Source of the DNA: Marinomonas primoryensis
Lineage (GTDB): Bacteria > Pseudomonadota > Gammaproteobacteria > Pseudomonadales > Marinomonadaceae
Assembly (NCBI RefSeq): GCF_013372285.1
Contig: NZ_CP054301.1
Span: forward strand, 1,598,001-1,662,000
Reading direction: 5' to 3'
Length of the DNA: 64,000 nucleotides
Shown: piece after piece, positions 1-64,000 of the stretch
Layout: each line of letters opens with the position of its first letter
Numbering within the stretch: the first letter of the stretch is position 1
Notes under the pieces: generated by a model
Database searches by the model: none
Told to the model about the DNA's origin: nothing
What the model saw: the letters and a program-made list of their open reading frames with translations, nothing else
Program-made: the position numbers and the translations under genes

Positions 1-482
1 ATAGAAACACTTCTTTTATGAGGGGCAATTTCTAATGTGCTCAATGTGTTGATTGTCTGGTTATTAACAGACGCCAGTGAAGGAAATGAGGCATGGCTAG
101 ATTCTACTCGCCTCAATAGCGCTTTGATGCGAGAAAGTAACAGACGTGGTTTCACTGGTTTAATGACATAGTCATCGGCACCAAGCTCTAGCCCCAGCAT
201 TTGATCCATGTCTTCATCAAGCGATGTTAGCATCAGAATGAGACCACTATAAGCAGGTCTTACTATTCGGCAGACATCCATGCCTGATAGGCCAGGTAGC
301 ATGATGTCTAAAATAACCAAATCAGGCTGCTGCTCTATAATCTGACGAGTCGCCTCAATACCGTTTGTTACCACTTCGACAAGATAACCATTTTTATGTA
401 AAAACTCTTGAACCAGAGAGGCCAGTTCAACGTCATCTTCTACCAAAATCAGTTTTTTGCCATTTAATAGGTAATTACCCAT
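1..482 (-). CDS. OmpR-family response regulator, RstA-like, C-terminus cut by window edge
   Basis: About 160 residues of a response regulator are visible. The receiver domain has the acidic pair near residues 16-17, the phospho-acceptor Asp59 in LVILDIMLP, and the switch lysine in DDYVIKPVKP. The wording of the second half (MDQMLGLELGADDYVIKPVKPR) is closest to RstA-type regulators. The linker and the beginning of the DNA-binding domain follow before the sequence runs off the window at base 1. The partner kinase is presumably outside to the left. The ATG start is at 482. Assignment to RstA rather than another OmpR-type regulator is by resemblance only. Confidence 0.85.
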   Translation of the reverse strand, partial: MGNYLLNGKKLILVEDDVELASLVQEFLHKNGYLVEVVTNGIEATRQIIEQQPDLVILDIMLPGLSGMDVCRIVRPAYSGLILMLTSLDEDMDQMLGLELGADDYVIKPVKPRLLLSRIKALLRRVESSHASFPSLASVNNQTINTLSTLEIAPHKRSVS

Positions 483-713
483 ATAAATCCTTACGTTATG
501 GGTGTTGATTATAAAAATAGTGCCATGAATGTTGAATGAATACGAGGTTATATTTGTGACGGTTTGAGACGATAAAGCAGGCTGAAATGTGTGGTTGGGG
601 TTGTGATACACGATCGCTAGGATTGTTATTCCGAAGCGCTTTAAAAGCACACGGCTAAGCAAATGGTTGAATGTCATTATTCTATCGCTGATCTATGAAT
701 GAGATAAAACTCG

Positions 714-764
714 ATCATATAGTACGATATCGCTCTTGTTTGGTTCGATATCGTACTATATGAT
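714..764. promoter_or_regulatory. 19-bp perfect inverted repeat, probable MarR operator
   Basis: Bases 714-732 and 746-764 are exact reverse complements (19 of 19) separated by 13 bases. Each arm also contains its own small palindrome CGATATCG (725-732 and 746-753). The right arm lies between and over the -35 and -10 hexamers of the promoter ahead of the Acg-type gene. That gene forms an overlapping operon with a MarR regulator, so autorepression by that protein is the natural reading. The repeat is seen directly; the binding protein is inferred. Confidence 0.7.
736..764 (+). promoter_or_regulatory. sigma-70-like promoter of the Acg-marR operon
   Basis: TTGTTT (736-741), 17-base spacer, TATGAT (759-764). 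The predicted start near 771 leaves a short leader to the ATG at 794 with AGGGAG as ribosome site. The right arm of the inverted repeat covers the spacer and the -10. Confidence 0.55.
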
Positions 765-793
765 GTGCTCTATCAACTTCAAGGGAGCGTATT

Positions 794-1972
794 ATGAATG
801 ATCAAAAATCAACTGGGTTATCTCGTCGACATTTTTTATCTCTGGCTGGTGGTGGGGTTGTTGTCGCAGCAGGTATTGGCGGTACGGTATTTTCCCTGAC
901 TCGTACTCCTCATAATGCTTTGATTCCATGGAATCAGGCGGGTCAATATTCTGAGCCAAGGCGATTTTCTTTGTCATACGCCATTCTTGCGCCCAACCCG
1001 CATAATTTGCAGCCATGGTTAGTAGATTTACACGAAGACGGGATTGTAACCTTGTTTTCTGATCCAACACGGCGACTGCCGGCAACCGACCCTTTTGATC
1101 GTCAATTGACCATTGGGCTGGGGTGTTTTCTTGAGCAAATGACCATTGCGGCCACCGCGGTTGGCTATCGAGTCGAGACGCATTTGTTTCCTGAAGGTGA
1201 GTCTCCAGAAGGTGAGTCTCCAGAAGCCTTGGGTAGTTTGCCGATTGCACGAGTACGTTTTGTCGCGGACAAAAAAATGGTGGACCCACTATTTGCTTAT
1301 ATTCTTGGGCGTCGTTCGACCAAAGAGCCTTATGATATGAGCAAAACCGTCGCCGTTAAGACATTGAACGGATTAAATCCGCAGATTTCAGGTGTACGAT
1401 TTGAAGGTGCAACCGATCAATCCCAAGTTAACACACTGAAAAAATTGACCTGGGAGTCCTGGTTAACGGAATATAAAACGCCATCGACCCAACAAGAAAG
1501 TGTTGATTTGATGCGTTTAGGCAAAGCCGAGATTAATGCTAATCCTGATGGTATCGATTTAGGGGGAATGCCGTTAGAGGGATTGATAGCAGCAGGTCTT
1601 ATAACGAAAAAAGACCTCGCTACGCCAGGTACAAGCAGTTATCAGGCGGGCATTGATATATATCAGCCTATGTTAGAGGCAACTCCTGCATATGTGTGGT
1701 TAACCAGTGCTGATAATCGCCGTACTACTCAGATCGCAGCAGGACGTGCTTGGCTTCGCCTTAATCTACTGACTACAAAAAATGGCTTGGCATTGCATCC
1801 TATTAGTCAGTGTTTACAGGAATTTCCAGAGATGGCGGCTCACTATAAAAGAGCACATCAGATGCTGGCCCGCGAGGGGGAAACCATTCAAATGCTAGGT
1901 CGTTTGGGGTATGCTGCATCTGTTGCAAAAACCCCAAGATGGAGCCTAGATGACAAAATCAAACGAACATGA
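794..1972 (+). CDS. Tat-exported Acg-family FMN-binding oxidoreductase (nitroreductase-like)
   Basis: The 392-residue protein opens with a twin-arginine signal (SRRHFLSLAGGG, then a hydrophobic stretch to about residue 35), so it should be exported folded with its cofactor. The motif APNPHNLQPW near residues 60-70 is typical of the Acg-type nitroreductase-like flavoproteins, and the C-terminal LHPISQCLQEFPEM also fits that family. The substrate is unknown. It is the first gene of a two-gene operon and overlaps the MarR gene by 23 bases. Transcription is probably controlled by the 19-bp inverted repeat upstream. A 15-bp in-frame tandem duplication lies inside the gene at 1196-1225. Confidence 0.75.
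   Translation: MNDQKSTGLSRRHFLSLAGGGVVVAAGIGGTVFSLTRTPHNALIPWNQAGQYSEPRRFSLSYAILAPNPHNLQPWLVDLHEDGIVTLFSDPTRRLPATDPFDRQLTIGLGCFLEQMTIAATAVGYRVETHLFPEGESPEGESPEALGSLPIARVRFVADKKMVDPLFAYILGRRSTKEPYDMSKTVAVKTLNGLNPQISGVRFEGATDQSQVNTLKKLTWESWLTEYKTPSTQQESVDLMRLGKAEINANPDGIDLGGMPLEGLIAAGLITKKDLATPGTSSYQAGIDIYQPMLEATPAYVWLTSADNRRTTQIAAGRAWLRLNLLTTKNGLALHPISQCLQEFPEMAAHYKRAHQMLAREGETIQMLGRLGYAASVAKTPRWSLDDKIKRT
1196..1225 (+). repeat. 15-bp perfect tandem duplication inside the Acg-type gene
   Basis: The unit GGTGAGTCTCCAGAA occurs twice back to back (1196-1210 and 1211-1225). It adds a second GESPE to the protein without changing frame. It looks like a recent slippage event in a surface loop. Confidence 0.9.
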
Positions 1973-2426
1973 TGGCCGTGATAACAACGCAGGTCTAGTC
2001 ATGTTTGAGTTGTTGAATGAAGTAGGGATTATTGCCCAGCTCAGCCGTACATTAATGGAGTCTAGGTTAGATGATGGCTTGACCATTCATCACTTTACCG
2101 CGCTCAATCATTTGGTTCGATTAGGCGACGGAAAAACACCAATGGACTTGGCTCGTGCTTTTCAAGTTCCGAAAACAAGTATGTCGCATACTTTGGCAGG
2201 CCTTGAGAAACGAGGCTTAATCCGTATGGAACCTAATCCTGATGATGGACGAGGTAAATTGGTGCGTCTAACAGACTCTGGCCAAGCTGTGCGTAATCGA
2301 GCGATACAAGATATCGCCCCAGATATGGCCAATATTATCCCTCAATTTGGTTTAGAGGATGCTCAGGCCACGTTGCCTATTTTACGTAAACTAAGAGTTG
2401 TGTTAGACAAAGCGCGTAATAAATAG
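1950..2426 (+). CDS. MarR-family transcriptional regulator
   Basis: 158 residues with a MarR winged helix-turn-helix: a helical N-terminal dimerization part, recognition helix around FQVPKTSMSHTLAGLEKRGLI (about 70-90), and the wing sequence with the DDGRGK turn followed by VRLTDSGQ. The gene overlaps the end of the Acg-type gene by 23 bases, so translation is probably coupled. It most likely represses its own operon through the inverted repeat at 714-764. The ligand is not predictable, though MarR proteins next to flavin oxidoreductases often sense electrophiles or phenolics (family knowledge). Confidence 0.88.
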   Translation: MTKSNEHDGRDNNAGLVMFELLNEVGIIAQLSRTLMESRLDDGLTIHHFTALNHLVRLGDGKTPMDLARAFQVPKTSMSHTLAGLEKRGLIRMEPNPDDGRGKLVRLTDSGQAVRNRAIQDIAPDMANIIPQFGLEDAQATLPILRKLRVVLDKARNK

Positions 2427-2494
2427 ATCACACAATGTTGATTGTTAAATTGAGAGTTTCACGCTAGCTTCAAATGACTTAGGTGGATACGCCA

Positions 2495-2875
2495 ATGACC
2501 TACGATGAATTCAATCAATTTTGTGGTGCTTTGCCCGCGACGACGTCGGTTGTTCAGTGGGGAGATGCTCAAGTCTGGAAGGTGGGCGGTAAAGTGTTTG
2601 CTGTCGGCGGCTGGAGCAAAGACAAGGTGCCTGCGTTTACGTTTAAAACATCGGAGCTGAACTACGATTTTTTAAGAAATAAAGAGGGTTATAGACCTGC
2701 GCCCTATCTCGCGTCTCGTGGTATGAAGTGGATACAGCAGTTTGATGGCTCGAAAGAGTTGGATGAAGAGTTAACGTATTATTTTCAAGAGTCTTATCGC
2801 ATAGTGTCGTTGGGTTTGACGAAGAAAAAACAAAAGGAGCTGGGGTTGAATCAGCCAGTTTCTGAGGGTGCATAA
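2495..2875 (+). CDS. MmcQ/YjbR family DNA-binding-like protein
   Basis: A small protein of 126 residues of the MmcQ/YjbR type (CyaY-like fold). It begins MTYDEFNQFCGALP and has the characteristic VVQWGDAQVWKVGGKVFAV followed by a C-terminal ESYRIVSLGLTKK. I chose the ATG at 2495 because AGGTGG (2481-2486) lies 8 bases before it; a GTG at 2483 would overlap that site. The biochemical role of the family is unclear. It is followed by a hairpin terminator and stands alone. Confidence 0.85.
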   Translation: MTYDEFNQFCGALPATTSVVQWGDAQVWKVGGKVFAVGGWSKDKVPAFTFKTSELNYDFLRNKEGYRPAPYLASRGMKWIQQFDGSKELDEELTYYFQESYRIVSLGLTKKKQKELGLNQPVSEGA

Positions 2876-2897
2876 TGCATCGTCGATGAAGAAAGAA

Positions 2898-2930
2898 AAG
2901 GGCGCTCCATCATCCAGCGCCCTTGATTGT
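2898..2930 (+). terminator. hairpin terminator after the MmcQ-like gene
   Basis: Stem AAGGGCGCT / AGCGCCCTT (2898-2906 with 2915-2923) with an 8-base loop. The downstream tract TTGATTGT is only moderately T-rich. It can serve both the rightward gene and the convergent DUF1127 gene. Confidence 0.7.
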
Positions 2931-2939
2931 ATCGGTCAA

Positions 2940-3182
2940 TCATTTCCATAGTGGTTTGTGCACTTCTTGATCCACGTCGGCGGCGGTTAGGCCGATGTCT
3001 TTCAGTTGCGCGTCGTCTAGACGGCTCAATCTACTTCTTGTACGCCAGTTGTGAGCGATTTTGGCTAGGCGTTGTTTCCATGTGTTTTCTTTTAGTTTAG
3101 CTAATGCGTTTTTACAGCAGTCGTTTATGTCTAGTTGGCTGTTTTCGAGGTTGTTCATTTCTTCTGATGTGCAGTTTTTCAT
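2940..3182 (-). CDS. DUF1127 domain protein
   Basis: 80 residues ending in the DUF1127 (YjiS-like) helix-turn-helix-like domain: RTRSRLSRLDDAQLKDIGLT at about residues 48-67. The start ATG at 3182 has AGGAG just upstream on this strand, so the longer reading to 3338 is not used. DUF1127 proteins are small arginine-rich proteins, some of which bind RNA or affect phosphate and carbon metabolism (family knowledge). It is transcribed divergently from a GcvA-like LysR regulator. Confidence 0.85.
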   Translation of the reverse strand: MKNCTSEEMNNLENSQLDINDCCKNALAKLKENTWKQRLAKIAHNWRTRSRLSRLDDAQLKDIGLTAADVDQEVHKPLWK

Positions 3183-3310
3183 GGTGTTACTCCTTGTGTT
3201 GGTCTGCTTTTGATACTCTGTAGATGAATAATCGGCTTTTAATTGCGGTGCGACAAACGAGAAAAAATGTCTTATAGTTAAGAAAATCTTACTTATAAAA
3301 GGTGCTGTTA

Positions 3311-4264
3311 ATGTCTTCCAATCGAGCTTTACCGCCACTCAAATCGCTGCAAGCGTTTCGTTATGCGGCGCAGACGTTGAGTTTTAAGAAGGCGGCGGAG
3401 TCTCTTTTTGTGACGCAAGCGGCGGTGAGTCAGCAGATTAAAACGTTGGAACAGTCGCTGGGGGTTGAGCTGTTTGAGCGACAGACTCGCCAAGTGGTGT
3501 TGACGTCGGAAGGACAATATTTGTTTGAGTACGTTGAGAAGGCGTTTGCGTTATTAGAAGACGGAGTGAAAGGTGTCACGGAAGACCCTAATCCCAATAC
3601 TTTGGTGATCAGTTCTGTGCCGTCTTTTTCGAGTCGTTGGCTGGTCTCAAGGTTGGGACGGTTTCAGGCACTAGAGCCAAACATAAACCTTCGCCTTAGT
3701 CCTAGTATTGGGTTGTCGACCTTTATCGACAGTGATTTAGATGTCTGTATTCGCTTGGGTCGAGGACACTACACAGGGCTGCAGTCGCAGCTTTTGTTTA
3801 AGGAATATTTGGTGCTGGTTTGCCATCCATCTTTGATCAATACGAATGAACCAGTGAAAGAGCAATTAATGAATATTCCTATTATTACCGATACAGGGCC
3901 TGATGTGCAGCACGTGTGGCCAGTGTTACAGCGGTTTTTAGACCTTTATGATATGCCGATGAAGTCTCATTTGCATGTGGCGGATTCGACGTCTTTGGTC
4001 GAAGCGCTGTTGTCTCAACAAGGGCTTGCTATGATGCGTTATGGCTTGGTGTACGAGCTGATAGAAAAGGGTCAGTTGATTTGTCCGTTGCCCATTTATA
4101 TGAAGTCACAATACGACTTTTATCTCGTTGCCCCGTCTCCTCATTTCAAATACCAAAAAGTGAAAGCCTTTAAGCAATGGATTGAGTGCGAAGTGAAAGA
4201 GGTCGATTCCTCATGGCAAGCGTATTTAAAGAATAATCCTGAGATGGAAGAGGTGATCGTTTAG
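3311..4264 (+). CDS. LysR-family transcriptional regulator, GcvA-like
   Basis: 317 residues. The N-terminal winged HTH begins ALPPLKSLQAFRYAAQTLSF and continues through VTQAAVSQQIKTLEQSLG; the C-terminal effector-binding domain resembles the GcvA/AmpR branch (PSFSSRWLVSRLGRF). The ATG at 3311 is preferred over a GTG at 3302 because AAAGGTG ends about 6 bases before it. It stands divergent to the DUF1127 gene, an arrangement common for this regulator type, and probably controls it. Its last bases overlap the convergent GlxA-type gene. Confidence 0.88.
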   Translation: MSSNRALPPLKSLQAFRYAAQTLSFKKAAESLFVTQAAVSQQIKTLEQSLGVELFERQTRQVVLTSEGQYLFEYVEKAFALLEDGVKGVTEDPNPNTLVISSVPSFSSRWLVSRLGRFQALEPNINLRLSPSIGLSTFIDSDLDVCIRLGRGHYTGLQSQLLFKEYLVLVCHPSLINTNEPVKEQLMNIPIITDTGPDVQHVWPVLQRFLDLYDMPMKSHLHVADSTSLVEALLSQQGLAMMRYGLVYELIEKGQLICPLPIYMKSQYDFYLVAPSPHFKYQKVKAFKQWIECEVKEVDSSWQAYLKNNPEMEEVIV

Positions 4265-5205
4265 TTTTCTTGGCCTATTTCTGATGAAGACGCAAAACGT
4301 TTTCGGAATTCGCTGGGTGTCAGCCCCATTATTTTTCTAAAGGTCTTTCGGCAGCTGCCTGCATCTTCATAGCCAACGTTTAGGGCGATGCTTTCGAACG
4401 GCAGCGTTGTTTCTTCTAGGTTATTACACACCGCTTGAATGCGAAGCCGTTGAATGTAGTCGGAGGGCTTCCAGTTAGTGTATTTATGGAACCGACGCAA
4501 GAAGGTGCGAGGTGTTAGGTGCGCAATGTTGGCAAGCTCGCTGATGCGATTAGTGTGTGAAAAGTGACGTTGTAGATAATGTTGTACCGCTAATATGGCT
4601 TTGTCTCCGTGGTCAAATCGTGGCGTGAATTGTTGGTAATAGCTTTGCTCTCTTATGCCGGTGTCCATGACTAATGTTTTTCCGAGTTGCCGCACAATGC
4701 TGGCTTGAGTAAAGCGCTGGATGAGCGCCACGCCCAAGTCCATCCAAGACATCATGCCACCAGCGCTGATTATATCGCCTTGATCAATTAAAATTTTCGA
4801 CGCATCTAATGCTTGTTCAGGGAAGCGCTGTTTGAAGGTTTCCGCTAATCCCCAATGGGTTGTTAAACACCGATGTTGTGCGGCGTTGGTGGCCGCGAGA
4901 AAGAATGCGCCAGCGCAGGCGCTAGTCAGGATCGCTCCATTCTTATGTTGTTCGTTTAACCAATTTACCAGAATAGGGCAGTCGGATTCGTATGCGCTTT
5001 TTTCCATACTGGGCGGGATCAAAACGGCGTTGTAATGCTTGCCGCTGTTCAGTGAATTCAAATCGAGTATGTCGGTGTCGATTCGAATTGGTAGTGATGA
5101 TCCGAGACATAACCGATTGGCCAAAGAGAACATTTCGTCAAAGCCGTACACAGCAGAAAGTAGGCTATTTGGGTATTGAATGATGGCGAACTGATAGGTA
5201 ATCAT
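4261..5205 (-). CDS. GlxA-family AraC-type regulator with DJ-1/PfpI domain
   Basis: About 314 residues. The N-terminal half is a DJ-1/PfpI-like amidase fold with the SACAGAFFLAAT elbow; the C-terminal half carries two AraC HTH motifs (LANIAHLTPRTFLRRFHKYT and IALNVGYEDAGSCRKTF). An in-frame GTG at 5226 could also start the gene; I chose the ATG at 5205, though neither start has a strong ribosome site. The divergent cysteine hydrolase gene is the obvious target. The stop overlaps the LysR gene end by 4 bases. Confidence 0.85.
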   Translation of the reverse strand: MITYQFAIIQYPNSLLSAVYGFDEMFSLANRLCLGSSLPIRIDTDILDLNSLNSGKHYNAVLIPPSMEKSAYESDCPILVNWLNEQHKNGAILTSACAGAFFLAATNAAQHRCLTTHWGLAETFKQRFPEQALDASKILIDQGDIISAGGMMSWMDLGVALIQRFTQASIVRQLGKTLVMDTGIREQSYYQQFTPRFDHGDKAILAVQHYLQRHFSHTNRISELANIAHLTPRTFLRRFHKYTNWKPSDYIQRLRIQAVCNNLEETTLPFESIALNVGYEDAGSCRKTFRKIMGLTPSEFRKRFASSSEIGQEN

Positions 5206-5314
5206 AGAAGGCTTCAATTTTGTCACTATAAGACTCTAATATGGCAAAATGGCCACTTAGGTGAAAGCGTTTTTGTCGGCATTATGGGTTTTCATCTTAC
5301 TAAAGGAGAACATA

Positions 5315-5833
5315 ATGAAACGCACGGCCTTATTAGTGATTGACCCACAAAACGATTATTTCGAGGGAGGGTTGTTTCCCTTATGGAACACACAAGACAC
5401 ATTAGAAACGATACTGAAGGCCATAACGCATGCTCAAGCGAACGACATACCGGTTGTTCTTATTCAGCATGTGGCGGATAGTTCATTGGGCGTGGCGCCG
5501 TTTTTTAATCCTGGGACCATGGGTGTTGAGGTTCATCCGCAGGTTCTCGCGTTAGCGCCCAATGCGACCGTTGTCGTGAAGCACTTTGCCGATGCTTTTG
5601 AACAGACGGAACTTAACGCTGTTTTGTCAGCGCTAAAGGTAGAACGATTACTCTTATGCGGCATGATGACGCAAAACTGTGTGACGCATACGGCGCTTTC
5701 AAAAGCGGCTGAAGAGTACGATGTAAAAGTGATAGGTGAGGCCTGTACAACTCGGGAAGAAATGTTGCATTTGATCGCTCTAAATGCAATTTCTATCCGT
5801 GTGCCGTGTGTTTCAATAAAAGAGTCTTTTTAG
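5315..5833 (+). CDS. isochorismatase-family cysteine hydrolase
   Basis: 172 residues with the catalytic triad of the family: Asp10 (LLVIDPQNDY), Lys89 (VVVKHFADAF) and Cys122 (MTQNCVTHTA). It hydrolyses an amide or ester of a small molecule, as nicotinamidases and isochorismatases do; the substrate cannot be told from sequence. The ATG at 5315 has AAAGGAG 6 bases upstream. It is divergent from the GlxA-type regulator, which probably activates it. Confidence 0.88.
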   Translation: MKRTALLVIDPQNDYFEGGLFPLWNTQDTLETILKAITHAQANDIPVVLIQHVADSSLGVAPFFNPGTMGVEVHPQVLALAPNATVVVKHFADAFEQTELNAVLSALKVERLLLCGMMTQNCVTHTALSKAAEEYDVKVIGEACTTREEMLHLIALNAISIRVPCVSIKESF

Positions 5834-5843
5834 TCTAGCGTTC

Positions 5844-5891
5844 TTTACATAAAGAGCGGGACTATGATCTTAGTTCTGCTCTTTATGTAAA
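5844..5891. repeat. 14-bp perfect inverted repeat between hydrolase and pssA
   Basis: TTTACATAAAGAGC (5844-5857) is matched by its exact reverse complement at 5878-5891, with 20 bases between. There is no clear T tract, so it may be an operator or a weak terminator of the hydrolase gene. Confidence 0.6.
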
Positions 5892-5983
5892 ATAGTTAAA
5901 GGTAGGAGGTTCTTTTATAGGATAAAAAACGGCGAATTTGTTACAGTCTGTCGTTAGTAAAAAATAAGGTGCACTTTTGTATT

Positions 5984-7321
5984 ATGCCCATCAGACAATC
6001 ATTCGGTTCATTGCCTACTTTTGCGATCGACCCAGACCAATTTCATGTTCTGCAATCCGCTCTTCATTTTCGTGAATCTCTCTTAAAAGCGATTAACAAC
6101 GCTACAGTAAGAATCTACTTAGCCTCACTTTATCTTGAGGATGATGAGGCTGGAAGAGAGGTGCTTACAGCGGCCTATGAGGCGAAGCAGCGTAATCCTA
6201 ATTTGGACATTGCCATTTGCGTGGATTGGCATCGAGCTCAGCGTGGTTTAATTGGCGCGGAAAAGAGCGCAGGCAATGCTGCTATGTATCAAACCTTCGC
6301 TGAAAAATACGAGCATTCGATTCCTGTTTATGGGGTTCCTGTGCGTACCCGTGAAGTATTTGGCGTGCTGCATTTGAAAGGTTTTATCATCGACGATACG
6401 GTGATTTATAGCGGTGCCAGCTTAAACAATATTTATCTTCATTATCAGGATCGTTACCGTTTTGACCGTTACCATGTTATTCAGCATAGGGAATTGGCCA
6501 ACAGCATGGTTGAATTTATCTGCGAGGGCATGATTGCTCATTCTGCCGTCAAAAATCTGTCTCAGACAGGGCTGCCAACGACAAAAGAACTAAAACCGGC
6601 TATTCGACAATTTCGAGCGTCATTAGCGAAGGCCTCTTATAAAGTTGAGCATCAGTTGGTTGATGACCAGCACGTGGCGGTGACGCCTTTGGTTGGTATT
6701 GGTAAGCGACAGAATCTTCTTAATCAACAAATTACGGTCATGCTGTCGTCGGCAAAAGAAGAGATCATACTTTGTACGCCTTACTTTAATTTGCCTAAAG
6801 TGGTGTTAAGAGAAGTTAAGCGTGCCATGAAACGCGGTGTTAACGTTCACGTTATTGTGGGTGATAAAACCGCGAATGATTTTTATCTTCCACCAGATAA
6901 GCCGGTAAAGGCGATTGGCGGTTTGCCGTATTTGTATGAAATGAACCTGCGTAAATTTGCTGTTTTCAATGAAAAGTACATGACGTCAGGTCGTTTATCG
7001 ATTCATTTGTGGAAACATGATGCCAATAGTTACCATTTGAAAGGTTTGTGGGTAGACCATAGTGTCATGATGTTAACTGGCAATAATGTAAACCCAAGAG
7101 CCTGGGCATTGGATTTAGAAAATGGCCTATTAATTAATGATCCAAATAAACACTTAGAAGCTAAATTCATCGCTGAGTTTGATAATATTTTTCAGCATAC
7201 ACAACGTATCGCGTCTTCTAGCGAGCTTGACGTATTGCAAGATTATCCGTTGAAAATTCAAAAAATATTAAAAAGGGTGATACGAACTCGTGCGGATCGA
7301 TTACTGAAACGAATTTTGTAA
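5984..7321 (+). CDS. pssA: CDP-diacylglycerol--serine O-phosphatidyltransferase
   Basis: This is the phospholipase D-type phosphatidylserine synthase, which makes phosphatidylserine from CDP-diacylglycerol and serine at the membrane surface. The protein (445 residues) aligns along its length with the E. coli enzyme from memory. It has two HKD-type motifs, HLKGFIIDD (His130) and HLKGLWVD (His351), plus VDWHRAQRG, VYGVPVRTRE and the basic C-terminus IRTRADRLLKRIL. I chose ATG 5984 over GTG 5969; TAAGGTG lies upstream. Its product feeds psd, found at 35.8 kb. A strong terminator follows. Confidence 0.95.
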   Translation: MPIRQSFGSLPTFAIDPDQFHVLQSALHFRESLLKAINNATVRIYLASLYLEDDEAGREVLTAAYEAKQRNPNLDIAICVDWHRAQRGLIGAEKSAGNAAMYQTFAEKYEHSIPVYGVPVRTREVFGVLHLKGFIIDDTVIYSGASLNNIYLHYQDRYRFDRYHVIQHRELANSMVEFICEGMIAHSAVKNLSQTGLPTTKELKPAIRQFRASLAKASYKVEHQLVDDQHVAVTPLVGIGKRQNLLNQQITVMLSSAKEEIILCTPYFNLPKVVLREVKRAMKRGVNVHVIVGDKTANDFYLPPDKPVKAIGGLPYLYEMNLRKFAVFNEKYMTSGRLSIHLWKHDANSYHLKGLWVDHSVMMLTGNNVNPRAWALDLENGLLINDPNKHLEAKFIAEFDNIFQHTQRIASSSELDVLQDYPLKIQKILKRVIRTRADRLLKRIL

Positions 7322-7404
7322 AAACAATGGTAAAAGTTGTCGGAAGCTGTCAATTGCAAGTAAGGCGAGTCTGAATCTTGTGTTTTTAGCTTGAATTTAG
7401 GAAT

Positions 7405-7442
7405 AAAAAAAGCGAATCGTTTTAAATGATTCGCTTTTTTAT
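7405..7442. terminator. bidirectional terminator between pssA and the PLP enzyme gene
   Basis: Stem GCGAATC / GATTCGC flanked by A7 and T6 runs. It suits both convergent genes. Confidence 0.88.
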
Positions 7443-7464
7443 TTATCAGAATGTCATCGAAAAA

Positions 7465-8703
7465 TTACAACTGATCCAATCCTAGTTTAAAGCCTTCTAG
7501 TAAATCTTCTGTATCTTCAATACCAATAGAGCAGCGAATCATTTGTTCACTGATACCCGCTATTGCTCTGTTTTCTGCTCCCATTTCATAAAAAATAGTG
7601 CCAGCCATTGGTAGTGCTAAAGTACGGTTGTCGCCTAGATGCGTCGCATTAATAATGATATCTATGGAGTCCAACAGTGCTGCACAATCGTAACCTGCTT
7701 TTAGATCAAAGCTGAGAATGGAGCCATAGTGCTTGAACCAGTTGGTGGCTTTTTCATGTTGAGGGTGAGAAGGCAACCCCGGATAATACACGGCTTCTAT
7801 TTTATCGTGTGCGTTTAACATTTGCGCTAAAGCAAGTGCATTGGCGCAAGAGCGATCCATGCGTAATGCCATGGTTTCTGCACCAACCGCAATTTGATAG
7901 GCTCCGTCGGAGCTGAGGGTTCCGCCCATATCGCGTAACGCTTTTTTCTTAATTTGTGTGAGCGCCCATTTGCTCGTGTCGCCTTTTCGGTAGGCTTCAA
8001 AAATATTAGGGTAGTTGATCCAATCGTATAATCCTGTTTCAGTCACCGCGCCACCTAATACGGTGCCATGGCCACAAAAATATTTAGACAAGCTGTTCAT
8101 TACTAAGCTAGCCTTTATTCGAATAGGTTGAAATAAGTAGGGTGATGTCATGGTGTTATCAACGAGATAAACTAATTTTTGCTGTTCGCACCAATCACCA
8201 ATGGCGGCTAAATCAACAATTTGTGTGCCGGGATTCGCCATGGTTTCTACAAACACCATGAGCGTATTATCTTGTTTGGCGGCGATCACATTATTCACGT
8301 CAGTGGCATCGACTAACGTCACTTCAATGCCAAAATTCTCTAGGGTTGTCATTAAACTATAAGAATTACCAAACAAGAATCGGCTCGCAATCAAATGGTC
8401 GCCTTGCTTCAATAAACTCAGGAAAATCGCACTTAATGCGCCCATGCCTGTGGCGAAAACTAAACTGCCAATACCTTGTTCTGTTTGAGTAATCATGGCT
8501 TGCAGACTGTCTGTGGTCGGCGTTGACTGCCTTGCGTAACTTTGACCTGAGGCTTTACCTTGGAACACATCCATCAAATCTTGTGTGCTTTTATAGCCAT
8601 AAGGAACAGAGTTATAAATTGGCGTGTGAATCGGATTATCGTTATAACCTTGCTGGCGGTCATGATGGACAATGTTACTGGTAAAACCTTTTAACTTTAT
8701 CAT
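7465..8703 (-). CDS. cystathionine gamma-synthase family PLP-dependent enzyme
   Basis: 412 residues of the Cys/Met metabolism PLP fold. Visible motifs are the phosphate-binding FATGMGALSAIF, the VDNTMTSPYL stretch, and the PLP lysine Lys207 in MNSLSKYFCGHG. The family includes cystathionine synthases and lyases, O-acylhomoserine sulfhydrylase and methionine gamma-lyase; sequence alone does not settle which. It lies downstream of gbcA on the same strand, separated by a terminator hairpin, so some co-expression by read-through is possible. A 17-codon open frame with a good ribosome site precedes it. Confidence 0.85.
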   Translation of the reverse strand: MIKLKGFTSNIVHHDRQQGYNDNPIHTPIYNSVPYGYKSTQDLMDVFQGKASGQSYARQSTPTTDSLQAMITQTEQGIGSLVFATGMGALSAIFLSLLKQGDHLIASRFLFGNSYSLMTTLENFGIEVTLVDATDVNNVIAAKQDNTLMVFVETMANPGTQIVDLAAIGDWCEQQKLVYLVDNTMTSPYLFQPIRIKASLVMNSLSKYFCGHGTVLGGAVTETGLYDWINYPNIFEAYRKGDTSKWALTQIKKKALRDMGGTLSSDGAYQIAVGAETMALRMDRSCANALALAQMLNAHDKIEAVYYPGLPSHPQHEKATNWFKHYGSILSFDLKAGYDCAALLDSIDIIINATHLGDNRTLALPMAGTIFYEMGAENRAIAGISEQMIRCSIGIEDTEDLLEGFKLGLDQL

Positions 8704-8710
8704 TTGCGTA

Positions 8711-8764
8711 TCACCACATTAAATCTTTGAATGACAGTAGAGCGTTGTCTTTAATGCTTGCCAT
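8711..8764 (-). CDS. 17-codon upstream open reading frame
   Basis: An ATG at 8764, preceded by AGAAGGG, opens a 17-residue frame (MASIKDNALLSFKDLMW) that stops 7 bases before the start of the PLP enzyme gene. It could be a leader peptide, or the stub of a lost gene. No similarity is recognised. It is reported because the ribosome site is better than that of the main gene. Confidence 0.35.
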   Translation of the reverse strand: MASIKDNALLSFKDLMW

Positions 8765-8797
8765 GATAATACCCTTCTAAAGGCTATGCTAGAAAAG

Positions 8798-8833
8798 ATA
8801 AAAAAAACGAACCCTCAAAGTTCGTTTTTTTTA
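8798..8833 (-). terminator. terminator downstream of gbcA
   Basis: Stem AAAAAAACGAAC / GTTCGTTTTTTT with a 7-base loop, reading leftward just after the gbcA stop. Confidence 0.85.
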
Positions 8834-8851
8834 TTGGGGTGGCGGATTGAT

Positions 8852-10126
8852 TTACTTGGCTTTTAAATTCTTTTGTACGGTATTCGAATACCAACTTAAA
8901 AAGTTGATAACACCAAACTCAAAGGTTTCTGAATACGGTCCTGGACGGTAGCCGATAGAGTTGATACCAAGCTGATTACGTTCACCGAGTACCTTGTCTT
9001 GTTCGTTGGTGGCATCCCATACTTTACGTAGGTTCTCCGGATCATAGTCGACACCTTCTACAGCGTCTTTATGCACGAACCATTTAGTGGTGACAATGCT
9101 TTCTTGAGCGGAAACAGGCAACACTCGAAAGACAATAAAGTGGTCCGATTGCATGTGGTTCCAAGAATTCGGTAAGTGCAAAATTCGCATTGAACCCAGT
9201 TCAGTATTTTTGATACGCCCAAGCATTTTCTTGCTGGCTTCTGCGCCATCAATGGTCATGACCTTGGTGCCTTTTTTCAGTGGCATGCGCACGATGCGAT
9301 TGCGCTGAACTGAACCAAAGCTGCGCAGTTTGTGTGGAATGCCTTCTGCATCCCATTTAGCCGATTGCGCTGCGTAATGATCGTGAAAGTCTTGTGGTGC
9401 GCGTGGGTCGTCCGTGTCGTCCCATTCCAATAATGTATTGAGTAGCTCTGGATGGCTGGCCGAACAGTGATAACATTCGCGGTTGTTTTCTAGCACCAAT
9501 TTCCAGTTAGCACGCTCGTGCATGGTAGATTCAATGGCTAGTTTGGTATTTTCAACATCATAAGGTTCCATATAGGCTTCTAGTGTTTCTAGAAACTCAT
9601 CGAACTCATCTTCTGGTGCCACTTTACCTAAACAAACAAAAATAAACCCACCAGCCGATTTGCAAAAAGCGGACCTCAAACCATGTTCTTTCAAGTTGAA
9701 ATCTTTGTTCATTTCTGTGCCAGCGAACAGCAGGTTACCTTTTAAATCGTATGTCCACTGGTGATAAGGACAAACTAGATTAGCGACTTTACCTCTGTGT
9801 TCGGTACAAATAACCGATCCACGATGAGAACAGGTGTTATGAAAGGCGTTGATGTTGCCTTCTGCATCCCGCACCACTAAAACAGGATTTTGCCCAATTT
9901 CTACCGTGAGGTAATCGCCTTTTTTTGGGATTTCGCTGGTCATGCCGACAAAGAGCCATTCTTTTTGAAAGACTTCTTCCATGTCGACTCTGAACATGTG
10001 TGGGTCGTTATAAAGTGCCGCATCAAGTGAATAGTTGCTAGAACGTTTTTCTAGCAAGTCAGTCATGGCGGTTTTCGCTTCACCTATTGAGGTGTGGCGT
10101 ACATTGAGTAGATCGTGTTGATTCAT
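8852..10126 (-). CDS. gbcA: glycine betaine demethylase, Rieske oxygenase subunit
   Basis: The oxygenase half of the enzyme that converts glycine betaine to dimethylglycine with loss of formaldehyde. Of 424 residues, the Rieske 2Fe-2S ligands are Cys99, His101, Cys119 and His122. The mononuclear iron region is in NRECYHCSASHPELL near residue 210. ATG 10126 is preferred to a TTG at 10147. The reductase gene gbcB is divergent and a GbdR-like regulator follows it, which strongly supports this assignment over other Rieske ring-hydroxylating proteins. An own terminator lies just downstream. Confidence 0.9.
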   Translation of the reverse strand: MNQHDLLNVRHTSIGEAKTAMTDLLEKRSSNYSLDAALYNDPHMFRVDMEEVFQKEWLFVGMTSEIPKKGDYLTVEIGQNPVLVVRDAEGNINAFHNTCSHRGSVICTEHRGKVANLVCPYHQWTYDLKGNLLFAGTEMNKDFNLKEHGLRSAFCKSAGGFIFVCLGKVAPEDEFDEFLETLEAYMEPYDVENTKLAIESTMHERANWKLVLENNRECYHCSASHPELLNTLLEWDDTDDPRAPQDFHDHYAAQSAKWDAEGIPHKLRSFGSVQRNRIVRMPLKKGTKVMTIDGAEASKKMLGRIKNTELGSMRILHLPNSWNHMQSDHFIVFRVLPVSAQESIVTTKWFVHKDAVEGVDYDPENLRKVWDATNEQDKVLGERNQLGINSIGYRPGPYSETFEFGVINFLSWYSNTVQKNLKAK

Positions 10127-10421
10127 CTTTCTGGGCCTTACTGACAAAAAGATTGATGGACTGGTCTTGCCGCGTTTTTATCGTACTGGCTTTGGTTATT
10201 TGAACCTTAGTAGTACGAGCTTATAGTCGCTTAAAAAGATAGGCAGATAATGACCATTCACGACACGCGGTGATACATAAATCGACTCGCAATCACTTGA
10301 GTTTTCTAGGTTTGACTGCCATGAGCAATAAATTGTCGCTCAGAGTTAACTTGCATTAATCAACTGGATCCAAAATGGCGCAAATACGGTGCAATAACTA
10401 CTTTAATTGAGAGACTTCAAT
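10127..10421. promoter_or_regulatory. divergent control region between gbcA and gbcB
   Basis: 295 bases without a gene. A GbdR-type activator is expected to act here in both directions. The only symmetry I see is a 7-bp inverted repeat TCGTACT / AGTACGA (10181-10187, 10212-10218). I could not place promoter hexamers with confidence. Confidence 0.5.
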
Positions 10422-11549
10422 ATGACTGATTCAACTTCAACTGGTGCCAACTCCGACTACTTTGCCCCCGTTAATACACAGACTTGGGTAAACGGTCGTC
10501 ATAATGTTCGTTGTGTGAAAGTGATTCATGAAACGTGGGATGTGAAAACTTTTTGTTTTATGGCGCAGCAACCAGTGATGTTCTTCTTTAAGCCGGGTCA
10601 GTTTGTCACTTTGGAGTTGGAGATTGAAGGCCAGCAGGTGATGCGCTCTTATACCATATCGAGTTCGCCCTCTGTGCCCTACAGTTTTTCTATAACGGTT
10701 AAGCGTGTACCGGGTGGGGAAGTGTCGAATTGGCTACATGACAACATGGCGATAGGTGCTGAGCTTGCTGTGTATGGGCCAGTAGGACAGTTTAATTGCA
10801 TCGATTTTCCTGCCGAGAGGGTGCTGTTTCTGTCTGGTGGTGTGGGTATTACACCCTTGATGTCGATGTCTCGTTGGTTATTTGATACGAATGCCGAAGT
10901 GGATATTACTTTCATACACAGTGCTCGTTCGCCTCGCGATGTGATTTATCCGCGTGAGTTGGATCACATGGCGGCCCGTTTGGATAACTTCGGGCTGTAT
11001 TTAATTGTCGAGCGAATGGAAAACGGTTTGCCTTGGCAGGGGTATCGAGGCTATCTGGATGAGTCTAAGCTAGAAATGATTTCTCCAGATTTTATGGAAA
11101 GAGAGATTTTCTGTTGTGGCCCCGCGCCTTACATGAAAGCGGTTAAAAACCTTCTCATGGCGAGAGGGTTTGATATGTCGCATTATCATGAAGAGTCCTT
11201 TGGTGAAACGCCTGCGGCTGTTGTAGAAGATGCGATGGAGCAAGCGGAAGTTGCGCAAGCGGAAGCTGATGCGGTTAATCAAGAAGATTTGCTTAGAATT
11301 GATTTTTTGAACAGTGGTAAAAGCATTCAAGTGTTGGCAGGGGAAACCTTGCATAATGCCGCCGCGAAGTTGGATTTAATGATTCCAAAAGCTTGCGGTA
11401 TGGGAATTTGTGGCACTTGTAAAGTGCTAGTAAAAGAAGGTCAAACACAGATGGATCATAACGGTGGGATTACCGAGGAAGACATTGAAGCTGGCTATGT
11501 TTTGTCGTGTTGTACCGTGCCTAAGTCTGATGTTGTGTTGGAATATTAA
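10422..11549 (+). CDS. gbcB: glycine betaine demethylase, ferredoxin-reductase subunit
   Basis: The electron-transfer partner of GbcA (375 residues). In order: an FAD-binding barrel with RSYTISSSPS, an NAD-binding domain (LSGGVGITPLMSM, FCCGPAPYMKAV), then a C-terminal plant-type 2Fe-2S ferredoxin domain with clustered cysteines in ACGMGICGTCKV and a last one in LSCCTV. The linker before the ferredoxin domain is rich in Ala and Glu. The ATG at 10422 fits better than a TTG at 10407. It is transcribed divergently from gbcA. Confidence 0.9.
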   Translation: MTDSTSTGANSDYFAPVNTQTWVNGRHNVRCVKVIHETWDVKTFCFMAQQPVMFFFKPGQFVTLELEIEGQQVMRSYTISSSPSVPYSFSITVKRVPGGEVSNWLHDNMAIGAELAVYGPVGQFNCIDFPAERVLFLSGGVGITPLMSMSRWLFDTNAEVDITFIHSARSPRDVIYPRELDHMAARLDNFGLYLIVERMENGLPWQGYRGYLDESKLEMISPDFMEREIFCCGPAPYMKAVKNLLMARGFDMSHYHEESFGETPAAVVEDAMEQAEVAQAEADAVNQEDLLRIDFLNSGKSIQVLAGETLHNAAAKLDLMIPKACGMGICGTCKVLVKEGQTQMDHNGGITEEDIEAGYVLSCCTVPKSDVVLEY

Positions 11550-11937
11550 GACTTTTATACGGCGACTATATTTGCCAATTTAATATGGAAAATAGACTCG
11601 AATTGCTTATTTATAACGTGTAAGTGCCGAATTCTTGTCTGTTTTTACTTCGTTCGTAATCTGGTGTGAAAGGACTTATTAGTTTTTTATTAAATAAGCG
11701 TTCAATAAAAGCGCAATCTTGGTCTATATTAGTGCATGGTATTATGTTTTTATGTGCTAGTTCCACCAAGTGTTATGAGGTTATATTTATTCTGAAACAT
11801 AACACTTCAGTTGTAGCGCCTGGATGAAGAATGTAATACCTATAGTTTTGAGTTTCCTTAAAAATAAAAAAGTGTTCGTTTAAACATGGTCTAAATTTTG
11901 CCTGTGATAATGAAAGCACACATATGAGGGCATTAAT
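11550..11937. promoter_or_regulatory. 388-base region before the GbdR-like gene with a 10-bp inverted repeat
   Basis: No gene is supported here. AAGTGTTATG (11768-11777) is mirrored exactly by CATAACACTT (11798-11807) with 20 bases between, a spacing that would suit a regulator bound on one face of DNA. The rest is AT-rich leader. Confidence 0.4.
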
Positions 11938-13050
11938 ATGGTAACTGCAAGTGGTTCTACCCTGGCTTTTGATGCTAAAAGCACCACAAAAGTAGGTTTT
12001 TTGTTGCTCGATCATTTTACGATGATCTCATTAGCCTCTTCGATTGAACCACTGCGTATGGCCAACCAGCTGTCTGCAGAAGAACTCTATAGTTGGAGTT
12101 TGATTTCTGAAAATGGCCAACCTGTAACAGCCAGTGATGGCTTGAGTTTAACACCAGACTTCTCTATGGAAGACAGTACAAGCTTTGACCTGATTGTTGT
12201 GGCGGGTGGTGTCGACATAACTCGTACGTTTAATGCGAAACAGGTCTCTTGGTTGATGAGACAATCCCGTAAAGGCGTGCGACTTGGAGGTATTTGTACC
12301 GGTGCTTATGTACTGGCCTACGCAGGTTTGTTAAATGGCTATCAATGCAGTGTGCATTGGGAATGCCTAACCGCCTTGCAAGAAACCTTTCCTAAAGTGA
12401 ACTGCAATAATAAGCTGTTTTCTATTGATAAAGACCGCCTTACCTCATCCGGCGGCAGTGCTCCGATGGACATGTTTTTAAACATGATGACCAAGCAGCA
12501 CGGTCCTAAATTATCCAATGCTATTTCCGACATGTTTATTTGTGATCGCATCCGTAATGAATCGGATCAGCAGCGTATGCCGATGCGTCAGTTCAATAGT
12601 ATTGGTATGTGCACGCCAAAACTGGTCGATGTGATCGAATTGATGGAAAATAACCTAGAAGAACCTATTGAGCTGGATGAATTGGCTACTTTTGTCGATG
12701 TGTCTCGCCGTCAAATTGAGCGCATGTTTCATCGTCATTTGGATTGTTCACCTTCACGTTATTATTTACGCTTGAGACTGGAAAGGGCGCGTAAGTTACT
12801 CAAGCAGTCAAATATGTCTATTGTCGAAATCTCAATGGCGTGTGGGTTTATTTCTACGCCGCACTTTAGTCGCTGTTATCGCAAGCACATTGGCGTTTCG
12901 CCTCGTGACGAACGAAAAACCGCTTGGAAAGCAGAAGTGGCTGACGCGCCTTCAATCGAAATGGGCGCGATTCTATACATACCTCATGCCCAAGATGCAT
13001 TGAGCCATTCTCACACTGAACCGAGTTATGGTTCTGTTGCTGTGTTATAG
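11938..13050 (+). CDS. gbdR: GbdR-like GlxA/AraC-family activator of betaine catabolism
   Basis: 370 residues: an N-terminal DJ-1/PfpI-like domain (KVGFLLLDHFTMISLASSIEPLRMAN, GGICTGAYVLA elbow) and a C-terminal AraC domain with two HTH motifs (LATFVDVSRRQIERMFHRHL, ISMACGFISTPHFSRCYRKH). Such regulators in Pseudomonas sense glycine betaine or dimethylglycine and activate gbcAB (family knowledge). The gene name rests on the adjacent gbcB and gbcA plus resemblance. A paralogous regulator of carnitine catabolism (CdhR-like) is the main alternative. A terminator follows. Confidence 0.78.
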   Translation: MVTASGSTLAFDAKSTTKVGFLLLDHFTMISLASSIEPLRMANQLSAEELYSWSLISENGQPVTASDGLSLTPDFSMEDSTSFDLIVVAGGVDITRTFNAKQVSWLMRQSRKGVRLGGICTGAYVLAYAGLLNGYQCSVHWECLTALQETFPKVNCNNKLFSIDKDRLTSSGGSAPMDMFLNMMTKQHGPKLSNAISDMFICDRIRNESDQQRMPMRQFNSIGMCTPKLVDVIELMENNLEEPIELDELATFVDVSRRQIERMFHRHLDCSPSRYYLRLRLERARKLLKQSNMSIVEISMACGFISTPHFSRCYRKHIGVSPRDERKTAWKAEVADAPSIEMGAILYIPHAQDALSHSHTEPSYGSVAVL

Positions 13051-13106
13051 GGTTATGTAAAAGTGATTGCCTAATAAGTAATGCTTAGAGGTAATGTTTA
13101 AACAGT

Positions 13107-13138
13107 AAAAAAGGGCTTTTTTAAAGGCCCTTTTTTTA
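13107..13138. terminator. terminator between gbdR and the GT39 gene
   Basis: Stem AAAAAAGGGC / GCCCTTTTTTT serving the two convergent genes. Confidence 0.82.
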
Positions 13139-13167
13139 TGCAACGTATCGCTTGTTTTGTATGGTGT

Positions 13168-14595
13168 TTAGTTACTTTGACAAAACAACAGTGTTTCTTT
13201 TTTTGCTTCGCCTCTCTCATTGCATGTCCAGCCAGCGTAATCCGTATGATCGGTTTTGGCTTGCACAATGAAGAAGTCTTGGTGTTGCAATGGTAACCAA
13301 GATTTCAGGTCGGTGGAGCGTTGTTTGGCCTTTCCTTTTGAATAGTATTGCGCAGAGAACGGGCGTTTATGTAGATAAAATAAATCGCTTTGAGTGGCCT
13401 CAGCTTGCTGTTTCCAAATGCTCATCATTGCGTCTTCTGAGCGTTTTGTTACCAAATCGAATTGAAATATGCTTATTAAAATAATCAGTAATAAAGGCGT
13501 TACGAAGCCGATTTTGTATAACCACGTTGGTAATGGTCTTTGGTTGTGCAGGTGAGCCAACAATAGCGCCGTTGCAGGCAATGCTGGCATCACGTAGCTT
13601 GCTAGAATGTTACCAGAGAAACTGAACAGCAACATAGGCGCCAGCATCCATAATAGGAGGAAACTACCAAAACCATCTGCGCTTTCTTCTGTGTCTTTGT
13701 CATCTTTTATAGAGCGAATCCATTGCCATATCAGCAGAGGACTCCAAGGAAGCATGGAAATAAACGCGTATACCCAAATTGTTCCGCGCGCTCTTTCATG
13801 AGCGCTGCCATATAAGTCACCTTGCCAACCGCTAACGATGAAGCGTTTGATGTGCTCACCAATGATAAAGTAATCTAAAAATCCTGGTGTTTTGTATTCT
13901 GCAATGGCATACCAAGGCATGGCAATCGCGAGAAAAATCAAGGTGCCATAAACCCAAGGAAGCGTGTGCCATAGTTTTTTCCAACGTCCATTTGGAAGTA
14001 TCCAAACTGTTAAGCTAATACCAATCAAAACGATCGCCAGTGGGCCTTTTGACATCATACCTAACGCTAATCCGATGAAGAACAAATAACCCCACAGCTT
14101 GCCTTTGTTGTTCCACGCTTGCCAAAAACTGATCATGCTTAACGCGATGGAAAAGGTCAAAGCGGTGTCTGTCATTACGGCGCCGCTCAATATAATGAAA
14201 GAGACGGTAGACGCTAAAATACTGGCTGAAAACAATCCCATTGCGGAGGATTGGAAATGATCTTTTGCCAGTTTGTAAACCAACCAAACCACACCTACAC
14301 CAACGAGGAGGTGCGGTACGCGTGCGGCAAATTCATTCACGCCAAAGAGGCTGAATCCTAAGCTGCTTAGCCAGGTGAAAATAGGCGGCTTTCCCCAAAA
14401 CGGCACGTTATAGTCAAACATGGGAGTGATCCAGTTACCTGTCTCAAACATGATTCGAGCCATTTCGCCGTATCTCGCTTCGGTGGTGTCCATCAGTGGG
14501 TACAGTGACAAAGAAATAAAGCGCAACGCTAAGCAGCTGACGAGTAAAATCAGTAATGTCTTAACGGAAGGCAGCGTAAGGGAGGTTTTATTCAT
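13168..14595 (-). CDS. GT39 membrane glycosyltransferase (ArnT/PMT type)
   Basis: 475 residues with about eleven hydrophobic segments. The first periplasmic loop holds the acidic catalytic region MDTTEARYGEMARIMF (about 36-51), as in ArnT and protein O-mannosyltransferases that use polyprenyl-phosphate sugars. The next loop has NVPFWGKPPIFTWL, also typical. It probably transfers a sugar to lipid A or another envelope glycan on the outer face of the inner membrane. Its start overlaps the GT2 stop by one base (TAATG). The divergent two-component system may control the pair. Confidence 0.85.
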   Translation of the reverse strand: MNKTSLTLPSVKTLLILLVSCLALRFISLSLYPLMDTTEARYGEMARIMFETGNWITPMFDYNVPFWGKPPIFTWLSSLGFSLFGVNEFAARVPHLLVGVGVVWLVYKLAKDHFQSSAMGLFSASILASTVSFIILSGAVMTDTALTFSIALSMISFWQAWNNKGKLWGYLFFIGLALGMMSKGPLAIVLIGISLTVWILPNGRWKKLWHTLPWVYGTLIFLAIAMPWYAIAEYKTPGFLDYFIIGEHIKRFIVSGWQGDLYGSAHERARGTIWVYAFISMLPWSPLLIWQWIRSIKDDKDTEESADGFGSFLLLWMLAPMLLFSFSGNILASYVMPALPATALLLAHLHNQRPLPTWLYKIGFVTPLLLIILISIFQFDLVTKRSEDAMMSIWKQQAEATQSDLFYLHKRPFSAQYYSKGKAKQRSTDLKSWLPLQHQDFFIVQAKTDHTDYAGWTCNERGEAKKETLLFCQSN

Positions 14596-15605
14596 TATTC
14601 AGGGCCCGAGTATTGAAAAGTGGGTTTTGTCATGGCGTCTTCCATTAACACGTATAACGGCCTTTGTTTTGATTCGATGAACAAACGACCAACGTATTCG
14701 CCAAGTACACCAATGGATAAAAGCTGTATTCCGCCTAAAAATAAGACGATTAAAATCGTGGAAGGGTAACCGGCGACTGGGTCACCCCAAACAAGGGTTT
14801 TAGTGAGAATGACGACGGCCATGGCGAAGGCAATGAAGGACGTCATTACGCCAGCCATTGTTGCCCAACGCAAAGGCTTGGTGCTAAATGACGTAATGCC
14901 TTCTAATGCCAAGTGTATGAGCTTCGGGTAATTCCATTTGGTGTTGCCTGCCAGTCGAGCATCTCGGTCGAATGAAAGAATGGTTCGAGTAAACCCCGGC
15001 CACGCTAACAGTCCTTTCATAAAGCGAGTTCGTTCTGGCAGTGTGTTGATCACGTTAACCACTTTTTGATCCATTAAACGAAAGTCGCCGACATTCTCGG
15101 TAATCGGGTGGTCGCTCATTTGCGACATAAAACGATAAAAACAATGTGCTGTGGTGCGTTTTAACCAGCTTTCCCCATGACGCTCGCGGCGTTGCATTTC
15201 AACGACTTGAGCGCCATTTCGCCATGCTTTTACCATCTCAGGAATGTATTCTGGTGGATCTTGTAAGTCCGCATCGAGCAAAATAACGCAGCGACCTGAT
15301 GCGGCTTTCATGCCCGCGCTCATGGCGGCTTCTTTGCCGAAATTACGGCTTAGGCGTAAACAACGGACTTGATGCAATGGGTGTTGGAACTGACTGACTA
15401 ATGTCCAACTGTCGTCTTGACTGCCATCATCGATATAGAGAATTTCGCAGTGTTGATGAAGTTTATTTAGCGCTTCGCACACTCTTTGGTGGCACACTGC
15501 AAGTACATCCGCTTCATTTAGAAAAGGGATAATGACAGTCACTAAAGCCTGCTTTTTTGCTTCTGCTTTTGGTTGCGCATAGTGTCTGTATGGAATGGCG
15601 CTCAT
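14595..15605 (-). CDS. GT2 polyprenyl-phosphate glycosyltransferase (DPM1/GtrB/ArnC-like)
   Basis: 336 residues. The N-terminal GT-A domain (VTVIIPFLNEADVL, YIDDGSQDDSW, LLDADLQDPPEYI) loads a nucleotide sugar onto undecaprenyl phosphate. Two C-terminal membrane segments follow (about 240-265 and 275-300), as in GtrB. It is translationally coupled to the GT39 gene. With the GtrA protein 3 kb away it forms the usual make, flip and transfer triad for a lipid-linked sugar. The sugar cannot be read from sequence. Confidence 0.88.
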   Translation of the reverse strand: MSAIPYRHYAQPKAEAKKQALVTVIIPFLNEADVLAVCHQRVCEALNKLHQHCEILYIDDGSQDDSWTLVSQFQHPLHQVRCLRLSRNFGKEAAMSAGMKAASGRCVILLDADLQDPPEYIPEMVKAWRNGAQVVEMQRRERHGESWLKRTTAHCFYRFMSQMSDHPITENVGDFRLMDQKVVNVINTLPERTRFMKGLLAWPGFTRTILSFDRDARLAGNTKWNYPKLIHLALEGITSFSTKPLRWATMAGVMTSFIAFAMAVVILTKTLVWGDPVAGYPSTILIVLFLGGIQLLSIGVLGEYVGRLFIESKQRPLYVLMEDAMTKPTFQYSGPE

Positions 15606-15759
15606 TGGGCTCTCCTAACAAGGATAAAGTTGATGGATGCATAATAAAGAGAGGGGAGTCGCAAAAAGGTGATTCACTTTTTTTTCATGTATTTATGTGA
15701 CAATGTGTCCTATTAGAGTCACTTTTAACTTTCTGTTTTTTTTAACGGTAGAAACGACT

Positions 15760-16440
15760 ATGAAATTACTCTTGGTAGAAGACCATAAAGACATCGCCGG
15801 GGTGATCTTTGATTATTTTGAAATCAAAGGGTATGTCTTGGATTACGCAAACAATGGTTTACAAGGCTATGAATTGGCGAAGTCGGAGCATTATGACGCC
15901 ATTATTTTAGACGTGATGCTGCCTAAAATGGACGGTTTGACGGTGTGTAAATCGTTGCGTGATGATGGTATTGATACGCCGATTTTAATGCTTACAGCAA
16001 GGGATACTAAAGATGATATTTTGTCGGGTTTTGCTCATTTGGCTGACGATTATTTAGTTAAACCTTTTGATTTGGAAATTCTAGATTCGCGCCTGCAGGC
16101 TTTGGTCAGGCGACGAAAAGGCGGTGTAGCGAATCGCACCATGACATTTGGTAATCTTGTGTTGGATATGAGTACGCGCGTCTTACAGCGTGAAGGTGGC
16201 CGATACTCGCTGAACCCATCGCAATATACGATTCTAAGATGTTTGATGCAAAAAGCGCCTGACGTGGTGTCAAAAGATGAAATTTGCGATGCCTTGTGGG
16301 GAGATGAAGAGCCAGACAGTAAAGTATTAAGAAGTCATATTTATCAATTGCGAAGCTTAATTGATCGACCTTTTGAGCACGCGTACTTGAAGACGGTATC
16401 CAAGGTCGGCTACCGTCTCATTGCTGAAGGTGAAGAATGA
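15760..16440 (+). CDS. OmpR-family response regulator
   Basis: 226 residues. Receiver domain with Asp51 as phospho-acceptor (IILDVMLPKMDG) and the switch lysine in DDYLVKPFD; C-terminal winged helix ending SKVGYRL. ATG 15760 is chosen because the longer reading starting at 15697 adds an implausible hydrophobic stretch. The stop overlaps the kinase start by 4 bases (ATGA). It is divergent from the GT2/GT39 operon, which suggests an envelope-stress or polymyxin-type response. Confidence 0.9.
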   Translation: MKLLLVEDHKDIAGVIFDYFEIKGYVLDYANNGLQGYELAKSEHYDAIILDVMLPKMDGLTVCKSLRDDGIDTPILMLTARDTKDDILSGFAHLADDYLVKPFDLEILDSRLQALVRRRKGGVANRTMTFGNLVLDMSTRVLQREGGRYSLNPSQYTILRCLMQKAPDVVSKDEICDALWGDEEPDSKVLRSHIYQLRSLIDRPFEHAYLKTVSKVGYRLIAEGEE

Positions 16441-17693
16441 AACGGATTAAAACCGCAAAACAACTGACGTTTACCTATTTTTCGATTGTGGCGTTTGCCA
16501 TTATTGCTTTTCATTTTTCGATGTTTGAATCTCTGATTGAAGACATTGAAATGATCTACGCTGAAAATCGCATGTTAAAAGACAAAGACACGGCCATTCG
16601 TTTATTGGAAGGCTCTGATCTGACACATGTTTCAGTGCCGCCTTTTTCCGAGGCGTATGTAGGTAAAGAAAATCTGCCTTCTGGAATTATTATTGATTCC
16701 AACATGACAGACAATAAGCCTTTTGAGTTAGATGAAGGCTCCGATACGTACTTTGAAATGTTTGCTATGCGTTCAAAGTTCATACTGAATGGCGAACAAA
16801 AAGACCTGTACCTAATTCACTATGATGAAATTTACGAAACCAGTGAAGAGCAAATGTTCGAAACGCAAAGCACCCAACTTTTATTGTCCCTGTTGTTATT
16901 GGCGGTGAGTTTATGGGTAGTGATGCGAATATCAGATCGACTGACGAAACCGCTAGCTCGGTTATCAGCCAGCCTTGGAGAAAGGAGCCCAACCAACATA
17001 TCGGCGATTGAGTTACCAGATGGCGCCGCGACAAGAGAAATTCACCAATTAGTCGAGCGCCTTAATAGTTATCAAAATCAAATCAGCGCTTTGATAGAGC
17101 GAGAGCGGGCATTTAATCGTTACGCAAGTCATGAACTGCGTACGCCGCTTATGGTGATGAAGGGGGCGGTGACACTGCTTGGTAAGTCAGATTCGAAAGT
17201 GTTTTTAGAGCGTCAGCGTCTGCGGATGAATCAAGCGTGTCAGGAAATGGAAGATTACATCACCACCTTGTTGTCATTAACGCGTGATGAAGACTTATCG
17301 TTAACACCGAACCGTACTGTTGACGTGAGTGAGCTAGAGGGGATTTGTCAAACGCATTCAGGTTATCTTGCTGGGAAATCAGTGTCGGTGAATGTTATTT
17401 ATGATGGTCATATGATAACTAAGCTGCCTATTCCCACTTTACATATTTTGGTTGGCAATTTATTAAAAAATGCACTGTCTTGTACTGATGAGGGTAGCGT
17501 CAATATTGTGGTGTCTGATAACACTATCAGTGTGGTGGATACAGGTTGTGGTTTAAGTGGTAAGCCTGGCGGTGAAAGCTATGGGCTGGGGTTGATGATC
17601 GTTCGTGATATTTGCGAAAAATACCGCTGTGAATTTACTTTGTCAGACAATGATGGAGCAGGGTGCACTTCCAAAGTGGTGTTTCCTGTCTAA
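16437..17693 (+). CDS. sensor histidine kinase
   Basis: 418 residues: membrane segment at about 10-28, a periplasmic sensor domain of roughly 110 residues rich in acidic residues, a second segment at about 148-165, a HAMP-like linker, the phospho-accepting His in SHELRTPLMVMKG, then N box LLKNALSC, G1 VVDTGCGL and G2 SYGLGLMIV. It is the partner of the regulator just upstream. The acidic periplasmic domain would suit cation or cationic-peptide sensing; this is inference. Confidence 0.9.
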   Translation: MKRIKTAKQLTFTYFSIVAFAIIAFHFSMFESLIEDIEMIYAENRMLKDKDTAIRLLEGSDLTHVSVPPFSEAYVGKENLPSGIIIDSNMTDNKPFELDEGSDTYFEMFAMRSKFILNGEQKDLYLIHYDEIYETSEEQMFETQSTQLLLSLLLLAVSLWVVMRISDRLTKPLARLSASLGERSPTNISAIELPDGAATREIHQLVERLNSYQNQISALIERERAFNRYASHELRTPLMVMKGAVTLLGKSDSKVFLERQRLRMNQACQEMEDYITTLLSLTRDEDLSLTPNRTVDVSELEGICQTHSGYLAGKSVSVNVIYDGHMITKLPIPTLHILVGNLLKNALSCTDEGSVNIVVSDNTISVVDTGCGLSGKPGGESYGLGLMIVRDICEKYRCEFTLSDNDGAGCTSKVVFPV

Positions 17694-17771
17694 ATAAAGT
17701 TATGTTTCCTGTCTAAATAGAGCGCAATGCGCTCTAAAAGGTTATGCGAAGGCCGGTATTGTATTGGCCTT
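17680..17771 (+). repeat. 17-bp direct repeat at the kinase stop, then two hairpins
   Basis: The last 17 bases around the kinase stop (17680-17696) recur exactly at 17703-17719. A hairpin TAGAGCGC / GCGCTCTA (17718-17725, 17729-17736) follows, then AAGGCC / GGCCTT (17749-17754, 17766-17771). The second could act as terminator. The frame 17740-17832 would encode a membrane-like stretch (AGIVLALFIAFSIYFLI then KKSLEKWMS) but has no start codon, so it may be a gene remnant. Confidence 0.6.
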
Positions 17772-17914
17772 ATTTATCGCATTTTCCATCTATTTTCTTA
17801 TTAAAAAGTCATTAGAAAAGTGGATGAGTTAGATTCAATATCTGCATCAATTAAATTGGCTTGATGGTGCTATGATGTTTGTATTGCTAATGCCACTTTA
17901 TGTTGGAGATACGA

Positions 17915-18922
17915 ATGAGCGCTTCTATTTTAAAACGTTTGCCACTAGATATGTTTTGGCCGACGTTCGATCCATTTTTATTCTGTGCCTTCCATAACGA
18001 TAAATACCCTAAAGCCAATGGTGACATGGGGCCTGCTGAGTCTTTAGTCGGTCGTGCGCTGGGTCAGGATTTCGCCGGTATGGATGGTTGGCGTATGTAC
18101 CACGGTAAAAAAGTTCCGGGCTTTCCAGCGCACCCTCATCGTGGTTTTGAAACGATCACTATTGTCAATGAAGGTTTGGTTGATCACGCTGATTCTATGG
18201 GGGCATCGGGTCGTTATGGTGAAGGTGATACCCAATGGATGACAGCAGGAGAAGGCATTCAGCATTCAGAGATGTTTCCTTTGTTAAATGAAAACGACGC
18301 TAACCCGCTAGAGCTTTTTCAAATTTGGTTAAATCTGCCAAGTAAAAACAAAATGGTACCGCCGCATTTTACTATGTTGTGGAATGAAGATACGCCAGTG
18401 GTCAAAGCGTTAGACAGTAATGGGAACGAGATTGCGATTAAAGTCGTTGCTGGGTCGTTGAAGGGTATTGCGCCTGCGCCTTGCCCACCAAATTCATGGG
18501 CAGCAGATGACAAAAATCATGTTGCCATTTGGTTAATCGATTTACCAGAAAATGCAGAATGGACATTGCCTGCTGCGGCGTCAAATTTGAATCGTACCTT
18601 GTATTTTTTTGAAGGCGATAGCATTGAACTGGATGGCGTAGAGGGATCGGTCAACGAAGCCTTTGTTCTGAAAAGTGATGTGGCTGTTGTCATGAAAAAT
18701 CTTGGTAAAGTAGCGCGCTTTTTGATGTTACAAGGTCGTCCTATCGCTGAGCATGTTGAGCAGCATGGGCCATTTGTGATGAATACCAGAGCAGAGCTTC
18801 AGCAGGCGTTTAATGACTATCAGCGGACTCAATTTGGTGGCTGGCCTTGGCCTCGTCATGACCAAGTGCATGATAAATCAAAAGAAAGGTTTGCTAAGTA
18901 CGCGGATGAGCAAGCGAATTAA
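17915..18922 (+). CDS. pirin-family protein
   Basis: 335 residues of a bicupin with the pirin signature HPHRGFETITIV and downstream metal ligands in the GEGIQHSEM stretch. Pirins are iron-binding; some act as quercetin dioxygenases, others as redox-responsive regulators (family knowledge). ATG 17915 has GGAG 6 bases upstream; an ATG at 17900 lacks one. The end overlaps the convergent GtrA gene by 4 bases. Confidence 0.9.
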   Translation: MSASILKRLPLDMFWPTFDPFLFCAFHNDKYPKANGDMGPAESLVGRALGQDFAGMDGWRMYHGKKVPGFPAHPHRGFETITIVNEGLVDHADSMGASGRYGEGDTQWMTAGEGIQHSEMFPLLNENDANPLELFQIWLNLPSKNKMVPPHFTMLWNEDTPVVKALDSNGNEIAIKVVAGSLKGIAPAPCPPNSWAADDKNHVAIWLIDLPENAEWTLPAAASNLNRTLYFFEGDSIELDGVEGSVNEAFVLKSDVAVVMKNLGKVARFLMLQGRPIAEHVEQHGPFVMNTRAELQQAFNDYQRTQFGGWPWPRHDQVHDKSKERFAKYADEQAN

Positions 18923-19386
18923 GCGGACGTATTTTCTCCGCTAGATAGGTTTTTCTTTGGATTGATTGATGAGAAAATCCAAAAGCGAGAAAAAATATAG
19001 TTCAGCATCATACCCGCTAATACACCGGGCGCCATGGCAAGATAAGGCCATAGCAATATGAATATAGGACTGGGTATAGCGGGTGGGTGCGCTAACAAGA
19101 AAAGATAGCAACCCCAATTAGGAATAAAAGCCATCACAGAGCTGCCGAGAAATTGCATCCATTGTAATACGGCGGCTTTTTTATGTTTTATTTTTTGTGC
19201 ATCAATGAAGGTGATGTGACGATTCCACCACCAGTTAGAGCTGGCAGCAATCCAAAAAGCAATGCCTCGCGCAAACAGGTGGGGCAGCCAAATCGAAAGT
19301 AGCAGCATGCTAGTAAGGTCGACTAAAAAGCCAACCCCACCCACAATGGCAAAGCGTATAAAAGTATGTTTCAAAAGTAAGTTCAT
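18919..19386 (-). CDS. GtrA-family membrane protein
   Basis: 155 residues with four predicted membrane segments (about 9-30, 38-52, 75-95, 110-132) and the GtrA opening FIRFAIVGGVGFLVDL. GtrA proteins are thought to flip polyprenyl-phosphate sugars across the inner membrane. The GT2 (GtrB-like) and GT39 genes nearby point to a shared pathway, although the pirin gene and a two-component system lie between. Confidence 0.85.
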   Translation of the reverse strand: MNLLLKHTFIRFAIVGGVGFLVDLTSMLLLSIWLPHLFARGIAFWIAASSNWWWNRHITFIDAQKIKHKKAAVLQWMQFLGSSVMAFIPNWGCYLFLLAHPPAIPSPIFILLWPYLAMAPGVLAGMMLNYIFSRFWIFSSINPKKNLSSGENTSA

Positions 19387-19487
19387 AATGTCATTCTATG
19401 AGCTTACGCATCAAAAAAAAGTGAAACACACATCGGATTTATGCTGAATTGTCAATTTGATCGTTCATAAAATAGAGGGAATATAAG

Positions 19488-20003
19488 ATGAAAATACTCG
19501 CATTCGGAGCCAGCTCAAGCCGACAGTCCATCAACAAAGCTTTGGCAAGTTATACTGCGAATTTAGTGGCAGACGCAGAGATTACGGTGCTTGATCTTAA
19601 TGATTTTGACATGCCTATCTTTAGTGAAGACATAGAAAAGAGCGCGGGTGTTCCCGTTCAGGCGCAAGCCTTTGTTGATGCTATTGCGCAAACAGATGTG
19701 ATTGTTGTTTCGTTCGCTGAGCACAATGGGTCTTATTCTGCCGCGTATAAAAATATCTTTGATTGGGCGTCTCGTATTGAAAAAGCAGTTTATCAAAATA
19801 AGCCTATAGCCGTTCTTTCTACGTCACCTGGCCCTGGCGGCGCGAGCAGTGTATTGGCTCAAGCCGTTAACAGCATGCCGTTCTTTAAGGGAAGTGTGAT
19901 TGGTAGTTTGAGTGTGCCTAGTTTCTATGACGTAATGATTGATGGCGAGATTGCCAATGCTTCTATTAAGCAGGCTTTGTTGGACATTGTTGCTAAGTTT
20001 TAA
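19488..20003 (+). CDS. NADPH-dependent FMN reductase family protein
   Basis: 171 residues with a flavodoxin-like fold. FGASSSRQSINKALASY is the FMN phosphate loop, and SFAEHNGSYSAAYKNIFDW and STSPGPGGASSVL are conserved in NAD(P)H:quinone or azo-reductase-like proteins. It probably reduces quinones or other acceptors in the cytoplasm. It lies 18 bases before the nitronate monooxygenase-like gene and is likely co-transcribed with it. Confidence 0.85.
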   Translation: MKILAFGASSSRQSINKALASYTANLVADAEITVLDLNDFDMPIFSEDIEKSAGVPVQAQAFVDAIAQTDVIVVSFAEHNGSYSAAYKNIFDWASRIEKAVYQNKPIAVLSTSPGPGGASSVLAQAVNSMPFFKGSVIGSLSVPSFYDVMIDGEIANASIKQALLDIVAKF

Positions 20004-20021
20004 TCAAGAAAGGATATCGTG

Positions 20022-21095
20022 ATGAAGCAATCTTATTCGTATGACTGGTTGGGAACGACATTTCCCATAATTCAAGCGCCAATGGCTGGTGTTCAAGACA
20101 GTGCTTTAGCCATTGCTGTGTCCAAGGCAGGCGGCTTGGGGTCCTTGCCTTGTGCCATGTTAGGTGTGGATGAGATTGCTCATCAGGTTTCTTTAATTAA
20201 AAAAGGCACCACAAGCCCTTTTAACCTTAATTTTTTCTGTCATGAAGCTGTGGAGTATAGCGAGAGTAAACATCAGCAATGGCGAGAGCTTTTAAAACCT
20301 TATTTTGATGAGTTCTCTGGAGCCTATGACGCTAGTATAAAAAGCGTCTCGCGTGTGCCTTTTAATCATGATATTGCCGATGTTATTGAAGGTTTTGTTC
20401 CGCCCGTTATCAGCTTTCATTTTGGGTTGCCTGAAAAAGCCTTGCTAAAGCGAATTAAAAGTTGGGGTTGTAAAATTCTTTCGTCTGCGACAACGATAGA
20501 AGAAGCTATCTGGCTAGAGGAAATGGGTGTTGATGGCATTATTGCACAAGGACTTGAGGCTGGTGGACATCGTGGTATGTTTCTTTCTAGCGATATTTCT
20601 ACGCAAATGGGTTTGTCTTCGTTGTTGCCTCAAATCGTCGATAGAGTCCGAATTCCCGTGATTGCTGCGGGTGGTGTTTGTGATGCTCGTAGTATTGATG
20701 CTGCCTTGGCATTGGGTGCGTCAGCGGTGCAAGTGGGAACTGCTTATTTATTGTGTCATGAAGCGAATACTTCGCGGTTTCATCGTGACGCGTTAAAAGG
20801 TGAAAAAGCCAACCATACGGCACTGACTAATGTGTTTACGGGAAAGCCGGCGAGAGGTGTATCTAATCGTATTATGAAAGAGCTTGGTTATATGAGCGAC
20901 GGTGTGCCTGCATTTCCTTATGCGTCGATGGAAATGGCGCAACTGAAAAGTCTTGCAGAAAAGCAAGGTTTGGGTGATTTCTCTTCATTGTGGAGTGGTC
21001 AAAATGCGTCTGCTTGTCAGGAAATTTCGGCTTTTGAGTTGACGCAACAGCTGGTTAAAAATATGCGGTATAAACCTCTCAACGGGTCTTTTTAG
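20022..21095 (+). CDS. nitronate monooxygenase family flavoprotein
   Basis: 357 residues, an FMN-binding TIM barrel of the 2-nitropropane dioxygenase group. PIIQAPMAGVQDSALA opens the barrel, GLEAGGHRG carries the conserved His, and the phosphate-binding IPVIAAGGVCDARS and ALGASAVQVGTAYL follow. It oxidises alkyl nitronates, or is an enoyl-reductase relative. ATG 20022 is preferred over GTG 20019, with AAAGGA upstream. Confidence 0.85.
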   Translation: MKQSYSYDWLGTTFPIIQAPMAGVQDSALAIAVSKAGGLGSLPCAMLGVDEIAHQVSLIKKGTTSPFNLNFFCHEAVEYSESKHQQWRELLKPYFDEFSGAYDASIKSVSRVPFNHDIADVIEGFVPPVISFHFGLPEKALLKRIKSWGCKILSSATTIEEAIWLEEMGVDGIIAQGLEAGGHRGMFLSSDISTQMGLSSLLPQIVDRVRIPVIAAGGVCDARSIDAALALGASAVQVGTAYLLCHEANTSRFHRDALKGEKANHTALTNVFTGKPARGVSNRIMKELGYMSDGVPAFPYASMEMAQLKSLAEKQGLGDFSSLWSGQNASACQEISAFELTQQLVKNMRYKPLNGSF

Positions 21096-21195
21096 TATTC
21101 CTATTAAGAATTCGAAACATAAGTTTTATTCCTTTTACAAATACCGCTTGTCATCGCATGCTAGCGCTTTCTTATCGGTTTGAAGGTGTTTGGGT

Positions 21196-22083
21196 ATGTG
21201 GATCTTTATTACGCTGTTTGCTGCTGGATGTCAGTCTATGCGAACGGCTTATCAAAACACGCTCGCCCGTGAAGCCGGTTTTTTACATGCCACCCTATCT
21301 CGCTCCTTGTTCGGTTTGCCCTTGGTGAGTGCGTATCTTGTGCTGTGTTGGCAATTATTCGGTTGGGTGTCTGTCGAAAAAAGTCTGACTTTTTGGGTGG
21401 CCGCCACTATTTGTGCCATCGCGCAAGTCATGGCGACTTACTTCATGTTACGAGCTTTCCAGTCCAGTAGTTTTGCTTTGGGGACCTTGCTGTCTAAAAC
21501 TGAAGCGGTGTTAGCGGCTTTAATTGGTTTGCCTCTACTTCACTATACGTTGACGTTTGGGGCTTGGTTGGGAATTGCATTTGGGGTATTGGGTACGGTT
21601 GTCATGAGCGTGAAATGGAAAAATATTAGGCAAGTTCATAAAGACGCTTCTTTGCTATTTGGACTTGGCAGTGGCTTGTGCTTTGCGATCACGTCGGTCA
21701 CTGCTTCCATTGCAAGTCATGCATTATCAGGCTCTCTTATTACTAGTGCTGGCGTCACGCTATGCTATGTTTTGGCTTTGCAGTCCATCATTTTGTGTAG
21801 TATTCAGATGGTTAAAAGCAAAGACGTTTTAGCACCTTTTCGATATGAATTAGTGTTGAGTTGCAAAGTCGGTATGTTGAGTGCTTTGGGGTCCATTGGC
21901 TGGTTTACGGGTTTTGCGTTGGTGAATCCTGCCCTGGTAAAGACGCTGGGGCAGATTGAAATCGTAGGGACGTTGTATTACTCAAAAGTACGTTTCGCTG
22001 AGAAAATGACTAAGCAGCAATGGATTGGTGGCGCTATGATTGTTATTAGTGTGGTTCTTGTGGTGACATCGACAATAAAGTGA
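21196..22083 (+). CDS. DMT-superfamily transporter (EamA type)
   Basis: 295 residues, almost entirely hydrophobic, with about ten membrane segments in two EamA-like halves. The substrate is unknown; relatives export amino acids or metabolites. ATG 21196 has GAAGGTG 8 bases upstream. It lies 7 bases ahead of the VOC-family gene and probably shares its transcript. Confidence 0.82.
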   Translation: MWIFITLFAAGCQSMRTAYQNTLAREAGFLHATLSRSLFGLPLVSAYLVLCWQLFGWVSVEKSLTFWVAATICAIAQVMATYFMLRAFQSSSFALGTLLSKTEAVLAALIGLPLLHYTLTFGAWLGIAFGVLGTVVMSVKWKNIRQVHKDASLLFGLGSGLCFAITSVTASIASHALSGSLITSAGVTLCYVLALQSIILCSIQMVKSKDVLAPFRYELVLSCKVGMLSALGSIGWFTGFALVNPALVKTLGQIEIVGTLYYSKVRFAEKMTKQQWIGGAMIVISVVLVVTSTIK

Positions 22084-22090
22084 GGGAAAT

Positions 22091-22444
22091 ATGGAGTCGA
22101 ATAAAATCAATTATGTGGAATTGCCTGCGCGTGATTTGGCATTAAATAAAGTGTTTTTCAGTCAAGTATTTGGTTGGGGTTTTAAAGATTATGGTCCCGA
22201 GTACGCTGCATTTGAAAATGCGGGATTGGATGGTGGTTTTTTTCAAGCTGACTTTTGTTCGCGACCACAAAGTGGTGCTGCGTTGGTGATACTGTTTAGT
22301 GATGATTTAGAAGGCGCGCTCAATAGGGTGACGTCAGCGGGTGGCACGATAGAGCAAGAAATCTTTGAGTTCCCTGGTGGCCGCAGATTTCACTTTTTAG
22401 ACCCATGTGGTAATGAATGGGCAGTGTGGGGCGAGCTGAGCTAA
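22091..22444 (+). CDS. VOC-family (glyoxalase/bleomycin-resistance-like) protein
   Basis: 117 residues with a single pair of VOC beta-alpha-beta motifs: NYVELPARDLALNKVFFSQVFGW at the start, and GGRRFHFLDPCGNEWAVWGE at the end with a metal-ligand-like Glu. The function of this small subgroup is unknown. Confidence 0.85.
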   Translation: MESNKINYVELPARDLALNKVFFSQVFGWGFKDYGPEYAAFENAGLDGGFFQADFCSRPQSGAALVILFSDDLEGALNRVTSAGGTIEQEIFEFPGGRRFHFLDPCGNEWAVWGELS

Positions 22445-22475
22445 TTAAGTCATTCTAATTAGCAGGTCAGCTATA

Positions 22476-22679
22476 TTAAGCGTCTTTTTTTGCTTGTTCT
22501 TCGGTAGTGGTTGTTTCAACCGTCTCAATGTCTGTTGTTTGTGTTGCGGCTTCCGCGGCTATTTTTTCGCGTTCGGCTTTAGAAATGTACTTAGGTTTCG
22601 CCTTTTTAGGGTTAACTTTTAAGTTAGCTTGTTTCATTCGCTTGTCGTATACGTCTTTGATTTTTTTACGGCGGTTCAT
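22476..22679 (-). CDS. DUF2986 family small basic protein
   Basis: 67 residues. The Lys/Arg-rich N-terminus (MNRRKKIKDVYDKRMKQA, then KPKYISKAEREKIA) matches the DUF2986 family; the tail is Thr/Glu-rich. The ATG at 22679 has AGGAA upstream, so the longer reading to 22733 is not used. Function unknown. Confidence 0.8.
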   Translation of the reverse strand: MNRRKKIKDVYDKRMKQANLKVNPKKAKPKYISKAEREKIAAEAATQTTDIETVETTTTEEQAKKDA

Positions 22680-22749
22680 TTGATGCGTTCCTAAATGATT
22701 CTGTTGTTTAATAGCATTGCTCAAGAATGACATTCAAGGAACCAAAAAA

Positions 22750-22779
22750 AAAGCCCTGATCAACGATCAGGGCTTTTTA
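22750..22779 (-). terminator. terminator of the original host tRNA-Leu gene
   Basis: Stem AAAGCCCTGATC / GATCAGGGCTTT with a 3-base loop and T run on the minus strand. It lies directly after the 3' end of the tRNA-Leu 3' half. Confidence 0.85.
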
Positions 22780-22782
22780 TGT

Positions 22783-22835
22783 TGGTACCAGTAGGCGGAC
22801 TCGAACCGCCACACCCGAAGGCAACGGATTTTGAA
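22783..22835 (-). pseudogene. 3' half of the split host tRNA-Leu(CAA)
   Basis: Reading leftward from 22835: anticodon loop TTCAAAA, stem TCCGT, variable arm TGCCTTCGGGTGT, T arm GGCGG-TTCGAGT-CCGCC, acceptor strand TACTGGT and ACCA, ending at 22783. The bases before the loop do not pair with TCCGT, so no complete tRNA exists here. The missing 5' half is at 30058-30089, on the far side of the mobile element. Acceptor GCCAGTG pairs with TACTGGT, and ACGGA with TCCGT. Confidence 0.9.
22827..22835. repeat. left attachment core (attL)
   Basis: GATTTTGAA, identical to 30049-30057. It covers the seven anticodon-loop bases of tRNA-Leu plus two stem bases. Left flank ACG is host, right flank CTT is element. 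Confidence 0.85.
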
Positions 22836-22894
22836 CTTATACTGTCTTTACAAAAGCCCTTGAAAATCATAGTCTTATGTAGTTATTTAAAGTT

Positions 22895-22917
22895 GCTATA
22901 CAACTTACTATACAACT
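22895..22917 (+). repeat. left arm-type repeat pair, probable integrase sites
   Basis: GCTATACAAC, 4 bases, TATACAACT. The same double repeat with a 3-base spacer is at 29954-29975 in the same orientation, 60 and 73 bases from the two cores. It overlaps a possible int promoter (TTATTT 22883-22888, 17 bases, TACTAT 22906-22911), so Int might repress itself. Confidence 0.6.
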
Positions 22918-22938
22918 ATTTACATAAGAGATTGCCAT

Positions 22939-24282
22939 ATGGTAGCAAAATACGAGCGTTTAGCGAAGAGTTTAGCTATTTATAGAGTTAAAAACTCAAA
23001 TAATTTTTACGCTCGTATACGAGTGAATGGAGTAGAAATTAAGCGAAGCTTAGGAGTGTCAGACGAAGACGAAGCGAAGTTCAGAGCTTGGGAACTCCGT
23101 TCCGAACTCGAAAACCGAAATAAGCAAGGATTAGCTATTTTAGCTAATAAAAAAATTTACATTGAAGATATTGTAAATAATGTAATTATTCAGTTAGATA
23201 GTAAAAAAACACAGCTACAAATCTATAAAGACTATAAAACAGTCTTTTCAAATTTTATCATTCCATTCTTTAAAAATGTCGAAATCGTTGATTTTACAAC
23301 TAAAAAAATAAGGGATTATTTTGATAGTCAAGAATTATCTGTCACGAGAAAAAATATTAATAAAACTTGTTTTAAAATGATACTGGAATATTTAGAAGAA
23401 GAAAAAATAATTAAGAAAAATGATATTCCTATAATTCCGAAGGTAAAATCTTTTAAAGTTGAGGCAAGAGACGCTTTTAATGATGAAGATTTAAAGATTA
23501 TTTTAGAGCATCTACCAAACTTTCACGAAATCGAAAAAAATGGACGAAAAGCTAATTTTAAGACTGTTGAATACAGAAAAATACTTAATGAATATTTTCT
23601 AATATTATTAGAAACGGGATTGAGGACTGGCGAAGAATTTATAAATTTACGTTTTAATGATATCAAGAAGAAAAAACATTCTTACTACAAAGATGATTTA
23701 TTGATAGAAAATGATAATTACCTTGTGAAAATCAGCAAAGGCAAGACGAAAAAATATTCGAATGGTCGTGTTATTGCTTTAAGTTCAAAAGCTATTAACT
23801 CAATTGTTAATATTGGAAAAATCACACAACAAGATAAAAATATTACAATTGACAACTTTATATATAGTAATAAATTGATTTTAGAAACTTCTTTTAATAA
23901 AATCGCAGAATTTAGCGATATTTTTAAACAATTCACAGATTATTTAAAAGAAAGTAATTTAATAAATACTCATTATACTTTATACAGTTGTCGCCATACG
24001 TTTATAACAAAAAGACTTATGCAAGGCGTAGATATTTATCTAATTGCGAAATACGTTGGTAGTTCGGTTGAGATGATAGAGAAACATTATGATAATTATA
24101 AATTATCACAGCAGGCGCATATAGATAGTTTGACAGATTTTAATCGCAATGAATTAGAATTAAAAGCTATTCTAAATAATGTATCTTATACGGATTATGA
24201 TGATATACCGCCAGATCCTACGGAAGCTGAATTATTAAGTTTTTATAATCAAGCTGAAGAATTTTTCAAACATAACAAATAA
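22939..24282 (+). CDS. int: tyrosine recombinase (element integrase)
   Basis: 447 residues. The N-terminal arm-binding part (YARIRVNGVEIKRSLG) is followed by a SAM-like core-binding domain and the catalytic domain. Catalytic residues are Arg230 (ETGLRTGEEF), Arg352 and His353 (YSCRHTF) and Tyr384 (EKHYDNY). The first His of the usual HxxR box is Tyr here, a known variation. It should catalyse integration at the 7-base anticodon loop of tRNA-Leu(CAA) and excision. It lies about 100 bases inside attL. No excisionase is recognised. Confidence 0.9.
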   Translation: MVAKYERLAKSLAIYRVKNSNNFYARIRVNGVEIKRSLGVSDEDEAKFRAWELRSELENRNKQGLAILANKKIYIEDIVNNVIIQLDSKKTQLQIYKDYKTVFSNFIIPFFKNVEIVDFTTKKIRDYFDSQELSVTRKNINKTCFKMILEYLEEEKIIKKNDIPIIPKVKSFKVEARDAFNDEDLKIILEHLPNFHEIEKNGRKANFKTVEYRKILNEYFLILLETGLRTGEEFINLRFNDIKKKKHSYYKDDLLIENDNYLVKISKGKTKKYSNGRVIALSSKAINSIVNIGKITQQDKNITIDNFIYSNKLILETSFNKIAEFSDIFKQFTDYLKESNLINTHYTLYSCRHTFITKRLMQGVDIYLIAKYVGSSVEMIEKHYDNYKLSQQAHIDSLTDFNRNELELKAILNNVSYTDYDDIPPDPTEAELLSFYNQAEEFFKHNK

Positions 24283-24302
24283 CCCCTAAATTTCATTTCC
24301 AG

Positions 24303-24326
24303 AAGGGCACGAAGTGCCTTTTTCTT
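24303..24326 (+). terminator. terminator after the integrase gene
   Basis: Stem GGCAC / GTGCC extended by AA and TT, 3-base loop, followed by TTTTTC. Confidence 0.7.
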
Positions 24327-24390
24327 TTCCCTTTCTCTTTTTTTATATTGATTTGACAGATCAATCAAATATGCTAAATGTATTATATTG

Positions 24391-24440
24391 CAAGTAGAAG
24401 GTTGGGTTCCCCATCCTAACTTGATTTTCTCCGAAAATAT
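24391..24440 (+). other. candidate origin of transfer (oriT)
   Basis: The AT-rich gap between int and mobC contains one GC-richer patch. It holds GGTTGGGTTCC followed by CCATCCTAAC, an imperfect inverted repeat, and the string CATCCT resembles the nic region of P-type plasmids (ATCCTG). Position directly ahead of mobC and the relaxase supports the idea. The similarity is short. Confidence 0.35.
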
Positions 24441-24535
24441 GAAATTTAATAAATTAAATTTGAGAGATAGATATAAAATAAAATAACTTTCCGCATTGGC
24501 ATTTGGATAAGTTTTAGACATAAAAGGGATAGAAA

Positions 24536-24904
24536 ATGGAAAACAAAAATAAAAATAATAGAAGAAAAAGTATTCATATAAGATTAGATGATTCAACTTA
24601 TGAATTACTAAACGAGCAGAAAAGAAATTCAGGTTTTAAAAGTTGGGAAACTTTAATTATTCATTATATGAATAGCGGAAAAGGCTTTAAATCTGTTTAC
24701 GTAGATAAAGAAGGACATTCTTTAAAAGTATTAAATCATCTGATCAAATACGGAAATAATTTAAATCAACTTGCAAAAGTAGCAAATGAAAGAAAATCAT
24801 TAAATGATGATGATCTTAAAAAAATTAAAGATTTTTTAAGTCAAGGTATTAAAGCAAAAAACTATTTTACAAAACACGTAAAGCAAGCGGGAAGGGGGAA
24901 ATAA
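24536..24904 (+). CDS. mobC: MobC-like relaxosome accessory protein
   Basis: 122 residues. A ribbon-helix-helix-like N-terminus (SIHIRLDDSTYELLNEQK) should bind oriT DNA. The C-terminal part has the MobC signature HLIKYGNNLNQLAKVAN. MobC proteins help the relaxase open the transfer origin. The stop overlaps the relaxase start by one base, so the two are one operon. Confidence 0.8.
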   Translation: MENKNKNNRRKSIHIRLDDSTYELLNEQKRNSGFKSWETLIIHYMNSGKGFKSVYVDKEGHSLKVLNHLIKYGNNLNQLAKVANERKSLNDDDLKKIKDFLSQGIKAKNYFTKHVKQAGRGK

Positions 24905-26898
24905 TGACTATTTTCTCACTAAAACACGAAGCTACAACAATTAAGCAATTAAAAAAAGTTATCAAATATAACAGCAATGACAAGGTAGGATTGAATAATA
25001 CAAACAATCCAAGATTAATTTCTGTTAGTTCTAACTGTGGTTATTGTTCAAATGTAAACGACGAAAACGAATATAACCAGCTCGTAGAGAACTTTATTTT
25101 ATCAGTTGATGCTAATTCACAACTATCTAAAAATTCACGTCAAAAATACCTATACGAGCATTCTGTAATATCATTTTCAAATGATGATGATGAAAGATTA
25201 GGTATGGCTAACGCTTTAAAATTAGCAATAAAAACAGCTAAAAAATACGATCCTAATTTTGAAAAAACGCCATATATGATATGGCCGCAGGTCGATAGTG
25301 GAAAGCTTCACTTCCATATTGTGAGAGGTTATCACGACGAGTTAGGCAACTATCATAGACAAAGCAATTCGGGCTTAAAAAGACAGTCAGCAGTGCAGAA
25401 AATAGAGAAAGAGAATAAATTAACACTTACTGGAAAAAATAACCCTGATAATTACATATGGAAAATAGACGTAAATAATAAGAAAAAGAAAATATATGTC
25501 CCAAATTTGAATGATGATCATAAAAAAATAGCTAAAAATAAAGCTATCGATTACAACTGTAAAATAGACGAATTAGGCAATATTAAATATTCTTTGAAAA
25601 CAAAAGAAAATAAATTAAATTCATCTATAAATAAGAATAAAGACATTCACAGAAGTAATAAAAAAAAGGTTAATAATAAAATAAATGTAATATATGGGAA
25701 AATAACTGAATTAGAAAAGCCTATTAAATACAGTGTTTTTAAGAAAGTTAAAAACTGGTTTACTGATCAAGTAAAAATAGACAAAGAATATAATGAAAAT
25801 TTAATTAAAAATAATGAAAACAAAGTTTCAAAATTAGAAGGTATGATAAAAGATGATTGGCGTATTAAAAATAATACTCATCGTAAAATTCTTGGTAAAA
25901 AAATAATCAATGAGAGAAAAATTAATGTTGTTAATAATGAAGAAAAATATATTTTAGATAAAAAAGATGATCTTTTAAATAATGATGATATTTTTTCAAA
26001 TCTTAAAAACACTGTTAATAATGCTTATCGAAGTTCTAAAACGACACAAGAATTTATTGATATACTAAATGATAACAAGATAGAAATATTTTTAAATATG
26101 AGAGAGAACGGCACTGGTGGCATAACGTATACATCATTAAATGATGATATTTCGCTTGCAGGCGGAAAAATTAACTCATATTTGACATACGGTAAGATTA
26201 AAAAAAATGATGCTGATTTATTCGAATACTTAACTAATAGAAGCTTTAAAAATGATGAAAAATTAAGTATTAGTAATGATTTCGATGTTAAAAATATAAA
26301 CTATAATTATAAGCAAGTTAAAAATAATGATGGTTCAATGTCAATTTTCTATAATAAAAAAGATGAAGAAAAAAGACCAAACAACTTTAATTTAAAGATA
26401 AGCCAAGATAAAAAAACAATATCATTAAGCCCAAATTCAAATCCTTTCGATTTAGAATTGACTTATAAAATAGCAAAGGAGAACGGCTGGAAGGGTGCAA
26501 GTTCACAAAACAAAGAACTTACTTTAAAATCTATGAAAGTTGCATATAAAAATAATAAAGATGATTTATTTTTCTTTCAATTAGAAAATTCTTCAATCTC
26601 TCTTGATGATGTTAAAATTGTTGTTTTAAGCGAAAAAATGAGCAATTCAAATTTAATTAATCTCTATGATAATAAATTAACTAATAATAGTATTGATGAG
26701 CAAAGAAAATTTGTATTATCAAAATTAAATAATAAATATGATACTGATTATGTTCTTAATGAGTTAAATAAAGATAGATCATTAAAAAGTATATTAAATG
26801 ATAAAGACGACTTATATATTTTAAAAATAGATCATAAAAACGATCTAAATAATAATGTTAAAAATGAAAATTCAAATAAAAGGCGCTATAAATTTTAA
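24904..26898 (+). CDS. MOB-type relaxase / mobilization nuclease
   Basis: 664 residues. The N-terminal domain carries the HUH metal motif KLHFHIVRGYHDE (His136 and His138) with VISFSNDDDE before it. It should nick the oriT, stay bound to the 5' end and be carried into the recipient through a helper secretion system. The rest is long, lysine- and asparagine-rich, with low complexity and no recognised helicase or primase motif. The exact MOB class is not clear, and I could not fix the catalytic tyrosine. The end overlaps the convergent Rep-like gene. Confidence 0.75.
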   Translation: MTIFSLKHEATTIKQLKKVIKYNSNDKVGLNNTNNPRLISVSSNCGYCSNVNDENEYNQLVENFILSVDANSQLSKNSRQKYLYEHSVISFSNDDDERLGMANALKLAIKTAKKYDPNFEKTPYMIWPQVDSGKLHFHIVRGYHDELGNYHRQSNSGLKRQSAVQKIEKENKLTLTGKNNPDNYIWKIDVNNKKKKIYVPNLNDDHKKIAKNKAIDYNCKIDELGNIKYSLKTKENKLNSSINKNKDIHRSNKKKVNNKINVIYGKITELEKPIKYSVFKKVKNWFTDQVKIDKEYNENLIKNNENKVSKLEGMIKDDWRIKNNTHRKILGKKIINERKINVVNNEEKYILDKKDDLLNNDDIFSNLKNTVNNAYRSSKTTQEFIDILNDNKIEIFLNMRENGTGGITYTSLNDDISLAGGKINSYLTYGKIKKNDADLFEYLTNRSFKNDEKLSISNDFDVKNINYNYKQVKNNDGSMSIFYNKKDEEKRPNNFNLKISQDKKTISLSPNSNPFDLELTYKIAKENGWKGASSQNKELTLKSMKVAYKNNKDDLFFFQLENSSISLDDVKIVVLSEKMSNSNLINLYDNKLTNNSIDEQRKFVLSKLNNKYDTDYVLNELNKDRSLKSILNDKDDLYILKIDHKNDLNNNVKNENSNKRRYKF

Positions 26899-27527
26899 TA
26901 ATAAAATTTATAGTGTTCTTCTAATGTTGGTGAATTTTTGTTAACAGGGTATTTATATTTGACTTCTACATTTAAGCTTTTAAAAGCTTGTTTAATTTTG
27001 AATATTCTTCTATCTCTTCGCTCAATTTTATACAAATCTAAAACTTTAAATAAATAATTTACGTCTAAATAACCACTAGGCTTCATTGCTAAAATCATCG
27101 CTAGTTTAGTTGTTCTTATATCTTTTATGCTTTTCAATGTTTTTAACTCTAATTTATTAAAACCACTTTTTTTCATCGTTTTTATATATGTATCAGTAAA
27201 AGTAAAACTTATAGTTTTATTTTCTAAATCATAATCAATCAAATCAAAGAATTTTGAAATTATTATATGATGCGTCAACAAGAATTTTTCAATATAAATA
27301 AAACTTAAAGTAGCTCTACACAAATAACTATCACTCGCAAAAAAGTTTTTTAATGAAAAAGTCAAATAGTTTTCATCTGTTTTGTTATTCTTATAAATCA
27401 TCGTTGCGTTTGATAAGATCGCAACAAATAGTTTAATGTCGTGATTTTGTTTAAAATCAAATAATTCATAATGTAGTTTGTTTTCTCTGTTCATTAATTC
27501 TCTCGCTATTGTAAAGTATTCGATCAT
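26895..27527 (-). CDS. putative replication initiator-like winged-helix protein
   Basis: 210 residues of unknown family. The C-terminal half (ELKTLKSIKDIRTTKLAMIL, then RRDRRIFKIKQAFKSLN) resembles the second winged-helix domain of Rep_3/RepB-type plasmid initiators, where similar runs end in 'ikqAfkelN'. It is transcribed away from an iteron-like array that begins about 230 bases upstream of its start. That is the classic arrangement for theta plasmids, so extrachromosomal replication after excision is possible. Identification is tentative; a DNA-binding regulator is the alternative. Confidence 0.4.
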   Translation of the reverse strand: MIEYFTIARELMNRENKLHYELFDFKQNHDIKLFVAILSNATMIYKNNKTDENYLTFSLKNFFASDSYLCRATLSFIYIEKFLLTHHIIISKFFDLIDYDLENKTISFTFTDTYIKTMKKSGFNKLELKTLKSIKDIRTTKLAMILAMKPSGYLDVNYLFKVLDLYKIERRDRRIFKIKQAFKSLNVEVKYKYPVNKNSPTLEEHYKFYY

Positions 27528-27660
27528 TTTATATATTCCTCATTATATAATTTTAAAAATTAAACAGTGAAGAAATACATTATTTCAAATTTAATTATTG
27601 ACTTTATAACAATTAAATGTATATTAATTTATATCTTCTTGCCGGAAGTTTAATTTTTTT

Positions 27661-27698
27661 AAAAGTCGCATTCATTTATTTGAATGCGATTTTTTTTG
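27661..27698. terminator. hairpin terminator in the element
   Basis: Stem TCGCATTCA / TGAATGCGA flanked by A and T runs, ending TTTTTTTT. It lies between the Rep-like gene and the iterons. Confidence 0.75.
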
Positions 27699-27761
27699 TT
27701 TATAATTTCAATTAATCATATTTTTTTAAATTGTCAAATTATGTATTAAAGTGTTGGGTCA

Positions 27762-27884
27762 AAAAGCTTAATTGTGGTGTGTGTGATTGAAAATAAAAGC
27801 TTAATTGTGGTGTGTGCAAAGTAAAATAGTGGTGGATGAAGAAGTAAAATAGTGGTGGATGAAGATGTAAAATAGTGGTGTGCT
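27762..27884 (+). repeat. five-copy iteron-like direct repeat array
   Basis: Two copies of AAAAGCTTAATTGTGGTGTGTG (27762-27783, 27795-27816), two of a related 24-mer with GTAAAATAGTGGTGGATG (27819-27842, 27842-27865), and a fifth variant (27867-27884). Aligned on the GTGGTG core, successive copies are 33, 22, 23 and 23 bases apart, multiples of a DNA turn. This looks like an initiator-binding iteron set. Confidence 0.75.
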
Positions 27885-28030
27885 AATAATATAGATTACT
27901 AACTAATGTAGATTAGTAACTGATTTAGAATTTTTAATATAGATAAAAAGAACTTAAATTTTCTTTCTTTTATCTTTCGCAAAGTGACGCAAAAAACAAA
28001 AGTAAGACTTATTAAGTGCATAAGAGATTT

Positions 28031-28236
28031 AAGAGATATGCCCTTCGGGCTTTTCTGGAAGTGCGGAAGAGCGTAGCGATGACCGTAAAAAGCGTTTAAA
28101 TGATGTTTTAAGCGTGTTTTTTATTTCTTTGATATGATTGGTTAAGATATTAAAGAGATATGCCGCAAGCGGCTTTTCTGGAAGTGCGGAAGAGCTAAGT
28201 GATGATCATATAAGCGTTTAAACGATGTTTTAAGTG
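28031..28236 (+). repeat. duplicated hairpin block of about 85 bases
   Basis: Two similar stretches, about 28031-28116 and 28153-28236. Each starts AAGAGATATG, has a small hairpin (GCCC-TTC-GGGC in one, GCCGC-AA-GCGGC in the other), then CTTTTCTGGAAGTGCGGAAGAGC, and ends near GCGTTTAAAYGATGTTTTAAG. The hairpin bases differ but pairing is kept. Together with the iterons this fills the 875-base gap 27528-28403; no gene is seen in it. Confidence 0.7.
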
Positions 28237-28403
28237 TATTGTGTGAATTTATAATTCGACAGACCTTGAAAAAGAATCTAATAGTGTTTAATTTACTAAT
28301 AAGCTTACAAAAGACGGCCTGTGTCAATTATTTCTAAGGTTTAAGTCTCAATCTTAAGATTCTGTTGTTGCACTATTAATTATTTTATTTAAGGATTTAA
28401 AAA

Positions 28404-29438
28404 ATGCGTTTAATATTCACTTCTTTATTGATTCTATTTTTTTGTTCAGGATGTAAAAGCACAGAAAACTTAATTAGTTCATACAAAGAATCATTAAAGT
28501 CTCCAGAGCAAAAAACAAACGAAAGTATTGATCAATGGATTAGTTCTAAAGATTTGGAGATTTTAAAAGAATTTAATTATTCAATGCCATTTTCAATTGG
28601 TAATTCTATTAAATATATTAAGGAGGATGATTTAATAACTTTCTATAAGCGCATAGATTCAATGAAGGAAGATTTTATAATAAAATCTAAAAATTATGAA
28701 AATGATATGCCTAAACTTTTAGAGTTGTACCGATCTATTGATAGTGTGATTTATAGTTTTAACGTGACAAGAAACTTTATTGATAGTGTTGTTGAAAAAC
28801 ATGCAAATGAGTTTGAGAATTATAAATCTGATAATAATATCGGTTTTTATGATTTGTTTAACTATTGTGATGCTAATAACATAGAATCTAAAGATTGCAT
28901 GGAAAGAAATGGAATTAAAGAGATTCTTTTTTCTAATTTAATAAGTGAAAATAATAATTATGATCAGTATATAAAGAATTTGAATAGGGAAATCTTTTCG
29001 TTAAAAGAAGTTATTAGGGATATTGCTATTAAAGGTAAAAATCATGAGAAGAAAATATTTCTAACTAATGCTAAATTGAATGGTTGTGAAAAAGCTAAAG
29101 ATCTAAATTTTCGTGAGAATAACAGTCTCTCTGATTTGATTGGTTTTGATTATTTTAAGCCGAATGATCAACTTATATATGAACTAAAAGGTTTTAAGAT
29201 TTCTCAATCTCTTTCAAATGGTCTCCTATTATCATCTACTTCAATGCGTAATTATTCAACACCGTTTATATTTGTAGATTTATCTGGTTTATATGCTGAT
29301 GATTATGTATTTGATAAAGATGAAGAATATGTTTGCTATTCTGGCATTAAAGAATATAAATCTATTTTAGGGGTAATTAAACGAGTTAATTCTTTTCATG
29401 CTATTAAGGATGATAATAAATATTACTTTTTAAAATAA
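28404..29438 (+). CDS. predicted lipoprotein of unknown function
   Basis: 344 residues with a type II signal: MRLIFTSLLILFFCSGC, lipid Cys at 17. The mature part is helical, rich in Asn, Lys and Asp, with charged stretches between 40 and 210, then a beta-rich end with four Cys. I recognise no family. It is the only gene on the element without a mobility or maintenance role, hence possible cargo. It has its own terminator and AT-rich codon use like its neighbours. Confidence 0.75.
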   Translation: MRLIFTSLLILFFCSGCKSTENLISSYKESLKSPEQKTNESIDQWISSKDLEILKEFNYSMPFSIGNSIKYIKEDDLITFYKRIDSMKEDFIIKSKNYENDMPKLLELYRSIDSVIYSFNVTRNFIDSVVEKHANEFENYKSDNNIGFYDLFNYCDANNIESKDCMERNGIKEILFSNLISENNNYDQYIKNLNREIFSLKEVIRDIAIKGKNHEKKIFLTNAKLNGCEKAKDLNFRENNSLSDLIGFDYFKPNDQLIYELKGFKISQSLSNGLLLSSTSMRNYSTPFIFVDLSGLYADDYVFDKDEEYVCYSGIKEYKSILGVIKRVNSFHAIKDDNKYYFLK

Positions 29439-29461
29439 TATTTATTATTTGAATTACATAT

Positions 29462-29486
29462 AAAAAGACCTTGAAGGTCTTTTTTA
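29462..29486 (+). terminator. terminator of the lipoprotein gene
   Basis: Stem AAAAAGACC / GGTCTTTTT with a TTGAA-type loop. Confidence 0.85.
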
Positions 29487-29555
29487 CTGTTTAAAATCGT
29501 ATTATTTATCTTTTAATATACGAATTAGTTCCAGAAAACCCTTTTTAAATTCATA

Positions 29556-29585
29556 AAAAAGCCCCAATAAAGGGGCGTTTTTTTA
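29556..29585 (-). terminator. terminator of the element tRNA-Leu gene
   Basis: Stem GCCCC / GGGGC flanked by A6 and T7 runs, directly after the tRNA 3' end on the minus strand. Confidence 0.8.
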
Positions 29586-29587
29586 GT

Positions 29588-29940
29588 TGGTAGCGGTAGC
29601 CAGACTCGAACTGGCACACCCGAAGGCATCGGATTTTGACATTTTCACGGACTATATCATCACCCTAAAAAATAGGGGCTGGACGCTTTTTCATTAAGAT
29701 ATTAATACTTAACTAATTCCTGTTATTAAGCCTATTCGCATAAGCTCAGGTAGTCTCTGAACCTTCCCAGACTCCGTGGGCTTGGCTGCTGATTGTCTCG
29801 TCAAAGATTTTCCAGCAATTCATCCAATTTAATCGACTTTCTTACGAAAGAAGCGGACTCGTTTATTTTTTCTTTCACTCTATTAGAGTGTTTTCAGACA
29901 CAGATTAATCCGACGTGTCTACCAATTCCACCATACCGCC
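29588..29940 (-). tRNA. intron-containing tRNA-Leu(CAA) carried by the element
   Basis: Exon 1 is 29940-29908 and exon 2 is 29639-29588, together 85 nt including an encoded CCA. Folded: acceptor GGCGGTA with TACCGCT, D arm GTGGAATTGGTAGACAC, anticodon stem TCGGA with TCCGA around loop TTCAAAA (anticodon CAA), long variable arm, T arm GCCAG-TTCGAGT-CTGGC, then ACCA. The D arm, loop and variable arm are identical to the split host gene. The first pair is G-U in both. A group I intron separates bases 32 and 33. It should read UUG codons and replace the broken host gene. Confidence 0.9.
29640..29907 (-). ncRNA. group I self-splicing intron in the tRNA anticodon loop
   Basis: 268 nt without an endonuclease gene. 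All four group I core elements are present on the minus strand: P AATTGCTGGAAAATC (29820-29806), Q AATCAGCAGCCAAGC (29794-29780), R GGTTCAGAGACTACC (29763-29749), S GATGATATAGTCCGT (29661-29647). GACTA of R pairs with TAGTC of S as P7. The internal guide GTCTGA (29899-29894) pairs with exon TCGGAT, giving the required U-G pair at the 5' splice site. The last intron base is G. A P2 hairpin CACTCT/AGAGTG follows. Confidence 0.93.
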
Positions 29941-29953
29941 AACAATTCCAAAA

Positions 29954-29975
29954 GCTATACAACAGTTATACAACT
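29954..29975 (+). repeat. right arm-type repeat pair, probable integrase sites
   Basis: GCTATACAAC, 3 bases, TATACAACT; same orientation and nearly the same sequence as 22895-22917 at the other end. It overlaps the -10 of the element tRNA promoter. Confidence 0.6.
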
Positions 29976-29992
29976 TTTTTTATCTTTTTCAA
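29965..29992 (-). promoter_or_regulatory. possible promoter of the element tRNA-Leu
   Basis: On the minus strand TTGAAA (29992-29987), 16 bases, TATAAC (29970-29965). The start would be near 29958, 18 bases before the tRNA. Binding of integrase to the overlapping arm repeat could block it. Confidence 0.45.
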
Positions 29993-30048
29993 AACTATAA
30001 GTTGATGTTTTAAAAGAATATTTTCTTAAAAAAATGATAAACCGTTTC

Positions 30049-30057
30049 GATTTTGAA
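30049..30057. repeat. right attachment core (attR)
   Basis: GATTTTGAA, identical to 22827-22835. Here the right flank TCCGT is host anticodon stem and the left flank TTC is element. Confidence 0.85.
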
Positions 30058-30089
30058 TCCGTCGTGTCTACCAATTCCACCACACTGGC
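30049..30089 (-). pseudogene. 5' half of the split host tRNA-Leu(CAA)
   Basis: From 30089 leftward: acceptor GCCAGTG, D arm TGGTGGAATTGGTAGACAC, anticodon stem ACGGA, loop TTCAAAA, then the element sequence CGAAACGG instead of the expected CCGTTGCC. It complements the 3' half at 22783-22828 exactly; the two give an 85-nt tRNA. Confidence 0.9.
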
Positions 30090-30108
30090 CTTGAAAAAGG
30101 TGAGGCGT

Positions 30109-30136
30109 ATTCTATGTTATTTCTGAAATAAGTCAA
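30109..30136 (-). promoter_or_regulatory. original host tRNA-Leu promoter
   Basis: Minus strand TTGACT (30136-30131), 16 bases, TAGAAT (30114-30109), then a GC-rich discriminator (ACGCC) as in stable-RNA promoters. It now drives the orphan 5' half and could read into the intron-bearing tRNA about 110 bases further on. Confidence 0.7.
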
Positions 30137-30247
30137 TGGATATGGAAGTTATTTTTATCTTTTTAATATGACGTCGCTTGGAAGTACCTTTTTACGTGAT
30201 TTTTCGATAAAATGCCGGGTCGTTTTTTCTAGGTAGTGTTCCCTATC

Positions 30248-32460
<2,213 letters not shown>

Positions 32461-32530
32461 TAAACAAATTATGCAGATTCTTTAAATAAAAGGATCGCAA
32501 CAGTTTCATAAACCATTGGAGAGTTAACAC

Positions 32531-32857
32531 ATGATCTCATTGATCTCACCAGCGTATGCTGAAGGCGGACTAGCGGCAGATGGAGGTATTTTTAACCTTG
32601 TATTGCTTGCGGGTTTTGTCGTCATTTTTTACTTCCTTATGTGGCGCCCACAAGCAAAGCGTGCGAAAGAGCATAAAAACTTGATCGCATCTTTGGCTAA
32701 AGGTACTGAAGTAGTAACTGGCGGTGGTGTATTGGGTAAAGTATCTAAAGTAGATGATAACTACGTAGTACTTGAAGTGGCTGAAGGCGTTGAAATGAAA
32801 TTTCAAAAGTCTTCTGTTGCTGCTGTATTGCCTAAAGGAACGTTAAAGTCTATTTAA
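32531..32857 (+). CDS. yajC: Sec translocase accessory subunit YajC
   Basis: 108 residues with one membrane segment (about 20-40, FNLVLLAGFVVIFYFLMW) followed by RPQAKRAKEHKNL and a small beta domain. YajC joins SecDF at the SecYEG channel. It has a hairpin after it, before secD. Confidence 0.95.
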   Translation: MISLISPAYAEGGLAADGGIFNLVLLAGFVVIFYFLMWRPQAKRAKEHKNLIASLAKGTEVVTGGGVLGKVSKVDDNYVVLEVAEGVEMKFQKSSVAAVLPKGTLKSI

Positions 32858-32865
32858 CTTTCTTA

Positions 32866-32900
32866 GAAAAGCGCCTTCTCTAGGCGCTTTTCTTTTTTAT
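32866..32900 (+). terminator. hairpin between yajC and secD
   Basis: GAAAAGCGCC / GGCGCTTTTC followed by TTTTTT. It may partly terminate and set the yajC to secDF ratio. Confidence 0.75.
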
Positions 32901-32937
32901 CGATCCATTCAAATTTTTTAGGTGTAAAGGATTTTTC

Positions 32938-34791
32938 ATGCTTAACAAGTACCCCTTGTGGAAGTATTTGCTAATTCTTCTTGTTTTGGCTTTGGGGCTA
33001 CTCTATGCCTTCCCAAATCTTTATCCGGATGATCCAGCGCTACAACTATCTACCCAAAAAGCGACTTCTGTTGTTGATGAGCAAGCTTTGCTGAGAGCGA
33101 CAAGTGCGCTTTCAAAAGCAAATATAGAATTAAAAGAAGCAGAGCTTACTTCTGCTGGCGGTACCTTGCGCTTTAATAGTGGTGAGGACCAACTTGCTGC
33201 CAAGCCTGTCGTGGCGGCAGCATTGGGTGATGATTTTGTAACAGCATTGAACCTTGTTCCTACTACACCGGACTGGCTGTCCTCTTTGGGGGCGGGTCCT
33301 GCTAAGTTAGGTTTGGATCTTCGCGGCGGTGTGCATTTCTTGTTAGAGGTGGATACCCCAGCGGCCCTTAAGCAAAAGCTTGAGGTCAGTGCGAGTGAAA
33401 TGAAGGCGTCGTTGCGTAAGAGTCGTGTGCGTTATCGCAGTGTCGATATTGAAGACGGTGTGCTTTCGATTCGTTTCTTGCAAGAGGTCGATTTGTCGTT
33501 GGCGGAGAATTTGTTGAAAGATGAATTCCCTGACTATCGTTATGGTACTCATCAAGATGAAGCTGAATTTTACTTAGACATCAGCTTTACTGAAGCGTCG
33601 AAGAAAGAAATTGAATCCTATGCTTTACAGCAAAACTTAACGACTTTACGTAACCGTGTAAATGAACTGGGTGTGGCTGAGCCATTGGTGCAGCGTCAGG
33701 GCAGTAATCGTATTGTTGTTGAGTTGCCAGGTGTACAAGATACCGCAGCGGCAAAACGTATCATCGGTGCGACAGCTAATCTAGAGTTCCATTTAGAAGC
33801 GGGTTTGGATGATAGCGGGTCAGATATAGAGACTCTGACTTTTCGTGATGGTAGTGGTCGCACTGCGCGTTTAGAGCGTGATCTAATTATTACGGGTGAC
33901 AGTGTTTCCGATGCGAGTTCGTCTTTTGATGAAAATGGCCAGCCTCAGGTCAACATCAGCTTGGACTCCAAAGGCGGTAAGCAAATGAGTAAAGTAACTC
34001 GTTCTGCTGTTGGTCGTAATATGGGTGTTGTGTTTATCGAGCATAAGTCTCGTAGTCGTTTTGTTGAAAATGAAGAAGGCAAAATGGAAGAAGTGCGTCG
34101 AAGCTACAGTGAGAAAGGTATTATCTCTTTAGCGACGATTCAAACAACGTTGGGCAACTCATTCCGAATTACAGGTTTGGACAGTCCGCGTGAATCTTCT
34201 GAGTTGGCTCTTTTGCTTCGTGCCGGTGCTTTGGCTGCGCCAATTTATTTTGTCGAAGAGCGTACCATTGGGCCGAGTTTGGGGGCAGAAAATATTCAGC
34301 TTGGTGTTAGCTCTGCTCAAATCGGCTTATTGGTTGTGATGTTGTTTATGCTGGTTTATTACAAGGTGTTTGGTATTTTTGCCAATGTCTCGTTGGCCCT
34401 AAATATCATTCTTTTGATGGCGTGTATGTCTATCATGGGAGCAACACTGACACTGCCTGGTATCGCGGGTATTGTACTGACCATGGGTATGGCGGTGGAC
34501 GCCAACGTGTTGATTTTCTCTAGGATAAAAGAGGAGTTGGCAAGCGGTGTTGGCAGCCAGCAGGCAATACATTCTGGTTTTAACCGCGCCTTTACGACTA
34601 TTTTAGATGCCAACATTACGACATTGCTTGTTGCTGTTATCTTGTTTGCAGTGGGTACGGGTCCGGTGAAAGGTTTCGCGGTGACGTTGTCGCTTGGTAT
34701 TCTTACTTCGATGTTTACGGCGATTGTTGTGACGCGTGCGCAGGTGAATCTTGTGTATGGCGGCCGTAAAAATAAGAAACTGTATATTTAG
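32938..34791 (+). CDS. secD: protein translocase subunit SecD
   Basis: 617 residues. An N-terminal membrane segment (8-26), a large periplasmic part with KLGLDLRGGVHFLLEVD and the TLRNRVNELGVAEPLVQRQG region, then five membrane segments from about 450, including the conserved TMGMAVDANVLIFSRIKEEL. SecD uses the proton gradient to help pull proteins out of SecYEG. It lies 9 bases before secF. Confidence 0.97.
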   Translation: MLNKYPLWKYLLILLVLALGLLYAFPNLYPDDPALQLSTQKATSVVDEQALLRATSALSKANIELKEAELTSAGGTLRFNSGEDQLAAKPVVAAALGDDFVTALNLVPTTPDWLSSLGAGPAKLGLDLRGGVHFLLEVDTPAALKQKLEVSASEMKASLRKSRVRYRSVDIEDGVLSIRFLQEVDLSLAENLLKDEFPDYRYGTHQDEAEFYLDISFTEASKKEIESYALQQNLTTLRNRVNELGVAEPLVQRQGSNRIVVELPGVQDTAAAKRIIGATANLEFHLEAGLDDSGSDIETLTFRDGSGRTARLERDLIITGDSVSDASSSFDENGQPQVNISLDSKGGKQMSKVTRSAVGRNMGVVFIEHKSRSRFVENEEGKMEEVRRSYSEKGIISLATIQTTLGNSFRITGLDSPRESSELALLLRAGALAAPIYFVEERTIGPSLGAENIQLGVSSAQIGLLVVMLFMLVYYKVFGIFANVSLALNIILLMACMSIMGATLTLPGIAGIVLTMGMAVDANVLIFSRIKEELASGVGSQQAIHSGFNRAFTTILDANITTLLVAVILFAVGTGPVKGFAVTLSLGILTSMFTAIVVTRAQVNLVYGGRKNKKLYI

Positions 34792-34800
34792 GAGAGCGCC

Positions 34801-35715
34801 ATGAAAGTGACAAATATTCCATTTATGGCAATGCGTAAAATCGTGGCTATTTTTTCGATTACGTTGATCCTAATTTCTCTTGGTTCTTTAGCGACTAAGG
34901 GGTTGCAATTCGGCTTGGACTTTACGGGCGGCACCTTGGTTGAGGTGACTTATGATGAGGCTCCTAACCTAGACGATGTTCGTGAGTTGTTAGGCAAAAA
35001 CGGCTATGGCGATGTGGTTGTGCAGAACTTTGGTTCGTCAACCGATGTTGTGGTTCGTATGGCTAACTCTTATACGCCAACACTGGGTGATGAGGTGTTG
35101 TCTACACTTCAGAGTGATGGGACCAATAAGGTTTTGCTTCAGCGATCTGAGTTTGTTGGCGCTCAAGTGGGTGAGGAGTTACGTGAGCAGGGTGGCTTAG
35201 GTATGTTACTCGCCTTGGCTGTCGTCATGATTTACGTTGCGGTGCGATTTCAGTTTAAGTTTTCGCTTGCCTCTGTAGCGGCGCTTGTTCACGATGTCAT
35301 TATCACTTTGGGCTTTTTCTCAATATTTGAGGTGGAGTTTGATTTGACGGTATTGGCTGCATTGTTGGCCGTCGTTGGGTATTCGCTTAACGATACTATT
35401 GTAGTGTGTGACCGTATTCGCGAAAACTTCCGTATCATGCGGGATACTGAGCCGTATGACCTTGTCAATGAATCGATTAACCAAACGCTGGGTCGTACTT
35501 TAATTACGTCATTAACGACCTTGTTTGTGTTGGTTGTATTGTTTGTGGCTGGTGGTGAAGCGATACATAACTTCTCTATGGCTTTGTTAGTAGGGATAGT
35601 TGTTGGTACTTATTCTTCTGTTTTTGTAGCGGCAAACTTATTGCTCGCGTTGGATGTGAAACGAGAAGACCTTGTTCCAGCACCAAAAGAAGAGCTAGAA
35701 GACGACTTGCCATAA
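34801..35715 (+). CDS. secF: protein translocase subunit SecF
   Basis: 304 residues. LQFGLDFTGGTLVEV near 40-55, six membrane segments, and GYSLNDTIVVCDRIRENF in the fourth, as in all SecF proteins. It works as a heterodimer with SecD. An acidic tail ends the protein, and a strong terminator follows. Confidence 0.97.
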   Translation: MKVTNIPFMAMRKIVAIFSITLILISLGSLATKGLQFGLDFTGGTLVEVTYDEAPNLDDVRELLGKNGYGDVVVQNFGSSTDVVVRMANSYTPTLGDEVLSTLQSDGTNKVLLQRSEFVGAQVGEELREQGGLGMLLALAVVMIYVAVRFQFKFSLASVAALVHDVIITLGFFSIFEVEFDLTVLAALLAVVGYSLNDTIVVCDRIRENFRIMRDTEPYDLVNESINQTLGRTLITSLTTLFVLVVLFVAGGEAIHNFSMALLVGIVVGTYSSVFVAANLLLALDVKREDLVPAPKEELEDDLP

Positions 35716-35741
35716 CCTAGTGTTGTGATTTCTTCGAGTAC

Positions 35742-35776
35742 AAAAAAAGCCTGCTTCATATGAAGCAGGCTTTTTT
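35742..35776. terminator. bidirectional terminator between secF and psd
   Basis: Near-perfect palindrome of AAAAAAGCCTGCTTCA and its complement around a central TA. Confidence 0.93.
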
Positions 35777-35795
35777 ATTGGGGGTTGTGTGGTGT

Positions 35796-36656
35796 TTACT
35801 TCTCTTTGATTTGTCCAAAATGCATGCCCATCTTAGTAGGTGTTTCTGCTTGTATGGACTCCTCCCATTTGACGGCGTCTTTTCCAAACAAAACGATGGC
35901 GGTAGAGCCAAGTTTGAAGCGTCCCATTTCCTCGCCTTTTTTGATTTCAATTTTATTTAGTTCGCTGTAATCCCAAGTCACTACGTTTTTATTGAATGGT
36001 GTAACTTGTCCCGCCCATGTGGTTTCTATGCTGGCTACGATCATAGCGCCTACCAATATTACCGCCATTGGGCCGGCTTCTGTGTCGAAAATACAAACCG
36101 TGCGTTCGTTACGAGCAAAGACGCTTGGAATTTGTTCGGCTGTTACTTTGTTCACTGAGAACAGCTTGCCAGGTATATGGATCATTTTCGTCAGTTTGCC
36201 GGTAAGTGGCATGTGTACACGGTGGTAATCTTTTGGAGAGAGGTAAACGGTTGCGAAAGAGCCGCCAAGGAATTGGTTGGATAGTGAAGCATCGCCACCT
36301 AAGAGGCTGGTCAGGCTGTAGGTGTGGCCTTTGGCTTGTAATAAAGTGCCGTGTTCTATTTCACCAAGTTGGCTGACTGCTCCGTCGGCAGGACAGACAA
36401 TTCCGTTTTTTTGTTCGCATATTGGGCGCAGCTCTGAACGAATGGCTCGGGTAAAGAAGTCGTTAAAGTTGCGGTAAGACAAAGGGTCGCTATTAACTGC
36501 TTCAGACATGTCTACTTGGTATTTTTTGATAAATTGATTGATAAAGGTGTTTTTTACCCAAGTATTTTCGCATTCCGCAATGCGGCCAATGGTGCGAGAC
36601 AGTGTTTTTTGCGGAGTGATATGTTGCGCAAAGGCAAAAAGTTGATCTTTAGTCAC
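35796..36656 (-). CDS. psd: phosphatidylserine decarboxylase proenzyme
   Basis: 286 residues. It decarboxylates phosphatidylserine to phosphatidylethanolamine, the step after pssA. The self-cleavage motif LGST is present; Ser251 becomes the pyruvoyl group and the last 36 residues form the alpha chain. Also seen are NDFFTRAIRSELRPI and YLSPKDYHRVHMP. Its start is 24 bases after the HDOD gene on the same strand, likely one transcript. Confidence 0.96.
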   Translation of the reverse strand: MTKDQLFAFAQHITPQKTLSRTIGRIAECENTWVKNTFINQFIKKYQVDMSEAVNSDPLSYRNFNDFFTRAIRSELRPICEQKNGIVCPADGAVSQLGEIEHGTLLQAKGHTYSLTSLLGGDASLSNQFLGGSFATVYLSPKDYHRVHMPLTGKLTKMIHIPGKLFSVNKVTAEQIPSVFARNERTVCIFDTEAGPMAVILVGAMIVASIETTWAGQVTPFNKNVVTWDYSELNKIEIKKGEEMGRFKLGSTAIVLFGKDAVKWEESIQAETPTKMGMHFGQIKEK

Positions 36657-36680
36657 GGTATTTATCCTGAGTTATTGAAT

Positions 36681-38165
36681 TTATGGTGTGCTGTGGCTGA
36701 TTAAAGACACGATTTGTTTAAGGTTTTTGTAATCTTTCTCATTGAATTCTGTGCGGGTTTCTAGCCAAAATATTGCCATTTCATTTTTTGATGTCTGTGT
36801 TGAGGCAAGGATGAGGTGGCTATTGGTGTCAATTATTTGGTCAGCTGTATGTGGTAAGTCTTTTAATAGGTTGTCTAGCTTTTGTCCGGATAAGTGGCTT
36901 GCTGAGCGTTTTTTGGATAGTTTTTCAAACACGCTTGATTGTGAGCTCCATAAGATGGCTTTAATTATTTCTATGTTATAGCCAGATTGAAACATCGGAG
37001 ATACTTTGTTGTTTGAATGCTTAAAAATAATACTGTGTTGTGCGTTTGGTATGGCTTGCTTGATTGTTTTCAGGGCAAGGTTTGCCTTCTGTTTTGTGTC
37101 TATGTCGCCTTTTTGACTGAGCGCTTTTTTCAGTGCTGAAATAGGAGATAACGTGACTTTTGTTTTTTGGTTGGGTGTGTTTTTGCCAGTGAATAGGTTG
37201 GGGTCAAGGAGTTGTTGTGCAAGAGATATTTTTCCACCGTTATTGTACAAAGTGGCGGCTTCGGTGCTTGCTAAATGAGCGGTATGGATGACCTCTCCAA
37301 GGCGACGATGCATGACTGTCGCGACGACACGGTAGAAAAAAGGCAGATTTTTAGAATCCCATCGCATCAAACTGGCTTCATGAGCAACCTTGTTTGCGCA
37401 ATAAGAGAAGATGAGCGGGTTGTTGATTAAAATGGTGAGTCTTTTGTCTTCGGTAAAACCTGGTAATTCGTCTGGATGGTGAGCCAAATGCGCTAGGGCT
37501 TGCATTTCTTTTGCGTTAGGTATGTGTTTGGTTAGAAAAGACTCAATGACTTTTTGTGGTGTGCCCCAATGAGAGCAAAGGTGTACCGTGAGCTCATCAA
37601 TGCGACACCCTAAAGTACTTAGCTCTGCTTGGCTGGCTTTTTCGCCTTGTTTGATTTTTTGCCTAATGGACATCATGGTTGGGTAGGCGTAGAACCACAA
37701 CAGCCATCTTGCAGCATCACGAAAAAGTGTTATCCAAAATATATCATCTTCATGGCTGGTTAATTTTTCGATTGCCCAGTGTCTTGCTATGGTTGCTGCT
37801 TCGTAGCTGGTTTGTATTTCGCTTAAAAAAGCGGCTACATGAGGTATTTTTTGTGTTGTTTTAATGTCGTAGGGGGCGAATCGAGGAAACAGCTTGGCTA
37901 TACCGTTCATTCCGACCATGGCGGCAGCATGAAACGGTGTTTTTATTTCGCTGTTTTTATTTGGAATGATTCGATTTGCTTCGTTAAGGATGGCGAAAGC
38001 CAATAGCGGATCTGATGCTATATTGGCTTGCATGCCATCAAGTGTGTCTTCCGTTCTTTTTATTTGGGTTTTAAGACGAGATAAATTGACGGCTTTAACC
38101 GGAAATTTTTTATTCTTAAGGAAATGAAGCCATTCATTTAGGCCAGAAGGTGACTTGTCTTTCAT
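36681..38165 (-). CDS. HDOD domain protein
   Basis: 494 residues. The N-terminal half is an HDOD domain (IASDPLLAFAILNEANRI, and DIFWITLFRDAARWLL); the C-terminal part is alpha/beta and might be GAF-like (HSIIFKHSNNKVSPMFQSGY). HDOD proteins lack the metal site of HD phosphohydrolases and act as signalling scaffolds. Its place between psd and motAB-like genes suggests a link to motility or envelope, but no function can be given. Confidence 0.75.
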   Translation of the reverse strand: MKDKSPSGLNEWLHFLKNKKFPVKAVNLSRLKTQIKRTEDTLDGMQANIASDPLLAFAILNEANRIIPNKNSEIKTPFHAAAMVGMNGIAKLFPRFAPYDIKTTQKIPHVAAFLSEIQTSYEAATIARHWAIEKLTSHEDDIFWITLFRDAARWLLWFYAYPTMMSIRQKIKQGEKASQAELSTLGCRIDELTVHLCSHWGTPQKVIESFLTKHIPNAKEMQALAHLAHHPDELPGFTEDKRLTILINNPLIFSYCANKVAHEASLMRWDSKNLPFFYRVVATVMHRRLGEVIHTAHLASTEAATLYNNGGKISLAQQLLDPNLFTGKNTPNQKTKVTLSPISALKKALSQKGDIDTKQKANLALKTIKQAIPNAQHSIIFKHSNNKVSPMFQSGYNIEIIKAILWSSQSSVFEKLSKKRSASHLSGQKLDNLLKDLPHTADQIIDTNSHLILASTQTSKNEMAIFWLETRTEFNEKDYKNLKQIVSLISHSTP

Positions 38166-38287
38166 AGCTGGTTACATTAGTGACTCGGTTGTTTATGAGT
38201 GTATAAAGTGCTCTTATATTTTTTATCTCATTAATCATACTGTATATTGAGGTGAGAGCATACTTTGTCAGTATTAAGGAAGGGAAT

Positions 38288-39142
38288 ATGTTTGCGTTAG
38301 CTGGCGTACTGGTTGTTATCGTTAGTGTTGTATCGGGTTATTTGGCGTCTCATGGTAATATGTTGGCGTTATGGCAGCCTTTTGAAGTGATTATTATTTG
38401 TGGCGCGGCATTGGGCGCCTTCATGGTAGCGAATCCGCTTATTGTTCAGAAAAAAGTATTCACTATGCTGCCTCAGATTTTTTCTGGGAGCCGTCATAAT
38501 AAGCGTTTTTACCTTCAGTTATTAGGTTTGATGTACTGTCTTTTTCAAAAAAGCCGCCAAGATGGTTTTTTGTCTATTGAGGAGGATATTGAGTCTCCTT
38601 TTACCAGTGAGTTGTTTAATCGTTTTCCTGATGTGGTGCGTGATCATGAGGTGGTAGAGTTTTTAACTGACAATTATCGGATCTTTACGTTAACAGGTCT
38701 GCCCGCTTATGAAATAGACGCCATTATGGACAATGAAATTGAGCAGATTCAAGAAGAGCTTATTGCTCCTAGTCATGCATTGAATCGTGTAGCGGAGGCT
38801 TTGCCTGGGTTTGGTATTGTTGCTGCGGTACTTGGTATTGTTATCACTATGGGGGCGATAGGTGGCCCATTAGAAGAGATTGGTTCACACGTAGCAGCGG
38901 CATTAGTCGGGACGTTTTTGGGTATCTTTTTTGGTTATGGGTTTGCTGGGCCGGCGGCTTCGCATTTGGAGAGCCTAGGAGCTCATGAGTTAAAAGCGTA
39001 TTTGTGTATTAAAGCGTGTTTAAATTCGATTGTTTCTGGTTACGCACCGCCTGTAGCAGTCGAGACGGGGCGTAAGTTGCTACCTCCGGATATGCGTCCA
39101 AGTTTTATTGAATTGTCAGATGATCTTAAGCAATACCGCTAG
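38288..39142 (+). CDS. motA: flagellar stator protein MotA
   Basis: 284 residues with four membrane segments (about 2-20, 30-48, 165-190, 200-220) and the cytoplasmic loop of MotA. LNRVAEALPGFGIVAAVLGIV and GGPLEEIGSHVAAALVGTFLG are family marks. It forms the ion channel of the stator with MotB. ATG 38288 has AAGGAAGGGA before it. Confidence 0.93.
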   Translation: MFALAGVLVVIVSVVSGYLASHGNMLALWQPFEVIIICGAALGAFMVANPLIVQKKVFTMLPQIFSGSRHNKRFYLQLLGLMYCLFQKSRQDGFLSIEEDIESPFTSELFNRFPDVVRDHEVVEFLTDNYRIFTLTGLPAYEIDAIMDNEIEQIQEELIAPSHALNRVAEALPGFGIVAAVLGIVITMGAIGGPLEEIGSHVAAALVGTFLGIFFGYGFAGPAASHLESLGAHELKAYLCIKACLNSIVSGYAPPVAVETGRKLLPPDMRPSFIELSDDLKQYR

Positions 39143-39175
39143 TATGGGCTTATAGCAAGTTTTGGGGAGTGTTAG

Positions 39176-40084
39176 ATGGCTTTAGGTTCTAATGGCCTGG
39201 TTATTCGGCGGGTTAAGAAAATCAAAAAAGTTGCACACCATGGTGGTGCTTGGAAAATAGCTTTGGCAGATTTTGCTTTGGCTATGATGGCTCTCTTTTT
39301 GGTTTTATGGATATTAAGTGTCGCCACGCCTGAAGAGTTGGCCAGTATTGAGGGGTATTTCCAAGATCCAATGGGGGCCTCTGTGGCAGGTTATAGTGCC
39401 AATCCTATCGATCTTGGTGGGAGTCCAGCAAAAAGTACGGAGAAAAAATTGGATTTACAGCTTCCTGAGTCTGGCAGTACTGATGTCGAGTCAAGAGATT
39501 TGCGTGCTGGGAATGGCCCTGATTCAGCGGATGCAAAAAGCATTAACGATATGGTGCAAAAAGAGATGGGAAGAATGAATATTCTACTCTCTGAGCAGCA
39601 AAATTTGCGTATTGAAGTAACACCTATTGGCGTTCGGATCACGTTATTGGATGATCCTGATGAGCCTATGTTTGAGCGCGGTAGTGCCCGAATGATGCCG
39701 GATATTGAAAATACTTTGCTTACTATGTCTTCCATCTTTAACAAGGTGGCCAATCCTATTGTGATTACGGGGCACACAGATTCATCAAGGTTTAGTGGTT
39801 CAGGTAGGTTGGATAATTGGGATTTATCAGCGTTACGAGCGAACGCTGCGCGTCGTATACTAGAGGAAGGTGGTGTTGAAGATGGGCGTATTGCTCAAGT
39901 AATAGGTTTATCAGACACTATACCTTACAACCGATTTGATACAGGTAGTGCTGAAAATAGACGAATCAGTATTACTTTATTGACAGATGAAGCTTATAAG
40001 AAAATGCTGGATCAAAATCTCCGTAATTTTGGAACCCCTGCCCAGCAATCTGATTTACAATTGTCTCCTGAAGCAATTTTTTAA
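39176..40084 (+). CDS. motB: flagellar stator protein MotB
   Basis: 302 residues. One membrane segment with the ion-carrying Asp32 (ALADFALAMMALFLVLWIL), a linker of about 80 residues, and a C-terminal OmpA-like peptidoglycan-binding domain (VITGHTDSSRFSG, ALRANAARRILEEGG). It follows motA with a GGGGAG ribosome site. Together with rsgA, orn and psd this order is shared with Pseudomonas. Confidence 0.93.
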   Translation: MALGSNGLVIRRVKKIKKVAHHGGAWKIALADFALAMMALFLVLWILSVATPEELASIEGYFQDPMGASVAGYSANPIDLGGSPAKSTEKKLDLQLPESGSTDVESRDLRAGNGPDSADAKSINDMVQKEMGRMNILLSEQQNLRIEVTPIGVRITLLDDPDEPMFERGSARMMPDIENTLLTMSSIFNKVANPIVITGHTDSSRFSGSGRLDNWDLSALRANAARRILEEGGVEDGRIAQVIGLSDTIPYNRFDTGSAENRRISITLLTDEAYKKMLDQNLRNFGTPAQQSDLQLSPEAIF

Positions 40085-41115
40085 AAGGCTTGATTTTCCC
40101 GAATAGACTGTTTAATTCTTAAGAAGCTTTGGAAGCGGTGCTCTGTTATTTCACCTTTATCTAATGCTTGAAGAATTGCGCATCCTGGTTCTTTTTCGTG
40201 AGCACAATCACGGAATCGGCAATAGCCAATATGTGGTTGAAATTCGATAAAACCATTCAGAAGTTCTTCCTCAGAGATATGCCATAAACCAAATTCACGT
40301 ATTCCCGGAGAGTCAATAAGATCTCCGCCTTTTGGCATGTGGAATAGACGAGCTGTGGTTGTGGTGTGTACACCTTTTTTTCGTTTTTGAGAGAGTTCAC
40401 CAATCGTAATATCTATATCGGGAAGTATGGTACCAATAAGGGATGATTTACCGACACCAGATTGTCCGACAAATACGCTGGTTTTATCTTGCAAGAAACT
40501 GTAAAGCGATTCCATGCCTTCTTGATGCTTGATTGATGTTCTGATTATTTTGTAATTTAGGTCTTCGTATGTCTTTAAAAGATTATCTAAGCTGGCTTGA
40601 TTGCTGTCGTCTATTAGATCGCACTTGTTAAGTAGTATCACTGGAGGAATGCCAACGGTTTCAGCGGCAACTAGATAACGGTCAATTAAGTTTGCATGAG
40701 CGACAGGTTCCGCGGCAATCACAACGACAATGTGATCAATGTTGGCCGCAACGGGTTTCAATCTTCCGTGCATGTCTGGACGAGACAGTGACGTGTGTCT
40801 TGGTGTCGTGGCGACAACAACGCCGCCTTCATTTTGCTTAGGACGCCAGACAACTTTATCGCCTGTAACGAGTTGGCCTAAATTGGCGCGTAAATTACAG
40901 CGCGTGGAAATACCAATAAAGGGCTCTTGCGTACCTTCGACTTCGACTTGTGTGCCGAAGTGGGAAATGATCATACCTTCGGTTTCGGGTCCAAGATCAG
41001 ATGACTGAAGGAGCTCTTCAGCGATATCGCCGCGTTTTTGGGTGCGTTCTACGCGTTCCTTGTGAATTCTTTCAATTCGCCAAGTTTGTTGTTTGGTAAG
41101 TTTTCGCTTCGACAT
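40081..41115 (-). CDS. rsgA: ribosome small-subunit GTPase RsgA
   Basis: 344 residues: OB fold, circularly permuted GTPase domain (NKCDL first, then GQSGVGKSSLI, then DSPGIREFGL), and a zinc finger (CRFRDCAHEKEPGC). It matures the 30S subunit late in assembly. The stop overlaps motB by 4 bases. Divergent from orn. Confidence 0.96.
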   Translation of the reverse strand: MSKRKLTKQQTWRIERIHKERVERTQKRGDIAEELLQSSDLGPETEGMIISHFGTQVEVEGTQEPFIGISTRCNLRANLGQLVTGDKVVWRPKQNEGGVVVATTPRHTSLSRPDMHGRLKPVAANIDHIVVVIAAEPVAHANLIDRYLVAAETVGIPPVILLNKCDLIDDSNQASLDNLLKTYEDLNYKIIRTSIKHQEGMESLYSFLQDKTSVFVGQSGVGKSSLIGTILPDIDITIGELSQKRKKGVHTTTTARLFHMPKGGDLIDSPGIREFGLWHISEEELLNGFIEFQPHIGYCRFRDCAHEKEPGCAILQALDKGEITEHRFQSFLRIKQSIRENQAF

Positions 41116-41189
41116 TAGGCTCGTCTGATCATATAGTAAGGCGCATAGAGTATAATGCTTGGCATTGATAATAAAGGACTTGGAAGGTT

Positions 41190-41747
41190 ATGAGCTTAAA
41201 TGAAGAGAATTTAGTATGGATTGACCTTGAAATGACAGGGTTAGATCCAGAGAGTGATACCATTATTGAAATTGCGACAGTGGTCACAGACAAACATTTA
41301 AATGTGTTGGCTAAGGGGCCGAGCCTTGCAATACATCAGGAAAAGCCGGTGATGGATGCAATGGATGAATGGTGTACTCAGCATCACGGTGATTCTGGTC
41401 TAACAGCGAGAGTGTTGTCTTCTACTATCAGTATGGAGCAGGCAGAGTCTGAAACCATCCAATTTTTAGCGCAATACGTTCCCGCTGGAGTTTCGCCTAT
41501 TTGTGGTAACAGTGTTGGTCAAGATCGTCGTTTTTTATATCGTTACATGCCAGCCCTAGAAAGATTTTTTCACTACCGCTATCTTGACGTGAGTACGGTG
41601 AAAGAATTGGCAAAACGCTGGAAGCCAGAGGCGTTAGAAGGGTTTAAAAAATCAGGTTCACATCTAGCGATGGATGATATTCTAGAATCTATTGGTGAGC
41701 TTCAGCATTATCGTCGAACCATGTTTGGTTTAGACGATAAGGTATAA
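41190..41747 (+). CDS. orn: oligoribonuclease
   Basis: 185 residues of the DEDDh exonuclease fold: [12 protein letters not shown] (Asp and Glu), [16 protein letters not shown], and the final [10 protein letters not shown] with the catalytic His and Asp. It degrades 2-5 nt RNAs and pGpG to nucleotides. Confidence 0.97.
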
Positions 41748-41804
41748 ATTCCATTTCCGAAGGATCTAAAAGGTATTTGATGCGCTTTAGGGGTTTAAGG
41801 CTCA

Positions 41805-42554
41805 TTAAATAATCGCAGAGGCTCCGTCCCAGATTAGCTTGATCCCTGTTAGGAATAGAAAACCATACATGAATTTAAAAAATAGCGCGGTTGATATTTT
41901 ATAGTGCAACCAAGCGCCGAGTTGAACGCCTAGGTAAGCAATAGGGGTAAAGCAAAGAGACAGAAGTATGTTTGAAGTGTTTAGTTGCCCAAGCATGCTA
42001 TATGGAATGAGTTTTACATAGTTAATTGCGGTAAATATCACTGCTGCGGTAGCGACGTACTGCGTTTTATGAAGGTTTGCTCTAAGTAAGTAAACGCTCA
42101 TTGGTGGGCCGCCAGCATGGGCGATAAAGCTGGTGAGGCCGCCGAGAGCGCACCAGAGCTTTCCAGCTATGGCACTAAGTGGTTTTGGTTGAGTTGTGCA
42201 GTTTTTTCTTGGCCATGAGTTTAGAACAAATCCTACCGCAATAATTCCCACCATTATTTTTAGCCACTCAGACGAAAACCATGATGCGGTCAATCCTCCA
42301 ATAATAACCCCGACGATAGCCGCTGGAATGCATTTAATGAGTTGTTCGTTGCTCCATTTCCCCCAGAACTTTTGTACGGCAAATATGTCCATAATACACA
42401 GGATGGGAAGCATGATGGCGGCAGCAAAGATGGGAGAGGTTTGAAGGGATATGAGTGGTACGGCCATAATACCGAATGCGCCAGAAAATCCTCCTTTAGA
42501 GATGCCTGTAATAAATACGGCAATGGCAATGAGTGAAATGAGAAGCCAATCCAT
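41805..42554 (-). CDS. TauE/SafE family permease
   Basis: 249 residues with about eight membrane segments. GISKGGFSGAFGIMAVPLISL and IGGLTASW are typical of the sulfite/organosulfonate exporter family. The substrate is not known. Confidence 0.85.
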   Translation of the reverse strand: MDWLLISLIAIAVFITGISKGGFSGAFGIMAVPLISLQTSPIFAAAIMLPILCIMDIFAVQKFWGKWSNEQLIKCIPAAIVGVIIGGLTASWFSSEWLKIMVGIIAVGFVLNSWPRKNCTTQPKPLSAIAGKLWCALGGLTSFIAHAGGPPMSVYLLRANLHKTQYVATAAVIFTAINYVKLIPYSMLGQLNTSNILLSLCFTPIAYLGVQLGAWLHYKISTALFFKFMYGFLFLTGIKLIWDGASAII

Positions 42555-42693
42555 AAATGTCCTTCGTTGTGATGTTAATGTTGTTAGCTTGCTGATTATG
42601 GGGTATTGGTGCTTGTTTCAAAAGCCTTCTGTATTAGAATTACGTGAGTTTTTTGTGTTTGCTCTTTTTGGGTGTAGAGAGGATTAATAAGTA

Positions 42694-43164
42694 ATGCGAA
42701 TAGAAAAAGATGTTTACGGTGAGGTGGCGATGGAGGGCCTGGGAGAGGTTGTTTCATCTGCATTGAAAGTGGGTGGGGTGGTTTATCTAGAGGGTGATCT
42801 TGGGATGGGAAAAACCACACTGGTGAGAGGGGTGCTGCGAGGTCTAGGTTATCAAGGGCCCGTGAAAAGTCCAACTTACACCATCGTTGAACCATATGAG
42901 TTACCCAATTTGGAAGTGTATCATTTTGATTTGTATCGCGTTAGCGACGCAGAAGAGCTTGAGTTTATGGGGATTCGGGATTACTTCACTGAAAGTGGTT
43001 TGTGCCTGATTGAGTGGGCGGAAATGGGGCGTGGGGCGTTGCCAGAGGCGGATTTGGTGGTCTCTTTGAACCTGATTCGTCAGGGTCGTCATGTCTCTTT
43101 AGAGGCGCAAACAGAAAAAGGTTTGGCTGCTCTAAAAGTTTTACAAGAGGTCATAACTTCTTGA
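42694..43164 (+). CDS. tsaE: tRNA threonylcarbamoyladenosine biosynthesis ATPase TsaE
   Basis: 156 residues with Walker A EGDLGMGKTTLVRG and the ending LIEWAEMGRGALP common to TsaE. It drives the TsaBDE complex for t6A37 formation. Starts the tsaE-amidase-mutL-miaA-hfq run. Confidence 0.95.
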   Translation: MRIEKDVYGEVAMEGLGEVVSSALKVGGVVYLEGDLGMGKTTLVRGVLRGLGYQGPVKSPTYTIVEPYELPNLEVYHFDLYRVSDAEELEFMGIRDYFTESGLCLIEWAEMGRGALPEADLVVSLNLIRQGRHVSLEAQTEKGLAALKVLQEVITS

Positions 43165-43250
43165 TGTATAGAAGTCTTTACTATAAGTAAGATTGAGATC
43201 CATTTAATCAGCAGTTATAGTGTGTCAGATATACTAGCTAGCTGTCTGAT

Positions 43251-44579
43251 ATGCATACTAAATTTCACATTTGTCTTTTTGTTTTTATTAATTTAATTCT
43301 GTCTGTCGCGTCTTTGGGGATTTTTGCCGCCGAAGTTCGAGATATACGTGTTGCTCAACAAGAAGGGGTGACGCGTTTGGTATTTGAGCTTTCTGATGTT
43401 TCAGAGCATCGAATATTTCCTCTGTCAAACCCTGAGCGCATTGTTTTAGATATTAGCGATGTTGTGTTAGATGCAGCCGTCGTAAATGGCTTATCTGCGC
43501 TATCCTCTGATGTGTTGATGCGTGTACGCTACGCTAAGCGTGATAGTGGGGTGCGCTTTGTGCTTGATTTGGCTCAGAAGGTCAGGGCAAAAAGTACTGT
43601 TCTTGCGGCAAATGGTACTTATGGTCCACGGATTCTTGTCGAGCTTGAATATGGTGTTCGCAAGCCTGCCACGATAGTAAAAAGTTTGGCAAACCTGTCA
43701 AAAGAAAAACGTAATATCGTCATCGCGATAGACCCAGGGCATGGCGGTAAGGATCCAGGGGCTTTGGGGCAATACAAAGTTCGAGAGAAGGATATTGTTT
43801 TATCTATTGGCAAGGAGTTGGCGAGTCGAATCAATGCGGTAGACGGTTTTAAAGCGGTCTTGACGCGTTCGACAGATACTTATCTTGCTCTTCGTGACCG
43901 TTCGCGGGTGGCGCGTGATGCAAATGCCGATTTAATGATTTCGATTCACGCGGATGCTTTTACTAAGTCGAGCGCTCGCGGTGCTTCTGTGTGGGCGCTA
44001 TCTCTTAGTGGTAAAAGTTCTGAAATGGGGCGCTGGTTGGCCCAGCAAGAAAACTCGGCGGATCTGGTCGGTGGTATTTCGTTGGATGATAAGGATCAGT
44101 TGTTGGCGGAAGTATTATTGGATATGTCGATGAATTCGACGATTCAAATGAGTCTTAATATTGGTAAAAGTGTTTTGGGTGAAATGAAAGGTGTTGCAGT
44201 ATTGCATAAAGGCAGTGTGCAGCAAGCTGGTTTTGTTGTACTAAAATCACCGGATATACCATCGATATTGATCGAGACAGGCTTTGTATCAAACAAAACA
44301 GAGGCAAAAAATCTTTCTAGCAGAGCGTATCGGGTTAAGTTAGCGGCTTCCATTGCCACCGGTGTTGTTGAATATTTTACGAAGAACGCGCCTGATGGAA
44401 CGCTGATTGCCTGGAAGCAAGGTAATCATACTGACTTTGTTTATACCGTTGAGAAAGGCGACACACTTTCTGAGATCGCGCGCAGTAATCAGGTGTCCCT
44501 CGCTGTTATACGACAAGCGAATGATCTGAAAAACGATGTTATTTGGATTGGTCAGAAGCTAGTCATCCCCGCTGGATAG
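43251..44579 (+). CDS. amiB: N-acetylmuramoyl-L-alanine amidase, AmiB/AmiC type
   Basis: 442 residues: signal peptide (about 1-27), AMIN domain (RDIRVAQQEGVTRLVFELS, then LDISD), zinc amidase domain from IDPGHGGKDPGA to IETGFVSN, and a C-terminal LysM (YTVEKGDTLSEIARSNQ, IWIGQKLVIP). It cleaves septal peptidoglycan. The order before mutL points to AmiB. Confidence 0.93.
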   Translation: MHTKFHICLFVFINLILSVASLGIFAAEVRDIRVAQQEGVTRLVFELSDVSEHRIFPLSNPERIVLDISDVVLDAAVVNGLSALSSDVLMRVRYAKRDSGVRFVLDLAQKVRAKSTVLAANGTYGPRILVELEYGVRKPATIVKSLANLSKEKRNIVIAIDPGHGGKDPGALGQYKVREKDIVLSIGKELASRINAVDGFKAVLTRSTDTYLALRDRSRVARDANADLMISIHADAFTKSSARGASVWALSLSGKSSEMGRWLAQQENSADLVGGISLDDKDQLLAEVLLDMSMNSTIQMSLNIGKSVLGEMKGVAVLHKGSVQQAGFVVLKSPDIPSILIETGFVSNKTEAKNLSSRAYRVKLAASIATGVVEYFTKNAPDGTLIAWKQGNHTDFVYTVEKGDTLSEIARSNQVSLAVIRQANDLKNDVIWIGQKLVIPAG

Positions 44580-44616
44580 AATTCCATTCCCTTTTGTTAT
44601 TAATTAAAGGTTGCTC

Positions 44617-46527
44617 ATGCAAAGAATTAATCTTTTGTCACCACGTTTAGCCAACCAGATTGCTGCCGGTGAGGTGGTTGAGCGTCCAGCTTCCGTTGTG
44701 AAAGAGCTGCTTGAAAATAGCCTAGATGCTGGTGCTTCTCAGCTAGATATTGATGTGGAGCAGGGCGGCGTTAGGCGTATAAAAATACGGGACAACGGTA
44801 TGGGGATTATGAAAGATGATTTGTCCTTAGCTTTGAGTCGTCACGCAACGAGTAAAATCATAACGTTGGATGACTTAGAGGCAGTTCGTACACTTGGGTT
44901 TCGTGGTGAGGCGTTAGCGAGTATTAGCTCTGTTTCCAGAATGCACCTTACCTCTCAGGCTGAAGATGAGTCAGAGGCATGGCGAGTCGAGGCGGAAGGG
45001 AAGGATATGGCAACAGCCGTACGCCCAGCTTCGCATCCACAAGGTACAACTATCGATGTGCGTGATTTGTTCTTTAATACACCCGCCCGTCGAAAGTTTC
45101 TGCGCACAGAGAAAACAGAATTTGCCCATCTTGAAGAGGTGGTGAAAAGGTTGGCGCTCAGTCGTTATGAGACAGGTTTTCGTTTAAGTCACAACGGTAA
45201 GCAAGTTTATGATCTTCGTCCAGTAACGGATCAGCTTCATGCTGAACACAGGCTGGCGACCTTGCTGGGTAAAAAATTCATAGAAAACTCGTTGACACTG
45301 GATGTTGAAGCCGCGGGGTTACGCTTGTGGGGATGGATTGGTTTGCCCACCTTTTCTCGGTCTCAGGCGGATCTACAATACTTCTTTGTGAATGGCCGAG
45401 TGGTTAAAGATAAATTGGTGGCACATGCTGTTCGTCAAGCGTATCGCGATGTTTTATATAATGGTCGTCACCCTACTTTTGTTCTGTATCTCGAGCTGGA
45501 TCCTTCCACTGTTGATGTAAACGTGCACCCAACAAAGCATGAGGTACGGTTTCGCGATGGACGTTTGGTTCATGATTTTTTGTTCAGTCGCATACATAAA
45601 GCCATTGCGGATGTGAGGCCTGAATCGGATGCAGCACCCACCGGAATGCAAGAAACATCATCGAATGAGTCGGAAATTACAGAGCAGTCTGCTTTACAGT
45701 TGTCAAATCGTCCTGCTTCATCTGCAATGGATTGGATGAGGTCAGCGTCAAGCTCGCCAAGCTCTTCAGATGTTCGTGGTCAGCTTGATGGGATGCGCCG
45801 TCTTTCTGGTTATGCTCAGGAGTACACGTCACAAACTGAGACGGTTGACCCTGAAACAGGAGAGGTGAGAGAGGCTGCCCCCTTAAGTTTGCTTGGGCAA
45901 AGTGATGTCTCTGCTTTTGGGCAAGATGTGGATTATCAAGCGGTGCCTCCCTTAGGTTTCGCTGTTGCTCAGTTGCATGGTGTGTATATTCTTTCCGAGA
46001 GTGAGCAGGGGCTTATCCTGGTCGACATGCACGCCGCCCATGAACGCATTGTTTATGAGCGAATGAAAACGGCCTTTTATCAAAAAAACATCTCATCACA
46101 GCCTTTACTGGTGCCTATTAATATCGCCGTGTCGCAAAGTGAAGCGGATTTGGTTGAGGAAAGCAGTACTGTTTTTGAGGCGTTTGGGTTTCGTGTGGAA
46201 AGAACTGGGTTAGAAAGTGCCATGGTTCGAGAGGTTCCCGTTATACTGATTCGAGGCGATGTTGAAGGTCTAGTTCGTGATGTGATTAGTGATTTATCAG
46301 CAAATGGTATATCAGATCTAATGGAATCGCGTGCGAATGAATTGATGGCGTCCATGGCTTGTCATGGCGCGATTCGAGCGAATCGCAAATTAACAATTGC
46401 AGAGATGAATAGTCTTCTTCGTGATATGGAAATAACGGAGCGAAGTGGACAGTGTAATCATGGTCGACCGACTTGGGCGCACTTGAGTATGTCTGACTTA
46501 GATAAACTCTTTTTGAGGGGGCGTTAA
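44617..46527 (+). CDS. mutL: DNA mismatch repair protein MutL
   Basis: 636 residues. N-terminal GHKL ATPase: [42 protein letters not shown] linker of about 80 Ser-rich residues precedes the C-terminal dimer domain. That domain contains [12 protein letters not shown] at Asp470, which fits the endonuclease motif DQHA(X)2E(X)4E but for one residue. Such MutL proteins are usually nicking enzymes in species without MutH. ATG 44617 is the probable start (TTG 44611 is the other reading). Confidence 0.95.
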
Positions 46528-46528
46528 A

Positions 46529-47461
46529 ATGGCAAAGCCACATGTTGTTTGTTTGATGGGGCCAACGGCTTCTGGGAAAACCGGGCTAGCAGTTGAGTTA
46601 GCTGAGCACCATAATTTTGAAATTATCAGTGTTGATTCCGCTCTTGTTTACAAAGGCATGGATATTGGGACAGCAAAGCCTGATGCGGCATTGTTAGCAA
46701 GGGCGCCTCATCGGTTGATCGATATTATCGATCCGCTTGAATCTTACTCGGCAGCAGATTTTGTATTTGATGCGGTTGAGCAGTCTCAGGAAATTCTGGC
46801 GAAAGGTAAGACCCCGCTTTTGGTGGGAGGGACTATGATGTACTTCAATGCTTTGCAAAAAGGTTTGGCAGAAATGCCGCAAGCCAATGTGGAGCTTCGA
46901 GCTGTGATTGAAGCTGAGGCAGCTGAAAAAGGTTGGGTTGCCTTGCATGAGGAATTGCAAACAATCGATCCAGAGGCTGCGTCTCGTATCCATCCTAATG
47001 ATCCGCAGCGTTTACAGCGCGCTATTGAAGTGTATCGATTAACTGGTAAAACCATGACCCAGTTCTGGGCTCAGCAAGAGGCTGTTTCTTTGCCTTTTGA
47101 TATGATTAATATGGCGGTGATGCCAAAAGAGCGAAGTGTGTTGCACGCTCGAATTGAGCGGCGTTTTTACGACATGATGGATCAGGGTTTTTTGGCTGAA
47201 GTGGAGAGCTTATATAAGCGTGGTGACTTGTCAATTGATATGCCTTCTATGCGCTGTGTTGGTTATCGGCAGCTATGGCAATATTTAGAAGGTGACGATT
47301 TGCTAGATGATGCTATCTTTAAAGGTGTTGTTGCTTCTCGTCAACTGGCTAAAAGGCAGCTTACTTGGTTGAGGGGTTGGGATGATTTGATGATTTTTGA
47401 CAGTTTGTCAAAAGATCTTTTGGCCGAGACCTTGAATTATATTGAAAGCAGGATTATATAG
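46529..47461 (+). CDS. miaA: tRNA dimethylallyltransferase
   Basis: 310 residues with P-loop [14 protein letters not shown], the [16 protein letters not shown] loop and RMRCVGYRQ-like [13 protein letters not shown]. It puts the isopentenyl group on A37 of UNN-reading tRNAs, which includes tRNA-Leu(CAA). Begins 2 bases after mutL. Confidence 0.97.
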
Positions 47462-47550
47462 GGGAAATGGATAAAGATTTGGTGTAGTATCTACAGTATT
47501 GTTTTATCAATATTTAATTTAATATTTTACGCTTACTTAAGGAGATTCAA

Positions 47551-47796
47551 ATGTCAAAAGGGCAATCATTACAAGACCCTTATCTAAATATTCTACGTAA
47601 AGAAAGAGTGCCAGTGTCTATCTTTCTTGTAAATGGAATTAAACTTCAAGGTCAAATCGAATCATTCGATCAGTTTGTGATTTTGTTAAAAAATACCGTT
47701 AGTCAAATGGTTTATAAACATGCCATTTCTACGGTTGTGCCTTCTCGTACTATCCGCATCCCGTCTCCTGATCAGCCGGAAGATGCTGCTGAATAG
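47551..47796 (+). CDS. hfq: RNA chaperone Hfq
   Basis: 81 residues. Sm1 motif [20 protein letters not shown] and Sm2 motif with YKHAIST; short acidic tail. It forms the hexamer that pairs small RNAs with mRNA. Confidence 0.98.
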
Positions 47797-47831
47797 TTTG
47801 TCTATAATACGGCAAACAGAGGAATACCAGA

Positions 47832-49121
47832 TTGTTTTTTGAACGACCAGATAGTGGTGAAATAGCAGTATTGGTCCATATAGATTTTAATGATAAAAAT
47901 GAATCTTATGGGCCAGAAGAATTCGTTGAGTTAGCTATTTCTGCTGGCGCAGATCCTGTGGCTGTTGTTACAGGATCTCGTCAGCGGCCTGATGCGAGAT
48001 ACTTTATTGGTACTGGCAAGTTAGCTGAAATAAAAGATATTGTAGATCGAGAGGAGGCGCAAGTCGTTCTTTTTGATCATGCTTTGTCTCCTTCCCAAGA
48101 GCGTAATTTAGAAAGTGCTTTACAATGTCGGGTGCTTGATCGCACTGGGTTAATTTTAGATATTTTTGCTCAGCGCGCACGAACACACGAAGGTAAGTTG
48201 CAAGTGGAGCTTGCTCAATTGCAGCACACCTCAACTCGTCTTATTCGTGGTTGGACTCACCTAGAGCGCCAGAAGGGCGGGATAGGCATGCGTGGTCCGG
48301 GTGAAACTCAACTTGAAACAGATCGTCGCTTGTTACGAGAGCGTATCAAGGCAATCCAAAAAAGATTGAGTAAAGTGGATTCTCAGCGTGATCAAAATCG
48401 TCGGTCACGTGATCGGTCTTCTGTGCCAACGGTTTCTTTGGTTGGTTATACCAACGCAGGTAAGTCTACATTATTCAATCGAGCGACAGGTGCGGATGTG
48501 TTTGCGGCGGATCAACTGTTTGCCACACTTGATCCTACCTTAAGACGCTTGGATGTTGAGCAGATTGGTTCGATTGTTTTGGCGGATACCGTCGGGTTTA
48601 TTCGTCAGCTACCACATAGATTAATTAAGGCGTTTCAGGCGACTTTAAGAGAGTCTTCCGAGGCGGATTTATTGTTGCATATAGTGGATGCAGCTGATAT
48701 TTATCGTGATCAGAATATGGCGCATGTTGATACTGTGTTGGCAGAAATTGGTGCCGATGAGGTGCCAACCTTAATAGTATTTAACAAAATAGACGCATTG
48801 CCAATGTCTGAGCCTCGAATAGACAGAGATGCAGAGGGGAACCCTTTGCGAGTCTGGTTGTCTGCTCGTGATGGTCAAGGTATTGATTTGCTTAAGCAGG
48901 CAATCGCTGAACTGTTGGCGGTAGATGTTTTTAGTGAAACGCTTTATTTGTCCAGTAAGTATGGGCGCTTAAGGGCGATGTTGTTCGAACATGGGGCTGT
49001 GAAATCAGAGCGCTTTGATGAAACGGGCCGATTTGTTCTTGATGTAAAGTTACCTAAAAAAGATTATTTGCAGATCTTGGCTCGTGCTGGCATGTCTGAG
49101 GATCAGATCGAAGCCGTGTAA
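47832..49121 (+). CDS. hflX: ribosome-associated GTPase HflX
   Basis: 429 residues: N-terminal HflX domain (VVLFDHALSPSQERNLE, GGIGMRGPGETQLETDRR), G1 GYTNAGKSTLFN, G3 DTVGFI, G4 NKID. It splits stalled ribosomes. The start is a TTG with AGAGGAA 9 bases upstream; no in-frame ATG fits the family start MF.R.D.GE.AVLVHI, so the TTG is the real start. Confidence 0.95.
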   Translation: MFFERPDSGEIAVLVHIDFNDKNESYGPEEFVELAISAGADPVAVVTGSRQRPDARYFIGTGKLAEIKDIVDREEAQVVLFDHALSPSQERNLESALQCRVLDRTGLILDIFAQRARTHEGKLQVELAQLQHTSTRLIRGWTHLERQKGGIGMRGPGETQLETDRRLLRERIKAIQKRLSKVDSQRDQNRRSRDRSSVPTVSLVGYTNAGKSTLFNRATGADVFAADQLFATLDPTLRRLDVEQIGSIVLADTVGFIRQLPHRLIKAFQATLRESSEADLLLHIVDAADIYRDQNMAHVDTVLAEIGADEVPTLIVFNKIDALPMSEPRIDRDAEGNPLRVWLSARDGQGIDLLKQAIAELLAVDVFSETLYLSSKYGRLRAMLFEHGAVKSERFDETGRFVLDVKLPKKDYLQILARAGMSEDQIEAV

Positions 49122-49161
49122 GCTGTACAGAATTATCATTAAAATAAAGTGGAGACGTAGT

Positions 49162-50409
49162 ATGGCCTGGAATGAACCGGGTAATAACGACAATGACCCA
49201 TGGAATCCAGATAAAAACCGTAATAATGGTGCTGGGCGCCCAGATGGAGATCGTGAAAAAGATGCCAATAATGACCCTTGGGGTCGTAAGCCTGGAGGAA
49301 AAGAACAAGGTCCTCCAGACTTAGATGAGGCTTTTCGTAAATTGATGGATATGTTCGGTGTTAAAAAATCCCGCAAGTCTGGCGGCTCCGACAACGGTGG
49401 AGACTCCGGTATGTCTGGTAAGTTTGGTGGCGGTTTAATTGCTGTTGTTTTGCTTGCTGTGTTGGGTTTATGGGGTGCGACTGGTGTCTATCAGGTAGAT
49501 CAGCAGGAAAGGGGTGTTGTGCTTCGTTTAGGAGAATATCACTCAACTGTTATGCCTGGTTTGCATTGGAATCCGTCTATGATTGATTCTGTTACTAAGG
49601 TTAATGTGACGAAGGTTCGTTCCCATGACCATAAGGCATTGATGCTGACAGTTGATGATGCGATCGTTGAAGTGGGTGTTTCGGTTCAATACTCCGTTCA
49701 AAATCCAAAGGATTTCTTGCTTAACGTTCGTAGTCCTGAAGAATCACTTGCTCAAGTGACAGAAAGTGCGCTTCGTCATGTAGTGGGTAGTTCTGAAATG
49801 GATCAGATTTTGACAGAAGGTCGAGAGTTATTGGCGGCAGAAGTTAAAGTTCGTATTCAAGATTATAGCAATGCTTATGGTACTGGCTTATTGATTTCGA
49901 AGGTTAACGTTGAAAATACTCAGGCGCCGAATCAAGTGCAAGAAGCGTTTGATGATGTTATTAAGGCGAAAGAGGATGAGTTGCGAGTACGTAATGAAGC
50001 CGAGTCTTATGCTAATGGTATTATTCCTGAAGCTCGAGGTCGTGCACAGCGTATCAGAGAGGAAGCTGAGGCTTATCGCTCTGAGATAGTTGCTCGGGCT
50101 AGTGGTCAGGCTGATCGTTTTGATCGTTTGTATCGCGAGTATACTAAAGCGCCAGACGTCACTCGTCGTCGTTTGTATATTGAAACGATGGAGTCGGTCT
50201 ATAAAGATGTGAATAAAGTTGTTGTTGACACTCAAGGTGGAAATAACATGATGTATTTGCCTTTGGATCAGCTAATGAAGCAGCGTCCAGAGTCATCTAA
50301 AGGTGCGGGTTCTGCAAGTTCAGGAAATATTGGGGCGTTGACAGATCAAGTTCTTGATGAGATACGTAAACGTCAGAATTCAACCGTTCGTAGAGAGGGC
50401 AGAAACTAA
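49162..50409 (+). CDS. hflK: FtsH protease modulator HflK
   Basis: 415 residues. A Gly/Asn/Asp-rich cytoplasmic start, one membrane segment (about 85-105), the SPFH domain (VDQQERGVVLRLGEY) and a coiled coil. It forms the HflKC cage around FtsH. ATG 49162 has GGAG upstream; earlier in-frame codons give an unlikely extension. Stop overlaps hflC start by one base. Confidence 0.95.
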   Translation: MAWNEPGNNDNDPWNPDKNRNNGAGRPDGDREKDANNDPWGRKPGGKEQGPPDLDEAFRKLMDMFGVKKSRKSGGSDNGGDSGMSGKFGGGLIAVVLLAVLGLWGATGVYQVDQQERGVVLRLGEYHSTVMPGLHWNPSMIDSVTKVNVTKVRSHDHKALMLTVDDAIVEVGVSVQYSVQNPKDFLLNVRSPEESLAQVTESALRHVVGSSEMDQILTEGRELLAAEVKVRIQDYSNAYGTGLLISKVNVENTQAPNQVQEAFDDVIKAKEDELRVRNEAESYANGIIPEARGRAQRIREEAEAYRSEIVARASGQADRFDRLYREYTKAPDVTRRRLYIETMESVYKDVNKVVVDTQGGNNMMYLPLDQLMKQRPESSKGAGSASSGNIGALTDQVLDEIRKRQNSTVRREGRN

Positions 50410-51290
50410 TGAAAGGCTTTTCTTTTTCAGTTTTATTTGTGGTTCTTCTCGGCATGTTGGTTGCTTCTCAAACGCTTTTTGTCGTGAATGAGACAGAGCG
50501 TGCAGTGGTACTTAAGTTTGGTGAGATTGTGCGAGGCGATGTAAAGCCTGGCCTTCACTTTAAGCTTCCAATTGTAAACGAAGTTAAGATTTTCGATGCT
50601 CGAATTTTGACAATGGACTCTCGTCCTCAGCGTTATTTGACGTTGGAGAAAAAAGCGGTTGTCGTTGATTCTTATGTGAAGTGGAAGATCGATTCAGTTG
50701 TTAAGTTTTATCAAGCCACTTCTGGTGATGAAATTATTGCTAATCGAATTTTATCTTCGCGAGTGGACACTGGTTTGCGAAATAAGTTTGGCGAACGAAC
50801 GATGCATGAAGTTGTTTCAGGGCAGCGTGACCAGTTGATGACAGGGTTGCGTGATGAGCTGAATGGAGTTGCTCAGAATGAGTTGGGTATTTCTATTGTA
50901 GATATCCGAGTCAAACGCATCGATCTACCACCTGATGTAAGTGAATCTGTTTACGCTCGTATGCGTACTGAGCGTGAGCGTGAGGCTCGTGAACACAGAT
51001 CGAAAGGTTTGGAGCTTGCTGAGGGTATTCGTGCTGACGCAGATCGCCAACAAGTTGTTTTGGAAGCTGAAGCACAGCGTGATGCGGAGATGATCCGTGG
51101 TGATGGTGATGCTAAAGCGGCGGCAATTTACTCTAACGTTTACACTCAAGATCCTGAATTTTACGAATTCTATCGTAGTCTTCAGGCTTATCGCGAAAGC
51201 TTTAATGGTAGCAGCGATTTGTTTGTCCTTGAACCAGACAGTGAGTTCTTTAAGTATTTGAATAGCTCTACCGGTGGTTTCACTAAATAG
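50409..51290 (+). CDS. hflC: FtsH protease modulator HflC
   Basis: 293 residues: membrane anchor (about 4-22), SPFH domain (FVVNETERAVVLKFGEI, GLHFKLP), coiled coil with RTEREREAREHRSKG, and the end EFFKYLN. Partner of HflK. Confidence 0.96.
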   Translation: MKGFSFSVLFVVLLGMLVASQTLFVVNETERAVVLKFGEIVRGDVKPGLHFKLPIVNEVKIFDARILTMDSRPQRYLTLEKKAVVVDSYVKWKIDSVVKFYQATSGDEIIANRILSSRVDTGLRNKFGERTMHEVVSGQRDQLMTGLRDELNGVAQNELGISIVDIRVKRIDLPPDVSESVYARMRTEREREAREHRSKGLELAEGIRADADRQQVVLEAEAQRDAEMIRGDGDAKAAAIYSNVYTQDPEFYEFYRSLQAYRESFNGSSDLFVLEPDSEFFKYLNSSTGGFTK

Positions 51291-51358
51291 AGTGGATATT
51301 CATCAATAATCGTATATGAAGCCTATTTGTTAAAATAGGAAACATGATACTATTACAG

Positions 51359-51382
51359 AAGCCGGGCTAAGCCCGGTTTTTT
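51359..51382 (+). terminator. terminator after hflC
   Basis: CCGGGC, TAA loop, GCCCGG, then T6. Confidence 0.88.
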
Positions 51383-51405
51383 AATGATCAAAATAAAGAG
51401 AATCT

Positions 51406-51603
51406 ATGCAGGAATTGTTGCAGTCGCTGCTCATTGGCGTCAGCCTTTTATTGATCGTCGAGGGTTTTTTGCCTTTTCTCGCCCCGAATTTTTGGCGGGA
51501 AATAATGGTAAAAGCAATCGCGAGCTCAGATTCGAATTTACGCATTCTGGGGGCGGTTAGTATGTTTCTTGGATTAATGCTTCTTTTGCTGACACGAAGC
51601 TAA
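51406..51603 (+). CDS. DUF2065 family membrane protein
   Basis: 65 residues with two membrane segments (about 8-28 and 45-62) and the family element IVEGFLPFLAPNFWREIM. Found between hflC and hisZ or purA in many gammaproteobacteria; function unknown. Confidence 0.9.
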   Translation: MQELLQSLLIGVSLLLIVEGFLPFLAPNFWREIMVKAIASSDSNLRILGAVSMFLGLMLLLLTRS

Positions 51604-51615
51604 GAGGGTAATTTA

Positions 51616-52791
51616 ATGTCATTAGCAGATCGCTGGTTACTTCCTGATGGGGTTGATGAGGCGTTGCCTGAGCAAGCCGCTAAAATTGAACACCTTAGAA
51701 GAACGCTGCTTAATCTCCATGAAAGCTGGGGATATCACCTAGTAATACCTCCTCTTTTAGAGTATTTGGATTCCCTTCTTACGGGAGCCGGCTCAGACCT
51801 AGAAATTGAAACATTTAAAGTTATTGACCAATTATCAGGTCGACTTCTAGGTATTCGCGCCGATTTTACATCGCAAGTTGCGCGTATAGATGCCCATTGC
51901 CTTAAAGACAATGGTGTTCAGCGTTTGAGTTATTGTGGCAGTGTTTTGAGAACAATGCCTGCAGGTTTGGATGGAACTCGTAGCCCTATTCAGTTAGGGG
52001 CAGAAATTTATGGTCATGGTGGTGTAGAAAGCGATGTCGAGGTGTTGTCTTTGATGTTGCAGACTTTATCTACGGCTGGCTTGTCCAATGTTGTTCTTGA
52101 TCTAGGGCATGTTGATGTTGTTAGTGGGGTTTTAGCTGCATGCGACCTTAGTGCGGATCAGAAAGGCAAACTGATTGAATTGTATAAAGCAAAAGATTTG
52201 CCTGAGCTAGATCGATATGTAGAAGAACTTAGTTTGCGTGATCTTGAAAGGAAGTGGTTAGTTGGTTTGCCGCGTTTATGTGGTGGTAAAGAGGTATTGC
52301 TGAGCGCTACTGAATTGCTTGGTGGTGTAAATGAGTCGATTCGTAATGCAATTGTCTTATTGCAAGAGGTTAGTGAGTCTATCTGTCAGCGCTTTCCTAC
52401 TGTTGGATTGCATTTTGATTTGAGTGACTTGGTTTCTTATAGTTATCATACCGGTGTTGTTTTTGCGGCTTATGTTCCCGGCCATGGTAATGCGATCGCC
52501 CGTGGTGGTCGTTATAATAATATTGGGCAGGTATTTGGTCGTTCTCGACCCGCGACAGGTTTTAGTACGGATGTAAAAGCCTTGGTTTCTTTGACGGATA
52601 TTATTGTCAAAAAGCCAAAAACTGTTTTATCGCCAATATGCTCAAGTGATGCGCTTTGGAAAAAAGCGAATTCTTTGCGTGCTGAAGGGTACCGAGTGGT
52701 AGAGGTTTTGGATGACCTTTACACTGGAGATGCTGATTTTAAGCTGGATTTTGTTGATGATACCTGGCAGTTGATGCCGGTTCAAAACTAG
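51616..52791 (+). CDS. hisZ: ATP phosphoribosyltransferase regulatory subunit
   Basis: 391 residues of the histidyl-tRNA synthetase-like paralog: RWLLPDGVDEALPEQA, IRADFTSQVARIDAH, ARGGRYNNIG. It lacks tRNA binding and, with short HisG, makes the first enzyme of histidine synthesis. The place before purA is typical. Confidence 0.95.
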   Translation: MSLADRWLLPDGVDEALPEQAAKIEHLRRTLLNLHESWGYHLVIPPLLEYLDSLLTGAGSDLEIETFKVIDQLSGRLLGIRADFTSQVARIDAHCLKDNGVQRLSYCGSVLRTMPAGLDGTRSPIQLGAEIYGHGGVESDVEVLSLMLQTLSTAGLSNVVLDLGHVDVVSGVLAACDLSADQKGKLIELYKAKDLPELDRYVEELSLRDLERKWLVGLPRLCGGKEVLLSATELLGGVNESIRNAIVLLQEVSESICQRFPTVGLHFDLSDLVSYSYHTGVVFAAYVPGHGNAIARGGRYNNIGQVFGRSRPATGFSTDVKALVSLTDIIVKKPKTVLSPICSSDALWKKANSLRAEGYRVVEVLDDLYTGDADFKLDFVDDTWQLMPVQN

Positions 52792-52814
52792 ACTTTTCTT
52801 TAAGAACTATCTAA

Positions 52815-54128
<1,314 letters not shown>

Positions 54129-54155
54129 GGTTGGTATTGTAGGTTTCGTTTTTTT

Positions 54156-54184
54156 AAAAAAAGTCGCATTTTGCGACTTTTTTT
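54156..54184 (+). terminator. terminator after purA
   Basis: AAAAAAGTCGC, short loop, GCGACTTTTTTT. Confidence 0.92.
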
Positions 54185-54339
54185 GTTTTTCTGGGTAGCT
54201 AAGTTCATCATATTAGTATTCTTTGTAAATAGAGTGAAAAGAGGGGAAGGTGTTTGTCTGGCGCTAAGGTAATATTTACAATTGAATTTATGGCAATGTA
54301 ACTGCCTGCTAAACAATGAAAAAATAAGAGGGAATATTT

Positions 54340-55029
54340 ATGGTTAAGTTATTGCTTGCTGATGATGATGCTCGTTTATCGGATTTGATTAAAGAATACT
54401 TTGACGGTGAGGGTTACGAGGTAGCGCATGCTTGGAATGGTCGTGAGGCATTAGAGCTTATGGCTGCGGATATGCCAGATATTATTATTCTCGATGTCAT
54501 GATGCCAGAATTGGATGGCTTTGAGACTTTAAAGCAGATTCGTAATAAAAGTGCGGTTCCCGTTATTATGCTGACAGCAAAAGGGGATGATATTGACCGT
54601 ATACTTGGGCTAGAAATGGGGGCGGATGACTATTTGTCTAAACCTTTTAATCCGCGAGAGTTATTGGCTCGAATTAAAGCGATTTTGCGCAGAGCGAGTC
54701 AGGAGCGTGAAGGTGATCCAACGGCTGACATAGAGCTTTCTGGCGTGTTGTTGCGTCGAAAAGATCGTACGGTTTATTTGGAGGGCGAGCTGGTTGAGCT
54801 AACGACGTCTGAGTACACCTTACTAGAATGCATGTTAATGGCGCCTGGGCAAGTGTTGACTAAGCAGGAACTTTCAGAAAAAGCACTTGGTCGTAAGTTG
54901 ACTATGTATGACCGTAGTTTGGATATGCATATCAGCAATTTACGCAAAAAAATTGGCAATTTAGAAAGCGGAGATCCTCGAATCAAGACAGTGCGTGGTG
55001 TAGGTTATATCTTTGTGTCAAATGAGTAA
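54340..55029 (+). CDS. OmpR-family response regulator, CpxR-like
   Basis: 229 residues. Receiver with Asp52 (IIILDVMMPELDG) and DDYLSKPFNPRELLARI; winged helix with TTSEYTLLECMLMAPGQVLTKQEL and YDRSLDMHISNLRKKIG, as in CpxR. It precedes its kinase by 15 bases. No cpxP-like gene is seen upstream. Confidence 0.9.
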   Translation: MVKLLLADDDARLSDLIKEYFDGEGYEVAHAWNGREALELMAADMPDIIILDVMMPELDGFETLKQIRNKSAVPVIMLTAKGDDIDRILGLEMGADDYLSKPFNPRELLARIKAILRRASQEREGDPTADIELSGVLLRRKDRTVYLEGELVELTTSEYTLLECMLMAPGQVLTKQELSEKALGRKLTMYDRSLDMHISNLRKKIGNLESGDPRIKTVRGVGYIFVSNE

Positions 55030-55044
55030 GGTGCTTAGTTTTTT

Positions 55045-56352
55045 ATGAAAAATACTTTTCTGCGTGTGTTTCTGGTGGTGCTGCTGTCCAATATTATTGT
55101 GGTTAGTATCGGTTTAGGGATGGTTCAGTTAATCCAGAAGCGCAACCAAGTATCAGCTGATTTACTGGGTGATGTTGGTGTTCAGTTGGTGGCTGGATAT
55201 GAAAAGTTTGGTATTACTTCACTGCAAGAAGAGACAAAAAAAGCGGAGAAGAGACTGTCTGGCACTATTTATCTATATCAAGAAAATGGTCGGCCTCTTC
55301 TTAAGTCGTTGCCTCGTAATTTTAGGGAGCAGAACACCCCTAGTGTGACCAGTCGGCCTGCTGCCGATTTTCTGCACAGCCAATTTATTCAAGTGATTGG
55401 TGGAGATAATGTTCAATATCTGCTGATTTTCAAACCGAACCCCGAGATCGATTCGCTAGCACCTGGCGCTGTGGTGGGTTTTTCTTTGCTTGGTTTACTA
55501 GTGTCTAGTGGTGTATTAGCTTACTGGTTGTTAGGCCCTTTGTTGAAGTTACAGAGAGTTGCTAGGTCTTTCGGGCAAGGAGATATGACGGCGAGGGTTG
55601 AAAATAAATTAGCCCGAAGAAATGACGCAGTTGGTAAATTGGCGCGAGAGTTTAATGAAATGGCGGTTAGAATAGAAACGCTTCTTTCGTCTAAAGAGCG
55701 TTTAATGAGGGATGTGTCTCATGAGCTAAGGACTCCGCTAGCAAGGATTGAGGTGGCGCTAACTATTGCGGAGGATAAGTACGGCATTGAATCCCAAAAA
55801 GGCTATTTGTGTCGTATTCGTACAGAGCTTCATGAGCTTGATGAGTTGATTGGTCAGGTGCTTACTTTGAGTCGACTAGAAGCTGCCTCTCTTATAAAAG
55901 AAGAGATGAATTTGCAGGAATGGCTTGGGGAAATTGTTGATGACGTAAGTTTTGAAAGTCAGCTCAAGGGGATTTCCGTTTCTAAGTCTGGTCGTGTGCC
56001 AAAAACCATATTGGGCGACCCTCTTCAGTTGCGGCACGCTATCGAGAATGTTTTACGTAATGCTTGTTTTTATTCGGGCGGTGGCGGCGTTATTGAAGTA
56101 GAAACGCAAGAAAAATCTGGATTTGCCTTTATCTATGTTCGTGATAATGGTCCCGGCGTGTCTGATGATAAGTTAGAGAAGATATTCCATGCTTTTTATC
56201 GTTCTTCTGAAGCAAGGGGGGCGAATAGTGGCGGCTTTGGTGTTGGTCTTACGATTTCCCAGCGTATTATTCGTGCACATAAAGGTCAGATAACGGCTCG
56301 TAATCGGGAGGAAGGAGGTTTGGAAGTGTGCTTTCAGTTACCGTTGGCTTGA
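55045..56352 (+). CDS. sensor histidine kinase, CpxA-like
   Basis: 435 residues: membrane segments at about 5-28 and 150-170, a periplasmic domain of about 120 residues, HAMP, phospho-accepting His in MRDVSHELRTPLARIEVAL, N box ENVLRNACFYS, G1 DNGPGV, G2 GGFGVGL. Partner of the CpxR-like regulator. Overall layout and the His box match CpxA. Confidence 0.9.
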   Translation: MKNTFLRVFLVVLLSNIIVVSIGLGMVQLIQKRNQVSADLLGDVGVQLVAGYEKFGITSLQEETKKAEKRLSGTIYLYQENGRPLLKSLPRNFREQNTPSVTSRPAADFLHSQFIQVIGGDNVQYLLIFKPNPEIDSLAPGAVVGFSLLGLLVSSGVLAYWLLGPLLKLQRVARSFGQGDMTARVENKLARRNDAVGKLAREFNEMAVRIETLLSSKERLMRDVSHELRTPLARIEVALTIAEDKYGIESQKGYLCRIRTELHELDELIGQVLTLSRLEAASLIKEEMNLQEWLGEIVDDVSFESQLKGISVSKSGRVPKTILGDPLQLRHAIENVLRNACFYSGGGGVIEVETQEKSGFAFIYVRDNGPGVSDDKLEKIFHAFYRSSEARGANSGGFGVGLTISQRIIRAHKGQITARNREEGGLEVCFQLPLA

Positions 56353-56428
56353 TGTTTCTGTGTCTTATTTATTTTCACTCTTGAAAAAGCCCTTGTTATT
56401 GTTTGTTTAGGTAAGTAATATGCGCCTC

Positions 56429-56775
56429 GCAAGTTGGCTAGGCAGTCGCCGCTCAATTTATTGGGGGGAGGAAAGTCCGGGCTTCGCAGGGTAAAGTGCC
56501 AGGTAACGCCTGGGGGGCGTGAGCCTACGGAAAGTGCAGCAGAAAATACACCGCCTAAGCAGTTTACTGCCGGTAAGGTTGAAATGGTGCGGTAAGAGCG
56601 CACCGCGCGACTGGCAACAGCTCGTGGCAAGGTAAACCCCACTTGAAGCAAGACCAAATAGGAACTCTTTGGCGTGACCCGCGCTGAGTTCGGGTAGGTT
56701 GCTAAAGACGTGCAGTGATGTACGTATTAGATGAATGACTGTCCACGACAGAACCCGGCTTATCGGCCAACTTGC
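56429..56775 (+). ncRNA. rnpB: RNase P RNA, bacterial type A
   Basis: The terminal helix GCAAGTTGGC / GCCAACTTGC closes the molecule. Inside are the universal GAGGAAAGTCCGGGC, GCCAGGTAACGCCTGG, GGTAAGAGCGCACCG, AAACCCCAC, CAAATAGG and the 3' GACAGAACCCGGCTTATCGG. About 347 nt. It cuts leaders from tRNA precursors. Confidence 0.97.
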
Positions 56776-56913
56776 ATTTTCCTTTCTTTGTTAACTTCTC
56801 ATGTAAAACAAAATACCTAAAGGGTTTCAGTATTCTTGGCCTTTTTTGCGTGTGAGTTTTCTCATATCGTTATTATTTCAGTTTTTCTGAACTCCTTATG
56901 TTGCTGATCGAAT

Positions 56914-56937
56914 ACCGCTTATATGAGCGGTTTTTTT
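56914..56937 (+). terminator. hairpin terminator ahead of mraZ
   Basis: ACCGCT / AGCGGT with a 6-base loop and T7. It lies about 140 bases after rnpB and isolates the mra cluster. Confidence 0.8.
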
Positions 56938-57008
56938 GTGCCTGTTTTTCTGTTTTTTTATCATTAATCAATATTTTTTTACTATTTTAGAAAAAAAGTG
57001 TTAAATTG

Positions 57009-57033
57009 TGGGATAAAGTGTCGATAAGTGGGA
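57009..57033 (+). promoter_or_regulatory. MraZ operator repeats overlapping the mraZ ribosome site
   Basis: TGGGA, TGTCG, TGGGA begin at 57009, 57019 and 57029, exactly 10 bases apart. This is the TGGGN-N5 pattern bound by MraZ. The last box ends one base before the ATG, so it doubles as the ribosome site. Confidence 0.8.
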
Positions 57034-57034
57034 T

Positions 57035-57496
57035 ATGAGTGTGTTCAGAGGGATTCATCAAGTCAGTGTGGATGTGAAGGGGCGAATGTCGCTTCCAGCA
57101 CGCTTGCGCGATGATCTTGCTCAATATGACGAAGATGGTGTGGTTGTCACCATAGATCCTGTTTCTCGATGCTTGTTGTTGTATCCCTTGTCTGAATGGG
57201 AATTGATCCAGCAAAAATTAGACAAGTTGCCTTCTTTTCAGCCGCAGGCTAGACGTCTTCAGCGCCTTTTAGTAGGGCATGCTACCGATTTAGAGGTTGA
57301 TAAAGCGGGTCGGATTTTATTACCTGCACCGTTACGCGAGTTTGCTCGTTTAGATAAAAAATTAACCATTCTTGGTCAAGGCAAAAAACTAGAAATTTGG
57401 AGCCAGGAAGAATGGGAGGCTCAGCGCGAAGATTATTTGTCCCAAGATGCGCTTGAGGACCTACAAACTGAAACCATGATGGATATTTCTTTATGA
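57035..57496 (+). CDS. mraZ: transcriptional regulator MraZ
   Basis: 153 residues with two AbrB-like MraZ domains (VDVKGRMSLPARLRDDL and VDKAGRILLPAPLREFA). It represses the division and cell-wall operon that it opens. Stop and rsmH start overlap (ATGA). Confidence 0.97.
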   Translation: MSVFRGIHQVSVDVKGRMSLPARLRDDLAQYDEDGVVVTIDPVSRCLLLYPLSEWELIQQKLDKLPSFQPQARRLQRLLVGHATDLEVDKAGRILLPAPLREFARLDKKLTILGQGKKLEIWSQEEWEAQREDYLSQDALEDLQTETMMDISL

Positions 57497-58431
57497 CAAA
57501 GACGATGGCAGAACACATAAGCGTCATGCTCGATGAATCCGTCGATATGCTGGTAACCGACAAGAATGGCCTTTACGTAGATGGAACCTTTGGTCGTGGC
57601 GGGCACACTCGTTTGGTTTTAGAGCGATTAGAAGCAGGTCGCCTGCTTGGTTTTGATAAAGATCCTGTGGCGATTCGGCATGGTGAACTGTTACAGCAAG
57701 AAGATTCACGATTTTCGATTGTCCAAGACAGTTTTGCCAATATGGCTACGCATATTTCAGACGTATTTGGTGTCGATAAAGTGGATGGCGTAATGATGGA
57801 TTTGGGTGTTTCATCTCCTCAGATCGATGATGCTGAGCGTGGTTTTAGCTTTATGAACGATGGTCCACTTGATATGCGGATGAATCCAGATAAGGGTATT
57901 AGTGCTGCTCAATGGGTTGCGACCGTCAGAGAAAAAGACATGGCTGATGTCATGTATCAGTATGGCGAAGAGCGATTCTCTCGTCGCATTGCAAAAGCTA
58001 TTTGTGAATACCGCTCTCATACGCCAATTCTAACAACACTCCAACTGTCAAAAATTATTGCTGAAGCAAACCCTGCTTGGGAAAAAGGAAAAAATCCTGC
58101 TACTCGGGCATTTCAAGGTATTCGAATTTACATTAATAACGAGCTTGGTGATTTAGAAATTGGGCTTGAAGCCGCGACGAAAGCGTTGAAAGTGGGCGGT
58201 CGATTGGCGGTTATCAGTTTTCATTCTCTTGAAGACCGTATTGTTAAGCGGTTTATGAAGTTGCAAGCGAAAGGGCCTGAGTTGCCAAGACATTTACCAA
58301 TTCGCAATGCACATCTTGATATTAAGTTTAAGACGGTAGGTAAAGCGATTAAGCCGTCTCTATCTGAAGTGAGTGAGAATGTGCGATCTCGTAGTGCTGT
58401 GCTACGGGTTTTGGAGCGCGTAAGTGATTAA
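57493..58431 (+). CDS. rsmH: 16S rRNA (cytosine1402-N4)-methyltransferase
   Basis: 312 residues. HISVMLDESVDML at the start, SAM motif DGTFGRGGHTRLVL, MMDLGVSSPQIDDAERGFSF, and the final LAVISFHSLEDRIVKRFMK. Methylates C1402 in the decoding centre. Confidence 0.97.
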   Translation: MTKTMAEHISVMLDESVDMLVTDKNGLYVDGTFGRGGHTRLVLERLEAGRLLGFDKDPVAIRHGELLQQEDSRFSIVQDSFANMATHISDVFGVDKVDGVMMDLGVSSPQIDDAERGFSFMNDGPLDMRMNPDKGISAAQWVATVREKDMADVMYQYGEERFSRRIAKAICEYRSHTPILTTLQLSKIIAEANPAWEKGKNPATRAFQGIRIYINNELGDLEIGLEAATKALKVGGRLAVISFHSLEDRIVKRFMKLQAKGPELPRHLPIRNAHLDIKFKTVGKAIKPSLSEVSENVRSRSAVLRVLERVSD

Positions 58432-58702
58432 GGCGAATGTTGCACCGGTGGTATTTGCTATCGGTGTTTTGATATTGGCCATGGTGTCAATCGCTGTTGT
58501 CACACAGGTTTACGATTTTAGAAAGAGCTTCTCTTATCTTCAAACGCTGAGGCAGGATGAAGTGGATTATGAAGTGAAATGGGGGCAGTTGCTGCTTGAA
58601 CAGAGTGCGCTAACTCAACCCAGTCGCTTGGAACAGGCGGCGATAAAGGATTTAAAAATGCACACCCCCTCTCAGGATGAATTGATAATAGTGAAGCCAT
58701 GA
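58424..58702 (+). CDS. ftsL: cell division protein FtsL
   Basis: 92 residues, GTG start, one membrane segment (about 8-28) and a short periplasmic coiled coil. It joins FtsB and FtsQ at the septum. Overlaps rsmH by 8 bases and ftsI by 4. Confidence 0.9.
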   Translation: MIKANVAPVVFAIGVLILAMVSIAVVTQVYDFRKSFSYLQTLRQDEVDYEVKWGQLLLEQSALTQPSRLEQAAIKDLKMHTPSQDELIIVKP

Positions 58703-60462
58703 ATATTGAAAATCGTGTCCACACCCCAGGAAAATGGCGCTTTAGATTTGTGTACGGCATTGCTTTGCTGTTGTTTCTTGTCGCTGGCGGACGACTGTTC
58801 TATTTAACAGTTGTAGATAAAGCTTTTTTGCAGAATCAAGGCGAAATTCGAGCAGTAAGAACGGAGTCTATACCTGCTACCCGAGGGATGATTTTGGATA
58901 GGCGTGGGGAGCCGCTGGCTGTTAGTACACCAACTTGGACTATTATAGCTAACCCTAAAGCGTTATGGAAAATCCAACGAGATCCTTCTTTAAATATTGG
59001 GCCTGAACAAGAAATTAAACGCCTTGCGGGGGTTATGGGTGTTGGTCGAGCGTGGCTGCAAGAAAAGTTCGAGGCTAATGAAAGTCGTTCTTTTATGTAT
59101 TTGAAACGCCAAATCCCGCCTAATGAAGCCGATGCTATTATGGCAGCGAATGTTGTTGGTGTGAGTAAAACCAAAGAGTATAAGCGTTATTATCCAGCCG
59201 CTGAAGTCGCTTCACATGTTGTTGGTTTTACCAATATCGATGATAAAGGACAAGAGGGTATTGAACTTGCCTACGATCAAGCACTAGAAGGCCAACCTGG
59301 GCGACGTAGTTATGTGAAAGATCTCAGAGGGAATATTATTCGTGGTGTTGGTGTGGAAGAGGCCGAGCATCCAGGTGAAAATATTGAGTTAAGTATAGAT
59401 CTTAGGCTGCAATACTTAGCGTATCGAGAGCTAAAGGCGGCGGTTACCGAGCATAGAGCTACGTCGGCGTCGGCGGTTATCCTAGACGTTAAAACGGGTG
59501 AAATTCTGGCGATGGTCAATCAGCCATCGTATAACCCAAATGATCGTTCTAAATTAGAATATGAAGAGCTGCGTAATCGAGCAGTGATTGATTTGTTTGA
59601 GCCAGGCTCAACAATGAAGCCTTTTACTATTTCTGCTGCACTCATGTCTGGGCAATATACGACCGAGACAACAATTGATACGTCACCTGGTTATTTGCGC
59701 TTTGGTCGTTTTACCATTCGTGATGCAGCTAATTATGGTGTGATTGATTTTGAAAAACTACTGATTAAGTCGAGCAATGTGGGGGCATCAAAAATAGCCT
59801 TATCACTTCCTCAAGATGCAATATGGAACATGGATTATGAGCTCGGTATAGGGTCACAAGTCGGTATTGGTTTTCCTGGAGAAGCTTCCGGTGTTCTTCC
59901 GTCGCACCCTAAATGGCACCCGTCAGAAATTGCGACGTTAGCCTATGGTTATGGTTTGTCTGTCTCAACTCTACAACTGGCGCAAGCGTACATGACATTA
60001 GCTAATGGCGGTTATCGCGTTCCTGTGACAATTTTTAAACAAGACATTCCCGCTGATGGTAAACAGGTTATTCCGCATAAAATCGCTCAAGATGTCATTA
60101 AAATGATGGAGAGCGTTGTTCAGCGAGGTTCTGGTAAGGCAGCTCAAATTCCTGGTTATCGAGTTGCGGGCAAAACGGGGACAGTTCATAAAGTAGGTTC
60201 TAAAGGTTATGAATACGATCAATATATTGCTTTGTTTGCCGGTGTGGCGCCTGCTTCTAACCCTAGATTAGCAATGGTGGTGATGATTAATGATCCCAAG
60301 GGCCGTGAATACTACGGTGGTGAAGTAGCAGCACCTGTCTTCTCGCGTGTAATGGAGGGAGCGTTAACGACACTGAATATTTACCCTGATCTACCTGAGG
60401 GTCTTAGAGAAGTTCGATTAGAGCCTAAAAAGGTTCCTTATCAAGTGGTGCAGGGTGGCTAG
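58699..60462 (+). CDS. ftsI: septal peptidoglycan transpeptidase (PBP3)
   Basis: 587 residues: membrane anchor at about 17-37, pedestal domain (TRGMILDRRGEPLAVS), transpeptidase with GSTMKPF (Ser near 304), SSN (KSSNVGASK) and KTG (AGKTGTVHK near 492). It cross-links septal wall with FtsW. Confidence 0.97.
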   Translation: MNIENRVHTPGKWRFRFVYGIALLLFLVAGGRLFYLTVVDKAFLQNQGEIRAVRTESIPATRGMILDRRGEPLAVSTPTWTIIANPKALWKIQRDPSLNIGPEQEIKRLAGVMGVGRAWLQEKFEANESRSFMYLKRQIPPNEADAIMAANVVGVSKTKEYKRYYPAAEVASHVVGFTNIDDKGQEGIELAYDQALEGQPGRRSYVKDLRGNIIRGVGVEEAEHPGENIELSIDLRLQYLAYRELKAAVTEHRATSASAVILDVKTGEILAMVNQPSYNPNDRSKLEYEELRNRAVIDLFEPGSTMKPFTISAALMSGQYTTETTIDTSPGYLRFGRFTIRDAANYGVIDFEKLLIKSSNVGASKIALSLPQDAIWNMDYELGIGSQVGIGFPGEASGVLPSHPKWHPSEIATLAYGYGLSVSTLQLAQAYMTLANGGYRVPVTIFKQDIPADGKQVIPHKIAQDVIKMMESVVQRGSGKAAQIPGYRVAGKTGTVHKVGSKGYEYDQYIALFAGVAPASNPRLAMVVMINDPKGREYYGGEVAAPVFSRVMEGALTTLNIYPDLPEGLREVRLEPKKVPYQVVQGG

Positions 60463-61929
60463 ATGGCACAACTGACTCATATTCAATTACTAAATTTGGC
60501 GGGCTATTCTTCAGGGAGTAGCTCGCATTCTGCTATATATACTCATGTAGAAACGGACGGTCGAAAAGCAGACCCTCAGTGTGTTTTTTTCGCTTTACCG
60601 GGGGTTGCGACAAATGGCTGGGACTATTTGGACAGTGTGATTTCATTAGGTTGTAAAGTGGCCGTTGTTCCAACAGGGTTGTGTTTGAAGCGCGATGATA
60701 TTGAGCTTATCTCTGTTGATAATCCGACTGAACTTTTAGTGGCTTGCTTGCATAGTTATTTTGGACATATGCCGAAACATATTGTCGCTGTCACTGGAAC
60801 CAATGGTAAGTCATCGATTTGTTATTACATTGCTCAGTTGGCGCAGTTTATTGGTTTGAATAGTGGTTTAGTGGGAACGTTTGGTATCGGTCCATTAAAC
60901 GATTTGTCGGAAGCCAAGCAGACGACTCCAGATATATTATCCTTGCACCTTACGTTAATGGCGATGGCTGGCTCTGGTGTAGGTCTTGTTGCATTTGAGG
61001 CATCTTCTCATGCACTGGATCAGGGACGCGTTGATGGCGTGCCTTTCCAGACGGCTGTATTTTCCAATCTTTCACGTGATCATCTTGATTACCATGGCGA
61101 TATGACGGCTTATGCGTCGGCAAAGCAGCGTTTGTTTGCGTTTAAAAGTGTGTCAAATTCTATATTTTGTCTCGATGATAGTTATGCGCATTTTATGGCG
61201 GAAGCGGCAGAGGGTTCAAGTTGTCATTATTATAGTGAGCAAAATTCAAGAGCGGATTTTTATGTTAAAAATTTGATATTAGAACCTTCAGGGTGTCGCT
61301 TTATTTTGTGTCACCCTGAAGGTGAAGGTGTCGTTTTTTTACCATTGTTAGGGCGTTTTAATGTTCAGAATGCGTTGGCTGCATTAGCAAGTATGTGGAG
61401 TATTGCAGATGATAAAAGTGCGTTAGTAAGGGGGTTGTCTGCTTTACGTGGTGCACCTGGCCGTATGGATAAGGTGCAAGAGCTTAATGCGCCACTTATT
61501 GTTGTGGATTTTGCTCATACATCAGAGGCGTTAAAAGTCGCTTTGCAGGCATTGAAAGAGCACTGCAGTGGTCGCTTGATTTGTGTTTTTGGTTGTGGCG
61601 GTGATAGGGATCGAGGTAAGCGGCCTTTAATGATGGCTGCGGCTCTGCAAAATGCTGACTATGTATGGTTGACGTCGGATAACCCACGAACAGAATCAAT
61701 AGAGCAAATTTTTCTGGATGCTTTAGCGCAAACATATGATGATGAGTTGTTTAGTGTAGAGCCGGATCGTCGTGTTGCCATCGCTAATGCTATTTTATCA
61801 GCGACACCAAATGATGTGGTTCTTATTGCTGGTAAAGGTCATGAGTCTTACCAAGATATTCAGGGTATAAAACATCATTTTGACGATAAAGAAGAGGCGC
61901 TGAAAGCGGTGAAATCTTATGTTAATTAA
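60463..61929 (+). CDS. murE: UDP-MurNAc-tripeptide synthetase (meso-DAP adding)
   Basis: 488 residues. ATP loop AVTGTNGKSS, HTTPD-like KQTTPDILS, FEASSHALDQGR, FSNLSRDHLDYHG, and DNPR in TSDNPRTES, the mark of meso-diaminopimelate specificity. Starts directly after ftsI. Confidence 0.96.
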   Translation: MAQLTHIQLLNLAGYSSGSSSHSAIYTHVETDGRKADPQCVFFALPGVATNGWDYLDSVISLGCKVAVVPTGLCLKRDDIELISVDNPTELLVACLHSYFGHMPKHIVAVTGTNGKSSICYYIAQLAQFIGLNSGLVGTFGIGPLNDLSEAKQTTPDILSLHLTLMAMAGSGVGLVAFEASSHALDQGRVDGVPFQTAVFSNLSRDHLDYHGDMTAYASAKQRLFAFKSVSNSIFCLDDSYAHFMAEAAEGSSCHYYSEQNSRADFYVKNLILEPSGCRFILCHPEGEGVVFLPLLGRFNVQNALAALASMWSIADDKSALVRGLSALRGAPGRMDKVQELNAPLIVVDFAHTSEALKVALQALKEHCSGRLICVFGCGGDRDRGKRPLMMAAALQNADYVWLTSDNPRTESIEQIFLDALAQTYDDELFSVEPDRRVAIANAILSATPNDVVLIAGKGHESYQDIQGIKHHFDDKEEALKAVKSYVN

Positions 61930-63265
61930 TCTTGCTCTTTCGGATATCGCGCTGGCTTGCGGTGGAGAGTTGATCGGTTCAGATCATACTGTTAGTGCGG
62001 TTGTGACGGATACGCGAAAAATAGTCAGTGGTTGTGTCTTTATTGCCTTAAGAGGCGAGCGTTTTGATGGGCATGATTATGTAGCACAAGCGGTTCGGGA
62101 TGGCGCTGTTGGTGTGGTCTCTGAACAAGCTCTTGATGTGCCTGCGTATGTAAAAGTTCTTAATACAACATTGGCTTACGGTGCTATTGCTCGTCTTATT
62201 AGAGAGGCGTTTAAAGGGCCTGTTGTCTGTATTACAGGAAGTAATGGTAAAACAACTGTAAAGGATTGGCTGGCGCAGTCATTGGCGGGTAGAAGTGTGT
62301 TAAAAACACGCGCCAATTTAAATAATCAGATAGGTTTACCGCAAACATTGCTAGAGCTGGAAGCGCATCATGATGTTGCCGTGATTGAGGCAGGCACCAG
62401 TTTCTCAGGTGAAATAGCGCTATTGGCGAAGATTGCGGTGCCTGATGTTGTCATATTGACTAATGCAAATGGCAGCCATTTTGAAGGGTTAGGTAGTCTT
62501 GAGGGTATTGCAAAAGAAAAAGGCGAACTGATTTCAGGTTCTTCACCTGAGGCGGCGATTATTCTTAATTCGGATGACGTTTATTTTGATTATTGGTGTG
62601 GCTTGGCTGCGGGTCGTACAATTTATTCGTTTGGCTTTACTAAAGCGGCAAGCCTTTATGCTTCTGATGTTAGCTTAAGTGCAGAGTTTAGTGAGGTGAC
62701 ATTCCATTATCATGGCGAAGTATTGCCTGTTTTTATTGCAGGGGCGGGTCTGCACCAAATAGCGAATGGTATGGCTGTGGTTTTGGCTATGTTAGTAATA
62801 GGAATAGATTTTAAATTCGCGGTTGGTGCGTTGGCGACACCTGTGCTTGTTTCGGGCCGACTAGAGCGCCTTGAAACAAAAAATGGAGCTCTATTAATTA
62901 ATGATTGTTACAATGCCAGCCCAACGTCTGTTGAGGCGGCTATTGATGTTCTTGCAATGCAATTAGTTGATGAGACATGGTTGATTTTAGGTGCTTTGGG
63001 TGAACTCGGAGATCAACAAGATGAGATTCACCGCGGACTAGGGCTATATGCTAAGAACAAAGGTATATCGTGTTTGATTTGTGTCGGACCCATAGCCGCT
63101 GTTGCCGGTATCGCCTTTAGAAGTAAGGGCGGTAACGCTATATTTTGTAATACACATAATGAGGCGGCGACGGTAGTTCGCCAACTCGATAAAAAGCATG
63201 CCATTTTAGTGAAGGGTTCTCGTTCGGCTAAAATGGAAAATGTCATTGAAGCATTAAATAATTAG
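61919..63265 (+). CDS. murF: UDP-MurNAc-pentapeptide synthetase
   Basis: 448 residues. [65 protein letters not shown]. Adds D-Ala-D-Ala. Overlaps murE by 11 bases. Confidence 0.96.
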
Positions 63266-63279
63266 GATATTCCTTACCA

Positions 63280-64000
63280 ATGTTACTTCTGCTAACGGCT
63301 TATTTAAGTAAATACCATACATTTTTTACAGTATTCAACTACTTGTCGCTTCGCGCCATTTTGGGTGTTCTTACCGCGCTGGCCATTTCGCTTTTGATTG
63401 GTAATAAAGTGATTCGCTTGTTGCAGCGTCTGCAAATTGGTCAGTCGGTTCGTAGTGATGGCCCTCAGACTCATTTAGCAAAAGCAGGTACACCTACGAT
63501 GGGTGGAGCGCTAATTATTTTTTCAATCACCGTCAGTACCCTTCTATGGGGAGATCTACGTAACCAATATGTATGGGTCGTTTTGTTGGTTATGTTGGCA
63601 TTTGGCGTTGTGGGTTGGGTAGATGATTATAGGAAAGTGGTTGAGAAAAATCCGCGCGGTCTTCCAGGTCGATGGAAATATTTTTGGCAAAGTATATTTG
63701 GTTTGGCGGCCGCATTTTATTTGTACTACACCGCCAGTACGCCAGCAGAAACCGCATTGATTGTGCCTTTATTTAAGGACGTTGCTATTCCTTTGGGCGT
63801 GTTTTTTATTGTACTAACGTATTTCGTTATTGTTGGTACAAGTAATGCGGTTAATTTAACCGATGGTCTGGATGGTTTGGCTATTTTACCGACCGTTTTG
63901 GTTGGTGGTGCGCTGGGAGTGTTTGCTTATCTTACCGGGAATATCCGCTTTGCTGATTATCTATTAATCCCTTATGTGCATGGTTCTGGGGAGTTGCTTG
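63280..64000 (+). CDS. mraY: phospho-MurNAc-pentapeptide-transferase, cut by window edge
   Basis: The first 240 residues, which run off the window. Membrane segments and the family motifs [21 protein letters not shown] and [13 protein letters not shown] are seen. Makes lipid I at the inner membrane. Confidence 0.96.

Follow-up and report, generated by a model that had tools for sequence, protein, structure and literature searches.

A mobile element of about 7.2 kb in the genome of Marinomonas primoryensis splits a host tRNA-Leu(CAA) gene and very probably supplies, in its stead, a complete tRNA-Leu(CAA) gene interrupted by a group I intron, which would be the element's replacement gene and not the host's own. 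The locus lies in a stretch of 64,000 nucleotides (the window), to which coordinates refer unless a genome or locus is named. A sequence-only reading of this DNA had described the intron, the tRNA and their boundaries, all of which stood, while the element-borne status of the replacement, the split host gene and the two identical copies of the element had been missed.

The element is inserted in the host tRNA-Leu(CAA) gene beside queA, at the 7-nt anticodon loop, and stands out by its composition, with the GC content falling to 23-31% between about 23 and 30 kb of the window. The host halves, the junctions and the genes of the element are as follows:

22783-22835, minus strand: host tRNA-Leu(CAA), displaced 3' half that runs from the anticodon loop to CCA and joins the 5' half
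22827-22835, minus strand: copy of the att core TTCAAAATC at the left junction, common to both junctions
22836-30048, no strand: integrative mobilizable element of about 7.2 kb, with 26.4% GC against 41.8% for the window (composition; another tRNA-Leu(CAA) holds a second copy, the two being identical over 7,220 bp)
22939-24282, plus strand: tyrosine recombinase (integrase), 447 aa (PF00589, E 5e-08; phrog_1 integrase, 5.9e-28)
24536-24904, plus strand: MobC-like mobilisation protein (PF05713, E 6.8e-07)
24904-26898, plus strand: putative relaxase-like protein, 664 aa (position after MobC and HFH motif)
26895-27527, minus strand: element protein with no function assigned (Pfam and phrog searches)
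28404-29438, plus strand: element protein with a lipoprotein-like start and no function assigned (sequence; Pfam and phrog searches)
30049-30057, minus strand: copy of the att core TTCAAAATC at the right junction, common to both junctions
30051-30094, minus strand: host tRNA-Leu(CAA), displaced 5' half that ends in the anticodon loop TTCAAAA and joins the 3' half into a complete tRNA-Leu(CAA)

The core TTCAAAATC consists of the anticodon loop and two further bases. An integrase (PF00589), a core shared by both junctions and empty sites in relatives mark the insertion as an integrative element, probably a mobilizable one; among its putative mobilisation genes, MobC was matched (PF05713), while the relaxase candidate gave no match in Pfam, NCBIfam or PDB. 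Known tRNA islands and integrative mobilizable elements (Islander, PMC4383910; PMC5704250) are similar in having a tyrosine integrase, a target in a tRNA gene, an attachment site centred on the anticodon and MobC-type mobilisation. However, those islands rebuild the target tRNA gene at one junction, and the targets are described as restored (PMC5704250, PMC4383910), whereas here neither junction rebuilds it: the 5' half continues into TCGAAACGG and the 3' half is preceded by AGTATAAG, and a separate, complete, intron-bearing tRNA gene replaces the target.

A second intron match of equal score was found in the same genome, which consists of one 4.07-Mb contig, and it belongs to a second copy of the element that splits the other host tRNA-Leu(CAA). 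Comparison of the two copies over 7,378 bases revealed 15 differences, all outside the element, and the identity over 7,220 bp points to a very recent move, an indirect sign of excision and transfer. An unbroken anticodon arm of tRNA-Leu(CAA) survives in one or more copies in 49 of 50 Marinomonas genomes, and empty (uninserted) sites occur in other members of the genus; the present genome has no unbroken arm. Two pattern searches of this genome returned no further tRNA-Leu(CAA), and four pattern matches considered as an intact third gene (L007, L254, L257 and L260) were rejected as not being tRNAs. Hence, the intron-bearing genes of the element appear to be the only remaining source of tRNA-Leu(CAA) in the genome.

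A cmscan search of the window, the Infernal/Rfam check that the sequence-only reading had proposed, upheld the intron as group I. The Intron_gpI model (RF00028) matched at 29894-29629 on the minus strand with 64.5 bits and an E-value of 4.4e-14, over its full length (1-253 of 253) and above its curated cut-off of 50 bits, and the match, to the intron at 29640-29907, is the sole group I intron in the window. ARAGORN reported no tRNA in the window when run without introns; with introns allowed, it called tRNA-Leu(caa) i(34,268) on the identical second copy, equivalent to c29588-29940 of the window. Once joined, the exons fold into a complete, standard tRNA-Leu(CAA) with CCA, in agreement with the tRNA named earlier as the host of the intron. 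The features of this gene are:

29908-29940, minus strand: 5' exon of the element-borne tRNA-Leu(CAA), nucleotide 1 to U32, 33 bases (ARAGORN with introns, identical copy L003 c14916-15268)
29640-29907, minus strand: 268-nt group I intron, lying between U32 and U33 in tRNA-Leu(CAA) (RF00028; boundaries from P1/IGS covariation, omega G and the spliced tRNA fold)
29897-29901, minus strand: intron strand of a helix that we name P0, pairing with the exon D-arm GACAC (29919-29915), five of five pairs in all nine homologues
29854-29858, minus strand: internal guide sequence (IGS) GUCCG, pairing with exon CGGAU (29912-29908), U.G at the splice site (exon/IGS pair CG, UA or GC in homologues)
29588-29639, minus strand: 3' exon, U33 to CCA (ARAGORN with introns, identical copy)
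29561-29576, minus strand: terminator-like hairpin with a run of T, immediately after the tRNA (sequence)

At one end of the element, a distance of 117 nt separates the start of the intron-bearing tRNA from the host loop; the integrase lies at the other end, so both would flank the attachment site in the circular form.

In an alignment of nine homologous introns, RNAalifold gave 63 pairs, 25 of them with two-sided changes. The P1 exon/guide pair switches in step between C-G, U-A and G-C, the U.G wobble at the 5' splice site and the intron-terminal G are present in all nine, and a P10 pairing is possible between UC of the 3' exon and the GR that precedes the guide sequence. P1 covariation, the invariant U.G and the possible P10 therefore fix the intron between U32 and U33: U32 is the last base of the 5' exon, G the last base of the intron, and U33 the first base of the 3' exon. 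The end points 29640 and 29907 of the earlier reading are thus exact (covariation and spliced fold), and its guide sequence with a U-G pair at the 5' splice site and its terminal G are borne out across the homologues. P0 is likewise kept in all nine, with a consensus of exon D-arm GACRC and intron GYGUC, and is compensated in two of them (GACGC/GCGUC in G163 and G062). The group I identity rests on the covariance model and the covariation, not on the fold z-score, since the intron RNA folded alone gives z = -1.73, which by itself is weak evidence. A first guess for P1 in G000, GUCUGA near the intron start, was dropped because it is not conserved, whereas GUCCG is. The intron contains no endonuclease gene, as had been read; its description as minimal is loose, introns of 204-240 nt being present in the survey described below.

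Related elements within the genus reveal which parts of this arrangement are constant. M. alcarazii carries the same element, with a 93% identical integrase, a split host gene and a replacement with a 261-nt intron. In M. pollencensis (G026), the integrase is 88% identical and the same host gene is split, and the replacement tRNA-Leu(CAA), which has a different anticodon stem, is intronless; the replacement of a more distant element in G037 is likewise intronless. What these elements have in common is thus the replacement tRNA, not the intron.

The element tRNA-Leu(CAA) of M. alcarazii (L010 c12839-13184) has a T.T mismatch in the anticodon stem (CTGGA/TCCTG), and the native queA-linked tRNA-Leu(CAA) of Marinomonas sp. 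G018 (L128 c10726-10810) likewise has mismatches in this stem (ACGGA/TCCTG). In the latter, the odd bases on the 3' side match those in the 3' exon of the element tRNA of M. alcarazii and could be the trace of an earlier integration or gene conversion. G018 furthermore has a different group I intron after nucleotide 34 of a tRNA-Arg(UCU) (L011 18516-18836); 130 nt upstream lies a diverged 5' fragment of a tRNA-Arg, which ends short of the anticodon arm.

We propose that the tyrosine integrase recombines with the host tRNA-Leu(CAA) within its 7-bp anticodon loop, TTCAAAA. Integration has left two useless host halves with nothing to restore the gene, and the element itself supplies a complete tRNA-Leu(CAA) next to the attachment site. 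Tyrosine integrases of this type have a strand-exchange overlap of about 7 bp, which the anticodon loop and its stem fit (PMC8371274). The intron between U32 and U33 divides the seven loop bases 1+6, which would leave no uninterrupted crossover sequence in the replacement gene, and this gene should consequently escape the same or other anticodon-loop integrases; left unprotected, a replacement would offer a further target some 150 bp from the end of the element. After transcription, the intron would excise itself and rejoin TTCAAAA to give a normal tRNA. The sequences themselves show the integration, the recent move and the loss of the host genes; splicing in the cell, the exact cut of the integrase and the protection are points that we infer from them.

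The intron does interrupt the shared loop TTCAAAA in the surviving tRNA copy, the junctions being what points to this loop as the crossover. With the intron deleted, the replacement would differ from the host target by two mismatches in 25, with an identical 15-bp centre; the intronless replacements of G026 and G037 have four and six mismatches and a 13-bp identical centre. Masking of the crossover is probable as a physical consequence of the intron; whether it is also the reason that the intron is kept is close to an even question, leaning slightly towards no. The intron is not required, given the intronless replacements that G026 and G037 keep. Nor does masking seem to be a general rule, since these intronless relatives count against it, as do the elements of G292 and G1094, in which the displaced piece extends as far as the T loop, and a crossover there is beyond the reach of masking by an intron in the anticodon loop. 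Intron-bearing tRNA genes of Thaumarchaeota that still serve as targets (PMC8371274) also count against it.

If masking is right, a ribozyme would protect the replacement gene of a mobile element, which would be a bacterial counterpart of a proposal made for archaea. We tentatively extend this, at somewhat under even chances, to gammaproteobacterial integrative elements that would use self-splicing introns as armour for their own tRNA copy against the same or competing anticodon-loop integrases. Such armour, if true, would partly explain the anticodon-loop location of bacterial group I introns and their spread, and would join two questions that are usually kept apart: the introns in these loops and the integrases that attack the same seven bases. 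A recently moved, natural 7-kb element makes the masking idea testable.

A serious rival, to which we give a substantial though minority chance, is that the intron is a mere passenger: the replacement would be brought because the host gene is destroyed, and the intron would have come along with a tRNA gene that already bore it, group I introns having an independent preference for tRNA anticodon loops. An RF00028 survey bears on this; it covered 392 genomes in the order, with matches in 31, then 369 in the class, with matches in 56, and 399 in the phylum, with matches in 34. Leu(CAA) introns were found at 10 loci in nine genomes, six genera and five families, all after nucleotide 32, while nearly all other intron sites resolved lie after 33, 34 or 36; loop positions were assigned by rule (5' exon ending in T, intron in G, 7-nt loop), those of Leu(CAA) being also backed by covariation. 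A displaced Leu(CAA) half lies within 220 nt at five of the 10 loci, with none at the other five, and in G062 and G163 the same intron is in the native queA-linked tRNA-Leu(CAA), with no element seen. These native introns, the intronless replacements and the T-loop fragments beside anticodon-loop introns keep neutral carriage a serious rival.

What speaks against neutral carriage is the uneven distribution of displaced halves, which also adjoin intron-bearing Leu(UAA), Arg(UCU) and CAU tRNAs. An automated scan found such halves at 10 of 57 intron tRNA loci, while the opposite strand had none; shuffled sequence gave an expectation of 0.27, with a maximum of 3, and a wrong-loop control gave 3 of 347; G161, G1094 and G909 are further cases beyond these 10. 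Among the 28 CAU introns that lie after nucleotide 36, the scan found no displaced half and inspection by eye only one (G161), a scarcity that would itself suit a passenger, whereas the other intron tRNAs have displaced halves at 10 of 29 loci (p 0.005; 0.012 without the duplicate copy), in several tRNA kinds and with unrelated integrases. Two elements have the same plan as that of the window with different integrases. G172, of another family, has a 16-kb element with both halves 16 kb apart and another integrase beside one half, and the halves in G236, which flank a 51-kb element whose integrase has an Arm-DNA-bind_3 domain, together give a perfect tRNA-Leu(UAA).

In the same survey, the 51-kb element that splits tRNA-Leu(UAA) and carries an intron-bearing replacement was located at about 2,098,000-2,149,500 of G236:C1 (L125-L127). 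The displaced fragments that reach the T loop, at L057 (G292) and L232 (G1094), both run into TTAT, followed by the intron-bearing replacement tRNAs. Six RF00028 matches (L031, L036, L100, L107, L111 and L113) had no ARAGORN intron tRNA, and intron calls by ARAGORN of 'tRNA-Gln(CUG)' and 'tRNA-Phe(AAA)' were rejected as misplaced boundaries of CAU and Leu(UAA) tRNAs.

It is very unlikely that the tRNA is dead, its intron decayed and non-splicing, and that this is tolerated as tRNA-Leu(UAA) reads UUG. The genome does have tRNA-Leu(UAA), because of which tRNA-Leu(CAA) may be dispensable, and a promoter scan of the strand of the intron-bearing tRNA passed none; against this stand the full-length model match above the cut-off, the preserved core and P1, the two-sided changes among the homologues and the complete spliced tRNA. 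An ordinary native tRNA-Leu(CAA) with an intron, adjoined by unrelated tRNA debris, has its precedents in G062 and G163 but is scarcely credible and is refuted for this locus, where the halves on either side of an element of 26% GC with an integrase make up a perfect tRNA-Leu(CAA), the host's other gene is split by an identical copy, and other Marinomonas have empty sites.

With the element-borne replacement as the preferred reading, the closest prior idea is archaeal (PMC3293823). The Caldiarchaeum tRNA-Thr(GGU) (Sugahara 2012, PMC3293823) similarly combines a recombinase element, a displaced 5' tRNA fragment and an intron-bearing tRNA brought by the element, and its authors suggest, following an idea of Randau and Soll, that the intron-bearing tRNA prevents further invasion (PMC3293823). 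That single metagenomic case has archaeal, protein-spliced introns at 24/25 and 45/46, whereas ours presents a bacterial group I ribozyme, presumed to splice, at the likely crossover site, in two identical copies in a complete genome. No bacterial precedent for an intron-masked replacement tRNA and no group I intron in tRNA-Leu(CAA) were found in a literature search that lay largely outside subscription titles. The earlier reading likewise did not list tRNA-Leu(CAA) among the known hosts of such introns; the survey shows that this one is not unique. The bacterial tRNA introns of cyanobacterial tRNA-Leu(UAA) and fMet, Azoarcus tRNA-Ile(CAU) and Agrobacterium tRNA-Arg(CCU) are alike in being small, endonuclease-free and of self-splicing type, with an RF00028 core in the anticodon loop; the present intron differs in its tRNA-Leu(CAA) host, its site after nucleotide 32, its location on an integrative element and the additional helix that it forms with the D arm of the exon. 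A single tRNA-Leu(UAA) intron from a gammaproteobacterium was reportedly described in 2002. Reviews place bacterial tRNA group I introns in cyanobacteria and alpha- and beta-proteobacteria only (PMC4033280, PMC11408192), and a group I intron review does not mention integrases (PMC3984707).

A phage origin of the intron was rejected, as phage matches share the core only (about 80% over 140-180 nt); the three examined lie in or beside genes for ribonucleotide reductase, DNA polymerase I and terminase. A pattern for the intron 3' end had 94 matches in viral contigs, and the 80 of these that were listed proved unrelated on reading. No viral relatives of the integrase were found, nor, in plasmids, phages and E. 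coli, any integrase or intron match beyond phage-type cores. Elsewhere in the window, a class A RNase P RNA was identified at 56430-56778 (326.5 bits).
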